Both the position numbers and the translations under genes were made by a program. From Cenococcum geophilum 1.58 (lineage: Eukaryota > Ascomycota > Dothideomycetes > Gloniales > Gloniaceae), in NCBI GenBank assembly GCA_001692895.1, contig KV748178.1, positions 1,474,536 through 1,538,535 on the forward strand: 64,000 bases of DNA. The letters run 5' to 3'. Of this stretch, positions 1 to 64,000 are shown piece after piece (the first letter of the stretch is position 1; every line of letters starts with the position of its first letter). The notes under the pieces were generated by a model, which was not told where the DNA came from, ran no database searches, and saw only the letters and a list, made by a program, of their open reading frames with translations.

Positions 1-340
1 TCATCGTATGATCTTCAAATTCGACTTTCTTTACAATAGTCGGGCGCTGAGAAGGCAGTTTTTATCTTTCGCCCGTACGGCACGAAATTTAATTGTTTCG
101 TGAACTGTGTATCCTTTTCAAGTTTGACTTTTATTTATGCGTGGTTACTTTTGCCTCAACGATTTGACTTTCTCAGGACCTCCAGGATTTCAGTCCCCCA
201 ATACCCTTTCAATCTTTCTAATCTTCAAAAATATCACACTTCACAATCCTTTTGCGCAGAGGAAAGGCTTCCGAAGGCTCTAATTAGAACAGCCGTCGGT
301 CGGGAGTTTTCGAAGAAACCGACTCTCTAAGCCTGACCTT
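1..340. other. No gene recognised at left edge
   Basis: No open frame here resembles a known protein, and the only longer one (100-330) has no recognisable motif. The stretch lies upstream of the broken transporter gene and may hold its former promoter and 5' end. Confidence 0.4.
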
Positions 341-347
341 CCTTATG

Positions 348-1764
348 CCTAAGCCAAATTGACCTAAGAGTTGGCAGGCCTACGCTTGCTGGCTAGGATG
401 CTTCTTCCTAATGTTCAATAGCTGGGGCTTGTTATTGGTTATGGAGCCTTCGCATCTTATTACCTGGGTTATCCTCTCAAAGGGAAAGATCAACTGCAGC
501 TGAATCTTATCGGTTCAACTCAGTCTGGTTACTAGACCAGGGATGGCTTGTTTTTTCATTGCCAGCTCTCAAGGTAAGGCTCACTTGTTTTAAATGAGAG
601 CCGGATTTTTGGAGCTAATATTAGGATATGTAGTGTTGTCTACCTGGTTCATACATCGAAAGGGACTAGCGATCGGCGTCATAGTGTGACATGACACTGC
701 GTCTCGACATCTTAAGATTCGTTCCGAAACATCGCATGGAATACAATAACCGATATTCGTACTATAGGTGGTGTGGTATGCCCTGTGATGACAAAGTATC
801 TCATCACGGCGGTGGGGTTCAATAATGCAGTCAGACTCTTGGCCACAGTCATTACAACTACCTCTATTTTCTCATTAGTATTTGCCCGACCAAATCCTGA
901 GCATTCTCACCCCGAGACGGAACAATGGATAAAGTTAGAGACATGGGTTGACACCGAAGTTTTCAAGAACAAGGCATTCTGCTGGTTCATGATCGCCATA
1001 GCCTTCCTCCGTTTCGGCTACTACGCCGTCTTGTTCAATTTGAAAGAAGTAAGCATACCTTAATTGGAAACGCCGTGTCACCCTTTAAGATCCTAACGAG
1101 TTATGTCTCTGTAGTGGGCTTCGGCACTAGAGACGGCCATGACAACCTCGGCGCCCCCTTTCCAAAAGACGCCATCCAAACCCTCTGGCTCCTCAGCATA
1201 CTGAACGGCTCCAGCACCATTGGCCGGCTGCCGATGGCCGCATGCAGTATGCAGCGACCGGTCCGTTCCCTTGCCCCCCCCCCCTTTTAGCCCCCACCAA
1301 CACCTAAGCCTATTCGACTAACCCAACTCTTCACCACCCTCGACAGCTTCGGCGCCCTAAACATCCACATCCTAACCACAACGCTCTCCTCCCTACCGAT
1401 CCTCCTTCTCTGGACCCTCGCCTCCGCCATCCTCTTCGGTAGCGCCTCCGGCGCCGTCATCGGCCTGCCCCCGGCCTCCGTCGCCCACATCCTCGCCCCG
1501 CGCCCCGCGCAGCAGGCCAAGCTGGGCCAGTGGACCGGCATGGTGTACAGCTGCGCGGCGGTGTCCGGCCTGGCGGGCCCGGTCGTCGTCGGCCATCTCA
1601 TCACGCGCTATCAGAGCCATGTGCCCGTGCAAGTATGTAGCGGGGTGTGCTTGATGGCGAGCGCGGGCTGCATGGTTGTTGTGCTGGGGTATTTGGGTGC
1701 GGGAGAGGGGAAGGGCTTGAGGGGGAGGTTTTCGTGGGGAAGGGAGGGGGAGGGGGATCGGTAG
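348..1764 (+). pseudogene. Broken monocarboxylate-transporter-like MFS gene
   Basis: Successive pieces match fungal MCT-type major facilitator transporters (12-helix plasma-membrane carriers of monocarboxylates or related solutes). First comes a helix-1 segment with FNSWG near 400-425. The next piece, in another frame, has GAFASYYLGYPLKG and IGSTQS (about 430-530). Then FIHRKGLAIGVI (about 640-700), GGVVCPVM and helix 4-6 sequence (767-1048). A good intron (GTAAGC at 1049, AG at 1113-1114) leads to LNGSSTIGRL and a GC-rich C-terminal half (GSASGAVIGLPPASVA, GMVYSCAAVSGLAGP) that ends at 1764. The N-terminal half needs a frame change near 425, meets a stop near 537 and lacks part of the SGSSLGG motif; a stop also follows a C-run at 1276-1290. 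Some breaks could be unrecognised introns, but several together favour a pseudogene. No RIP-like base skew is seen here. Confidence 0.65.
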
Positions 1765-2415
1765 CGTGGCGACTTCGCGGGCGGCCTTGCTGTATGTTGA
1801 CCCGGCTGAGGAAGAGGAGAAGAGTGATGTGGAGGCTGTGGAGAGCAGGAGAATACATAATGTTTAAGGGTAGATGGTCGATTACGCTGGGGGTCACTCG
1901 TTCTTGTTCTGATCAGCGCTGGATCGGGGAGTTACAGCGGTGATTGTCTGGACTCTAGACTCTGGGTACTTTGTAGGATAAGTTGATTCTGGCGTTACTG
2001 GATCGGGAGTTTTTTTCTTCACGTTGTCTATGAGATACCAGAAGAGAGCGGACATTAATTCTTTATGAAAAGCACTTTCTTTGAATGGTTTATTGCTTAG
2101 GGGTATGGCAACGCGGGGATGGAAGATCTGTACTCTGAATTAAATGCGTATTGAGATGACCGCCCTAACAACCGTGTACCCATAGATATGCTATGCTCTT
2201 ATCCACACCAGATACAGCGCGATGCAGCTCAGGCGCCTCACAAACTACGATACCGGAAAGAGAAAAAAAATCCCACAAAAAAAACCACTATTTACTGAAC
2301 GCTGCACGTTACTAACGAGAAGGAACACCTTTGATGCATATTTCAATGACAAACTCTTCCGTATTACCGAGTATTCCAGATTCAGGATTAAGCACAGCAC
2401 AAGCGATGTAAACAC
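1765..2415. other. Intergenic, no gene seen
   Basis: This gap lies between the 3' ends of the converging transporter pseudogene and LDB17. I see no supported gene or RNA. Confidence 0.4.
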
Positions 2416-4088
2416 CTACGTCTCCCGCCCTCGACTAGGCGTCTGCACTCCTGGCCTCTCCATATGACCTGCAACCTCCAGAACACTCATTGCACTCTCT
2501 CCGCCCTCCTTCACGGTCATGCCCATCATGCGTCGTGCGAGTTCCCGCTGCCCGTTCTTGATGGCATTCTCTTGAGATGAACCTGGGGTTTCCGGCGCGC
2601 TTGCCCCGCCATCTGCATCGGAGTACGAGTTTGGTCGAGAGTGAGCGTCAGTTTCGGATTCCGTGAGCTGCAGCCAGGACACGCTGGTACACCGTTTTGC
2701 GAGTCTCGTGGTGGTTTCGTCGACGGGCGCAAAATGTGTCCCACTTACTGTGAGTAGGTGTAGCATTTTGAGGATTTCGTCCCGTTTGTAGTGCGGCGGG
2801 CGGTGGATTTGGCTGTTTGCTAACAATGGATGGAGGACTCGTAGATAGGTGTGTCGCAGAGCGGCTGCAGGAGGAGAGTCTGAAGGTAGGTCGAGCAGGT
2901 TGCGAAGAATTACGTCGAGTAGGACGTGCAAGTCATTCGTGTAGAAATACTCGGCCGTCGAGTAAGACTGAAAGAGGAGATAGAGGAGCTTAAGGATTAG
3001 CAGTTGCAGCGATGTTTCGGATTCGCGGTTCAGGAGCAGGATGAGATTGCAGCCAAAGGTCTTGTAAGTCATGCCATGAGTTGACAAGACTTTGATTACG
3101 CGGTTGGTTATGGATGGTGACGGGGGGTTGTTGGGGGTAGGGGACGTAGACGCCACCATGTATTGCTCGTTTAGGACCAGCTAAGTGTTGTTAGAGAGCA
3201 ACCGATACAAAAGGTGAGAGCATATTACCAGAACACGGATTACGGGGTAATGGTAAGGATCATTAACATCGTCAGAGACTCCTTCTATGATCTGAAAGAG
3301 ATAGAGAATGAAGGCATCGTCCACGGACGCTATCGATGTTCTTATTAGCATTTCCTGCGATCCTCCGTTGCTGTAGCATATAGCACCAGGGCAACTCACT
3401 TAAATCTTCCCAGTTTAACCGTTGTATCCGTGACATCTCATACATGAGCTCTAGCATTGACTGATGCAGCCTTGTCTCTTCCTGAATTTCGTGCTTCTGT
3501 ATTAATTCTACTAGGCGTGGGAAGGCGCCTTCGGCCTGCATCATCTCGAATGTTTCGTCATTATTGCGACCGTCAAACAACAGGAACGCTGCAGTAAGGT
3601 GAAGGGTAGGTATATCATCCTCCTGCCGTAGCGTTAGCTCGGCCATGAAGCGCTGGGAGGTTGGTATGTACTTGGAGCAAACAGTATACAATCTGCCGCC
3701 TGACGTATTCCTTGTGTGCGGTGAACAGAGGACCCTGTATAAGGCGGTAGGAACATTTTGCTATGTCATACTCGGACTGCAAGTATTCGGCTGCGGCGCG
3801 ATCAGTAGTGCACTGGTGTTGACCAGCGGTAGCGGCAAAGGTAACGGATTCGGGTATATGCGTACACTTGAATTTAGTGGTGAAGCTCAGGTACGAGCGC
3901 AGAGCATTATCTATGAGCTCGTGGGTCTGGCAGCTCGCCGAGACAATGTCGTCGAGTTCTGGGCAGTAGGCGTGGGATTAGCACAGATGCACGAGACGGA
4001 GGTGGGTGAGTGGGGTGTGGGCCTTGATGAACTCACCATCCCAGAATTGCTGCTCATTGTCAAGGCTATACGACACCTCAAACTCCAT
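2416..4088 (-). CDS. LDB17: SPIN90/Ldb17 family actin regulator
   Basis: A 450-residue protein of the SPIN90/Ldb17 leucine-rich-domain family. These proteins bind Arp2/3 and nucleate linear actin filaments during endocytosis and patch formation. Six exons close in phase: 4088-4037, 3958-3866, 3790-3672, 3622-3400, 3329-3229 and 3180-2416. The start gives [20 protein letters not shown], which matches the usual family N-terminus, so the ATG at 4088 is preferred over the upstream ones at 4260 and 4264. Family landmarks are [74 protein letters not shown] and [13 protein letters not shown]. The last ~100 residues (from about 345) are low-complexity and Ser/Pro-rich, as in relatives. The gene is tail-to-tail with the transporter pseudogene. 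Function is inferred from the family. Confidence 0.9.
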
Positions 4089-4527
4089 GCTGGGGCCGCC
4101 GGATAAGCAATAAATGCATGGTCTTGGAGGGGCTCGCCGGGTGTTTTGAGCGCGCTGCGTGGCAACTCGTGGGCGTATGGTCGTCGTGGTGGAGTGTTGA
4201 ACTTAAAGATGTCAGGAACACCAGGTACGCGAGCATCTGAATGCTGATCTGTTTTGCCATTCAACTACTAATCACACGACCTCACTCTAGCCTATCTATA
4301 TTCTGCTGATGCTGACTGCCTTATTTTTGAAGTCTAGAATTACATACAGTCGTCTTAATTGTCTAAGCTTGAGGCACTGCAGAGACATCTCAAGCAGACG
4401 CAGCCTCAAATGCTATCAAGGCGAGAACGAATATCAATAGCCCAATACGCCAGGAAGTGCCCCGTAACACCAAATTCCCTCCATCAATGCTGTCGTTTAA
4501 CTCCACAAATGTACACCCTCAATAATC
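4089..4527. other. Intergenic: LDB17 upstream region
   Basis: This stretch holds the LDB17 promoter and the 3' untranslated region of the DnaJ gene. Open frames here on the minus strand are not continuous with LDB17 homology. No other feature is seen. Confidence 0.4.
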
Positions 4528-6193
4528 TTATGGAAACCCAAAACCTCCAGGAAATTGAAACCCGCCTGCACCTTGCTGGAATTTGAAGCCTCCCCCGCCA
4601 CCACCGGGGAAGCCTTGACCCGGCCCTTGTCGGAAGAAGAATTGTTGACCGCCCTGGCCTTGTCCAAACGGAGAGCCATGGAATGGGTTGCCCTGCTGTT
4701 CTGGATTGTTTGGATCGTCGCCATTATCAAATCTGGCTTTCAGCTCAGGATCACTAAGAACCTCGTATGCCTCGTTGATAGCGGCCATCTTCGACTGTGC
4801 TTCTTCTGGAGATATGCCTTGACTAGAAGCTTTGTCAGGGTGGAATTGCTTCGTCAGCTGGCGATAAGCACGCTTGATGGTCCTCTCATCGGCGTCACGG
4901 GAGACGCCAAGAACTTTGTAATAATCCTTCTGCTTGGATCGCTTGAGGAGCGTGTGAGCTTTTTGAAGTAACTCCTGAACCTTGGGGTGAGAACCATGAT
5001 GTTCTTTGGCATCATTGAGGGTGCGGATTGCTGCCTCGAAGTCGTCGGCGTCGAGTTGTCTTTGCGCCTGAGAGAGTAACCCGTGGACGGAAGTAGGATT
5101 CAGCACCAGCGCCTCAGTACAATATGGTTGTGCACGTTTATTGTTATTGGCCTAGAGAAACAGTCAGCATCTCATATTTTCTAGAATTCGCCCGTTCATT
5201 ATGTATTACCTCCATGTATGCCTCGCAGGTCATTTCTACAAGCTTAGAATACAATCCTTCAGGCGAGTTCTTGTGAATTATTCCTTGTTCTTTGTATAAA
5301 TTGATGTCATCTTTGACCTCCTGAAGTAGCCCAGCATCTTCTCCAGGAGGAACTAGGATTTTAGTCGCACCGACGAATTGGCGCCTTTCCATCATCTGTG
5401 CTAATTTCTTCAATTGCTTGTCGATTGCTTTTTCTCGTTTCATGAGTTTCATACAGGACCTGGAATCAGGATCTGATTGCAGACATTTCCGGATTTGCGC
5501 GAGACCCTTTTCCGTCTCACTCAGAGAGTAGAAAGTCATAGCAGAGATCTGCATATGAGGCTCTGTGTTCCCGGATGATATCTGCAGAAGGTGTTGCAAA
5601 TCGCTGACGCCTTCCATGACTTCTCCCCTCTCGAATCGGCAGGTCGCCCTTAGTTTCCTAAGGTCGAATGCAGTGCCAGCGACGAGGATGGCGACACCAG
5701 CCTGACTGACACATGCTTCCCAGTCTGCACGCTCGGCGGCTTCAGCTGCAAGAACGGCTGCCCCTTGGGCTTCTTCCAGCTGAGCGATCTCTTCACCTCT
5801 AGGCTTCCCCGCAGCCTCGTAATCTTTCCGAGCAGCTGCCCAGTCTCCATTCCTACTCCTTATCTTTGCGCGTTGCAGCAAGGCTCCCTCAAATCCTGGC
5901 TTAATCTCCAACGCCTTGTCAAAGTCATGTTGTGCCTGTGTGTTCTTTCCTAGGGATAGGTATGCTGCGCCACGCTTGAAAAGGGTGAGATAGTTCTTCG
6001 GGTCGCGAGCTATGGCGATGTCGAAGTATGTGAGCGCTTCCTGGGCGTTTCCAGTGGCAAGCTTTGCATTTGCGCTTGATATAAGCTGCGAAACCGGAGT
6101 GTCGGGGGGGATGTCGGACGCGGACAACGCAAGAGCGAAGGGCGCAAAGGAGACGATGGCCCCGAGAGCCAGTGAGGTAAACCTGAGGATCAT
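4528..6193 (-). CDS. DNAJC3/P58IPK-like ER co-chaperone (TPR + J domain)
   Basis: A 535-residue protein in two exons (6193-5210 and 5151-4528), joined in phase across a GTAATA...CTCTAG intron. It opens with a signal peptide (MILRFTSLALGAIVSF...ALA, cut near residue 24), so it should enter the ER. TPR repeats fill about residues 35-400 (for example PKNYLTLFKRGAAYLSLGK). A J domain follows at about 404-472 with the HPD triad at 432-434, which would stimulate the ATPase of an ER Hsp70 (BiP). A Gly/Phe-rich tail ends ...GFGFP, and there is no KDEL/HDEL-type retention signal. Its size and order match DNAJC3 (about 504 residues), a protein that binds unfolded clients. The upstream ATG at 6289 is in frame but would bury the signal peptide, so 6193 is preferred. 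It shares a 348-base divergent promoter with the GH5 gene. Confidence 0.9.
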
Positions 6194-6541
6194 GATGGCA
6201 ATTGTGGAGGCCAGCGAAGGATAGGCAGAGGCTGGCGGGCGAAAGAGACAAAGTGGGTGGACATTAATTAAATAGGGCAAACTGAACATCTGGCATTAAC
6301 GCGACTCCTTTGAGGCTCAAGTTTTAGCGCGAGGGGCAGTTCGCGGCTAAATTAGACGCCAGGGCGAATCGATCCTTGGTGATGACGCTCGCCAACAGCC
6401 AATGGCCTGGAGTTGCGCAGCGCCCACCCTGGGGGAACGGAACCCCCCCGGAGTCTTCTAGATGCCATATAAACAGCACATTCGCTCCTAATCTACCTAC
6501 TACTTCCACAATAGAGCCTCATACCATTCATTCAACCTGCC
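6194..6541. promoter_or_regulatory. Divergent promoter, DNAJC3-like / GH5
   Basis: These 348 bases separate two head-to-head start codons and must hold both promoters. A TATAAA box sits at 6468-6473, about 70 bases before the GH5 ATG. No operator could be identified. Confidence 0.5.
6468..6473 (+). promoter_or_regulatory. Likely TATA box of the GH5 gene
   Basis: TATAAA lies 69 bases upstream of the first ATG of the GH5 gene, a normal spacing for a fungal core promoter with a short leader. Confidence 0.35.
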
Positions 6542-8980
6542 ATGGCTCCCCTCCGCTTACGAATAGACGGCCGTACTTTCCGGGACGCTGATAATCGCGA
6601 GGTCACTATCCATGGTATTAACGTTGCAGGTGATGCGAAGTTCCCTGCGAAGCCGGATCAGCCGTCACACATTGCCGACAACTTCTTCGATGGCGACAAG
6701 GTCTCCTTTGTTGGACGACCCTTTTCGGTGGAGGAAGCACATACACACTTCGAAAGATTAAAGAGGTGGGGGTACAACACAATAAGATATATCTTCACTT
6801 GGGAGGCTATAGAGGCTGCTGGTCCAGGACGTTATGATGAGGAATGGATACAGCATACCATATCGGTGCTTCGAATTGCTAAAACCTATGGATTCTATAT
6901 CTTCATGGATCCTCATCAGGATGTTGTACGTAGTCGCGTTCCAAAAACTGAAGCCAAATTAATATCTCATATCTGCTAGTGGTCAAGATTCTCTGGAGGC
7001 TCAGGAGCACCGATGTGGACTTTGTATGCTTGCGGGCTGGACCCACGATCATTCGACATCACAGAAGCCGCTTTGGTTCAGAACACCTATCCCGAGCCGG
7101 ACGAATTCCCGAAGATGATATGGGCAACCAATTATACTAGGTTTGTTTGTCAGGTCATGTTTACTCTATTTTTTGGCGGAAAAGATTTTGCTCCGAAGGC
7201 AATCATTGACGGGAAAAACATTCAAGACTATCTCCAGGACCATTTCATTGCTGCATGCAAACACCTTGCAAAGCGGATCCACGAGGCCGGAGACTTGGAA
7301 TATGACCCTGTTATTGGCTGGGAAAGTCTCAATGAGCCTAGCAGAGGCTTAATCAGCTATCAAGACTTGACTGCCATTCCGAAAGAGCAGAAACTTCGGA
7401 AAGGCACTTCTCCAACTGCTTGGCAAGCAATCTTAACCGGATCGGGTAGGGCTTGCGAGATAGACACATGGGAGTTTGGTGGCATGGGTCCTTACAAGTC
7501 TGGGACCGCTCTTATTGATCCCGAAGGACGGTCAGCTTGGCTACCCTCACATTATGACGACTCCCACTACGGCTGGAAGCGCGATCCTGGGTGGAGGCTG
7601 GGCGAATGTCTTTGGGCTCAGCATGGCGTTTGGGATCCAGAGTCTGATACCATTCTTAGGAAAGATTATTTTGCTAAAAATCCGCACAACGGGGACAAGA
7701 TTGACTACGAGTATTTTACGAGTCATTATTATATGTCACACTACCGGAAATACAGCGCCATGGTCAAAAGCATTTTCCCTGATTCCCTGATGTTTTGTCA
7801 ACCTCCTGTTCTAGAAATTCCGCCAAAGATAAAAGGAACGGAAGACGATGATCCGAACATGATATTCGCGCCTCATTTCTATGATGGCATTACATTGTTA
7901 ACGAAGAAATGGTTTGTATACCTGCAAGGGCACAGGATTGGAATATCGCTTACTTTTAGCCTAGGAATCGCGTATGGAATATTGATGTTTTTGGTGTCCT
8001 GAGGGGTAAATACCTTACCCCAGCTTTCGCTATCAAGATTGGGGAGACAGCCATAAGGAACTGCTTTGCTCACCAACTTGCTGCTATACGCCAGGAAGGC
8101 ACCGATTATATGGGCATCCACCCGTGTGTATTCACCGAAATCGGCATCCCTTACGATATGGATAACAAGCACGCGTACAAGACGGGTGATTATAGCAGTC
8201 AAATCGCAGCAATGGACGCCAACCATTTCGCGCTCGAAGCGAGTAAGGCGAATGGCTTTACACTTTGGACGTATGTAGCTACGGTTAGTTGCGCTGCCAT
8301 TCTACGGGGGGTCGGGGACTGATTTAAGGCAGAACAATCACTACTGGGGCGACCAGTGGAATGGAGAAGACCTTTCGATACACTCTGTGGACGACCGACC
8401 ATTACCTGGAGCATCAATATCCCGAAATGATTCTCGCGCATCGTTCGATACCACTTCGCCTTCGTATTCGCAAGCACAATCATCCGATACGTTAAGTGTA
8501 TCTCCCGCCAATATCAAGCAAACGCTCTCTACAGAAGATATGGTTCTGCGGGGCTCCAGAGAGCAATCGAGCGACCCCGATTTACAAAGTTTCCGGGCTG
8601 CAGAGGCGTTCGTGAGACCCACTCCCATTACTACGCATGGAGAGAACCTATCATTCGGATTTGATCTCCGGAATTGCACATTCTCATTATCTCTCACGGC
8701 GCCTAGTTCAACGAAGGAAGAAGCGCCGACAACAGTATTTCTTCCGGAGTTCCACTTCCCGCCGGCCAGCACGAGCGTGGAGGTGAGCGGGGGCAAGTGG
8801 ACAATTAGCAGTGAGGAGCAGGGCGGCGCAATATGGCAGATGCTAAGGTGGTGGCACGCCGAGGGAGATCAGACCATGACAGTGAAGGGCGTAAAGCGGC
8901 GACAGGGCGCGGCGCTGGGCGTGGAGGAGGACTTGGGATACCTCGCGCAGTGTCAGGAGCGAGCCTGCACGGTGATGTAA
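6542..8980 (+). CDS. GH5 family (subfamily 12-like) steryl/glucosyl-ceramide beta-glucosidase
   Basis: A 760-residue intracellular-type glycoside hydrolase 5 protein resembling fungal ergosteryl-beta-glucosidases (EGH1/EGCrP2, GH5_12), which remove glucose from steryl glucosides. Four exons close in phase: 6542-6925, 6980-7911, 7965-8283 and 8333-8980. There is no signal peptide. The catalytic acid/base is Glu247 in GWESLNEPSRG and the nucleophile is Glu497 in VFTEIGIP. Other family landmarks are MDPHQDVWSRFSGGSGAP, LTKKWNRVWNIDVFGVLRGKY and YWGDQWNGEDLS. A beta-rich C-terminal domain follows (about 560-740) after a Ser-rich linker. The chain ends in CTVM, a possible CaaX prenylation box. The donor at 8284 (GTTAGT) was chosen over 8275 because it retains a conserved-looking WTY-VAT stretch; either is in phase. 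Confidence 0.88.
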
Positions 8981-9527
8981 TGGTCATTCGATAGTCACGC
9001 TGTCAGCATTTGTACGGCGCATAGCATTTGCAGTATTTGGAGCGTCTATTTGGGAGGGAAATGGGCCAGGGTGCCACGCAGTGCTCCGTTTTTGTATGAG
9101 TATCGGCGCTTTTACTGGACGGTAGGCATGCTTGTAAATAGCTGGGTAGCCAAGTACCCTTTGTAGCCAACTTCGTTCATTTCAGCGGCCATTGCAGGTG
9201 ACAGCGCGTTTACTGAACGCGCCCGGCCTGCAGTCCCAAGCCCACCGCTTGCGGAAGCCTACCAGCGAGGCAGACACCTCATGCGCCGTCTCCCCTTGTA
9301 CTAGCATTATGACTCTGAAGACATGTGGATGCTCTAATATTGCGCTTCGTGACGGGTATGCTCCCAGCTTCGTCCGCCCTTATCCCTCACCTTCCTCACC
9401 AAGGGCCCGCGCCCAACAATCCATATCCACCGGACTTACTTAAACTGTACATTCCGCCGAGCAACTTTTCCAAAATATCACTGACATATATAAGGCGACT
9501 CTGATAAGAAACCGCACCGCCGCTGTG
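8981..9527. other. Intergenic: MSN5 promoter region
   Basis: This gap lies between the GH5 stop and the MSN5 start, both on the plus strand. A TATATAA-like stretch lies at about 9486-9493, 35-40 bases before the MSN5 ATG. Nothing else is supported. Confidence 0.4.
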
Positions 9528-12500
9528 ATGATGGACTCTGGGTCCAAGACCCCGCCGCAGCCCATCACCAACGGTGGCAGTGTCGAATACGGAGGGACTC
9601 AACACGACCTTTCGCAAGTGCTTCAGGCCTTGGAGGCTATTTATGACCCACACTCCTCCAACGACACCCGAAAACACGCCTCCGCATACCTTGAACACGC
9701 GAAGAGACTCCCAGAAGCTCCTGCACACGGGTTCGGCCTTGCGCTCAACAAGACCCAGCCACCCGCCCTCCGACACTATGGCCTATCGATGCTGGAATAT
9801 TCAATAAAATATGGATGGGAAGACTACACTACCGAGCAAGGGGGGGCATTGCGGCAATATGTCATCCAGCTCGCGCAGAACATTTCGGAAGAGGATCCTG
9901 TCTATTTGCGGAACAAGGTAGCCCAGCTATGGACAGAAGTTGCAAAACGCACTTGGGGAGCCGAGTGGAGGGATATGGATGATCAACTTGTGCAGCTGTG
10001 GGGCAGTTCACTTCACCACCAAGCAGTGGTATTATACGTTCTCGAAACGCTGTCGGAAGAAATTTTCAACCGGGAAGATGTCACCGCCGGCCTTCGTGGG
10101 AACGACCTTGGTAGAGCATGTGTCGAAATCTTCCTACCGGCTGCCGTTCTCAGGCAACATCTTCCTACGCGTGATAAGGGTCCGAACTACAGGTGTGGCG
10201 AGGATGGATGGCTTAAGAGACTATGTGATCTTCTCAATTGGTGTTTGTCAAACGGTTACGAGAAGGACGAGCGTATCCGAACCTGCGCAATTAAGACTCT
10301 GAATACTCTCAGAGCCGCTATGACCTGGGTAATCCCCAAAGCTATTACGGCTACAGAATGTATCGAGCACGTTTGTAAAGCGCTTGCTGTACCAGTAGTA
10401 TCTTTACAACAGGTGACTCCACAGCATGCCTAAAGTGCCTCATAGACTAATGTTCTTTCGACAGGCATCAGTGGAAGTTTTACATGCTATTTACAGCCGG
10501 CCTCACTTGCAAGACGATGAGTTCGTAGAGCTAGTCTGCCCTATGTTCACGCCTGGCAGTGTATCACTGCTGAGGGAGGTTTATGGCTGGACGCTGGCAG
10601 ATATGAATATTCATGATTTAAACGAGCAGAAATACACTCTTTGCAAGAAGCTTTCAGAGGTGTGCTATACCTTCTTAATACTAAAGCACCACAAGTACTG
10701 ACTGAAAAAGTTATCGTCCAATCTTGGTAATTTTATAGAACAAAAGCCTCAGCTTATACCAGAGGGAAGTGATCTCCCTGGGATGTTTACTCTACTCTTC
10801 GATATGTTACGTAACCCTAGTTTGGTCGTATCTATTCCTATCTTGCATAGTTGGACTAAACTCCTAAGATCCCGGATTGTGCGGGACTCGGATACCGTAA
10901 CCCAGATGATTGGTGGTCTTTTGGAGACGTGCTGCTCGAGGTTGGTCCGCTATGAAGCTCTACCCAAGGACACGGATGATCCTACGACGCTATTTCTTAA
11001 CGAAGACGTGGACACTGTGCCAGAGAGGCACGCTTTCCTCGGAAATTATCGAAGATATTGCGTGGATGTGGTCGAAGTCATTGTTCGAAGAACTCCTGTT
11101 GAGGCCATTCATCATATCCTTGGACAGGCTGAAAATCTGTTCCAAAGTCTTTACAACGAGCATTCCGCGTTTCAAGGTTTGAGATTTTAAAAATATGTCT
11201 GATTTTTAAATTGACTTGGCTAATCTTGAGAAGCACATCATTTCGCAAAATATTCTATCCCTGTCCTACGTGTCGATGCTCAAATTACCGTTATTGATGC
11301 AGCTCTGAAAGGATATTTAAAATGGCTATCCACCCACGGATCAGATCCCCAAAATGATGTATAGGATTTCTACACAATCTATCTTGTTGATAGCTAACAT
11401 CTTTTCAGGAGCACGACCGAAGCACTATGCAAGACTCTTTTGAGAGGTGGTGTGGCCAAGTGCTTCACACTAAGTTTGAGGTATGTGAGCATTGGGAGCT
11501 GGCGAACTGCTGCTAATTCGTCCAGGATCCTGAGATTGCAAAAAAAATAATCCAGCTCATGGTGACATTCTCTACAAAAGCTCTTCCCGACCGAGCGGGG
11601 TTTGCTCTGAACCTCCTCGAATACATCCTCAATGCTACACTACCAGATAACCCGGCCCTGCCGCAATACTCAGATGCAGTGAAAGATTTGGAACGCACAT
11701 GTAGTGTCGAAATGCAGAAACTGGCCATGGCATTTCCAGATCAATTCATGGTGAGGACTCTCTTGTTTATACCATCGGATTTGTTTTAATTGCTGTAATA
11801 GGCTGTATATAATGACTTGGAACGAAAAATTAACAATATTTTGGCCACCCAAGCGACTGATGACAGGCAGAGAATGGCCTTCTCCGCTTTCCTTCTCATA
11901 ATAGTGTAAGTGCAAATATGTTGGGAATGGTTTGATGCTAATATCCATAGTCACCGCTCGACCACACTAGAGAAAACAACGCAAGAAGCTCGCATGAGGG
12001 AAATACTGATTACAATTAAGGAGGCTTGGCAAAATGAAGATTTTACTAAATCGTTGTCGTCCTTTCAGTCTTTTTGCGACATGATCGCCATGGGCCGATT
12101 GCCCGACTTTTTCTCAGCCCATAACTTTCAAGGTATCCAGGATTGGTCTTCTCAACCCCTGGGCACTGAAGGTCAGACCATGCAAGCCAATATACTCGAA
12201 CGATCCCAGGTACTATCTCCCGATTCTGCTTAGGCGCTACTAACCCATGTAGCAACTGCCCCTCCGGCTCACGAAAACCCTTCTTGCGGCGTCAACGGAA
12301 AAACTCCGTGACGGCTCCCAAGCTTTTGAGACGGCATGTGTGCTGTGGGCTGAAGCAATACCCACCATCCTGCCCAATCTCCTCCAGCTCGTTAGGTAAG
12401 AGTATTCGATACCTGGGTTAGTTTTACACTAACGCTGTTCAGTCATGCGCAAGCTTTTAACAATATCGATAACTGGTCCCACCTTCCTGAAGAGTTGCAA

Positions 12501-13707
12501 CAGGTCATCAAGAGAGTTCTCACAGACCGGTTTTGGCAAGCCGGTATCTCAACAGAAAGTAGGGACGACTTCTTTGCCAGGGTTAGCGGATCTAAATCGA
12601 CGTACGAAGGGTTCGCATCGACTGTGCGCGGGACTGTTCGACAGATTCGTGAAACCTGCTATTTCATCCTCTATATTCTTACTCGCTTCCGGGACTGCTT
12701 TTACGGAATTCCGGACCTTCCAGTACCTCTCAGCCAAGCCCTGTTCGGCAATGCACATGCGCTGTCGGCTCACCATCTTTCAGTTCTCCTTAGTGTATCG
12801 ACGCAACTGATTGAAGGATGTCCAGCAAATCTACGCGCCCATTTCTTGCCACCGATGATATCAGGCCTATTTGGAGAGCTCGATAGGAAAATTACGCTTG
12901 AGTGGGATGCCATCAACAAGCAAATTAGCGAATCGGGGAATAATGAGAATCTCAGTGATGAGATGAAGACCGAGAGTATCCTGCGGCAGCTAACGTACTC
13001 TACGGTATCACTAGTCTCCGCACTGCTTGATTACCAACAGCCTCCTGGTAAATACCGCATCAATACATGTCACATGGCATTCACTGACACGCATAGACTC
13101 ACCTAGCAATACACAACGCCAAAGAGAACAAAGCCTATGGAAATTCATAATAGGGACGCCGCAAGTACTCGCACCCATTCTGATGTTCTGCAAAAACACC
13201 ATCCGGGTACGGGACACTCGCTGCGTTGCTCTTGTTGTTCGTGTCCTACGGTCGACATTTGTGCGCTTTCAAGAGAAGTCGCCAATTCGCGACTTCTACT
13301 GCATAGACATCCTACAAGCCGCTATAACCTCGCTCCATGAACCGTACTTTGTTGATATTCAGAAAGATCTTGCCGGCCTTATCGCCGCCATTATCCACCT
13401 GGACGAGGATATTCCGCGTTCGATAATCATGTCGCTTCCTGGAATGCCTGACAAAGCGTACAGAGTCGATCGTAAGTTAGCAGTGCTACGAGGTGCGAAC
13501 CAGAGCGAGCGAATGCAACGATCGGTTGTGTTGGATCTGCTCTCTAGCGTCCGGGGTGTCAGCATCCATGAGCAGGGGAAGATCGAGAGGGCAAAGCCAA
13601 AGAAGAAGACAGCCGTACAGGAACAATATATGAGCGTCGACGAACAACCTACAATCATTCGTGGCACATCGCCTGGCCTAGCTGGTGTTGCTGATATGTT
13701 CGGCTGA
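9528..13707 (+). CDS. MSN5: Karyopherin-beta Msn5 / exportin-5 type nuclear transporter
   Basis: A 1,230-residue karyopherin close in length to yeast Msn5 (1,224), which exports phosphorylated regulators and imports some cargo with Ran-GTP. Eleven exons close in phase: 9528-10412, 10465-10659, 10711-11176, 11231-11358, 11409-11480, 11526-11750, 11802-11905, 11951-12209, 12253-12395, 12443-13047 and 13097-13707. All introns are 40-55 bases. The N-terminus has the importin-beta/Xpo1-like helical repeats (RHYGLSMLEYSIKYGW, YLRNKVAQLWTEVAKRTWG, VLYVLETLSEEIF). Later family segments include LRVDAQITVIDAALKGYLKW and RDDFFARVSGSKSTYEGF, and the end is GVADMFG. The open frame begins at a GTG at 9525; the first ATG is 9528, with a second at 9531. 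It is an alpha-solenoid with no catalytic residues to test. Confidence 0.92.
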
Positions 13708-14344
13708 AATCTTGGACCGGCTGAAAACGTGAGGGGGTCTTATGTTTTGTCCATTTCCTTCCAGCGTTCAAAATGCATAGCGGGCGGTCACTGTGGTTTC
13801 TCTCCCGCATCTGGCGCGTGGGCTGGCTCAGGATGACTAGGAGGTTTTACTTTCAGGCGCTAATTAGAATAGTGCCACTCCATATTCGGTATTTTGGGGA
13901 GAATACGGAGGATTGGGCATCTACGGGGCTGAATACTCGATAACTTCAAATTCCTGGCTTGCTGCAGTTCTGTCAACGTTTCCAATAAGCGTTTATGCAT
14001 AACAACATTTCTGCAAAGCGTGCTTACTGTTGCACGGTAGGGCAATATGAGTCAGTCAATCGTATACATGCGGACTATGCAGACTATGCGGATTAGTCGG
14101 GTTGCTCGCGTCAGCAGGTGTTGTAGATCGCGGTGATATGGCATCCCCCCCCACTGTATCAGTTTCCTGTTATGTAACCCCCGTCGAAGAACATACAAGA
14201 CTTTGGAAATCTGTTCACTCTTCTGTTAATCAGCTGCATCTTGTCTAGTTGCCAACTACCTAGGTATATTTCCGTCACGGTATCCGCTCCACCCCCGAAA
14301 CCTGCCAAGCTCCCCGCCCTCTCCAACGCCATCTCAAGTTAGTC
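13708..14344. other. Intergenic, no gene seen
   Basis: 637 bases lie between MSN5 and the dioxygenase gene. A 61-codon minus frame (14045-13860) lacks recognisable homology and was not called. A C-rich stretch just before 14341 is probably the leader of the dioxygenase transcript. Confidence 0.4.
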
Positions 14345-15658
14345 ATGGCAACCCCAACGCCAACAACAGCAACACTTTCAATTCCCCTTGTCGATTATGG
14401 AAAATCCCTTCATGGTAGTGAAGCAGAGCAGAAAGAAGTAGCAGCGCAAATCGATGATGCCTTCCGCAATGTCGGTTTTGTGTACCTGATCAACCACGGC
14501 ATACCGCAGGAGAAAGTAGATGAGTGTTTTGATTGGGTATTATTTCTCCCTCCGTCTGTCAATACATGAATTCACTTTTTATTTCACCTTAATCCTGCTG
14601 CTTTCTTATCTCATTCCACTCAATCTCTTTTCGATGGGGGTTTGCTTAATGCTGACGCACTTTTAAGAGTGCCAAATTCTTTGCTCTGCCTACCTCTACT
14701 AAACTGCTGGCCCCGCACCCCCCCGGTGGCTCGCACCACCGTGGCTACTCCGGCCTCGGGCAAGAAAAAGTCAGTCAGAATGTGTTCGAGGAAGATCAGA
14801 TCAGTAAGCTGCGCGAGGTGCCAGATGTGAAGGAGAGCTACGAGAGTGGGAATACGAAAGATGAAATGCAACCAAATATTTGGTTGCCGGAGGACAAGCT
14901 GCCAGGGTTTAGGAGGTTTATGGAGGGATTCTTTGAGGTAGAGTTCTTCTAATTCTTTCTACTTTCTCTAGCTTGAGACACCCATATTGGGCTAGGAGTA
15001 CCCGCGGGCCCGGCTCTGGGATTGCTTTGCTGATATAAGGGAGTAGGATTGCGCAGCCTTGGTCCATAAGCTCTTGGATACCCTCTCGCTCGCCCTCTCT
15101 GTCCCGTCCCTCTCTCCTACCCACTCCCTATCTCTCTTCCAGCTCCGTCTGCTTCATTACCCCTCCCTCCCCACCCGCCTCCTGCGCACCAACGCTAAAG
15201 CCCGTATAAACGCTCACTCGGACTTTGGCACCCTGACGCTGCTGTTTCAAGATAACGTGGGTGGTCTTGAGATCCAAGACCCCCGGTTCGTCGATAAAGG
15301 AGAGGAGGGATTTCGACCCGTGCCCCCCGTGCCAGGAGCCGTGCTTGTCAACATCGGCGACCTAATGGCAAGGTGGAGTAATGAAAGGTGGAAAAGTACG
15401 GTGCACAGGGTTGGTGCGCCGCCTGCTATTCCAGAGACCGAAGCCTCAACGCAAACGCAAAAGGCGGAGAATGGACATGAATTGGAACAGGAAGAGATGT
15501 GTCGGCCCCGATATAGCATCCCGTTCTTCGCGAGTGCCAATATCGATGCGGTCGTTGACGCCTTGCCTGGATGTGTGGATGATCAACATCCAAAGTTGTA
15601 TGAGCCGGTCACGGCATGGGAGTATGTGCAGATGCGCATGGCGGCGTTATATTCATGA
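14345..15658 (+). CDS. 2-oxoglutarate/Fe(II)-dependent dioxygenase (isopenicillin-N-synthase-like)
   Basis: A 357-residue member of the isopenicillin N synthase-like dioxygenase family in three in-phase exons: 14345-14536, 14668-14937 and 15047-15658. The N-terminal DIOX_N region is visible (IPLVDYGKSL, AFRNVGFVYLINHGIP, FFALP, HHRGYSGLGQE). The iron site is His211-x-Asp213 (AHSDFG) plus His274 (KSTVHR). The 2-oxoglutarate anchor is the Arg of RYSIPFF (Arg309). The substrate is unknown: this family covers many small-molecule hydroxylations and desaturations, and no biosynthetic cluster surrounds it. The stretch from about 172 to 186 is Ser/Leu/Pro-rich, and its DNA looks like a pyrimidine tract ending in CAG, so a further small intron (about 15102-15142) is possible. 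Confidence 0.85.
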
Positions 15659-16104
15659 ATGCCCGGCTTCTTCTGTACGCTTAATCCGGAACTAGATTCG
15701 TGGATCATGGGGTATCGTTAAACATGATGCCTGGATAGGTTTAATTATTTATTAGAACACCTTTTATAGAAGGCAAAAATAGTTTCTAGTAATTTTGACC
15801 GCTACTTAATGCAACCTAGGGAGTGATTGATTAGCGAGTTCTAGAATATTAACTAGACCCTGTACATTTTGGGATCGTTTCATTATCAGATGTCAGAGAA
15901 TTGATCCCGAATGTTTCTCAGCATTAATCACGTTACAAAGAGTCAGTGGGTATTCTTCGAAGAAAACCCAAGAAATATATCCTCGGTGGAAATTATAATC
16001 CTAATGCAAATGTGTAGCGAATAATATGCCGTTATTTGGATCCAAAATATTTGCCAGAGCATAAATACACTTCCTGACCCCATGTGAGAGCCACCACAAC
16101 TGGT
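15659..16104. other. AT-rich intergenic spacer
   Basis: This spacer lies between the convergent ends of the dioxygenase gene and OTU1. It is AT-rich with no open frame of note. Confidence 0.4.
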
Positions 16105-17187
16105 TTACCCCGCCTCTCCGAAATCATAGTGGTTGGTCTCGGTGGCATGCCTCACCGCATCCTTCTCTCCCTTTCCTTTCCACCCACATTGATTGCAGGC
16201 AATATCGAATTTCTGCGTGTCCGTGAAATAATTCTTCTGCTGCAGCACTCTACACAGATCCCGTGCCTTTTCTAACACCTCGTCGTCATCCGCGTCGAAG
16301 ATCTTCTGGTCCAACTCCGCGCCCAGATCCGCTTTCGTGTGCGGTGGGTCCGACGGACTCAGCGCAATGGTGTCATAGTGTATGCCCGAATACACAAGGA
16401 TGCAGCGCCTGGGCATCCCCTCGTTGAACCGGTCCACTCGCAAGTCCTGCACGTTTATGCTGCACACCTCGATGTCGAAGTTCTGTGCCATGATGCCGAT
16501 TTCAATCGCCCCGCCCCATGACGACGGCATCTGGATCCACTTGCAGTACTCGTCTGGCGCCTGCTGTAGGATGGCTTCGTTGTACAGCTCCGGCTCGGCC
16601 TGGATGCCTTGCGCGACCAGCGAGCGCAGCTCGGTCATGGCGTCCAGCGCGTCGCCCATCACGGCGCTGCCGAGTGCGCGGAAGAGACAGCTGTTGTCGT
16701 CGGGCATGACGCGCAGGACCACAGTGCCGCCGTGCGAGGGTATGGGGATTTCGGGGGGATCGTCGTCGAGGGCGGGGGTTTTGCGGGTTAGGGAGAGGGG
16801 ATCGCTGGGGTTACGGCGGGGGGATGAGCGCGCGGCGGGCTTGCTGGAGCCAGGCTGGCTGGAGAAGGAAGTCGATTTGGACGAGGGAGGAGACACTTGG
16901 TCCAATTGGGGTGTGGCCTCATCTCGGCCAGGTTTGCTGAGCTGAGATTCCGTCTCTCGCTCTATCACTATCAACTGCTCCCCGTTCAGCTTGAGGTCTG
17001 TATCTTTGAGTAATGTCGAGAGGCCGTATAGAGACGGATCAAGAGGCTGGGGTGGGAAGCCCCATTTTAGGTCAAACAGCGGTATGGATGTTGTTTCCGA
17101 TATGGTGGTGAGGAGATCGGAGACTGTGGCGGAATCGTCAAGTGTAATGGTAGAGACGCCAGACGGGCTCCGTATTCGTAGCCGCAT
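16105..17187 (-). CDS. OTU1: Ubiquitin thioesterase OTU1 (YOD1 family)
   Basis: An intronless 360-residue deubiquitinase of the Otu1/YOD1 family, a Cdc48/p97 partner in ER-associated degradation. Three parts are in the usual order. A ubiquitin-like UBX-type domain (residues 1-77, MRLRIRSPSGVSTITLDD...) would dock on Cdc48. A Ser/Pro-rich linker spans 78-150. The OTU catalytic domain (about 155-290) has Asp164-Asn-Ser-Cys167 in MPDDNSCLFRA and the catalytic His270 in YSGIHYD. A C-terminal C2H2 zinc finger uses Cys331, Cys334, His347 and His353. All catalytic residues are present, so the enzyme should be active. It is divergent from the RSC gene across about 580 bases. Confidence 0.95.
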   Translation of the reverse strand: MRLRIRSPSGVSTITLDDSATVSDLLTTISETTSIPLFDLKWGFPPQPLDPSLYGLSTLLKDTDLKLNGEQLIVIERETESQLSKPGRDEATPQLDQVSPPSSKSTSFSSQPGSSKPAARSSPRRNPSDPLSLTRKTPALDDDPPEIPIPSHGGTVVLRVMPDDNSCLFRALGSAVMGDALDAMTELRSLVAQGIQAEPELYNEAILQQAPDEYCKWIQMPSSWGGAIEIGIMAQNFDIEVCSINVQDLRVDRFNEGMPRRCILVYSGIHYDTIALSPSDPPHTKADLGAELDQKIFDADDDEVLEKARDLCRVLQQKNYFTDTQKFDIACNQCGWKGKGEKDAVRHATETNHYDFGEAG

Positions 17188-17768
17188 GCTGGGAAGGTGT
17201 GGACGCAGAAGGAAGGCTGAAAGAAGGGGTGACTACAGTCACGGCGGGGGAAGTGGAAGAGGAGTTGTAGAATTGCGATTGGGCCTTTGAAGAAGGTGAA
17301 CTTTATGGCGAAAGTGTCGAGATAACGGCAAACAGCGAATGTGACAAGTGTGATGGGATATTTGTAAGAAATGGCGAAGAATGATATAGAAAGAGTAAAG
17401 AAGTGAAACAAAAGCCACGTCTCGGTTATTTATTGGGCAATATACAGGAATTCGTGGAGTTGCAAAGTGAACCCACCTTGCTCATGCTTGCCCGCCCGCC
17501 AGCCCTGGCCATGGCTTTTGATGCCGAGGCCCTTTTCCTACATAACACCGTTATAACAACGTAACAAATGTAACGAATAGCATTATGTCAGCTGCGCCTT
17601 CCCACTAGCGTTGCCGATCAGGAACATCGTATCGCCGACTTTCGGCCTTCCTGCAGTTCATATTGAAGCTCAATCGACGCGCTGCTCCAAGAGCGTCGCG
17701 AACATTCACCATTCATTGCGCACATCTACCATACTCAACACCCTCGGATATACCGATTCCCACACATC
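17188..17768. promoter_or_regulatory. Divergent promoter OTU1 / RSC subunit
   Basis: 581 bases separate two head-to-head start codons and are presumed to serve both genes. No specific binding site could be assigned. Confidence 0.4.
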
Positions 17769-20732
17769 ATGNCTGCGGCCCGCGCCCCCAGTTCTACCCC
17801 AATACCTTCGACCGAGACAAATCCAGCAGATGGCGCATCTTCAAATGTTTCCGAGGAGGAATGGAAGGCCATGACCACTGTCTTGAACAATGTGTATGCC
17901 TATAGAATGGAAGAGTATGCTGTCTAGCCGTTGTTGTGGAGTGGCTGCGCCACCCGTTGAGTCATCAATGCTGATCGAACATTGCAGTGGTTACGACCCT
18001 TCGAAACTATTCCAGCGCAAGGTCAACAAACGCGCTGTGCCGGACTACTACAACGTCATTAAGGAACCTATGGCCCTTAGTATAATCAAAACGAAAGTTA
18101 GTGCGAAGGAATACAAGAGTTTCTCCGAGTTCGTGAGAGACTTCGCCCTCGTTCCACATAATGCCCAAGTATACAATCGCCAAGAATCTAGTGCATATCA
18201 GGATGCGCTGGAGGTGAAGAGGGTCCTCGGGTTGGAGCTAAAGAAGTTGGTTGACGAAAAGATCATCGCCGGAGATGCGGCGGCTCTACCCTACCTAGGT
18301 GAGATCCCCGAGCAAGACGAAGCAGCGCCAGAAGAAGAGGAAGAGGAGGAAGAGGAAGATGAGGACGAAGAAGATGAGGAAGTCGATGAGTCAGATGAAG
18401 AATCTGGCAAGCGGAAAAGGAAGCGGGGCCCACGATCTACAGCAGCAATAACAAAGCGGGAGGGAGGAACGAAGGTGAAGGACGAAACTGTGACCAAAGC
18501 CAATGACCCAGAATCACGGAAGAAACGAGGTCGACCCCCACGTGTCGATACCCCCATGGAGGCAAGAATTAAAGCTATCATGAAGGGTATTAGGAAACCG
18601 AGAAATTCCCAAAACAAACTCATGATAAGCCACTTCGAGCGTGTTCCTGACAAAGCCGTTATGCCGGAGTACCACGCTGAAATCAAAACCCCAATGGCGA
18701 TGGATATGCTCAAGGTGAAACCTCCCTAAATATCTTGCGCTAACAGCTCGGGCTAATTTGAGCTGCAGAAAAAATTGAAGCGGAAGAAATACAACTCTGT
18801 CGACCATTTTATGACTGACGTTGAGTTGATGTTCGAGAATGCCAAGCTGTATAACGAAGATGACAGTCAGGTATATAAGGATGCTGTTCACCTTCAAGTA
18901 CGTTTTCACAATCATTATACCCCTTAACTTTCTGACCATATCTGTAGAAAGAGTCACGGCTTTTAGCAGAGCAAGAGAAGAAGAAGCCTGATACAGAGTA
19001 TGTAATGGAAGAAGGTCGCTTGCCGATGCCAAACGGAATTCTTCACAACGGCGAACTGTGGAAAGTTGGTACGTATCATTGTCCTGCACCACTGAAAACT
19101 GAAGCTATCCTAACGCTTGAATAGGCGACTGGGTCCATATCCAGAATGCAAACGACCTTACCAAGCCAATCGTCGCCCAAATCTACCGTACATGGCAAGA
19201 TTCTGAGGGTGGCAAATGGGTCAATGCATGTTGGTACTACCGCCCTGAGCAGACCGTTCATAGGTTCGACAGACACTTTCTCGAGAATGAGGTCGTGAAA
19301 ACTGGACAATATCGAGATCACCCAATCGACGAAGTTGTTGACAGATGCTTTGTCATGTTTTTCACAAGATATAACAAGGGCCGTCCTCGAAATTTCCCCG
19401 CGGATAAGGAAATTTATGTCTGCGAAGCTCGATACAACGAGGAAAAACATAAGCTGAACAAGATTAAGACATGGGCCAGCTGTCTTCCGGATGAGGTTCG
19501 GGACAAGGATTATGAGATGGACCTTTTCGATGCCCCCCGCAAGATCAAAAAAGTGCCAAGTCCAATTGCGTATCTACTTAAGGATGAGCAAAAGGAGACT
19601 GATGATCTCCCTAAACCTGAATGGGGAGCTGAGAATGCTCCGCCTAAGATCGGTGCTGTGCACAGGAGGCCGCGAGATCCAAAGGTAGATATAAACCGCA
19701 CCCTGTTGCGAAGTACACACCTAGTTTGCCGGTGCTAACGGAAACAATTAGGAATCACCTCCACCTGAACCAACACCTTCACCACCGCCCCCACCTCCTC
19801 CACCCCCACCTAGACAACCGTCAAATATCACTAACCCGCCAACAAATGGTTTCGGTAGCGATCAACGCATGGATTTTACCATGGGTCAAACTCCAGCTCA
19901 AACCCCCATGCCCGCGCCAACCCCGCAGCCTCATCATGTCCCACCTACCTACACTCCTCAGCACACAAACCACTTTCACCAACACTCAGCTTCTCCAGTG
20001 CCGCCCATGCAGCATACTCCCGCCACCCAACCTTCGAGCTTTCCAACACTCACACCCCATCTGCCCTTCTCCACCCCTCAACCCACACCATCAACCCCGC
20101 ATTATTCAACTCCCCAAGCAACGAACACCTACCAACAAACGGCTGCCCGAGCCCCTCCACTGGGATACAAGACGCCACAGCCTGTAGAAGTCTACCACCT
20201 CAACGACCAAGCAAACCAATCCATCCCTCCGGACATCCGTGCGCAGTTCCACCAAGATGAGCAAGGCCGAGTTCTTTTCTTCACTGCGCCTCCGCTTGAT
20301 CCTCCCACGCCAGTGAAAGAGGGCGCGGCATTAGGGCATTCGGCTAGATATCTGGCCGCTAAAGCGAAGCGTGAAGCGTTGCTTGCGGAAAAGCGTAAGC
20401 AGGACGAAGCGCAGCTGGCAGAGAGAGCAGAGGCGGCCAAGCGAGCCAATGTAGAGAACGAAAAACGGTTCGTGGATTCCGTTAAGGATTTGGGCGTTAA
20501 GGCGCTTGAGACACTCGAGACACAGTTGGCTGAGGCTACGCGGAAGGAATTCGAGGGCTTGTTTACTCAGGACGTGGAGAAAGGCATGGTGGCAGAGCTG
20601 GAGAGGCTGGCGAAGGTGCAGAAGGATGTGGGAACGAGGGTTGAGGAGGTGATGCGACGAAGAGAGAGGGAGGCGAAGGAGGAGTCGTTGCCTATTCGGG
20701 GGATGACCGTTTTGTTGGAGGAGGCAATTTAG
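17769..20732 (+). CDS. RSC chromatin-remodelling subunit Rsc1/Rsc2 (two bromodomains + BAH)
   Basis: An 887-residue protein in six in-phase exons: 17769-17914, 17988-18714, 18769-18897, 18948-19068, 19125-19684 and 19752-20732. Bromodomain 1 spans about residues 30-135 with the acetyl-lysine-binding Asn in VYNRQ. An acidic Glu/Asp run (about 160-190) and an AT-hook-like KKRGRPPR follow. Bromodomain 2 spans about 240-334 (MFENAKLYNEDDSQVY). A BAH domain (about 376-490; GDWVHIQNANDLTKPIVAQIYR, CWYYRPEQT) leads to a Pro/Gln/Thr-rich tail and a C-terminal coiled-coil. This order is that of yeast Rsc1/Rsc2, nucleosome-binding subunits of RSC. One ambiguous base (17772) falls in codon 2 and cannot change the start. 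Confidence 0.92.
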
Positions 20733-21108
20733 GCTTAGTGGATTTGTGTGGGTTTTGACTGTACTAGTAATCCAGATTTGGCTGGGTTGACCTTCGGGAG
20801 GGCGATTAATGGGCCACGCTTTGGTGTTGCAAGTTCTTTCAAAACATGAACTGCAGCATTCGTGGGAGCTTTGCTACACGAAATGTATATTTTTGAACGA
20901 AATTATTTGTGACTCCTCTATCTGACTTTAGTTTAGCACGCATTAAAGGTACACGACAAATAATCAAGTGATGTTTTAAATGATGTCGTGGCAAACACAC
21001 CGTCGCTGCGTATTACTTTTGCATTCCTCATTTTAGAATTTTCCGTGAACAAGCACTCGAGGAAGCAGAACCACCAAACCAAGGCGGCGCTCACTAAAGC
21101 ATTACACT
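20733..21108. other. Intergenic: RSA3 promoter region
   Basis: 376 bases between two plus-strand genes; AT-rich in the middle, no gene seen. Confidence 0.4.
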
Positions 21109-21867
21109 ATGGCGCCAAAATCAAACCCTTCCATCACGAAGCCTAATGCAAGGCGTGCGCGGAAACGGAAAGCCAGGACGGAAGGTACTTCCAGGCTTCG
21201 GATTCATCTGCACGAGGGCCTTGGTAGCTAATCGATTTACAGTGTCTTCGTCGTCGTCTTCGTCGTCAGAAGATGAGAAGAGCAGCAGCAGCAGTAATGA
21301 GAACGGAGCACAGGAAGCAAATCAAAAGCCAAAAAAGGTGAGAGTTTGGGCAAACTTGATGTATCTCATATATTCATTACTTCTTCAAGGTTGAACGGAC
21401 GCCGTTAGTAAAAAAGGAGAGGAGGCGGCAGAAAGTTTCCGAAGAGCCTGCGGAGGAAATGGAAGAGGATGATACAAGCGCGGATAATAATGTAGGTCTC
21501 AATTCTTTGAGGAGAGAACCTCTTGTTTTCTGCGTCTACCAATTTGTGCTGTCTGCGGTTTCCTATCCCGTCTCCAGCTTCTCAATTGTACTACTTCATT
21601 TACGCCAAATATAACTACACCCCATTTCCCACGTAGCAACGGAGTACAGCGTCTAATCGATACTCATAGACACCAAAACCGCAACAAGAATCCTTCTCAT
21701 CATTCTACCTCCGCAAAGTTACGGCTGAACTAGCCGATGATCTAGACAAAGTAAGACAATCAAACGACTTCAATGACCGGAGTTTACCCATGCTTGTACA
21801 TGCGCTCAAACAGGGTGAGAGTATCTTTGGGAAGGAAGAGGCCGCCAGGGTTATAGGAAGACGGTGA
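21109..21867 (+). CDS. RSA3: Ribosome assembly protein 3
   Basis: A 156-residue nucleolar factor of the Rsa3 family, which acts in early 60S subunit assembly. Four exons close in phase: 21109-21184, 21243-21337, 21390-21491 and 21670-21867. The N-terminus is a basic patch (ARRARKRKART), then Ser-rich and acidic runs. The diagnostic RSA3 domain fills the last ~60 residues: FSSFYLRKVTAELADDLDKV and PMLVHALKQGESIF. The third intron (178 bases) is long for this window, and its AG (21668-21669) was chosen because it restores the domain in frame. Only this domain is recognisable; the rest is low complexity, as in relatives. Confidence 0.88.
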
Positions 21868-22064
21868 TGAGGCTGTGGCAGAGTTGGGAATTTACGTGAA
21901 GGTAGGAGGCCGAAGGAGCCACCTGAGAAAAATAGCGAAATTGAGGGCACTTAGGGTATGAGATGGAGTTCTAGTGTTCGTGGTTTGGAGGGAGTGACAG
22001 GGCTGCTTTTCTTATGGGTGCCTTTAATAAGAAAGCAATGAAAATCTCCGTGTTCTATTTTGCG

Positions 22065-22148
22065 TCAAGATTCATCATATATCATGTTAAATTCGTAGAA
22101 AAGTCGCATGAAGCTGCTAAAAGAATTCAAAGTTCCTCTAGCTGTCAT
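22065..22148 (-). pseudogene. Possible detached 3' end of the gene once divergent from SKI3
   Basis: If the inversion at 22150-23445 is undone, the 59-codon head at 23271 would run into this minus-strand frame, which stays open for 27 codons before a TGA at 22067-22065. The frame matches when the shared GATG is taken as the junction. No homology supports it, so this is a position-based inference. Confidence 0.25.
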
Positions 22149-23123
22149 CCATTCTCCACTCTAGCTCGATTTGCCATGCTAGCAAAAACGGATGCTTAAT
22201 AATAACCATACCATGAGCCAGTTTCATGACCTGGTCTCTCTTCTCTGCCTTCTTCTCCCTTGGTAATACCACAAGGGTGTCATAAGCATGTTGAAGCAAC
22301 TTCTCTTCATACGTCCGCCGCAATTCATCCTCGTTTGTCCAATCGATAATATGTTGGTATAGATCTTCCAGCTCACTCCGCTCATACACCTCCCGCTTGA
22401 CTTCCTTAGTGACTTCCCCAATTCGCGCGCCGAGCCTTGTCTTGCGTTCACCAATCTCTTTGTTGATACGCTCCGTCTCCGCGGCCTCTGTGATCTCTGC
22501 AATCCGCGTATAGGTGAGTGAGGGATGTGGAAGGCGGCCTTCGAGGAATTCGTAGATAGGGCTTGTGGGTAGTTGTACGGCTAACGCACGAGCGTACTGT
22601 GCTTTTGTTCCAAACTTGCGGGTGAAGTCGATGAGCTTGTCTATGCTGGTTTGGCATTTGTGCCTATCGTCTCTACTCTTATGTTATCAGACTTTGGTCC
22701 AGAACCGTAGATGCGAGGAGGTGCGAACTAACGCTGCGGCATAAATCTCTGCCAAGCGGAGGCCAATGGGGATGTATTCGTCGACTTTCCGTGGTCCTTG
22801 TGCTTCGTACACGCTCCGCAGCCCTTGCCATGCTTGATCATCGTTTGGTTTGATCCTAGTTGCAGACTCGTAGGTTTTAGCGGCTTCGTCAGGCTTGCCT
22901 TGCTTGTCAAGGGCCCGGCCGAGAAAGAGCTTCCTAGAACGAAGAATTAGTAATTGGACAGAAGAAAAGACTAAGCTAAATATGCGATGCCTAGGGGAAC
23001 TCACGCGAAGTAATTCTGCGGGTCTGAGGATATTACAAGTTCCGTTTGAACAATGACCTCATCGTAGTTCTGTGCGTCGAGAGCGGCCTTTGCGGCTTTG
23101 AGGCGGGCTTTAGTGCTAGACAT
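22138..23123 (-). pseudogene. SKI3: SKI3 N-terminal part, inverted and cut off
   Basis: Three in-phase exons (23123-23005, 22933-22733, 22672-22138) encode 284 residues. The first ~281 match the N-terminal TPR region of Ski3, the scaffold of the Ski complex that feeds mRNA to the cytoplasmic exosome. Landmarks are LKAAKAALDAQNYDEV, SSDPQNYFAKLFLGRALDKQ, QGPRKVDEY, LPTSPIYEFLEGRLPHPS, RTRLGARIGEVTKEVKREVY and MVIIKHPFLLAWQIELEW. Homology stops at LEW (about 22156), and a stop codon follows within six codons (22138-22140). The rest of SKI3 is on the opposite strand from 23445. Splice sites and frame are intact, so a short N-terminal protein may still be made. It is the host's own gene, split by an inversion. 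Confidence 0.85.
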
Positions 23124-23270
23124 GGTGGATGTGATGTCACCGGGGTGGAATTAGGAGGGAGAAAAAGGAAGAATAATCCATTCCTAAAGTGCGAGAGTAG
23201 ATGCAAGGTGTTTAAGTTGTGATAGAAATGTAAAGAGGGGAATTGATACAGAGAGCGTGATTATCCCTCC
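23124..23270. promoter_or_regulatory. Bidirectional promoter inside the inverted segment
   Basis: 147 bases separate the SKI3 ATG (23123, minus) from the ATG of the plus-strand head (23271). It lies inside the inverted block, so each arm still drives its native 5' end, but those 5' ends are now attached to the wrong gene bodies. It is AT-rich, with no box I would name. Confidence 0.5.
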
Positions 23271-26200
23271 ATGTCGCTAGCGCACGGAGCCCAAATTCAG
23301 CCCTACGGGATATTAAACGCCACCCCTCTCCACCCAAAAGAAGCAGACAGCACAAAGGTCGTATTTAATCTGCTTAGATATATCTATGGCACTTTCCAAA
23401 AGGATCCGATTGCCGATATGAGCCTGCCACTTGCCCTCAGGCTAGATGGCGCAGCGGATCTGCAAGATTTTGATATTGGCGTTGTTCGAGAGTTCATCGA
23501 GTTCTTTCCTGAGAACGGCCTTTCTAAAGTCTTGAAGGGTTATCTAAGCAGCGGTATCTCTCAGTTCCCTCTCAAGGCGCCACAGGTAGTCCAAGAAGGG
23601 CAGGAGAATGGGGGTGCGGAGAAGGATGTTCCTCTCCGTCCAGAGGACTGTCTGTTTCTAATGGCCGTGGGTGTTTATATTCCTTCGAATTATAGTCACT
23701 AAGTTCGTCTCTTGCAGGATGGAGTGGGCGAAGCCAAAGATTCTGTGTTAGCTCATCGTCTTATGGGCGAATATTACTTGTTCCTAGAAGAGTATGAGAG
23801 CGCTGTCGAGATAGCTCGTAAGGGCCTTAAATTCGTTGCTTCACAGACCCAGAAGACGGGTCTTAAATTCCAGAGGTAAATTGAATACTATATTCGTGGT
23901 GCACAAGCTAATGCAGCCGAAGAATTCTCGATGCTTTTAACAGTACTCTTGCAACGTCATTGATTCACTATCAGACTCCAAAGAACCATCCAGAAGCTAA
24001 AGAAATATTCCAGGAAATTCTGAAAAGGAGACCTACTTTTACCCCTGCACTTATTGGTATTGGTCTAATCCTTGAAGAGGAGGAAGAATATGTGGAAGCA
24101 ATTGACTTTTTGGAGCGCGCTCTTGTGCATGATGTTTCGAATGCCCGCATTGGAGCTGAGGCGGCCTGGTGTCAAGCACTCAGTGGAGACTATGCTACTG
24201 GTCTACAACGTCTCGAAGAGTACCTCGAATACCCCCAGATGGACTCTGCAGATCTGCGCGGCAGAGAACTCAAAGCACAAACACTGTACCGAATCGGCAT
24301 CTGTCTATGGGAGCTAGATCCCTCGAGATCAGCTCGAAAGGATCGACACCGGGCATATTCAAAATTCCTCGCTGCCATCAAGGTCAATGTTATCTTCGCA
24401 CCAGCGTACACGAGTCTTGGCATTTTCTATGCGGACTATGCGAAAGACAAGAAGCGAGCTCGCCAGTGCTTTCAAAAGGCATTCGAGTTATCAACTTCGG
24501 AGATTGAAGCCGCCGAGCGCCTCGCACGGTATTTTGCTGATCAGGGCGAGTGGGATATTGTTGAAGTTATCGCGCAACGCGTGGTTGACTCTGGGAAGGT
24601 TAGACCAGCGCCGGGCTCCAAAAAGAAGAAAGGCGTGAGTTGGCCATTCTCTGCATTAGGAGTTGTTCAGATGAACAAGCAAGAGTATCCGAAAAGCATC
24701 GTATCATTTCTATCAGCACTTCGCATTAGTCCTGACGACTATCATTCCTATGTTGGTCTTGGAGAGAGTTATCACAACTCTGGCCGCTACAATTCCGCCG
24801 CGAGAACTTTCCGTTACGCCGAAAATCCAACAGATACAATGCAGATGAAGAAGACCGGGGAGAGCTGGTTCACAAAGTATATGTTGGCTAATGTCAACCG
24901 AGAACTTGGGGAATACGATGAGGCTGTTCAAGGCTATCAAGAAGTATTGGAAGGCCGTCCCAAAGAGTTCGGAGTATCCATTGCATTACTTCAAACTCTC
25001 ATAGAAAGAGCTTGGAGAAATGTTGAAACTGGTTTTTTCGGAAATGCAGCAGACGCTGCTATCCAGGCAATTGATGTTGCCATATCAGTTTCCGAGTATA
25101 AACCAAACGCCTTCAATCTCTGGAAAGCTATCGGAGACGCGGCTGCAATGTTTTCCTGGATCCAAAGTCGATTGGAGGACGTACCTCTTGCTAAGATAAA
25201 ACGGTTGCTCGAAACTGCAATCAACCTCCAAGAATATGACTTGTTCGCAGACGCCGATGGAATTGGACCAAATCAAGTAGGCCGATTGTTTTCAAATGCT
25301 CAATCAGTTCAGGAGTCTAGTCTATCTCGCTCTTTACACGCCGCTATACTTGCTCAGAAGCGCTCAATAATCAGCTGTGCGCACGACATACATGCACAAG
25401 CTGTAGCATGGTATAACCTAGGCTGGACAGAGTATCGCGCTCACGTTTGTCTCGAACAAAGCCAGGAATCAGGCCAGGGAAAGACAAATACTAACTTTCT
25501 CAGGGCTTCAATGAAGTGTTTTAAGAGAGCAATTGAGCTTGAGGCAGGTAACTCTGAGTTCTGGAATTCTCTTGGAGTTGTTACAACCAATATGAATCCA
25601 AAAGTCGCCCAACACTCATTCGTCAGAAGCATTCACTTGAATGAGAAGAGCGCTCGGACATGGACGAACCTCGGAACTTTGTATCTACTTCAAAATGACC
25701 TGGAGCTTGCTCACACGGCTTTTTCTCGTGCTCAATCCACGGATCCAGACTATGGCCAAGCATGGCTAGGAGAAGGATTAGTTGCTCTCCTGTGGGGAGA
25801 CCCTATGGAAGCACTCTCCCATTTTACTCATGCCTTTGAGATTTCTGATTCGGTATCCCTGATCACTAAGCGACTATATGCAGTCTCAACATTCGACCAC
25901 CTCATATCTTCGTCTTCAGCGTCCAGCAGCATCATAGATCTTATCCAGCCTTTATTTTCCCTCCAGCAGCTGTACTTCCAGAAACCAATGGACATTCCTT
26001 ACCATCACCTTGCGGCCCTCTATCTCGAACGTGTTGGCAACCATAATGCTGCAATTGAGGGTCTAGTATCTTTATGCTCACTAGCAGAGACCGAATATGA
26101 GGAGTCTGAGTCCCAAGAGGCTCTCTCTCGCTTTGCCCAAGCAAAAACTGATCTTGCGCGGAACCGCCTTGCAGTTCACGACTACGCATCCGCGGTTGAA

Positions 26201-26944
26201 GATGCAGAAACCGCCCTTGATCTAGCCTCCAACCCGGAGTCGTGCAGTATGTCTCTCGAAATGTTCAAAAAGACCCGCCTGTCCGCTCGTCTAACTGCTG
26301 GATTGTCCCATTATTACCTCAACAACATGGATGCTGCATTGGGTGCCTTCCGCATTGCGCTTGAGGAGAGCAACAGCGCACCTGACGTCGTATGCCTTCT
26401 TGCTGAAGTCCTGTGGGCGAAGGGTGGTGAAGATGAGAAGAACGTTGCGCGGGAGCAGCTATTCGAAAGCGTCGAAAAACATCCAGAACATGTCGGCTCG
26501 GTTGTGCTACTAGGTGCTATGGCAGCTTTAGACGAAGATCCCGACACTATGGACGCGGTAAAGGATGATCTGCAAGCGTTGAGGACAAAATCAACTTTGG
26601 ATGCTATACAACTAGCGAGGGTTGAGAAAGTCCTTGATTCAATTGCGATGATGACTGGTGGCGTCGAGGAAGCGGAGAAAGAGGTTAAGAGAACGATTGT
26701 GCTCTCACCCTCAAAGGCGCATGGCTGGGCGCAACTGGCAGATTTCAGCGAAGACGTCTTCCCAGCGCAGATGGCACTTAAAACGGCGGAGAAAGCCGTG
26801 CCCCCACTTGGTCCACTGAGTGCAGTCAATTTGGCTGTTGCATTTGCTGGTACAGGGTCATTTGGAGATGCACAAAGAGCAATTACCCTCGCGCCTTGGG
26901 TCAAAGCCGGCTGGAATGCACTGGCAGAGTCCTTGGAGGGATAG
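23271..26944 (+). CDS. SKI3: Chimeric ORF: foreign 59-residue head fused to SKI3 body (TPR protein)
   Basis: Three in-phase exons (23271-23666, 23718-23875, 23917-26944) encode 1,193 residues. From about residue 61 (ADLQDFDIGVVREFIEFFP, 23451) to the end it is Ski3, continuing exactly where the inverted piece stops. TPR repeats run throughout (RPTFTPALIGIGLILEEEEE, WYNLGWTEYRAH, NSEFWNSLGVVTTN, SARTWTNLGTLYLLQNDLEL). Together the halves give about 1,414 residues, the usual fungal Ski3 length. Residues 1-59 are not Ski3-like and I do not recognise them; they look like the start of the formerly divergent gene. In yeast the C-terminal part of Ski3 holds Ski2 and Ski8, so this product might keep the scaffold while lacking the N-terminal arm; that is inference. 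Confidence 0.85.
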
Positions 26945-28031
26945 GACTTAGACCGATGATACTGAATGTTATTGAAGCAAGACAATATTGTTGAACTCGA
27001 TGCGACTATGTAGCAAGCGGTGTTGCTTGGTCCAAAATGCCATAAAATACTCTTCACTTTGTCTCACGGTGTCACATCTAAACTTCACAGCATCGCTCCC
27101 AAGCAGCACTTGTCAGGTCCTCTCCTCAAATTCCCATGCACTTGTGATCCTCTAACGGCTGTTAGTGTGCCATATACTGCTGCTACTTTTCTCCTTCCGA
27201 CACTTAACCTACACGTCTGTCATTACGATAGCTGCAATACGAAAGAATTATGTGAATCAAGAACTCGGGGCAGGGCACGTGAGGCTTAAGGTCTAATTGA
27301 ACTTATATGGTGATTCACGGAGCCATACTGCGCCTATTACATTACTACCTCCAACCTCCGATCTCTCGCTGGTGACGCATTTTCTAATCTTCTCAGTGTT
27401 TATACCCACCTCCTTGATACGTATTATTATATTCATCGATATAAGTTAATAAATCACTTTGTGGACGCTATCCTCACTAAGCATACAAGCAGGATGCCAC
27501 TACTTTTAGGGTATTCGAAGCCAGAGCTAGAAATATATCACAAGGATGCCTTGGAGTATTGGCGGCTCGTTTACATCGCTTCAGAAAAATTGCATAATTT
27601 CTCCTCACTAGATGGAAGGGCCCGTCAGACCTATTATGTATAATACACTTTTGGCCCAACATATTGGCCAAATTATTTTCGATTTTAAGGCCATTGGACA
27701 TAAAGAAAAGACTGATACGGTGTTATGGGCAGGACCATTTATTTATCATCCATTGAGTGCTTAAGTGGCAGCTCCCTCGTGTACATTGTCATTGATTATT
27801 ACTAAGCTGGAAGATACAGCATAGATCTGTAAGCCTGGTGAAGGTGATTGAGACTTGAATCAAATAAAAGCCAACTAAGGACACTGTCATCTCTATTCAA
27901 GAATATTAGCACTGTAGATGATTGTGAGAGAGTTTTTAATAAATACTTACTCGAGCGTTATATCAGCCCGATTAGGTCTTCCTATTGTCCCTAAGAGCTT
28001 CGATCATTCCCAACAGGTGTTCGAGACGTAT
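26945..28031. other. Intergenic, no supported gene
   Basis: 1.1 kb between SKI3 and the small membrane-protein gene. Scattered frames (27020-27289, 27461-27643) show no recognisable domain and are not called. AT content rises after 27300. It may contain decayed sequence, but I cannot assign it. Confidence 0.35.
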
Positions 28032-28241
28032 CTAACAAGTGCTCGTTAGTATACTACAGTACTGCTCCAGGAGGTAATTCGAAGGGAAAGAATGCATACA
28101 GCGACGTGACAGGAAAACCTTTAAGAGCAATGCGAAGATAGGTATAAGCACCATCATGAGAAGGGTGACAAGGGCAAATATGCTTTCCTTGGTCCATCCT
28201 GATGTTTGCTGAGGAGCTAGCTGAATTGAGGGTTGGCTCAT
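28032..28241 (-). CDS. Small single-span membrane protein, function unknown
   Basis: A 69-residue frame from the ATG at 28241. After a polar N-terminus (SQPSIQLAPQQTSG) comes WTKESIFALVTLLMMVLIPIFALLLKVFLSRR: a charged edge, one strong hydrophobic helix of about 20 residues and a basic stop-transfer cluster. Fungal genomes carry many unnamed short proteins with this W-T-K-E-S-I-F-A-L plus one-helix layout. The ATG at 28241 was chosen over the frame's earlier start at 28301 because it directly precedes the conserved-looking part. An AT-rich TATA-like run lies about 110 bases upstream on this strand. A splice site after the helix would change the last ~20 residues. Confidence 0.45.
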   Translation of the reverse strand: MSQPSIQLAPQQTSGWTKESIFALVTLLMMVLIPIFALLLKVFLSRRCMHSFPSNYLLEQYCSILTSTC

Positions 28242-29061
28242 TTTAAGAGATAAAACGGTGGAATTGATAGAAATAGAAGATAGACTTGACAAACAGACCA
28301 TAATATATGACTTTGTTCCTTTAACAATAGAAAGTAAAGAGACTTCTCTATATATAAATGATCAAAGCAGGGGCGTCATACGGGTGATAGCACGGCTGAA
28401 ATTAGCGAACCGGCATGTAGGTCGCTTGCCGTCTGTTCGAATTTGGAAGACCGGCATGCTAAGGACGACATCGATGCTTGGACAAAAGGATGGTTTTTAG
28501 AAGGCCAGGTGGCAGCGTGCGTCTCGTATGGATGGCGCATAATACTATTGGTGGTAGGTCGTGCTGTGATTTGGGTTCTTAGAGGATTGGCGCAGCCGCT
28601 GCGTTCAGCCTATACCCTTTTAAGGACCGGCAATGGTTTGAAAGTGTATATCTGGGCGGGAGGACAATCCAAATGCCCCGGACAACCCGGACACCTTGTC
28701 TCCAAGATCCTACAGCACTTGTGTCTCTAGGAACTTCAAAAGGATTCCCTGGTGGTGCTACAAGATTTCTTGTCGTTTGTGCTTCGAAAACGTCTCGTAC
28801 AATTCAGTTTGTGAATTACTTGACCCTGACATAATGGTCTTCCCTTTTGCAGCACATGTAAGCGACTTTTACATTCTCCTTGCCCTAGTTGAGGAAGAAG
28901 GCAACCACGACGGTTCGCGCACTACCGATTGCAGAAGGCAAAATGAGCTTAATAAAACGACACGCTTAGATGGATGTCCACTATGCCTCTATACAAACTG
29001 GGCGCTCTCGCGTTGGCTCTTCGTTTAAAATGAAGTCGTTATCCAGACTAATTCATAGTAG
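28242..29061. other. Upstream region of the Zn2Cys6 gene, no firm gene
   Basis: About 800 bases with open frames on the plus strand (28443-28730, 28696-29028) that overlap in different frames and match nothing I know. The missing first exon of the Zn2Cys6 gene may lie here. An ambiguous base is at 29064. Confidence 0.3.
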
Positions 29062-30619
29062 GGNCATGTCGCGATTTATGGCATCGCAGGTCCATCTTAC
29101 CGTTCTTTCACCAATTTACCTGGGTCTGATGCCCAGCAGGATGCAGCTGACGCCCTGTTGGGTGAATTTTTCGACTTTGATAAGGCTGCGAGGGACCTAT
29201 CAACTCGAGAACTGTCCATACCTAAAAGCAATCACGAAGCATCGGCGAGAGATGAGGCTACAAAATTACCCTCACTCCAGCAATGTTCCGATCATTCTAC
29301 GCCGGATTTCATCGACGCTGTTCCATATACCCCAGGTCTGGAATATCCAGATTCCGGTGTTCTGCAGAAGGATTCCATTGGCCCCAACCCAGAGTCACAC
29401 GAATGCATTTGGTCCGACCAGCAACTTGAAAGGTTCGGAGTCCGTAAGCGAAGCGCTTCTCCAATTAGCATACCTGGCTACCAATGCCTTGACTGGAATA
29501 TTATGCCGCAGCTAGAGCCACAACCACGGAAGCGCCCAAAAACGAAGACGGGGACACAGCGCGAAGAAGCAAATCGTGTAAAAAAGAAGGGTGCCTGTTT
29601 GCGCTGCTACGTACAGAAACTGAAGGTATACAATATCTACCTTAGTATTTGGATGTTTCTAATGCAATTTAGTGTTCTGAAGGGGTTCCTTGTGCACCTT
29701 GCGCAAACTTATTCCGCGAGGCTGCGACGGCTCACAGAACAAAAACGCTGCAGTGGACAGCATGTATAAGCTCATCCTTACTGGATGTGAACGTGTTTAC
29801 ATATGGTTGTACCCTATTATGCGATTGTCTCTACGGAGAGGCTAATTTCATTTAGGGATTGCCCTAATCGATGATCCTCCAACATCGTCTGCGGACGTTC
29901 AATTGAACACTAAAAAGACTTTTGGTCCCACTTCAATGACCCTCTTTGACATGATATTGTCGACTGCGACTATGGGAGGAGAGTACAGTTTCTTCTCAAA
30001 GTTTGACTTTCTATACTCTGAGATTGTACGACACATCTACGGATCTCAAGTCGAGGACGTACATACGTTCATATTGAAAGACCGAAATCCACTTAATGTT
30101 CTTGTCCAACTTAATACAGTCCTTCTTGGCAGCCAGGCTATAGGGGATAGACTGGGTGGATATTACGGGTACCTCCGAAAGGTGCGCGGAATATGCGGCG
30201 AATTGGCTTTTCAAGGGCTTGAAAAATGCCTTGAACGAAACCATCTTGCGGGTTCATCTACCACTAGGCAATTCACTCTCATTGTCTATATTGCTCTCGT
30301 ACTCGAACAGGTTCTAGAAATCGAGGGTGGTAGGCCAGGATCGCTTTCTACTTCTTCCGACTCAACCTACCAAGCTATGCATAATCATCTTGCTCAATAC
30401 CTGTTCTACTATCTTCGTCGGCTTTGCTCGAACATTTTCCTCGGTGGTTCGGCGGTCATGGGGTGTATCGAAAATACTCCGGAAGGAGTCCATATACGCG
30501 ATTCTTTCTGGTGCGAATTATCTCAAGCAACTGGCTGTGGTTATCTGCAAAAGCCACCGAAGCTGCAAGAATATACTCATCTTCGCAACGACTTCGTTGG
30601 TGAATACTTGCGTCAATAG
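29062..30619 (+). CDS. Zn2Cys6 fungal transcription factor
   Basis: Three exons close in phase (to 29625, 29673-29805, 29856-30619), giving at least 454 residues from 29158. A basic stretch (PRKRPKTKTGTQREE, VKKKGACLRC) leads into the zinc cluster CLRCYVQKLKCSEGVPCAPC, where the third Cys is restored by splicing at 29625/29673. The spacing is C-x2-C-x6-C-x5-C-x2-C, with a final Cys 21 residues on, the long-loop variant common in fungal C6 regulators. The remainder is helical with no domain I can name (GGEYSFFSKFDFLYSE, LVLEQVLEIEGGRPGS). A stop lies in frame at 29059 and no ATG occurs between it and 29158, so a first exon is missing from this model or the N at 29064 hides an error. Its target genes are unknown. 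Confidence 0.6.
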
Positions 30620-31253
30620 CGTCCCAAAATTGAATGTGGTTATCAGTACGTATGGGAGGCAGCTTGGTATAGCAATCTATGAGTCTTGATTTCCGCATCT
30701 ACATTTTATCTTAGGAGAAGACTGGAACTCTCTCTTTCGACGCAACCCGCCTAAGATTGTTTCTAGGCTGTTAACTGATTTTTAATGTAACACATCTCGA
30801 ACTTTTACTTGGTAACGTCGAAACCATCATTAGTTGTTTGGACGTTTGGATTTGCCGAATATTACTGCATTAATGTATTAGGCTTCTAAATTGCGGGTTC
30901 ATAGGGTTTGTAACACCTGTGAAATGGTAGTAGTAATATCTTGTTTTAGACCATGCATAACAAGTGCCGACTTACGATACTACCCTGCTAGAAATGGTAC
31001 ATTTATAATCGCTTTCGATGCTAGTTGCTCTCGGATGATGATGAGCTGAGCTCCAGGAGGAATTATACAGTTAGTAAAAATTGCTAAGTGCCAACTCGCT
31101 AAGTGCCAACTTGCACAGACTTCTTTCAAGCCTAGTAGAAAATATCACCCGACATGTGGGGCTATTAATTCGTTTGTTACTGAATAATATCCCATCCTAG
31201 ATCAGTAGCATATGATATTCGTAAGGTTCGCTGAGTGACGATCAAATGATGGC
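30620..31253. other. AT-rich intergenic spacer
   Basis: 634 bases between the Zn2Cys6 gene and the VPS51 stop, convergent. No open frame is supported; it contains the small tandem repeat listed separately. Confidence 0.4.
31083..31112. repeat. Two tandem 15-base units
   Basis: GCTAAGTGCCAACTC is followed directly by a copy that differs in the last base. It is a minor local duplication in the spacer. Confidence 0.6.
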
Positions 31254-32124
31254 TCATGTTTCTGAATTCTTTATAATATTTTCACATTGTATCCTCAATT
31301 CCTGAGCTCCTTGAACACTTTGCCACTTATCCAACAGCGCCACAACCTCAACCCAATCCGCCTCGGCTTCCTCTACCTTCCCATCTGAAACCAACCAACG
31401 AAGTCGTCTCGGCGCATCAAGCACCCATCGTACCGTTTCCTGTGACGCCTTTTGTTTAAGATACTCCCTATTTGTAGTATCCTGGACCGTAATTCCGGGG
31501 GTAATATTCGGAGACGGCGTGGTCTTGTCAAGCAGCGAGCTTGATAAGCTCGCCGCTGTCTCAGCAATATGCGAGATAGCTGGAGAAAGTGTGGAAGTGG
31601 TTGGAGCTAGCGGGTCCATGTTCGTGCGCATTTTGCGGATGGTGTCGGTGGCCGCGATGAGTTTTGAGTAGTTGTCGTATACAAGGGCTTTTCGTTCGCC
31701 GTCAAGGCCGCGGATCTCTTCAAAGAAATGAGAGCCGGTCAGCAAAATGGCCATAACTTACCTTTCAAGCGATAGTGTGTCTGGTAGATTGTAGGCTCTT
31801 ACCGCTCACCAATCCAGCTTCCACTGTCAATACACCTTCTAGTCCTTGCTTTGAAAGCACATCTTTCACGTACGCTTGGGCATCAAACCCCTCCTGATCA
31901 AGTTCACTGACATCTGAATCTTGTTTCCCAGTGTCTTGGGCTTGAGCTCCATTGTTAGGGTCTGGAGACCCTGCGGCAGCACCTTTTAATCCGTAGTAGT
32001 CGCGAAGAGCGGCACGATTACGCCGCGTGTTTGTTGGCCGATTAGTGGAGGTGTCGAGCGAGGTACGTGAGGAAGAGGGACTCCGGATTGAACTTGAGAT
32101 GCGTGGGGAAGCTACGGTGGTCAT
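31254..32124 (-). CDS. VPS51: Vps51, GARP/EARP tethering complex subunit
   Basis: A 261-residue protein in two in-phase exons (32124-31803 and 31717-31254). Vps51 joins Vps52-54 in the GARP complex, which tethers endosome-derived vesicles at the trans-Golgi. Diagnostic segments are NRRNRAALRDYYGLK near residue 36 (the conserved motif that contacts the Tlg1 SNARE in yeast), then FDAQAYVKDVL, the splice-restored GLVSEIRGLDGERKALVYDNYSKLI and ATDTIRKMRTNMDPL. The open frame begins at a TTG (32163), and 32124 is the first ATG. Its promoter used to be shared with RMI1 but is now cut by a 9-kb transposon nest that starts 121 bases upstream of the ATG. Confidence 0.92.
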
Positions 32125-32244
32125 TGTGATATTTGGTAAAGCGAAGGTGCGTGGGAAGTTCAAACAAATACGGAGGTTCGAAGTTGAAGGTTCCTTTGTT
32201 GGGCAAACATGGGCAGGTTTGCCGACAGGGCTGAAATAAGGTTA
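32125..32244. promoter_or_regulatory. Left remnant of the VPS51/RMI1 divergent promoter
   Basis: 120 bases of normal composition between the VPS51 ATG and the left end of the DNA transposon. With 41228-41292 it would make an ancestral intergenic region of about 180 bases. Confidence 0.5.
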
Positions 32245-32358
32245 CAGTCGCTTCGGAAAAGGACGGGTTTATGTCAGAAACCATGATCAAGTACAGAAAT
32301 TTACCGAATCCTCACCTATTTGAACCACTTTTCTATACCCGCGCATAACACCATCCAT
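32245..32358. repeat. Left terminal inverted repeat of the DNA transposon
   Basis: Reverse complement of 41113-41227 with only a few C/T differences over about 115 bases. The outer end is CAGTCGC after TA at 32243-32244. Confidence 0.85.
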
Positions 32359-32468
32359 TGCCTTATTATTATCTTCTATTTAAAGCTATAGGCAAACCCG
32401 CCTAGTTAACTAAATAGAAGTCAATTATATAAGCTCTAATTAACCTCGGCTGCAACAACTTCTATATA

Positions 32469-32473
32469 AAAGT
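32469..32473. repeat. Target-site duplication AAAGT (left)
   Basis: AAAGT precedes the 5' LTR and recurs at 38347-38351 after the 3' LTR, marking one Gypsy insertion into the DNA transposon. Confidence 0.85.
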
Positions 32474-32685
32474 TGTTACGGCACTGGTAGAACCTGGCAG
32501 AACTTGGTAGAACTTCGCGGTCACGTGACTAGAAGACCGCATAAAAAGAACCCTACTTTGACTAGCGCTGCTCTTCTTCTCCTTTCCTTTCTCTAGCTTT
32601 AGATCCTTGTTTATAGACTACCAATTATACAGACTTGCGCGTCCCTCTTGCCGTGCTTGTGCCTTAATTAACTAAGTTACTAACA
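32474..32685 (+). repeat. 5' LTR of Gypsy family 1, copy A
   Basis: 212 bases, from TGTTACGGCACTGG to CTAACA. Matches 38135-38346. Confidence 0.9.
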
Positions 32686-35600
32686 TTATCTAAAGCTTAA
32701 CTACCCTTTCTTTCTAAGAAGGAACTTAAATATATCTATGGACTATAAACTAGAATAGAATATAGAATTAGACCTAAAGAATATTACTAGAACTAGAAGA
32801 ATAGAAAAGAATAATAAGACCTATAGAATACGCATAGACTAGAACCCCTACAGAATCCTACTAAAGGTTACCCTAATAACTGTACTATAATGCCAAGAAA
32901 TATAGCAGCCGGCAAAGCAGCTATAGGACCCTCAAATACCTCTAATAGTGAAACAGTAACTAACTTAAACTCCTAAGTGGAGCTTATAGCAGCTAATGCC
33001 GAAATTAAATAACTTTAAGAGCTACTTAAAGCTAGAGAACCCCCTACGCCTAGTAAGGAATTATTAAACACCTAAAGACTTACTATAGTCCTTAAGGCTT
33101 TAGCCTAACGTATAGTATTAGCATTATTACGGTCCGTAAAGGTCGCGGACCCTCTATTGCTTATAGACAGAACCGACCCTATATTTAATAATTAGAAGCT
33201 TTAATTACAGGATAAGCTTAAAGTTAATACGGACTACTTCCCTACCACTTAGGCTAAAATGGCCTACGTTTTTAGCCGTACCGGTAGAGACGTATAGACG
33301 CACCTATATCCGCGGTACGTATAGGACTTAGCAGAGCTCTTCCTCTCTAAAGAAGAGATAATTATTTACCTGTCTTCTATTTATAAGGACCCCTTTAAAG
33401 TATAAAACGCCCAACTTAATTATAAAAGCCTAAATATAAAAACGACAAAGACCTTCTTAGCCTTTTAGACCCGCTTTCTACACCTAGCTAGCTAGGCTTA
33501 AATTCCCCAAAAAGATCTAATGCTAAACCTATTTAATAAGCTTACCCTAAACCTATAGCAAGCCATACTACTAGTTTTTACTACTGTATAGACGCTAAAG
33601 GAACTTATAGACTAGTGCTTGGCTATTAACTAAGGCCTCCGCTAAATTAAGGTATGTGCTAAACGGTATAAAGCTAGAAACCCTTTAAATTAGACTATAA
33701 GCAATATAAGAATAGCCTATAATACCCTAGCACAATCAGTAACCCCTATAGTACCACCTATATAGCCTACCGCTAATTTAGCAGCTAGCCGTACAGCTAG
33801 CCCTACTATAGGTCCGGCGAATACTCAGCCTATATATAGCAACCCCTATATATAGGCCCTTAGTAATTAAGGAGCTTACTTCTCTTATAGACAGAAAGGT
33901 TACTATATAAGGGATTGCCTAATAAACGCGAAAGTGAATAAGGTTCTATTAATCTAGGAGGATAGCGCGGAGTTAGAAAAAGAGGAACCCTAAAGAAAGA
34001 CTCCTCTTTAGGGTTAAAAGGGATTAATATATTAGATATTAATCTAGGTCGGCTAGTTAGTAAAAGAAGCTGCACTATCCCTTATACTTTATTCCGCAAT
34101 AGATACTAAGTTTTAACCTCTGCTTTAGCTAACTCTAGAGTAAATACCTTCGCCTTAATAGATACCTAGTATGCTATAAAGCTAGCTGACTTTCTAAATA
34201 TATCTATTAAAGAACTACCCAAACTAATTCCTATCCGCGGGTATAATAGGCAGATAGGACTACCTATTACAACTATCTTGCGGATTTACCTCCGTGTTAA
34301 CAGATAAAGGCAGTATAACGCCCCCTTCCTTATTACGGACCTAGGTAGCTATAATATAATCTTAGGGCGAAAATAGCTAGCCTATTTAGGCTTATAGCTT
34401 AACATACGGAGTAGACGGCTTACCTAGCCTAAAACCCTACCCCTAACCCCTTCCTTTATAAAAGAAATCAGCATTATAATAGAAAACCTCATACAGCCCT
34501 AAATTAATACTATTTACTAGGCCGATGCTGTGCGTAGGGACTAGGCCTTTAAAAAAGATATATAGCTTAATTCGTAACAGATCTATATACTACATCGCCC
34601 CCAGACTACCTATATCACGCCACCCGCATTAAAGACCTAGGAAGTCAGTAGTAACCTAAAAAAGCCCCCTATAGAGAGCTTAGGCCTTATATAGCTACAA
34701 AGAACAGTAAGGGACGTTAGATGTTACACTAAACTAATAGATTAGAGGGATAACCTATGGAAGATGGAATAGGAGCTAAAAAAGATTATAAACCCTAAAC
34801 CATAAAATACGGTTTAGAAAATAGCTATAAGGAAACTAGCGGACCTCCTACTAGTTAATGTCTGCTATATTAGTGCTATAGAATTCTACCAGAACTTAGT
34901 TTAGCCTAATACCATCGCCTTTATAACGAGCTTATATAAAATTAATTAAATAATTAAGGAAAAGGGAAATAAGCTTAGCGGATAAAAAAGTAAGCTTATA
35001 GATAAGGAACTAGTAGAATAAAAGCTACCCTATTAACACCAGAAATTTAAGGATATATTCTCTAAAGCAGCGTCTAATATACTTCTACCTTACCAACCGT
35101 ATAACTATAAGATTAAAATTAAGCAGGGCAAAGAAAATACCCTTAGCTTTAGCCCCCTCTACAAGCAGTCTATTACCGAATTATAGGCTATAAAGTAGTA
35201 TCTTATTAATAACCTAAATAAGGGCTTTATTAAGCCTAGCTAAGCCCCTTTTACCTCACCTATTCTCTTTATTAAAAAGCTAAATAGAGGACTCCGCTTC
35301 TATATTAACTACTATAAGCTAAATAATATAACCNNNAAGGATNNCTATCCGCTGCCNNTACTTAATAAGACTNTAGCCNAAATAAGTAGAGCTAAGGTCT
35401 TTATAAAGCTTAATATCCGCTAGGCCTTTTACTAAATTAGGATAAACCCCGGGTTTAAAGATCTTACTATGTTTTAGACCTATTACGGAACATATAAATA
35501 TAAAGTGCTCCCTTTTAGACTGACTAATGGACCAGCTATATACCAGCGGTATATAAACAATATACTCTTTAACTACCTTAACGATTTCTATACGGCCTAT

Positions 35601-38134
35601 TTAGATAATATTATAATCTACTCTAAGAATAAGCTAAAACACAAGGAGCACGTCTATAAAGTCCTATAACGGCTCTACAAGGCTGGCCTCTAGGTCAATA
35701 TTAAGAAGTTAGAGTTTAGTGTTAAGTATATAAAGTACCTAGGTTTTATTATTAGTATAGATGGAATTAAAACCAACCTAAAGAAAACGGCTATAATTAA
35801 CTAATGGGCACCCCTACGGACTATAAAGGGGGTATAATCCTTTTTAGGGGTTTATAACTTCTACTAACGCTTTATTAAGAACTATAGCAGGATCGCCTAG
35901 CCTCTTAACCGTCTTACTAGAAAAGACTAGCCCTTCTACTTTAACGCTATATATAGGCAGGCCTTTAATAAGCTTAAGAAACGGCTAGTATTGGCTCCCC
36001 TACTTACCCATTTTAACCCAGAACGGCCCTTAATACTAAAAACTAATGCCTTAAACGGCGTAATAGCTAGTGTTTTTTCCTAGAAGTAACCGGATGGAGA
36101 GTGGCACCCTATTATATACTATTTAAAGACTATAATAGATGCTAAGCTAAATTACTATATCTATAATAAAGAAATACTGGCTATTATCTCTAGCTTTTAG
36201 CACTGGCGTATATAGCTAGAGGGGACCCCTAAGCCGATTAAGGTAGTTTTAGATTATAAGGCCCTAGAATACTTTATAATAACTAAGGCCCTTATAGCCC
36301 AGCAGGCACGCTAGGCGGATACCCTATCTTAGTTTAACTTCTTAATTATATATAGACTAGGCGCTACGAACTATACGGACGCTCTTATAAGGCGTAAGCA
36401 AGACCTAGATAACTAGACGGCTATAAAAATCTCACTATAGACTTAGACGCTACTACAACTAAAATACCTTAACCCCTAGATACGGGCAAAACTAAGTATG
36501 GACTCCTTAGGCGCCGAGATATATTCTATTAACTCCTTTAAACTTAACCTTATTAATAAACTACTACAGGCTAACCGAATGACCCCCTCTCTATAGGAAT
36601 ACCGTAAAAAGGTAAAGAATGTTATTAGCCTATAGTCCCTTGAAAACGGACTACTTAAGCACTAAAAACGGCTAGTAGTAGCTAAGGAATAGAACTTACG
36701 GACCCGGCTTATTGCCGAAGCTTATACCTAGGTCTCTACGGCCCACCCTAGAAAAAATAAGACCTATAAGATTATTAGTAACCGCTACTACTAGCCCGGA
36801 ATAATTATAGATATTAACTGTTATATACGGAACTGTGACAGCTGCCGTAGATCTATAATTCCACGAGATAAGACCCTAGGATTATTAAAACCTCTCCCGA
36901 TACCTAACCGCCCCTAGCAGTATATCTCTATAGACTTTTATAAGCTACTAATAGACCGCGATAGATATAATATGGTTATAATTCTAGTTAACCGCTTTAG
37001 TAAGCGCCCGTTCTTAATTCCCTATTATAAGAATATTAATGCTAAGGAGGCGGCCCGACTGTATATTTACTATATCTACCATATTTACGGACCACCAGAT
37101 ACTATTATATCTAATTACAGCCCGTAATTTATATCGGCCTTCTAAAATGAGTTTACCCAAATCCTAAGTATTAGGCTAAAGCTCTCTATAGCATACTACC
37201 CCCAGACAGACAGCTAGACGGAGATTATAAATCAATATTTGGATTAAAGACTCCGGCCTTTTATTAACTACTTCTAGAATAACTAGGGTAAACTACTACC
37301 CCTAATAGACTACGCCCAGGCGACCCTACCCTATAACTTTACGGGATTTGCACCTATCTAACTAGAAATAGGGTATTTACCCTAAATAAGCTTTAACTGG
37401 GATAGACTAGAAGGACCACGGACCGTACGCAAGAAACTGTCTTATAAGAAAGCCTAGCAGTACGCTAAGCGCTTAGAGGAAGCCTAGACGGTAGCCCGTA
37501 TAAATCTAGAAAAGGCCTAGATATTAATAGAATAGTAGGCAAATAAGTATAGGCGCGAACCCGACTTTACCGTAGGCGATATAGTCTAGGTTATAACAAA
37601 GAACTAGAAGACGGAACGGCCTAGCCATAAGCTAGACTATTAGATAGCGGGACCGTATAAGATCCTTAAGAAGATAGGTAACTTGTATAAAGTAAAGCTC
37701 TCGGATTTAATTAAGGTTTACCCCATTTTCTCGCCGGATAAGCTACGGAAAGCTATAAATAACCTATTACCTAGATAAAAGAACAAACCTCCTCTACTAA
37801 TTTAAGTTAATGGCAACAACAAATGGGAAATTAAAGAAGTACTAGCCTATAAACTAGTAAGGAAAACGCTAAAGTACCGCGTTAGTTGGAAAGGCTATAA
37901 CTTAGATCCTAGCTAGTACCCTATATAGAACTTTATTGGCAGTCCCCATAAGCTTTAAGAATTTTATAACCGCTACCCTAATAAACTAGAACCCCTAAAG
38001 TACCTAGATAAGTAAATAGAGTGCTAGTATAGCAAAGACGATAAGTTACCGGAAGAACATAAAGATAAGAACGCCCTATAAGCATAATATGGACTATAAA
38101 GCCTAAGGGCAGGCTTTTATAGAGGGGGGGGTAA

Positions 38135-38346
38135 TATTACGGCACTGGTAGAACCTGGCAGAACTTAATAGAACTTCGCGGTTACGTAACTAGAAGACCG
38201 CATAAAAAGAACCCTACTTTAACCAGCGCTGCTCTTCTTCTCCTTTCCTTTCTCTAGCTTTAGATCCTCATTTATAGACTACTAATCGTACAGGCTTGCG
38301 CGTCCCTCTTACCGTACTCGTGCCTCGATTAACTGAGTCGCTAACA
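38135..38346 (+). repeat. 3' LTR of Gypsy family 1, copy A
   Basis: Same length as the 5' LTR. Most differences between the two are transitions, as expected from RIP. A run of G precedes it. Confidence 0.9.
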
Positions 38347-38351
38347 AAAGT
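38347..38351. repeat. Target-site duplication AAAGT (right)
   Basis: Partner of 32469-32473. Confidence 0.85.
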
Positions 38352-38369
38352 TAAGACCCGCGTTCCTCT

Positions 38370-39420
38370 ATCTACTCTTTAACACTAGAGGGCGAATTTA
38401 AAGAGGTATAGCCAGATTAATCCACCAATTAGGGGAAATAGTAGGCCACTACTACTTACAGATAAAGCTCTAGATGTATAACGTTAAGTAGTAATATTAA
38501 TATTAATTTTACTAACAAACGCGTACTAATTAGGGCCTCCTTAAATACCTTATATATAGCCTAGACGCCTATTTTAAAGAGATGCTCTGGTTTCTATACA
38601 ACAAATATAATATAATAGTAGCACGAAGCACACTATTGGCTAAATTAAAGCGAAGAAAATAGAGTAGAAAGGTTATAAGGATAATTACGCAATAGCGTAA
38701 CCTAGGCCTAAGGGACGACTGGATTATTTAAATCTATAGCTATAAACGCGATTAATTTATCTTTATTAATAAATTAGCTTATAATAAGAAGACAATAAAT
38801 AGGAAGTATAAATAGGCGCCAATTAATAAGCCTGCTAAAGGAATATCGGAATTAAAGAGATCTAAAAAATGGAGCTTACTACCAGTATATACCTATTAGG
38901 GCTATATACCTAGCTAGTTAATACACTAAGGCGCTGTTAACAGACCAATATTTATTAAGTAGATAAAGAATAAGGTTCTTACTTATATGCAGCCTTATCT
39001 ATAGCCTTATTTAGTTCTAGTAATAAATAATACGTTAATTTATCGTAATAAGGTATATAGTGTCTATAAAGGATAGGTATTTAATACTATTACTTACTTA
39101 AACCTAGGAAGTTTAACGCCTCTATAATACTGCTAGTATTAGGCTTAAATATCTTCCTCCTTACTTACCCGATTTTAATCTAATTAAAGCTTCTTTTTAT
39201 AACTTAAAGCAGTGGCTACGTGCTTATTAATTTAAAGCTAATTTATAGGATAACTTTAGTAACTTTTTAAGCCACGCGGTAGAGTAATAAGGGTTTAATA
39301 AAAGGGCAAAAGGCTATTTCTTACGGGCAGGAATTAAGAGGTAGTATAAAAAGGATAAGGTCTAGTCTTTTATAATATATCTATATAGGGTACTTACCAA
39401 TTAAAACGTCAAGTAAGGCC
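38370..39420 (+). pseudogene. Tc1/mariner (DDE_3-type) transposase, decayed
   Basis: Translated plus-strand pieces follow the fungal Tc1/mariner transposase plan. A helix-turn-helix region around 38585-38700 has LAKLKRRK and a following arginine-rich motif. The first catalytic block (about 38755-38800, FINK-LAYNKKT.NRKY) corresponds to the usual LDES...ERT..RKYGW. The second block is near 39000-39020 (VLVINNT, normally VLVMDN). The third is at about 39150-39185 (LPPYLPDFN, normally LPPYSPDFNPIE), then YNLKQWLRAY. At least two of the expected catalytic Asp codons read otherwise, and stop triplets are common, so the gene is dead. Its N-terminal end is close to the Gypsy insertion point. Confidence 0.7.
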
Positions 39421-39699
39421 TCTGCTATAGTATTAGAATATCGCCAATCTGTTCTAAAGTCTTCTAAGCAGTTTACCATGCGATTAATAAGCCTATATAT
39501 TAAACCAATCCTATACAGCTTTATATAGCCCATACTACTATTAAGTAGCGCGTGCTTAAGTAACTTAAAGTTATAGTCCTCCTTAATTAAAATTAACTCC
39601 GCTTTAGTAAAGGCACTAAGCTTACTATTTAATTATTTAATATTACTGCGGGTAGGGCTACTAGGTAGTAGGCTTATAGGTATAGTTAGGGGTAAATAG

Positions 39700-41033
39700 T
39701 AATAGGTAGGCGTTTTAGAGGATGAAGCTAGAACCAATAGAGCGCTTTATAATAACGGCACTAATAAAGATCTTATATTTAGTATAGGGTCCACTATAAA
39801 ATAACTATTAGCGATAGTTAGTTATACGGAAGGAGGCATCGCCGCCTATATAGTATTCTGCACCTATTATAGCATCTATTAGTTCTGCTGCTGCATCTAG
39901 TTTATTAAAATTATTACCGCTACTAATTAGTCTTACTGCGGAATAGGATTGGCTGGTAATTATATAACTATAATATAAGCCTCTCCTCGTCACTGCCGTT
40001 ATCTTAGGGGGGAGCTAATTAATTTATTCGTGCTGCTAAAGTTACCTTAATAGTGCTTATAGCTATCCGACTTTATATCTTTTTTATCCTCCCTATCCTA
40101 TATACGTTTACTATACCTAATCTTTAATAGTAGTAATAGATCTGGTATATTAAGCGTAGCTTTCTTCTATTTAATTGCTTCTAACTAGCGCGCCTAGTAG
40201 TAAGTATATAATAGGTAGTGCTTTAATTTAAATTTAAGACAGTATATAACGCCATACTTTTTATTCTTATAGTGCTGTTAAAGGCAGCAATAACATTTAA
40301 GTAGTGGGTATATATGCTTGCCTTTAACTTCTGCACGGTTACGTTATTTAGCAGCCTCTTTCTATATTTTAGTGGTAGTTAATCTCTTCTTTTTACTAAT
40401 AACTTCCTCTACTATACCTTCATAATCCTTACTAGAGGACCCTACTTCCTTACCAGCCGCTGCTTTAGTTGGAAGACCTACCGCTTAAAGCGCTACCTTA
40501 ACACGCGCATTAACAGCCGCATTAACAGCCACAGCAATTTCAGCATCTCTGGCTTTAGTAGACGCGTTAACAGCCGCAGTAGCGGTCTTATATCTAACTA
40601 TAAGATTAACCTAAAAAGCCTTCCTCGCGTACTTTAATTGTGTCTCTATTATTCCCTCTACTTTACGCCATTTATCTACGTCGTTAACTTCTTTAGGTAT
40701 TATAGGATCCTTCGGACTTAATATAATAACGGTAGTTAATTAATTAAGCTAGAAAGAATAAAGGCCGTAATATTTGCTGGCTTAACGCGTATTTTCGGCA
40801 ATAAACTCTTAGAATTTAAAGACTCCAAATAAAATAGGTTGAACGTTACTAGATAGCGTTATGCTATTAGCGTACACGGCTATACTTAAAAGAAAGGTTC
40901 AAGGGCCTTTGGACTTTTCTATAGTAGTAGAAGGCATTAGTATAGATTCAACGGTAAGGTCTACTTCTTAAGGCGCTTTAGCGGTATTCTTTGTAGTATT
41001 CTTAGGTGCTTTAGCTCTCCTCCTATATGCCAT
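39700..41033 (-). pseudogene. Second decayed coding-like region inside the DNA transposon
   Basis: On the minus strand from an ATG at 41033 (MAYRRRAKAPKNTTKN...) a frame stays coding-like for over 1 kb apart from TAG/TAA triplets of RIP type. It has Ala/Lys-rich repeats near 40500-40600 (VNAAVNA-type), a Lys-rich run, and a C/H-rich patch (CYCCLQQH) near 40290. It converges on the transposase. I do not recognise the product. It might be an accessory protein of the element, or a separate gene or element caught inside. Confidence 0.35.
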
Positions 41034-41112
41034 AGCGCTAACTGCAATAGGAAAAAATATAGGCTTTAAATAGCTTTAAAAAAATAGGCAACGGCGATGT
41101 GTTGGTATGGAG

Positions 41113-41227
41113 GATGGGTGGTGTCATGCGCGGGTATAGAAAAGTGGTTCAAACAGGTGAGGATTCGGTAAATTTCTGTACTTGATCATGGTTTCTGACA
41201 TAAACCCGTCCTTTTCCGAAGCGACTG
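41113..41227. repeat. Right terminal inverted repeat of the DNA transposon
   Basis: Near-exact inverted copy of 32245-32358, ending CCGAAGCGACTG before TA at 41228-41229. It has normal base composition beside a heavily mutated interior. Confidence 0.85.
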
Positions 41228-41292
41228 TACAGTATTGTCAACGCTCGCAAGGCCCGCTGTGCCATTCATGCCGCTCGTCTTCATCTATTCAA
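41228..41292. promoter_or_regulatory. Right remnant of the divergent promoter, before RMI1
   Basis: Only 65 bases separate the transposon end from the RMI1 ATG. Any RMI1 transcription must start here or within the transposon end. Confidence 0.5.
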
Positions 41293-41979
41293 ATGTCCAC
41301 TTCTGCCGGCTTTGTTCGAGAATTAACTGCCTACCTAACTCTAAAGAACCTCCCGCCATCTTCCCCTTGGTTCCAATCTTTCCTCCCGACCATTCGTGCC
41401 TCCACTCCTCTCCCCGCTCTCCAAAAAACCGCTCTCTTCCGTCTCCTCGCATCGGATATAACACAATCCTTGGAACGTACCCCGTCATCGATCTTCCCCG
41501 CTGACATTCATAATGCCCATATCAAAGAGCGTAAGCTTGTGGGGCCGATAGCATGCCAAGTGCTGGATGTCGAGGACATTGGACAGAGTAGGTGGAGCCA
41601 GGTCGAAGCGCTGGAGGCGGCCGAGAGGGGAGAAGGGAAAAAAGGTCGAGAGGTGATCCGTGTCATACCTTCAGATGAGCAAGGTGGGGACCGCGGAGCG
41701 TATGTGAGTTTGGGGCCACATAAACTGCTCGTGCAAGATGCTCAGGGGACGAGGGTGTACGGGATGGAGCTCCAGACGATAGAGGGCATTAACGTCAATA
41801 TGAGTATTGGGACGAAACTGGTACTGAAAGACGTTATTGTTGCCAGAGGAGTCATTTTGCTGGAGCCGCAGAGCGTGAATGTGTTGGGAGGGAAGATTGA
41901 ACAGTTACACAAAGAGTGGAGGGAGACCAGGAAGGAGAGGCTGAAAATTGCTGTTGGAATGGTGGTAGAGACGGGGTAA
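41293..41979 (+). CDS. RMI1: RecQ-mediated genome instability protein 1
   Basis: A 228-residue, intronless Rmi1, the OB-fold partner of the RecQ helicase (Sgs1/BLM) and Top3 in the dissolvasome that unlinks double Holliday junctions. The N-terminal helical part (ASTPLPALQKTALFRLLASD) is followed by the OB fold: IKERKLVGPIACQVLDVEDI, GQSRWSQVEALEAAERGE, REVIRVIP, KLLVQDAQGTRVYGMELQ, NMSIGTKLVLKDVIVARGV and LLEPQSVNVLGGKIEQLHKEW. The open frame extends upstream to 41182, but those 37 codons lie largely in the transposon repeat, so the ATG at 41293 is the native start. A longer N-terminus would arise if transcription began within the repeat. Confidence 0.92.
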   Translation: MSTSAGFVRELTAYLTLKNLPPSSPWFQSFLPTIRASTPLPALQKTALFRLLASDITQSLERTPSSIFPADIHNAHIKERKLVGPIACQVLDVEDIGQSRWSQVEALEAAERGEGKKGREVIRVIPSDEQGGDRGAYVSLGPHKLLVQDAQGTRVYGMELQTIEGINVNMSIGTKLVLKDVIVARGVILLEPQSVNVLGGKIEQLHKEWRETRKERLKIAVGMVVETG

Positions 41980-44662
41980 GGTCCTACGAGGATTACATGG
42001 GATCCTCGCCTTGGACTCCTAATCCGTCATTAGATGTATGATGTGGTATGGGAAGATGCTTTATACACAATCGGGCCATTCGTTCATATATGAGCAGTCA
42101 TTGCGTTGTAAATATTTATTCATCTTCTTACGCCTAGTATAGTGGCTCAGTCTAATGTGTACAGCAGGGCTAATTCAAGCCTGCAACTAATTTTCCGGTA
42201 ATATGTATAGATCTGCTAAAGATTGCTAAAGTGCAGCTAAGCCAATGAAATTCCTGCATCCAATCATTTTTTCTCACGAATAAGTTTCCGTCAGCATACT
42301 GCCTCACTGTCTGGTACAGCACAAAGCCTGCGGGCAGACCGATTTCAGGATCATTAATGATTCCAAGCTGATCTGGCTTGCCGGCTTGGGCATTAGAATA
42401 GATGGAACAATCACACCCAATAGCATTGAGCTGGCCATTGCTTAGTGCTAGGTCAGTCATTCGCGCCATCTTCCCAGTGGCATCATAGCGTAAACCCAAT
42501 GCTTTGACGTAGCAAGTGAAGTTTCAGTTATAGGGAAACCACTGAAGCCTGTAATCATGATATTTTATGTAGTGCTTGCTTGATTTACGGAGGTGCATTA
42601 CGATAAGGGTATTGCAGTCTGCTTCTTGAGCATGAAAAGTCAATGCCTGCTACGGCAGGGGTATGCGAAAGACTGCTTGGTTGGAGGGCGGAGGCTGACG
42701 CGATAATTCATCAAAGCTACCTCAAGCGATTTATTGAATATGCTGACACGTAGACCTCTGTCTGATTGGTTTGCTGTACTCTTGCTCGGTCGTCTTGTCA
42801 AATCCAGCAATTGGGTATGGTTTAATTTGATGATGACCGGAAGTTCTTCTCTCGTGCTCTCATCCACTTTCGCGCGTGTGCGAATTTAGAAGCCGAGATA
42901 GGACGAGATAGCCTCGCGAGTACCTATGTGACTACGCGGGATAGACTCGGTGAGGAAGTAGATAGTAGGCGTACAGTAGTCGCGGGCCATGCACGAATGT
43001 TCGTCGGGGTCGTAGAGTCAATTTCGGATCTTCCACAAGCAGATAGCCAATCAATCGAGCTGAATTTAACGCCCGTTTTAAGAAATATAAAGCTTTTAAT
43101 TTATGGTAATTTTATATGCACGCCTAATTTTAGGAATTACGTCGTTCGATATAAGGCTGCTAGCACTTATCCTTCCTATAGAACGGTATTTTACATTATA
43201 GTAGGTAATTAATTGATGGAATCTATATGGGTGCACGCGTTGTTGTTCGCGCACGGGCCATTTGCTCGTTGGACGCTGAGGGATAGCCTTAAAATTTTAA
43301 TATTCCTCTTACCGCTCGCAAAACGCTAGAATAGGAATCTAAACTAAAAGTCTGGTAGAAAGAACGCGTTCCTTCCCGATTTAACACGCGTCTATATAAC
43401 TCTATGGGTTGCACGGATATATACAATATAGAGGCTTTAGATTAAAATGGAATCTAAATGTAGAGTTTTAAGCTCCATTTTAGAAGCTGTATACGGTGGG
43501 GTTGCCAATATTTTAGCGTACTATTCTGGCGTTTTGCTAGGAACATTAAACTTTTAAGGCTGTGCAGACAAAATCACTCCGAATCAACAGATTAACGTCG
43601 CGAGCCACACAAGGAAATGCCTACCATATTTTATTTCATAGCAAATTACACCCAAATTAAAAAGCCTCAGCATATTACACAATTCTAAATTAATCTCTAC
43701 CCTCTTGTGAAGCTGAGGCTACTATACAAAATATTATATAAGATGTCTCTTCTAGTATTAAGCCATCGATTCGCAAAGCCTCCGGCGCCTATGGAGCACC
43801 TAGATCTACCGTTGGACACTATTTTGCTGGCTATCTCCTATAATACGAAGCTCACCCCGGTTTATTGTATCCTTTATAAGAAGAGTAAGTTATTAAATAG
43901 GTTAATAAATGCGAATCCTAGGACCTTCTATTAAAAGTTAATATGCTCTTAAAAATGGCTTATTCCCTTTTGGTGTCATGACCTTGCGCTACCCATACGG
44001 CAGGTATGGGCCGGAGAGCTTATAAGGCATTCCAACCGGCAGCCCGTCCAGTCGCGAGACACTGCTGCTACCTTTTTGGTAGTTTGTATGGTCAAGTGGG
44101 TTGGGCTTGGGCATGACATTTAGGAAAAGGCTAAACCGTAGGCAAGCATTAGGGGCAGAGATTCGTTTAATGCTACGGCCTTAGTACTATACTAAACCGT
44201 CGACTTAACTGCTAAAGAGCTTAGAATAACGATCTAGTAGTTATACGTGCCTGGTTTAAGTTCTTCCGTAGTATATGTAAGCGATATTACGTTAAGCATT
44301 TAAATTTTTAATGAGAAGGGAGTGATGCTAGGCCCCGCAGCGGTGGCCTAAGTAATTGTGTTAGGTAAGATATATAGGGAGAGGTTAAAAAATTGAATAG
44401 TTATATAGCCAGGCACTTATGGGTCAGTATCTGTAATTAAGATAATTAGCGCTAATAGTTCTCTACTCCCTGCCTTCTTAATTTAGAAGGTATAATACTA
44501 CTAGAAAGGATAGTATTTAATTAATAAATAAAATAAGGGCCTTTGCGGATGCACGTATGCTACCTCCTCTAGTAGATAAATAGATAACTCCTAAGACCTA
44601 TATTATATTAAACATTATAATAAGCATACAAGATACCTTATAGAAGTTTTTAATAGTAGAAT
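41980..44662. other. Gene-poor transition zone into the repeat island
   Basis: 2.7 kb downstream of RMI1. Up to about 43060 composition is near normal, with unplaced minus frames at 42499-42170 and 42867-42640 that show no known domain. From 43060 it turns AT-rich with islands of normal composition (for example 43960-44160). It is probably fragments of old repeats; I cannot assign a family. Confidence 0.4.
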
Positions 44663-44877
44663 TGTAAGGGGATCTTGTAGACAGGGGGCTATAAGGACAC
44701 GATTAGAACAGGATAGATTGGTAAGAGAGATGAATCCTTAAGGAGGTAAGGCCTCTGGGATCGTGGAGACTATATACTACGGGCACGCGCCTCTGGCACG
44801 TGACTAGCGACCATCCAAGGGGCGTCCGGGGGTTGTCCTGAGGGCAACCTAAAGTGTCCGCAATAATATCCCTTACA
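44663..44877 (-). repeat. LTR of another retrotransposon family (minus orientation)
   Basis: 215 bases with TGTAAGG...CCTTACA ends. On its right (44878-44890) lies a C-run that, read on the minus strand, is a polypurine tract ending just before the LTR. This makes it the 3' LTR of a minus-strand element whose body lay to the right. Only about 105 bases of that body remain before a Gypsy family 2 insertion. Much of the LTR is of ordinary GC content. Confidence 0.6.
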
Positions 44878-44978
44878 TTGCCCCCCCCTTCTTGCGGTCG
44901 GCCCCTGATCGCTATTACCTTACGGTAGGGAGATTATAAGGGCTCGTCCTAGAAGAGGTTTAGAGAGATATTAGAGAG

Positions 44979-44983
44979 GTGTT
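44979..44983. repeat. Target-site duplication GTGTT (left)
   Basis: Matches 51080-51084 and brackets Gypsy family 2, copy A. Confidence 0.85.
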
Positions 44984-45193
44984 TGTAACGGCGCTATCGC
45001 ACATTACCTGCCAAATTCTGCCATATTCTGCCGACCTGCGATTGGCCCGCCTAAAGCTAGCGCCTTGGCGGCTTACCCTATATATTTGTTTACATCGGTC
45101 CTAGCGACCCCTTTTCCTTCTCTTTAGCTTAGTATCTTCGTAATACAGCATTCTATAAGCTTTAGTTTAGAGGCATTTATACGAGCCGTAACA
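44984..45193 (+). repeat. 5' LTR, Gypsy family 2, copy A
   Basis: 210 bases, TGTAACGGCGC...GCCGTAACA, matching 50870-51079. Confidence 0.9.
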
Positions 45194-48100
45194 TTATACT
45201 AAGCTCTCCCTACCTTACCTAGAAAGGCCTTAATAATATCCCACCCTAAAGAAACTTTGTCTGTAACAACGTATTAATACGCTATACTTAGACACTAAAA
45301 CAACTCTATATTACCTAGGAAGGCCTAAATAATATTCTACCTTATAAGCTAGACAGGACTAGACCTGTACCCCCAAAATTAAAACTAAAGCGTATAATAC
45401 CGACAAACCTTAGGAAGCCAATAATAGCACCTAAAGTAAGCTTATTTAAAAGAGCTGCCTTTACCTAAGAGGAACCTAAGATCTAATTGGGATTAGAAAT
45501 TAAAGACAATAATAATATTATAAACATACGCAAGCAGATTCGCGCCCTTGTAACTAGCTAGGAAGCCGATCATCTTAAAGCAAAAAATATATAAGAGACC
45601 CTATAAGAGATCCTAAAAAGCCTTATAGCCCTACAAAATAGCCTAGCTTCCCCTTCTTAAAGCCCTAGCCGACCTATTTACTTTACTAAATATAATATAC
45701 TAGGGAGTACGGATATAATAATAAAGCAATTAAAGTCCGTTAAGCTCCTTAACCCCCTACTACTATCTAACAGAATAGACCCTACTTTTAAGAATTAGAG
45801 GATTTAAGTATAAGGAAAGCTCCGTATTAACCACAACTATTTCCTTTCTAAAGAAGCTAAAATACTCTACCTCTTTAGTTAAACCACTAGGGACGCCCAA
45901 CGGCACCTTTAAGCTAAGTTTAAGGACAACTCCCCTATCTAATTTATATCTATTAATAAGATAATATAGCACCTAGCGGCTATTTATATTAACCTAAATA
46001 AAGTATAGGATGCCCGTTATAACTATAATTACCTAATAATAAAACTAAACTAACCCTTTACTAAATTCTAGACTTAATTTCTATACCTTATAGGAGAAGG
46101 CCAGGTTCCCCTTAAGAACTACTAATTAGACCTATATAATAAGCTAACAATCTAGCTATAAAAAAAGATTACTATAACCTTAGATAACCTACCAACCTAT
46201 AAAAAACTCACAGCTTATTGCTTATTATTAGACTTAGAACTAAAGCGGATTAACGCCCGCCCTAATTAGTAGAAGCAACTCCGTAATAATCGGAACTTGC
46301 TAGCTATACCTATAAAAGCTAGAGTAGGAAAACAAGTTATAACTACTCTTATACTAAAGGCGGTTATAACTATATACTAGTAAGCCTCACCTAACCAGCC
46401 ATATACTACGCCATTAACTAATATTCGCCGTAATACTCTAATTAACTCTATCTCGGCTACGTGCTTCAACTATAATAAGTAAGGTTACTTTACCTTATCC
46501 TGCCCGGAGCTAAAGGATATAGGCGATATTAAGGAGATAGAGGAAGGAGAAACGTCCGACAAGTTAGGAAAAGAAGAACCTTAGGGAAAAACTCCCCCTT
46601 AGGGTACCCTATTGATCTTAAAAAGATTAATCTTAGTTAGTTAATAGGTAGAAAGCATTTTATAGTTCTATATACAGTATCTTAAAATGGATATAGAGTT
46701 AATATAACCGCCTTTATTAACACTAGAGTAAATAGCTTCGCCTTTATAAATACTGCCTATATAAATAATATTGCCAAGTTTCTAAATATAGAAGCCATCT
46801 AACTAGAGAAGCCTATCTAGCTAAAGGGCTATAACGGCCAAGCCGGTTAGCCTATTACCCACGTCTTAAAGTTATATATTGCTTTTAACGAACAACGCTA
46901 ATACGGTATCCCCTTTTATATCCTAGACCTAGGGTCCCATAATATAATCCTTAGATAAAAATAAATATCCTATTTTAATATTTAGTTAAACGTGTAAAAA
47001 AGATAGTTTGTCTAGCCGGAGGATAAACTAAGGTTACCCTCCTTTATTAGGGAGATCCGAACCAACCATAAAACACTAGCCGTAAGGGCTAACCCTACTT
47101 ACTAGCAGGATATCCGGGCCCGTAACCTAGCCTTTACCTAAGAGGACGCCTACCACAAAGCTAGAAAGAACTCTATACTAATAAAGATACTCTCCTAAAG
47201 CGCTATATTTAAAGAGGACTTTATATATAGAAGCGGGATAGATAATAATATAGATAACGTCCAAATTATATAGATCTAACTATTATAGAAAAGAACGTAT
47301 TAATAGGATATAAGGGATAACCTCTAAAAGATATAATAGGAGCTAAAAGAAGTAATAATAACGCTAGTACCCCGGAAGTCCCTAAAGTTATATACGCCCC
47401 TATTATTAGTCAACCCCCCTACCATAGATATTACCGTAATTAGCGCTATAGCGTTCTACTTTAATATATACCGGAAGGACAATAAGGTCTTTACAACGAG
47501 CCTATATAAGATTAACTAAATTATTAATAATAGAGAGGAAAGGCTAAATAAAGAAACTAATAAGGAACTAGTTAAATACCTTCTTCTTACCATTTATATA
47601 GGCTACAAGGATACATTCTTAAAGGCGGCCTTAAATAAGTTACCCCCCTACTAAATATACAATTATAAGATTTAATTAAAGGCCAATAACTCGCTAGGCT
47701 ATAGCCCCCTTTACTATTAATTAACGGATAAGCTAAAAGTAATAAAGTAGTACTTAATTAACAACCTAGATAAAGGGTTTATTAAGCTAAGTTAAGCCCC
47801 TTTTCCTTCCCCTATCCTATTTATAAAAAAGCCTAATAGAGGCCTTCGTTTTTATATCGACTATTAAAAGCTAAACGCTATTACTTAAAAGGACCAGTAT
47901 CCTATTCCTTTAATTAATAAGACCCTTATATATCTAAGCTAGGCAAAGATCTTTACTAAACTTAATATCCGCCAAGCTTTCTACTAAATTAAAATAGACC
48001 CTACATCCGAAGATTTAATAACGTTCCGTACCTGCTATAGTTCCTATAAATATAAAGTTCTTCCTTTTAGACTAATAAACGGACCAGCTATATACCAAAG

Positions 48101-50869
48101 GTATATAAATAACGTTCTTTTTAATTACCTCGACGAATTCTACACGGTATACCTAGACGACATTTTTATATACTTAGACAACGAACTTAAGCATTAAGTT
48201 CATATTAAGAAGGTCCTAGAGAGACTACGGAACGCGGGCTTATAAGTCAATATCAAGAAATATAAGTTTAGGGTAAAACGTATAAAATACCTCGGGTTTA
48301 TCGTAACTATAGAAGGAATTAAGGTCGACCCTAAGAAGGTAGAGACAATCCGTAACTAAAAGCCCCCTTACACAGTAAAAGGAAGGACACGCCTTTCGTC
48401 TTTAATAATAGCTGCATAGAGGCCTTTGAAGAGGTAAAGGATTAGCTTATCTCTTCCCTAATCCTTTATCACTATAACTCGGACCTTAAATTAATGCTAG
48501 AAACAGACGCCTCTAATAGGGTCGTAGCGGGAATCTTATTACAGTTACATCTAGACGGCGAATGGTACCCTATAGCTTTCTTCTTAAAGATAATAGACTT
48601 AGCTAAGTATAACTATAAAGTACACAACAAAGAAATACTAGCTATTATTTAATTACTCTCCTAATAGTATATAGAGCTTAAAGGTATAAACTCCTAGATT
48701 AAAATATATACAGATTATAAAGCCCTAAAGTATTTTATAACTATAAAGCAGCTTATAGGGCAATAAGCCTAGTAGGCCAAAATACTCTCCTAATTCTTCT
48801 TTACAATTATATATCATTCTAGTAAGTAAAACTCTAAAGCTAATGCCCTAACCCGAAGAAAATAAAACGTAAAACCCTAGGATAAGCTAAAGACCTAATA
48901 TTAGACGCGCGCCCTTCTTTATCCAGAACAGCTTAACCCACAAATCCTTAAGGAGCTAGACTCCTAGTAAAACGAGCTAGCACTAATAGAGGAGTCCTTA
49001 AATAAGCCAATAAGGCTAATTAACCGCCTCCTAACTGCAAACCGCATGGCTAACGCCCTAAGGGCCCTCCGCGAATAAGCCGTAAAAGGAGACCCTAATT
49101 TTAAGACGGAGGAAGAATTGCTCCTATACTAGGAGCGGCTTATAGTCCCTAATGTTAATAATCTATAGACTAAATTAATCCGCGAAGCTTATTACTAAGT
49201 CTCTATGGTACACCCTAGCAAGAATAAGACCCGTAAAATTATTAACTGCCGCTACTACTAGCCAAAAATAGTTGTGGATATTAATTAATATATACGGAAC
49301 TATAAAGACTGCTAGAGAGCTATAATCCTATAGGATAAGACCCTAGAACTACTTAAGCCACTCCTAATACCAGAGCGCCCTTAGCAGTATATCTCTATAG
49401 ACTTCTATAAACTACCTAGGGACCGTGACGGATACAATATAGTTATAGTTATAGTTAACCGCTTTAGTAAACGCCCGTTCTTAATTCTATATTATAAAAA
49501 CATTAATGCTAAAGAGGTAGCCTAGCTATATATCTATTATATCTACCGAATCTACGGACTACTAAATACTATTATATCCGATTATAGGCCATAGTTTATA
49601 TCGGCCTTCTAAAATAAGTTTACCTGGATCCTAGGCATTAAGCTAAAGCTTTTTACGGCTTATTACCCCCAGATAGATGGTTAAATAGAGATTATAAATT
49701 AGTACCTAAACTAAAGGCTTAGGCCCTTTATTAACTATTTCTAGGATAACTAGTTTAAACTACTACCCTTAATAGACTACGCGTAAGCAACCCTACCCTA
49801 TAACTCTATAGGGTTTGCCCCAATTTAGCTAGAAATGGGATACTTACCCCATATAAGCTTTAACTAGAAAAGGCTAAAAGAACCCTAGACTATATAAGAG
49901 AAGCTATCCTATACTAAGGCCTAACAGTATACTAAACGATTAGAGGAGGCCTGGACGGTAGCCCGTAAGAACCTAGAAAAAGCTTAGAGGTTAATAGAAT
50001 AGTAGGCAAATAAACACCGTTAAGAGCCTAATTTTGCCCCTAGCGATATAGTCTAGGTTATAATAAGAAATTAGAGGACTAAATAACCCAGCTATAAGCT
50101 AGACTACTAAATAGCAGGACCATATAAGGTTCTTAAGAAGATAGGCAACTTATATAAGATAAAGCTCCCAGACTTAATTAGGGTTTACCCTATCTTCTCG
50201 CCAGATAAGTTATGGAAAGCTATAAATAACCTATTGCCTAGATAAAAAAACGAGCCTCCCTTATTAGTTTAAGTAAACGGTAATAATAAATAGGAGGTTA
50301 ATAAAATACTGGCCTGTAAGATAGTATAGGGAGTGCTAAAATACTATATCTAATAGAAAGGCTATAATTTTAACCTAACCTAGTACCCTATATAGAACTT
50401 TATAGGCTGCCCCCAAAAGCTTAAAGAATTCTATAACTAATACCCTAATGCGCCTAGACCCCTAAAGTACCTAAATAAATAAATAGAATGCTAGTATAAT
50501 AAAGATAATAAGTTATTAGAAGAATATAGGGATAAAAACGCCCTAAAGCCCTAATATAGCTATCTACCAAATTCTACTATATTCTACTATTTTCTGCCAG
50601 TACTATAAAATTTTAGATATCTAGGAACTTTGACCGCCGGTTAAAGTTATCTAATTAGTTAGATCCGTGCTAAGACTTTTAACGGCTACTCTTTCTAGCC
50701 TAGTGCTTCCACTTAGCCCATAATCGCCCTTTATACTTAGTTAGAACGGACTCGTATCCCCTTTATCTCCTCATCTTATATTTTTATAATCCTACATTTA
50801 TAAGCCTAGTACTACCCTATTTTTTCTAACTAAGCCTAAGGGCAGGCTTTCTTTTAAAGAGGGGGGTGA

Positions 50870-51079
50870 TGTAATAGCGCTATCGCACATTACCTACCAA
50901 ATTCTGCCATATTTTGCTGACCTATAATTGGCCCGCCTAAAGCTAGCGCCTTGGCGGCTTACCCTATATATTTATTTACATCGGTCCTAGCAACCCCTTT
51001 TCCTTCTCTTTAGCTTAGTATCTTCGTAATATAGCATTCTATAAGCTTTAGTTTAGAGGCATTTATATAAGCCGTAATA
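50870..51079 (+). repeat. 3' LTR, Gypsy family 2, copy A
   Basis: Same length as the 5' LTR, preceded by a G-run (polypurine tract). Confidence 0.9.
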
Positions 51080-51084
51080 GTGTT
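51080..51084. repeat. Target-site duplication GTGTT (right)
   Basis: Partner of 44979-44983. Confidence 0.85.
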
Positions 51085-51862
51085 AGTATACCGCTATATA
51101 TTATCTATCTATCTAACCCCTACTTTAAACTCCTAAAAAACCTTAATAAGGAAAAAATATAACTAGAGAAAAGACGTAAGGATTGCTAGGAGACCTATTA
51201 AAAGCCTATTAGAAGTATATTAGTAACTACCTAGGCTAATATAGGGATTTTTATATAACTTTACTTCTAAGCCTTTATACTAGTTTATAATCAATTATAA
51301 GTATTATAGGTAATTTAGTATTCTAGTATAGTTCTATAGAACCTTTTAGTATAGGATTTAACGTATAGAGTCTTAGCTTGCCGTTATCTTTAACTACTAA
51401 GATATAGTCTATAATTCTTTCTTATAATCCTTTTCTTATAATCCTCTATATTACTAATATATTGCTCCCGTATTTACCCTTAGGCTATTAGATGCGGTTA
51501 AGGTATTAATTAGTTAGTTAAAGAGACTTGTCTCTTAAGATTTAGTATATATACTTTTAAATCTAGTAGTCCTATACTATATATTTAGCGTAGCTCTACT
51601 ACCTAGCAAATAGGGATATTTCGCGATAGCAATTATAGCTATTATACGATTGTTAAGAACGTCTATAACGTTATTCTTTAATACTATAGTATTGTTTTAG
51701 GTCTAATTTAACGTCTTAATTGCCTTCCCCTAGCCGCGTAGTCAGTTTTTATAAGGAAGTAATAGTTAAATAACTTATACGCATGTTTCCTTCCTTTTAA
51801 ATAACGCTATTATAACGGAGTTATATTAGTAAGGTTACGGCTATTTACTAAAAGGGTATTAG
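51085..51862. other. Unassigned RIP-decayed spacer between the two family-2 copies
   Basis: 778 bases of AT-rich sequence with the same base skew as the elements. It is probably body sequence of the older host element. I could not fit it to gag, pol or a transposase. Confidence 0.4.
51858..51862. repeat. Target-site duplication ATTAG (left)
   Basis: Matches 58029-58033 and brackets Gypsy family 2, copy B. Confidence 0.85.
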
Positions 51863-52073
51863 TGTTACGGCTTAAATAAATGCCTCTAAACCAAAGCTTA
51901 AACGAATGCTGTATTACGAAGATACTAAGCTAAAGAGAAGGAAAAGGGGTTACTAGGACCGATGTAAACAAATATATAGGGTGAGCCGCTAAGGCGCTAG
52001 CTTTGGGTGGGCTAATTATAGGTCGGCAGAATATAGTAGAATTTGGCAGGTAACGTGCGATAGCGCCGTTATA
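51863..52073 (-). repeat. 3' LTR, Gypsy family 2, copy B
   Basis: 211 bases. To its right is a C-run (polypurine tract on the minus strand), which makes this the 3' LTR. Confidence 0.88.
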
Positions 52074-55000
52074 TCACCCCCCTCTTTAAAGAAAGCCTAC
52101 CCTTAGGCTTAGTTAGAAATAGGGTAGTACTAGGCTTATAAACTTAGGATTATAAAATATAAGATAAGGAGATAAAGGGGATAAGAGTACGTCTAGACTA
52201 AGTATAAAGGGCGATTGTAGGCTAAGTGGAAGCACTAGGCTAGAAAGAGTAGCCGCTAAAAGTCTTAGCACGGATCTAACTAATTAGATAACTTTAACCG
52301 GCGGTTAAAGTTCCTAGATATTTAATATTTTACGGTACTGGTAGAAAACGGTAGAATATAGCAGAATTTGGCAGATAGCTATATTAGGGCTTTAGGGCGT
52401 TTTTGTTCTTATATTCTTCCGGTAACTTATTATCTTTATTATACTAGCATTTTATCTATTTATCTAGGTACTTTAGGGGCCTAGGCGTATTAGGGTATTA
52501 GTTATAGAATGCTTTAAGCTTCTAGGGGTAGCCTATAAAGTTCTATATAGGGTATTAAGTTAGGTTAAAATTATAGCCCTTCTATTAAATATAGTATTTT
52601 AGCGTTCCCTATACTATCTTATAGGCTAGTATTTTGTTAACCTCCTATTTACTATCACCGTTTATTTAAACTAGTAGGGAAGGCTTATTCTTTTGTCTAG
52701 GTAATAAGTCATTTATAGCTTTCCGTAACTTATCTAGCAAGAAGATAGGGTAAACCCTAATTAAATTTGGGAGCTTTATTTTATATAAGTTGCCTATCTT
52801 CTTAAGAACCTTATATAGTCCTGCTATTTAGTAGTCCAGCTTATAGTTAGGTCGTTTAGTCTTCTAATTTCTTATTATAACCCAGACTATATTACTAGGG
52901 GTAAAATTAGGCTCTTAATGGTGTTTATTTGCCTGCTATTCTATTAACTTTTAAGCTTTTTTTAGGTTCTTATAGGCTACTATCTAGGCCTTCTCTAATC
53001 GTTTAGCGTACTGTTAGGCCTTAGTATAAAATAGCTTCTCTTATATAGTTTAGGGTTCTTCTAGCCTTTTCCAGTTAAAGCTTATATAGGGTAAGTATCC
53101 CATTTTTAGCTAAATTGGGGTAAACCCTATAGAGTTATAGGGTAAGGTTGCTTGCGCGTAGTTTATTAAGGGTAGTAGTTTAGACCAGTTATTCTAGAAA
53201 TAGTTAATAAAGGGCCTAAGCCTCTAGTCTAGGTACTAATTTATAATCTCTATCTAACCGTCTGTTTAGGGGTAATAAGCTATAGAAAGCTTTAGCTTAA
53301 TACCTAGGATTTAGGTAAACTTATTTTAGAAGGCCGATATAAACTATGGCCTATAATTAGATATAATAGTATCTAATAGTCCGTAGATTTGGTAGACGTA
53401 ATAGATATATAGCTAGGCTGCCTCTTTAGTATTAATATTCTTATAATAGGGAATTAAGAACGGGCGTTTACTAAAGCGGTTAACTATAACTATAACTATA
53501 TCATATCTGTTACGGTCCCTAGGTAGTTTATAGAAGTCTATAAAGATATACTACTAAGGGCGCTTTAGTATTAGGAGTGGCTTAAGTAGTTCTAGGGTTT
53601 TATCCTATGGGATTGTAGCTCTCTAGCAGTCTTTATAGTTCCGTATATATTAATTAATATCTATAACTATTCTCGGCCAGTAATAGCGGTAGTTAATAAT
53701 TTTATAGGTTTTATTTTTACTAGGGTGTGCTATAAAGACTTAGCAATAAGCTTCGCGGATTAGTTTAGTTTATAGATTATTAACATTAGGGACTATAAGC
53801 CGCTCCTAGTATAGGAGCAATTCTTTCTTTATTTTAAAATCGGGGTCTCCTTTTACGGCTTATTCGTGGAGGGCCCTTAAGGCGTTAGCTATGCGGTTAA
53901 TTAGCCCTATTAGCTTATCTAAAGACTCCTTTATTAATACTAGCTTATTTTACTAGGAGTCTAGCTCCTTAAGGATCTGTAGGTTAAGCTATTTTAGATA
54001 AAAAAAGGCGCGCGTCTAATATTGGGTCTTTAGCTTATCCTAGGGGCCTATATCTTATTCTCTTTAGGTTAGGGTATTAGCCTTAAAGTTTTACTTACTA
54101 GAACGATATATAATTATAAAGAAAAATTAGGAGAGTATTTCGGCCTACTAGGCCTATTATTTAGTAAGCTGCTTTATAGTTATAAAGTACTCTAGGGCTT
54201 TATAATCTATATATATCTTAATCCGGGAATTCGTACCTTTAAGCTCTACGCGTTATTAGGAGAGTAATTAAATAATAGCTAGTATTTCTTTATTATATAC
54301 TTTGTAGTTATACTTAGCCGGGTCTATTATCTTTAAGAAGAAAGCTATAGGGTACTATTCGCCGTCTAGATATAACTGTAATAGAATTCCCGCTATAACC
54401 CTATTAGAGGCGTCTATTTTTAGCATTAATTTAAGGTCCGGGTTATAGTAATAAAGAATTGGGGAAGAGATAAGCCGATCCTTTATCTCTTTAAAGGCTT
54501 CTATGCAGCTATTATTAAAGACAAAAGGTATGTCCTTCCTGGTTAGTCGTATAAGAGGTTTTGCCGTAATTCCGTAGTTATAGATAAACCGGCGGTAGAA
54601 GTTATAGAAGCTAAGAAAGGACTAGATTCCTTTTACTGTATAAGGGGGCTTCTAGTTATAGATTGCCTTTACCTTCTTAGGGTCGACCTTAATTTCTTCC
54701 ATAGTTATAATAAACCCAAGGTATTTCGTACATTTTACCTTAAACTTATATTTCTTAATATTAACTTATAAGCCCGCGTTCCATAGTCTCTCTAGGACCT
54801 TCTTAATATAAACTTAATGCTTAAGTTTATTATCTAAGTATATAAGAATATCGTCTAGGTATACTATGCAGAATTTGTTAAGGTAATTAAAAAGAACGTT
54901 ATTTATATACCTTTAGTACATAGCCGGTCCGTTTATTAGTCTAAAAGGAAAAACTTTATATTTATAGGAACTATAATGGGTATAAAACGTTGTTAAATCT

Positions 55001-57817
55001 TTAGATATAGGGTCTATCCTAATTTAGTAGAAAGCTTGGCGGATATTAAGTTTAGTAAAGATCTTTGCCTAGCTTAGATATATAAGGGTCTCGTTAATTA
55101 AAGGAATAGGATACTAGTCCTTTTAAGTAATAGCATTTAGCTTTTAATAGTTAATACAAAAACGAAGGCCTCTATTAGGCTTTTTTATAAATAGGATAGG
55201 GGAAGTAAAAGGGGCTTAACTTAGCTTAATAAACCCCTTATCTAGGTTATTAATTAAGTACTACTTTATTACTTTTAGCTTATCCGTTAATTAATAGTAG
55301 AAGGGGCTATAGCCTAGCGAGTTATTGGCTTCTAATTAAATCTTATAATTATACGTCTAGTAGGGGGGTAACTTATCTAAGGCCGCCTTTGAAAATGCAT
55401 CCTTATAGTTTATATAAATAGTAAAAAGGAGGCGTTTAACTAGTTCCTTGTCGGTTTCCTCAGCTAGCCTTTCCTCTCTATTATTAATAATTTGGTTAAT
55501 CTTATATAGGCTTATTATAAAGACCTTATTGTTCTTCCGGTATATATTAAAGTGAAACACTATAGCGCTAATTACGGCAATGTCTACGGTAGGGGGGTTA
55601 TCTAATAATAGGGGCGTATATAACTTTAGGGACTTCTAGGGTACTGGCGTTATTATTACCCCTTTTAGCTCCTATTATATTTTTTAAAGGTTATCCCTTA
55701 TATCCTATTAATACGTTCTTTTCTATACCGGTTAAATCTATATAATTTAGACGTTATCTATATTACTATTTATCCCACTTTTATATATAGAGTCCTCTTT
55801 AAATATAGCGCTTTAGGAGAGTATTTTTATTAGTACGGAGTTCTTTCTAGCTTTACGGCGGGCGTCTTCTTAGGTAAAGGCTAGGTTACGGGCCTAAACA
55901 TCCTACTAGTAGGTAGGGTTAGCCCTTATAGCTAGTGTCTTGCGGTTGGTTTAGATCTCCCTAATAAAGGAAGGCAACCTTGGTCTATCCTCTAGCTAGA
56001 TAAACTGTCTTTATTATATATTTAACCAGATATTAAAATAGGATATCTATTTTTGTCTAAGGATTATATTATAAAACCCTAGGTCTAGGATGCAAAAGGG
56101 GATGCTATATTAGCGTCGTTTGTTAAGAGCGATATATAACTTTAAGACGTGGGTAATAGGCTAACCGGCTTGGCCGTTATAGCCTTTTACCTAGATAGGC
56201 TTCTCTAGTTAAATGGCTTCTACATTTAGAAACTTGGCAATATTATTTATATAGGTAGTATTTATAAAGGCGAAGCCATTTACTCTAGTATTAATAAGGG
56301 CGGTTATATTAACTCTATATCTATTTTAAGATACTATATATAGAAACGTGAAATACTTTCTACCTATTAACTAACTAAGATTAATCTCTTTAAGATTAAT
56401 AGGGTACCCTAGGGGGGAGTCTTTCCCTAGGGTTCCTCTTTTCCCAATTTATCTAACGTTTCTCCTTCCTCTATCTCCTTAATATCGCCTATATCTTTTA
56501 GCTCTGGGTAGGATAAGGTAAAGTAACCCTACTTATTATAGTTGAAGTATATAGCCGAGGCAGGGTTAATTAGAGTATTGCGGCGAATACTAGTTAATAG
56601 TATAGTATATAACTAGTTAGGCAAGGCTCGCTAGTGCGTAGTTATAACTACCTTTAGTAAAAGAGTAGTTATAACTTATCTTCCTACTCTAGCTTCTATA
56701 GGTATAGCTAGCGAGTTCCGATTGTTATAAAGTCGCTTCTACTAATTAGGGTAGGCGTTAATTCGCTTTAGTTCTAAGTCTAATAATAGGCAACAAGCTA
56801 TAAGTTTTTTGTGGGTTAGTAGGTTATCTAAGGTTATAGCGATCTTTTCTTATAGCTGGATTATTAGCTTATTATATAGGTCTAATTAGTAGTTNTTAAG
56901 GGGNACCTNGCCTTCTNCTATAAGNTATAGGAATTAAGTNTAGAATTTANNAANGGGTTAGTTTAGTTTTATTATTAGGCGATTATAGTTATAATAGGCA
57001 TCCTGTACTTTGTTTAGGTTAATATAAATAGCCGCTAGGTACCGTATTATCTTATTAATAAATATAAATTAAATAGGGGAGTCGTCCTTAAACTTGGCTT
57101 AAAGGTGCCGTTAGGCGTCCCTAGTGGTTTAACTAAAGAGGTAGAGCATTTTGGCTTCTTCGAAAAGGAAATAGTTATAGTTAATATAGAGCTTTCCTTA
57201 TACTTAAATCCTCTAATTCTTAAAGGTAGGGTCTATCCTATTAGATAGTAGTAGGGGGTTAGGGAGCTTAACGGACTTTAATTACTTTATTATTGTATCC
57301 GTACTCCCTAGTATATTATATTTAGTAAAGTAAATAGGTTAGCTAGGGCTTTAAGAAGGGGAAGCTAGGCTATTTTATAGGGCTGTAAGGCTTTCTAGGA
57401 TCTCTTATAGGGTCTTTTATATATTTCTTACTTTAAGACAATTGGTTTCCTAGCTAGCTATAAGGGCATAAATCTGCTCGCGTATATTTATAACGTCATC
57501 GTTATCTTTAATTTCTAATCCTAATTAGATCTTAGGTTCCTCTTAGGTAGAGGCAGCTCTCTTAAATAAGCTTACTTTAGGTGCCATTGTTAGCTTCCTA
57601 AGGTTTATTAGTATTGTACGCTTTAGTTTTAATTCTGGGGGTATAGGTCTAGTCCTATTTAGCTTATAAGGTGGGATATTATCTAGGCCTTCTTAGGTAA
57701 TATAGAGTTGTTTTAGTGTCTAAGTATAGTATATTAATGCGTCGTTGCAGACGAAGTTTCTTTAGGGTGGGATATTATTAAGGCCTTCCTAGGCAAGGTA
57801 GAGAGAGCTTAGTATAA

Positions 57818-58028
57818 TGTCATGGCTTAAATAAATGCCTCTAAACCGAAGCTTAAATAAATACTATATTACGAAGATACTAAGCTAAAGAGAAGGAAAA
57901 GGGGTTGCTAGGACCAATGTAAACAAATATATAGGGTAAGCCGCTAAGGCGCTAGCTTTAGGCGGGCTAATCATAGGTCGGCAGAATATGGCAGAATTTG
58001 GTAGGTAACGTGCGATAGCGCCGTTATA
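57818..58028 (-). repeat. 5' LTR, Gypsy family 2, copy B
   Basis: 211 bases, matching 51863-52073. Confidence 0.88.
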
Positions 58029-58033
58029 ATTAG
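58029..58033. repeat. Target-site duplication ATTAG (right)
   Basis: Partner of 51858-51862. Confidence 0.85.
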
Positions 58034-59400
58034 ACGGTAAAGTATAAAGATACTTTACTTATTAAGCTTAATCCTTTTCCTTAACACCTTACTTCCTATT
58101 ATCAACCTTTATCCAATTTGGACGTATCTTTAATATATTATTAAGATTTTCTTCTTTTTTATTATTAATTTAATATGCCTTTTTGTTCTTCTGCTAACTA
58201 CTCTTTTAAGCAAATTCTATAGTGTATCCTAGCCTTACCTTTATATATAAAACCCTAACCCCTACTAACCTATAACTGGTGCTAGCCCTACCTAAATGAT
58301 TTTGCCTATACGTCTTTAAAAGACCAGAAATCTAATAATAGGATTCTAGAGGCTTATAATAAGACGCACTGCGTTAGATTTAATACCTTTAGTCCTTATA
58401 ATTAATGCATACGTACTAAAAGCGGCAGTTGCGTTAAGGTAAGCTTTTCTATCCTTAATAGATTTCCATTGCTGACTTTAATAGCCTAGGCCTAAGTGGC
58501 GACGTTCCTTTAATGTCCTTAACTACTATATCGCCCGGGCTCTCTCCCATTTAAGCGCTAATGCTAAATATTTGGGTCGTATTTAAGACTATACTATAGC
58601 CATCTACACCGCCTATAATTCTTAGCAAGCTAGCTAATAACGCCTAATATAAGAGTAAGGTTAGTATACTAAGGATAGGGTACGGGATGGGGGTAATAAG
58701 AAGAAGGTTGCCGTCTACTATAGGAAGGAGTTCGCGTATACGCGTTAAGTTTTAAAAGAGTATAATATAATGCGGTATTAGGTAGGTTACCCTTTAGGTA
58801 CCTAGCAGATAGGTAACTAATAGTTACTATAGTAAGGTCTTAGTAGTTCTAGACTATACTAGCCAGCTAATGTCTTTATTTATTCTAGGCTTAAGCGTAT
58901 CTTTATTAACTATAAGCTTACTCCCTAAGAGCTTTATTAGTATTAGTTTAGACCTAATATTAGTATTAAGCATTTAAGAGTCTTTGCTCTAGCTATACCT
59001 TATCGTCCTACCCCTATTTTTATACCTACCTATACCCCTACTAAGGGTTTTAGGTCTCATTCTTATTAGCTATCCCTTAGAGGGCCAATGGATACTAATC
59101 CTGCTCCTAAGGATAAGGTATAGTGGCTTTTTAGATTAGGTATTTAGGATTTATTCTTATATATAGTAGCAATTAAGGACCTTGATTAGGTGCTTAGGAA
59201 GGCCTTAAAAGGCTTTTAGGAAGGGCTTAGGAGCCCTAGAAATAGTATTCCTAGTATAAATTAATTAATAGGTATATAATTCTAGCAAAATGCCCTATTA
59301 ATTCTATGCTATATACGTGAAAAGGCTAAGGACTAGTTCTGCCTTAGGCTATAGCCCTAATCCTTATAGTTTCTGGAGCTTGTCTATTCCCTATCCAATT
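58034..59400. other. Unassigned RIP-decayed sequence
   Basis: AT-rich sequence with the TA-rich skew of the island. The plus strand looks coding-like over about 58.2-59.4 kb apart from TAG/TAA triplets, but I recognise no domain. It may belong to a separate repeat from the minus-strand Gypsy remains to its right. Confidence 0.35.
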
Positions 59401-62400
59401 TAACCTATTTACTCTTTTCGCAAACTTTCTTTATAGGTCGCGATAACACTATAGTATTAGAGCGCTTTTTATAACTTGTAGATTATAGACCTTAGTCCTA
59501 ATATTCTTTTAGAATATCTTTACAATAATTAAGGTAATCCTCTAGTTCCTATATAGAGTTCTTAGCGGGCTAGCCTAGCCATTTAACTTCAAATTAAAGC
59601 TTGTTCTTAATAGACTTATAGCATAGTATAGCTTTAACCTCGTACCGCTCGCCTACTACCTTAGGGTATTTAATTGGGCTTAGACGGAAGTTCTTTTCTA
59701 GTAGTAGTCTATGCTATAGCTCTAGTAGGTTTATATAAAACACTAGATATATACAGGCTATAGATAGAGGTAGCTAAAGACAATAGGCTAGCTTGCTAAT
59801 TTATTTCTTAACTTAGAAGGGACCTAGGTATCTTATATTAAGCTTCTTTAATAGTTAACGGGTTTTAATATTCGTTAAACGTAATAGAACCTTATTGCCT
59901 ACTCCAAAATGCTTGTCCTAGTGCTTACGGTTATACTAAAGTCTCTATTACTTTTGGGTATCTTATAGGCTCTACTTTATATACTTTTATTGCTCCTTCT
60001 ATTTTTAAAGGTATCCTTATACTCTCTAGTAGATATCCTTAAACTTCCTAGTAGGATCCTATAACTAATCATACGGCCTTAGCTAGTAATTATTAGGTAT
60101 ACTATTAAACCTAAATAGTCGGACGCCATAGGTAATCTAGATTAGTGTATACTTATGCGATATATATTGCTTTAAATTATAAGCGTACTCCGCGTACGGA
60201 AGTAGCTCGCACTAGTTATCTTGCTAGTAGTTTAAATATATCTATAGGTAAGACTCCAGTTCCTAGTTCTGGCGTTTCGTTTACCTATCCGTCTACGGAT
60301 GGAAAGCCGTACTATAACGGTGGTTTATCTTTAAATGGAAGTATAGATCTAACCAGTACTAACTTATAAAGATGCTACCCCTATTAGTAATAATAGAGTG
60401 CGGCTAATCTACTTTAAGAAAGCATTTCTCCTTAATTAGGTTAGCGAGCTCTTATATATTAATCGTCTTATTAACAGGAAGGTATTAGACGTACTTTAAA
60501 AACCTATTAATAAGTACAAGGACTGAATTATATATTTATCCTTAGCTATCTTTAGATAGCGGGAGATCCGTAATAAAGTCTATGGCGTAATATTACTATA
60601 GCTTACTAGCGGGGGAAACTAATTTAAGTAGACCCTATAGCTTGTACCTGCGGATCTTATATACTTAACACTTCTTATAATAGCTAATATACTCCTTTAC
60701 TTCCTAATTAAGCCTTAGCCAATAGTATTTGCGTTAAAGTAATTCTACTATCTTTACTTGACTATAGTGGCCGCCTAAAGGATTATTATAATTCTTTATA
60801 AGAATCTTCTGTTGTAGATTTACTTCTTATAGTACCCAAACTTTACTACCTTTACGTAATAGGCCTATTGGGTCTAGTTCCCAATAGTAGCGCCTAGCAG
60901 CTTCCTTTCCATTACGTTTCCAGTCTACTTCCGCATTAAGGATAGTATAGAAAGCGTCCCTCCGTTATACCTTACGGATAAGGTCTATTAACCTTTTAAA
61001 TAGTTCTTAGGTAAAAACTATTTTGTTCTATACTACTCTAAGTATAAAACTAGATAGTACTATAGATCTTACAACTCTTTAATACGCGTACGTTAGGAAG
61101 GCCGCTACGAGGTTAAAGTCCTTTAGTTATTACAGGGCTCCGAGTTCCGATTGCTCTATAGCTTCACTATTAGTTTAAGGGGATAGCTTAGTAATTAGAG
61201 ATAGTGTATTACTAGGTTCCAAGAATGTATTAGGGATGTCCTATTTAGGTATATTTAGACCCTTATTAGCAACAGACCGGGTACTAGCTAGAACGTTAGT
61301 AGAAACCAATAGGGCTTATACCGCCTAAGACTTAGTATATAGAGCTATAGGTACTTAAGCATCCTATACCTAAAGCTTGTTCTATAATGTAGGGAGTAAG
61401 ATATCTATTATTTATTTTCCTTCTCCCGTTTTAAAGCCTTTAGTATAGTCTAGCCGTTATAACGGTCTATTAGTAGGGTTATTTTCCCCTAGCTTATATT
61501 TAATCTTAAAATTAAACTATATAAGCTCCTCTGCCTATCTAGCTTATTAATATATAAGCTCCTTTATAGTTATAAAGTAGCGTAGATTATAGTAATCTAA
61601 GAGTATACAAGTGGTATAGCTCGCGTGCTTAAGGTAGTGTCGCCACTGTTTAAAGCAGTTAACTATAGCTAGTAGTTCCTTATCGTGGGTATAATACCTA
61701 ACTTTAGGTCCCTAGAATTTTATATTATAAAATGCTACTAGCCTCTAATAGAGCTGGGTAGTATTTAAATGCCTATTAGGTTATAGCAGGATACCAATAA
61801 GGGTAAAATTTAATATATTAGTAATTATTATTAATAGCTAATCTAGATTAAAATACCGCAGCAATAGAGCTTCTATAAACTTTACGCGAAGTTCTTAAAA
61901 GGCCTCTTAAACCTTTCTGGGCTATGACCATAGCTTAGACTATTTAGTTAGTCCCTTCTTAGTTTTCTTTCTTACCGCCTTTAAGCTTTTTACTCCTTAG
62001 GTTAGGTCTTAAGAAGCTTCCGTAATATAGTTAGATAAATATTAGGTAATATCTAAGTAGTTATAGATAAAGCGCCTATAGAAATTAGCAAAGCCTAGGA
62101 ACACTTAAACATCCTAGTAGCTCTTTAGCTCCGGCCACTCCTAGATTATCTATACCTATACTAGGTCTATAACTATACCTATAGGCGTTATAATATAACC
62201 CAGGAACTCGACCTGCTTAGTATTAAAGATATACTTTAACGGTTTAGCGTAGAGGCCTTAATTATCTAAACGTTCCAGCACTTTATAGACGTGTTGCTTA
62301 TATTAATCCTTATTTTTTAAGTAGATTAAGATATTATCTAAATAAATAACGCATATACGGTTAACTAGCCCCCCTAAGGCTCTGTAAATATATAATTAGA

Positions 62401-62964
62401 ATATTATAGGCGTATTAGCTAGTCCGAAAGGCATTACTAGATACTTAAAGTAGCCGTATTAGGTCTTAAAAGCGGTCTTTTACTTATCCCCTTCTTTAAT
62501 ATAAAGCCTATAATAGGCGTCTTATAAATCCAACTTTGTAAAGATCTTCGCCCTAGATAGTTAATCCAGCATTTTACTAACTAGTAGTAGTAGGTAACGG
62601 TTCTTAATTATAATCTTATTAAGGCCGCGATAGTTTACGTATAGCCTTATAGTTCTATTTAGTTTTAGAATAAAGAGGATTAGTATACTTAATAGTAACT
62701 TACTAAGCCGGATCCACCCCTTTTCTAGTAAGCCATTAAGGTACTCCTATAGGATCTTAAGCTCTTTACGCAAGAGGTTATAGATAAAAAGGTTTAGTAG
62801 TTACTTACCTTCTTCTAAATTAATTATATAATCATACTCCGAGTTTTATAGTAGGACTTTAGCTCTCCTACCTAAAAATACCCTTAGTAAGTCCCTTAGG
62901 CCTACTAGAATATTTAATAAATTAGGGTCGCGTTTATTCTTTATATTATCGTTAGGTAGGTCTT
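59400..62964 (-). mobile_element. Gypsy chromovirus fossil, family 3 (partial)
   Basis: Minus-strand pol remains, read right to left: reverse transcriptase (about 62.65-62.0 kb, including a YLVMPFGL-type motif near 62.42 kb), RNase H (about 61.85-61.55 kb), integrase (about 60.95-59.95 kb) and a chromodomain (about 59.7-59.5 kb, with a KW.G core). It differs from families 1 and 2. Its 5' part is cut by the family-1 copy that starts at 62965; no LTR of its own was identified. It is broken by very many changes. The left limit is approximate. Confidence 0.7.
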
Positions 62965-63165
62965 TATTAGCGACTTAGTTAATTAAGGCACGAGCACGGC
63001 AAGAGGGACGCGCAAGCCTATACGATTGGTAGTCTATAAACGAGGATCTAAAGCTAGAGAAAGGAAAGGAGAAGAAGAGCAGCGCCGGTCGAAGTAGGGT
63101 TCTTTTATACGGTCCTCTAGTCACGTGACCGCGAAGTTCTNCNAAGTTCTNCCAGTGCCGTAANA
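62965..63165 (-). repeat. 3' LTR of Gypsy family 1, copy B
   Basis: About 201 bases, the inverse of the LTR at 32474-32685; the other LTR lies outside the window. Confidence 0.85.
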
Positions 63166-64000
63166 TTACCCCCCCCTCNNNAAAAGCCTGCCCTTAGGCT
63201 TTATAGTCCGTATTATGCTTATAGGGCGTTCTTATCTTTATATTCTTCTAGTAGCTTATTATCTTTACTATGCTAGCACTCCATCTACTCGTCTAGGTAC
63301 TTTAGGGGTCCTAGTTTATTAGGGTAGCGGTTATAGAATTCTTAAAGCTTATAGGGACTACCAATAAAGTTCTATATAGGGTACTAGGTAGGATCTAGGT
63401 TATAGCCTTTCCAACTAACGCGGTACTTTAGCGTTTTCCTTACTAGTTTATAGGCTAGTACTTCTTTAATTTCCTATTCGTTATCGCCATTAACTTAAAT
63501 TAGTAGGGGAGGTTTATTCTTTTATTTAGGTAATAGGTCGTTTATAGCTTTCTATAGCTTATCCGGCAAGAAAATAGGGTAAACCTTAATTAAATCCGGG
63601 AGCTTTACTTTATACGAGTTACCTATCTTTTTAAGGACCTTATACGGTCCCGCTATCTAATAGTCTAGCTTATAGCTAGGCCGTTCCGTCTTTTAGTTCT
63701 TTATTATAACCTAGACTATATCGCCTACGGTAAAGTTAGGTTCGCGCCTATACTTATTTGCCTGCTATTCTATTAATTTCTAGGCCTTTTCTAGATTTAT
63801 ACGGGCTACTGTCTAGGCTTCCTCTAAGCGCTTAGCGTACTGCTAGGCTTCCTTATAAGACAGTTTCTTATATACAGTCCGTAGTCCTTCTAGTCTATCC
63901 TAATTAAAGCTTATTTAGGGTAAATACCCTATTTCTAGTTAGATAGGTGTAAATCCCGTAAAGTTATAGGGTAGGTATAACGGAACCTTATAGTAAGAAC
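62965..64000 (-). mobile_element. Gypsy family 1, copy B (3' end; runs off the window)
   Basis: A minus-strand relative of the 32.5-38.3 kb element. The 3' LTR is 62965-63165, then the polypurine tract as a C-run, then the chromodomain (about 63.5-63.3 kb) and integrase end, continuing past the window edge. Ambiguous bases lie at about 63141-63181. It is decayed like the others and is inserted into the family-3 fossil. Confidence 0.85.

What the first reader, a model, noticed from the sequence alone, without database searches (positions are those of the whole stretch)
22138..26944. SKI3 is split head-to-head by an inversion of about 1.3 kb
Seen directly: codons for the first ~281 residues of Ski3 lie on the minus strand (23123 to about 22156), and residues from the very next position to the C-terminus lie on the plus strand from about 23450. 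Both pieces keep phase-consistent introns, and together they add up to one Ski3 of about 1,414 residues. An inversion with ends near 22150 and 23445 explains this. Established: Ski3 is the scaffold of the Ski2-Ski3-Ski8 complex that feeds RNA to the cytoplasmic exosome and limits dsRNA viruses in yeast. Inference: this strain lacks normal Ski3 or makes it as two proteins.
Basis: partly seen in the sequence, partly recalled or inferred. Interest (0 to 1): 0.85.

Follow-up and report, generated by a model that had tools for sequence, protein, structure and literature searches.

The report
Fungal SKI3 gene split by inversion
In this fungus the only copy found of SKI3, a gene for a core RNA-disposal scaffold protein, has been cut in two by a small flipped piece of DNA, leaving two intact half-genes back to back; whether the cell makes a working two-piece protein or has lost it is not yet known.

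Summary
The first 280 residues of a Ski3 lie on the minus strand (23123 to 22138, 284 codons, two introns). The rest lies on the plus strand (ATG 23418, end 26944, 1144 codons, two introns). Their aligned ends fall at yeast Ski3 residues 292 and 295. Each part was found once in the 177 Mb assembly; no normal copy was found. An exact inversion with ends at 22146-22149 and 23445-23448 explains this: undone, it gives one open frame of 1416 residues. The inverted piece carried the DNA upstream of SKI3, so 294 bp of it now sit between the two start codons and face both halves. Both halves are free of stops, and SKI2 looks intact, so the event is either recent or the halves are still used. I favour a real inversion (about 0.8). 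Its effect is open: a two-polypeptide Ski3, as with split Doa10 in Kluyveromyces, or a loss-of-function allele. An assembly error is unlikely but cannot be excluded without reads. No fungal relative could be searched, so the age of the inversion and its presence in other strains are unknown.

The parts
22138..23123 (-). SKI3 N-part gene: 284 codons, three exons (23123-23005, 22933-22733, 22672-22138). Encodes residues 1-280 of a Ski3 plus four junction residues and a stop.
   Evidence: Splicing and translation; yeast Ski3 1-292; Pfam TPR_22 at residues 142-229, E 2.8e-31
22934..23004 (-). Intron 1 of the N-part, 71 nt, GTGAGT...TAG
22673..22732 (-). Intron 2 of the N-part, 60 nt, GTTAGT...TAG
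22146..22149 (.). Left end of the inversion (CATC, reverse complement of the right end)
   Evidence: In-frame join that keeps the E-W shared with yeast Ski3:
23445..23448 (.). Right end of the inversion (GATG)
   Evidence: the 4-bp match itself is not significant
23124..23417 (.). 294-bp region between the two start codons. Before the inversion it was the upstream region of SKI3; now it faces both halves. Proposed shared promoter.
   Evidence: Geometry; promoter activity not tested
23418..26944 (+). SKI3 C-part gene: 1144 codons, three exons (23418-23666, 23718-23875, 23917-26944). Last part of the N-terminal arm plus the C-terminal TPR arm.
   Evidence: yeast Ski3 473-1333 E 1.1e-91; first exon
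23271..23417 (+). In-frame upstream extension of the C-part: 49 codons from an alternative ATG at 23271, in former upstream DNA; does not align with Ski3
23667..23717 (+). Intron 1 of the C-part, 51 nt, GTGGGT...CAG
23876..23916 (+). Intron 2 of the C-part, 41 nt, GTAAAT...CAG
21109..21867 (+). RSA3 (ribosome-assembly protein 3), the neighbour upstream of the old SKI3; now tail to tail with the N-part
   Evidence: PF14615 on its last exon, E 7.7e-21; start codon read from the sequence printed, exons not modelled

Best explanation
A double break in the single-copy SKI3 locus was repaired with the 1.3-kb piece between 22146 and 23448 turned round. The piece held the SKI3 upstream region and the codons for residues 1-280. 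The N-part kept its own upstream region and start codon and now stops four codons past its last Ski3 residue. The C-part lost its start codon but came to lie downstream of the other face of the same region, with an in-frame ATG nine codons before the junction (23418). I think it most likely that both halves are transcribed divergently from that region and that Ski3 is made as two polypeptides: a detached piece of the N-terminal arm, and a C-part with the C-terminal TPR arm that in the human complex holds Ski2 and Ski8. Shown by sequence: the two halves, their introns, their order, one copy found, and the open frame when the inversion is undone. Inferred: that the inversion is in the living genome, the divergent transcription, and that the pieces work. 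Confidence in the inversion alone is about 0.8; the figure below is for the whole chain.
For: The halves match Ski3, with aligned ends at yeast residues 292 and 295. The reverse operation is base-exact, in frame and yields 1416 aa. Four of four introns have GT-AG ends and keep frame. Each half was found once in 177 Mb. No long inverted repeat flanks the piece that would favour mis-assembly: of 31 pairs in 21800-23700 (25 listed) the longest are 22 nt at 73-77% and do not pair the two ends. No N near the ends; the nearest are 17772 and 29064. 284 and 1144 codons without a stop. SKI2 was found once, with Ski2_N, DEAD, Helicase_C, stalk and DSHCT domains in open frames. In the human complex the N-terminal arm (predicted TPR 1-8) is flexible and left unmodelled, while Ski2N and both Ski8 bind the C-arm, TPR 9-40 (PMC8860381: passages and section 9). 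Precedent: K. lactis Doa10 is encoded in two pieces that assemble, with a promoter in the intervening sequence (PMC3464245: abstract and passages).
Against: No transcript, protein or read was available. No relative was available to date the event, so open frames may only mean that it is recent. The start context at 23418 (GCCGAT before ATG) is not strong, and an out-of-frame ATG at 23386 opens an 11-codon frame that ends on top of it. The 66-codon open stretch before the junction is only a modest departure from chance (stop frequency 5.0% per trinucleotide there; so about 3% for one frame, chosen after the fact). SKI8 and SKI7 were not looked for.
Confidence: 0.42

Rival explanations
1. The inversion is real but recent, and SKI3 is simply broken in this strain: the C-part is not expressed usefully and the frames are intact only because there has been no time to decay. 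Other strains carry the normal gene.
For: Base-exact reversibility with no extra changes needed at the join fits a young event. Loss of Ski3 is viable in budding yeast (ski3 deletion, PMC10089162, passages) and in Aspergillus oryzae, with a growth defect on maltose (PMC10551036, passages).
Against: An in-frame ATG lies just before the C-part junction. SKI2 appears intact, but that is also expected if the event is recent.
Confidence: 0.33
2. Assembly error: the 1.3-kb piece is placed in the wrong orientation in this sequence and the cell has a normal SKI3.
For: A frame that closes perfectly when the piece is turned is what an orientation error would also give. If the source is the 178-Mb Cenococcum geophilum assembly, it was built from short reads with AllPaths-LG and gap-filled with a 3-kb PacBio library (PMC5023957, passages); that small contigs can be misplaced in such assemblies is my own knowledge.
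Against: A misplaced contig should leave gaps or lost bases at its ends; here both joins are seamless, without N, unique in the window and in single-copy DNA, with no long inverted repeats.
Confidence: 0.17
3. The two halves are joined again at RNA level, by trans-splicing or from an inverted template.
For: Nothing direct; both halves are intact.
Against: The break lies inside an exon by homology, and the N-part ends with a stop four codons after it; on reading the sequence I saw no GTRAGT-like donor there. No search for donors was run.
Confidence: 0.03

Closest known systems
Split-Doa10 of Kluyveromyces (PMC3464245)
   Same: A conserved nuclear fungal gene divided into an N-part and a C-part; in Doa10 the intervening sequence acts as promoter for the C-part and the pieces assemble into an active enzyme (abstract and passages).
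   Different: [quoted passage not shown] Here the halves are head to head, made by inversion, around the old upstream region; nothing is known of function or age. Doa10 is a membrane protein, Ski3 a TPR scaffold.
Ski3 / TTC37 of yeast and human
   Same: Sequence over most of the yeast protein, TPR make-up, order of parts.
   Different: One polypeptide there; two genes on opposite strands here.
Intrachromosomal inversions of Dothideomycetes (mesosynteny, PMC3516569)
   Same: Frequent inversions in filamentous ascomycetes (passages).
   Different: Those seen between close species are described as large, with simple repeats over-represented within 500 bp of breakpoints; here 1.3 kb, inside a gene, with no tandem repeat within 500 bp of either end (only one found in 21000-24500, at 21244-21267).

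Membership tests
Ski3 (TTC37) orthologue | Homology to Ski3 along its length, N- and C-terminal arms | tested here: met
   Yeast Ski3 1-292, 295-355 and 391-456, 473-1333. The last part of exon 3 (query 897-1010) and yeast beyond 1333 did not align.
Ski3 (TTC37) orthologue | Single continuous polypeptide (usual state, not part of homology) | tested here: not met
   Two reading frames on opposite strands; no other copy found in the assembly. I therefore call it a split SKI3, not a normal one.
Ski3 (TTC37) orthologue | Binds Ski2 and Ski8 | not testable with these tools
   SKI2 gene present; SKI8 not searched
Gene fission with retained function (split gene) | Halves lie apart and together cover the ancestral protein | tested here: met
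Gene fission with retained function (split gene) | Both halves have open frames with start, stop and splice sites | tested here: met
Gene fission with retained function (split gene) | Both halves are expressed and kept by selection | not testable with these tools
   No RNA data; no relative usable for comparison in the collections searched
Divergent gene pair with shared promoter | Starts less than 1 kb apart, head to head | tested here: met
   294 bp between the start codons; transcription starts unknown
Divergent gene pair with shared promoter | Promoter active in both directions | not testable with these tools
   The promoter scan offered is for bacterial sites and was not used as evidence

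The most novel reading that the evidence does not exclude
A single small inversion turned a one-piece Ski3 into a working two-subunit Ski3 and in the same step supplied the promoter for the orphaned half, by placing the old promoter between the two halves. The helicase gate would then be a C-arm scaffold with a detachable N-arm piece whose supply can be regulated separately.
Probability: 0.25. Interest if true: 0.65.

Novelty: new variant of a known kind. Interest (0 to 1): 0.45.

Why it matters
Ski3 is the scaffold of the Ski2-Ski3-Ski8 complex that feeds RNA to the cytoplasmic exosome and limits dsRNA viruses in yeast. If the split is functional, it is a natural test of which part of Ski3 the complex needs in one chain, and of the role of the N-terminal arm, which is flexible in human structures. 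It would also show how an inversion can divide a gene and hand both halves a promoter at once. If it is a loss, it marks a fungus without a normal Ski complex.

Tried and rejected
Relatives: IMG/VR gave one weak match over 60 residues (33%, L005), not read further. The prokaryote genome collection gave none. No fungal collection was open to me, so no dating and no selection test was possible.

Alternative break pair 22160/23446 (6-bp TCTAGC, also in frame): set aside because it would make the E-W at the end of the N-part, shared with yeast Ski3, a coincidence. It cannot be wholly excluded; it would move the left end by 14 bp. A third in-frame pair with a 4-bp match, 22147/23459, would drop further C-part codons and was set aside too. 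Another 6-bp pair, 22137/23446, is out of frame. The 4-bp match at the chosen ends is not evidence: within 3 nt of random position pairs a match of 4 or more occurs in 15% of 3000 trials.

Structure predictions without an alignment: N-part last exon mean pLDDT 62.8, C-part third exon 41.3. Too poor; not searched and not used.

Rfam: no family reached its threshold in the window.

Source organism: nothing names it. The RIP-like AT-rich blocks, short introns and uL3 closest to PDB chains 8oo0_LB, 7olc_LB and 7r81_E1 (453-455 bits against 402.3 and less for the others of the 60 shown; organisms recalled as Chaetomium and Neurospora) point to a filamentous ascomycete. Size 177.2 Mb fits Cenococcum geophilum, 178 Mb (PMC5023957); this is inference only. 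The 5.8S searches found nothing and the 18S search failed twice.
Full report
What is there. The window is 64 kb of a 177,193,698-base assembly in 162 contigs. On the minus strand, from an ATG at 23123, three exons with two GT-AG introns (71 and 60 nt) encode 284 residues ending LAWQIELEWRMDDS. On the plus strand, from an ATG at 23418, three exons with two GT-AG introns (51 and 41 nt) encode 1144 residues; an earlier in-frame ATG at 23271 would give 1193. Splice sites were chosen by eye for frame and homology. There is no stop in either spliced frame.

What the pieces are. The N-part aligns over residues 1-280 with yeast Ski3 1-292 (E 9.9e-22). It holds one full Pfam TPR_22 domain (E 2.8e-31), the only TPR_22 match found in the assembly. 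Engineered TPR proteins also score well with it, two of them with better E-values than Ski3, because they repeat the motif; none covers its length. The third exon of the C-part aligns with yeast Ski3 473-1333 (E 1.1e-91) and over a shorter stretch with human TTC37. Its first exon aligns with yeast 295-355, weakly by itself (11.5 bits), and with 391-456 (26.7 bits). The last aligned residue of the N-part is at yeast 292. The two parts therefore abut. The extension before the junction does not align with Ski3, as expected of former upstream DNA.

Single copy. The DNA of 22138-23500, the last exon of the N-part and the third exon of the C-part each match one place in the assembly, this one. A normal SKI3 elsewhere in the assembly is thus unlikely; sequence missing from the assembly cannot be judged, and the 5.8S rRNA was not found either.

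The inversion. I listed pairs of ends with an inverted match of 4 bp or more and asked which would restore a common frame. Ends at 22146 and 23448 share CATC/GATG. Undone, they give ...LAWQIELEWRM then DGAADLQDFD..., open, 1416 residues in all. Four residues then lie between the aligned ends, where yeast has two. Yeast Ski3 has E-W at the same place. Two other in-frame pairs exist, 22160/23446 and 22147/23459; the first would leave that E-W unexplained, the second would drop further codons of the C-part. The 4-bp match is not significant: 15% of random position pairs have one within 3 nt. No long inverted repeat or tandem repeat within 500 bp marks the ends. End joining after a double break is therefore the likely origin, by inference.

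Real or assembly error. Both joins are seamless, unique in the window and free of N; the Ns in the window lie at 17772, 29064 and in clusters beyond 35 kb. A contig turned in scaffolding should leave gaps. On the other hand, a frame that closes perfectly when the piece is turned is also what an orientation error would show. If the source is Cenococcum geophilum, its assembly was made from short reads with gap filling by PacBio (PMC5023957, passages only). I put the error at 0.17. Reads would settle it.

Consequences. The inverted piece carried about 320 bp from upstream of the SKI3 start. In the new order 294 bp lie between the two start codons and could drive both halves. The C-part reads open for 66 codons back from the junction (the other two frames are open for 0 and 23), with ATGs at 23271 and 23418; an 11-codon frame at 23386 ends on the second. 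None of this proves expression. In the human complex, predicted TPR 1-8 form a flexible N-terminal arm and TPR 9-40 hold Ski2N and Ski8 (PMC8860381, passages and section 9). Human SKI7 binds at TPR 29-30 and the 40S subunit at TPR 39-40; the same paper says that the SKI7 contact is not conserved in budding yeast (PMC11540850, passages). So, by position, the C-part should keep the Ski2 and Ski8 sites, while the site for a fungal Ski7 is not known here. The N-part is a large share of the N-terminal arm. A two-piece Ski3 could therefore work, at least partly. SKI2 was found once and carries its expected domains in open frames; I did not splice it, and of its four exon-sized frames two matched Pfam, one gave no match and one was not scanned.

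Functional split or loss. Intact frames and an intact-looking SKI2 fit both a retained split and a recent loss. Ski3 loss is viable in budding yeast, where it raises L-A Gag levels (PMC10089162, passages), and in Aspergillus oryzae, where growth suffers on maltose but not glucose (PMC10551036, passages). I lean slightly to a retained two-piece gene, without strong evidence.

Known parallels. Gene fission of a conserved fungal gene with both pieces working together is known: Doa10 in Kluyveromyces (PMC3464245, abstract and passages). Frequent inversions are known in Dothideomycetes (PMC3516569, passages). I saw no report of a split SKI3 in the listings of my searches: SKI3 with filamentous fungi (2 of 2 papers listed), Ski3 arm (2 of 2), gene fission and inversion (15 of 49; 12 of 318), Ski3 and mycovirus (12 of 562), Ski3 partners (12 of 22). 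These cover open-licence PMC papers only, and most were seen only as listings.

Noticed in passing
window 32001-64000: RIP-like AT-rich DNA (TpA/ApT 1.38-1.98 in 15 of 16 two-kb blocks, 0.97 in the block at 42001; GC 0.33-0.43), with a gene island near 41-43 kb encoding an RMI1 N-terminal region (41161-41976, PF08585 and PF21000).
   Followed up: no
window 35334-35379, 56895-56954, 63141-63181: Clusters of one to three Ns inside the AT-rich DNA, as from uncertain consensus bases.
   Followed up: no
whole assembly G000: No 5.8S rRNA was found by family or by a conserved 20-mer with one mismatch; rDNA may be absent from this assembly.
   Followed up: partly
window 23386-23421: An 11-codon upstream frame (ATG 23386) whose TGA stop overlaps the C-part ATG at 23418 as ATGA.
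   Followed up: no
window 26317-27063, minus strand: A 249-codon open frame, largely antisense to the 3' end of the C-part; probably a by-product of coding constraint.
   Followed up: no
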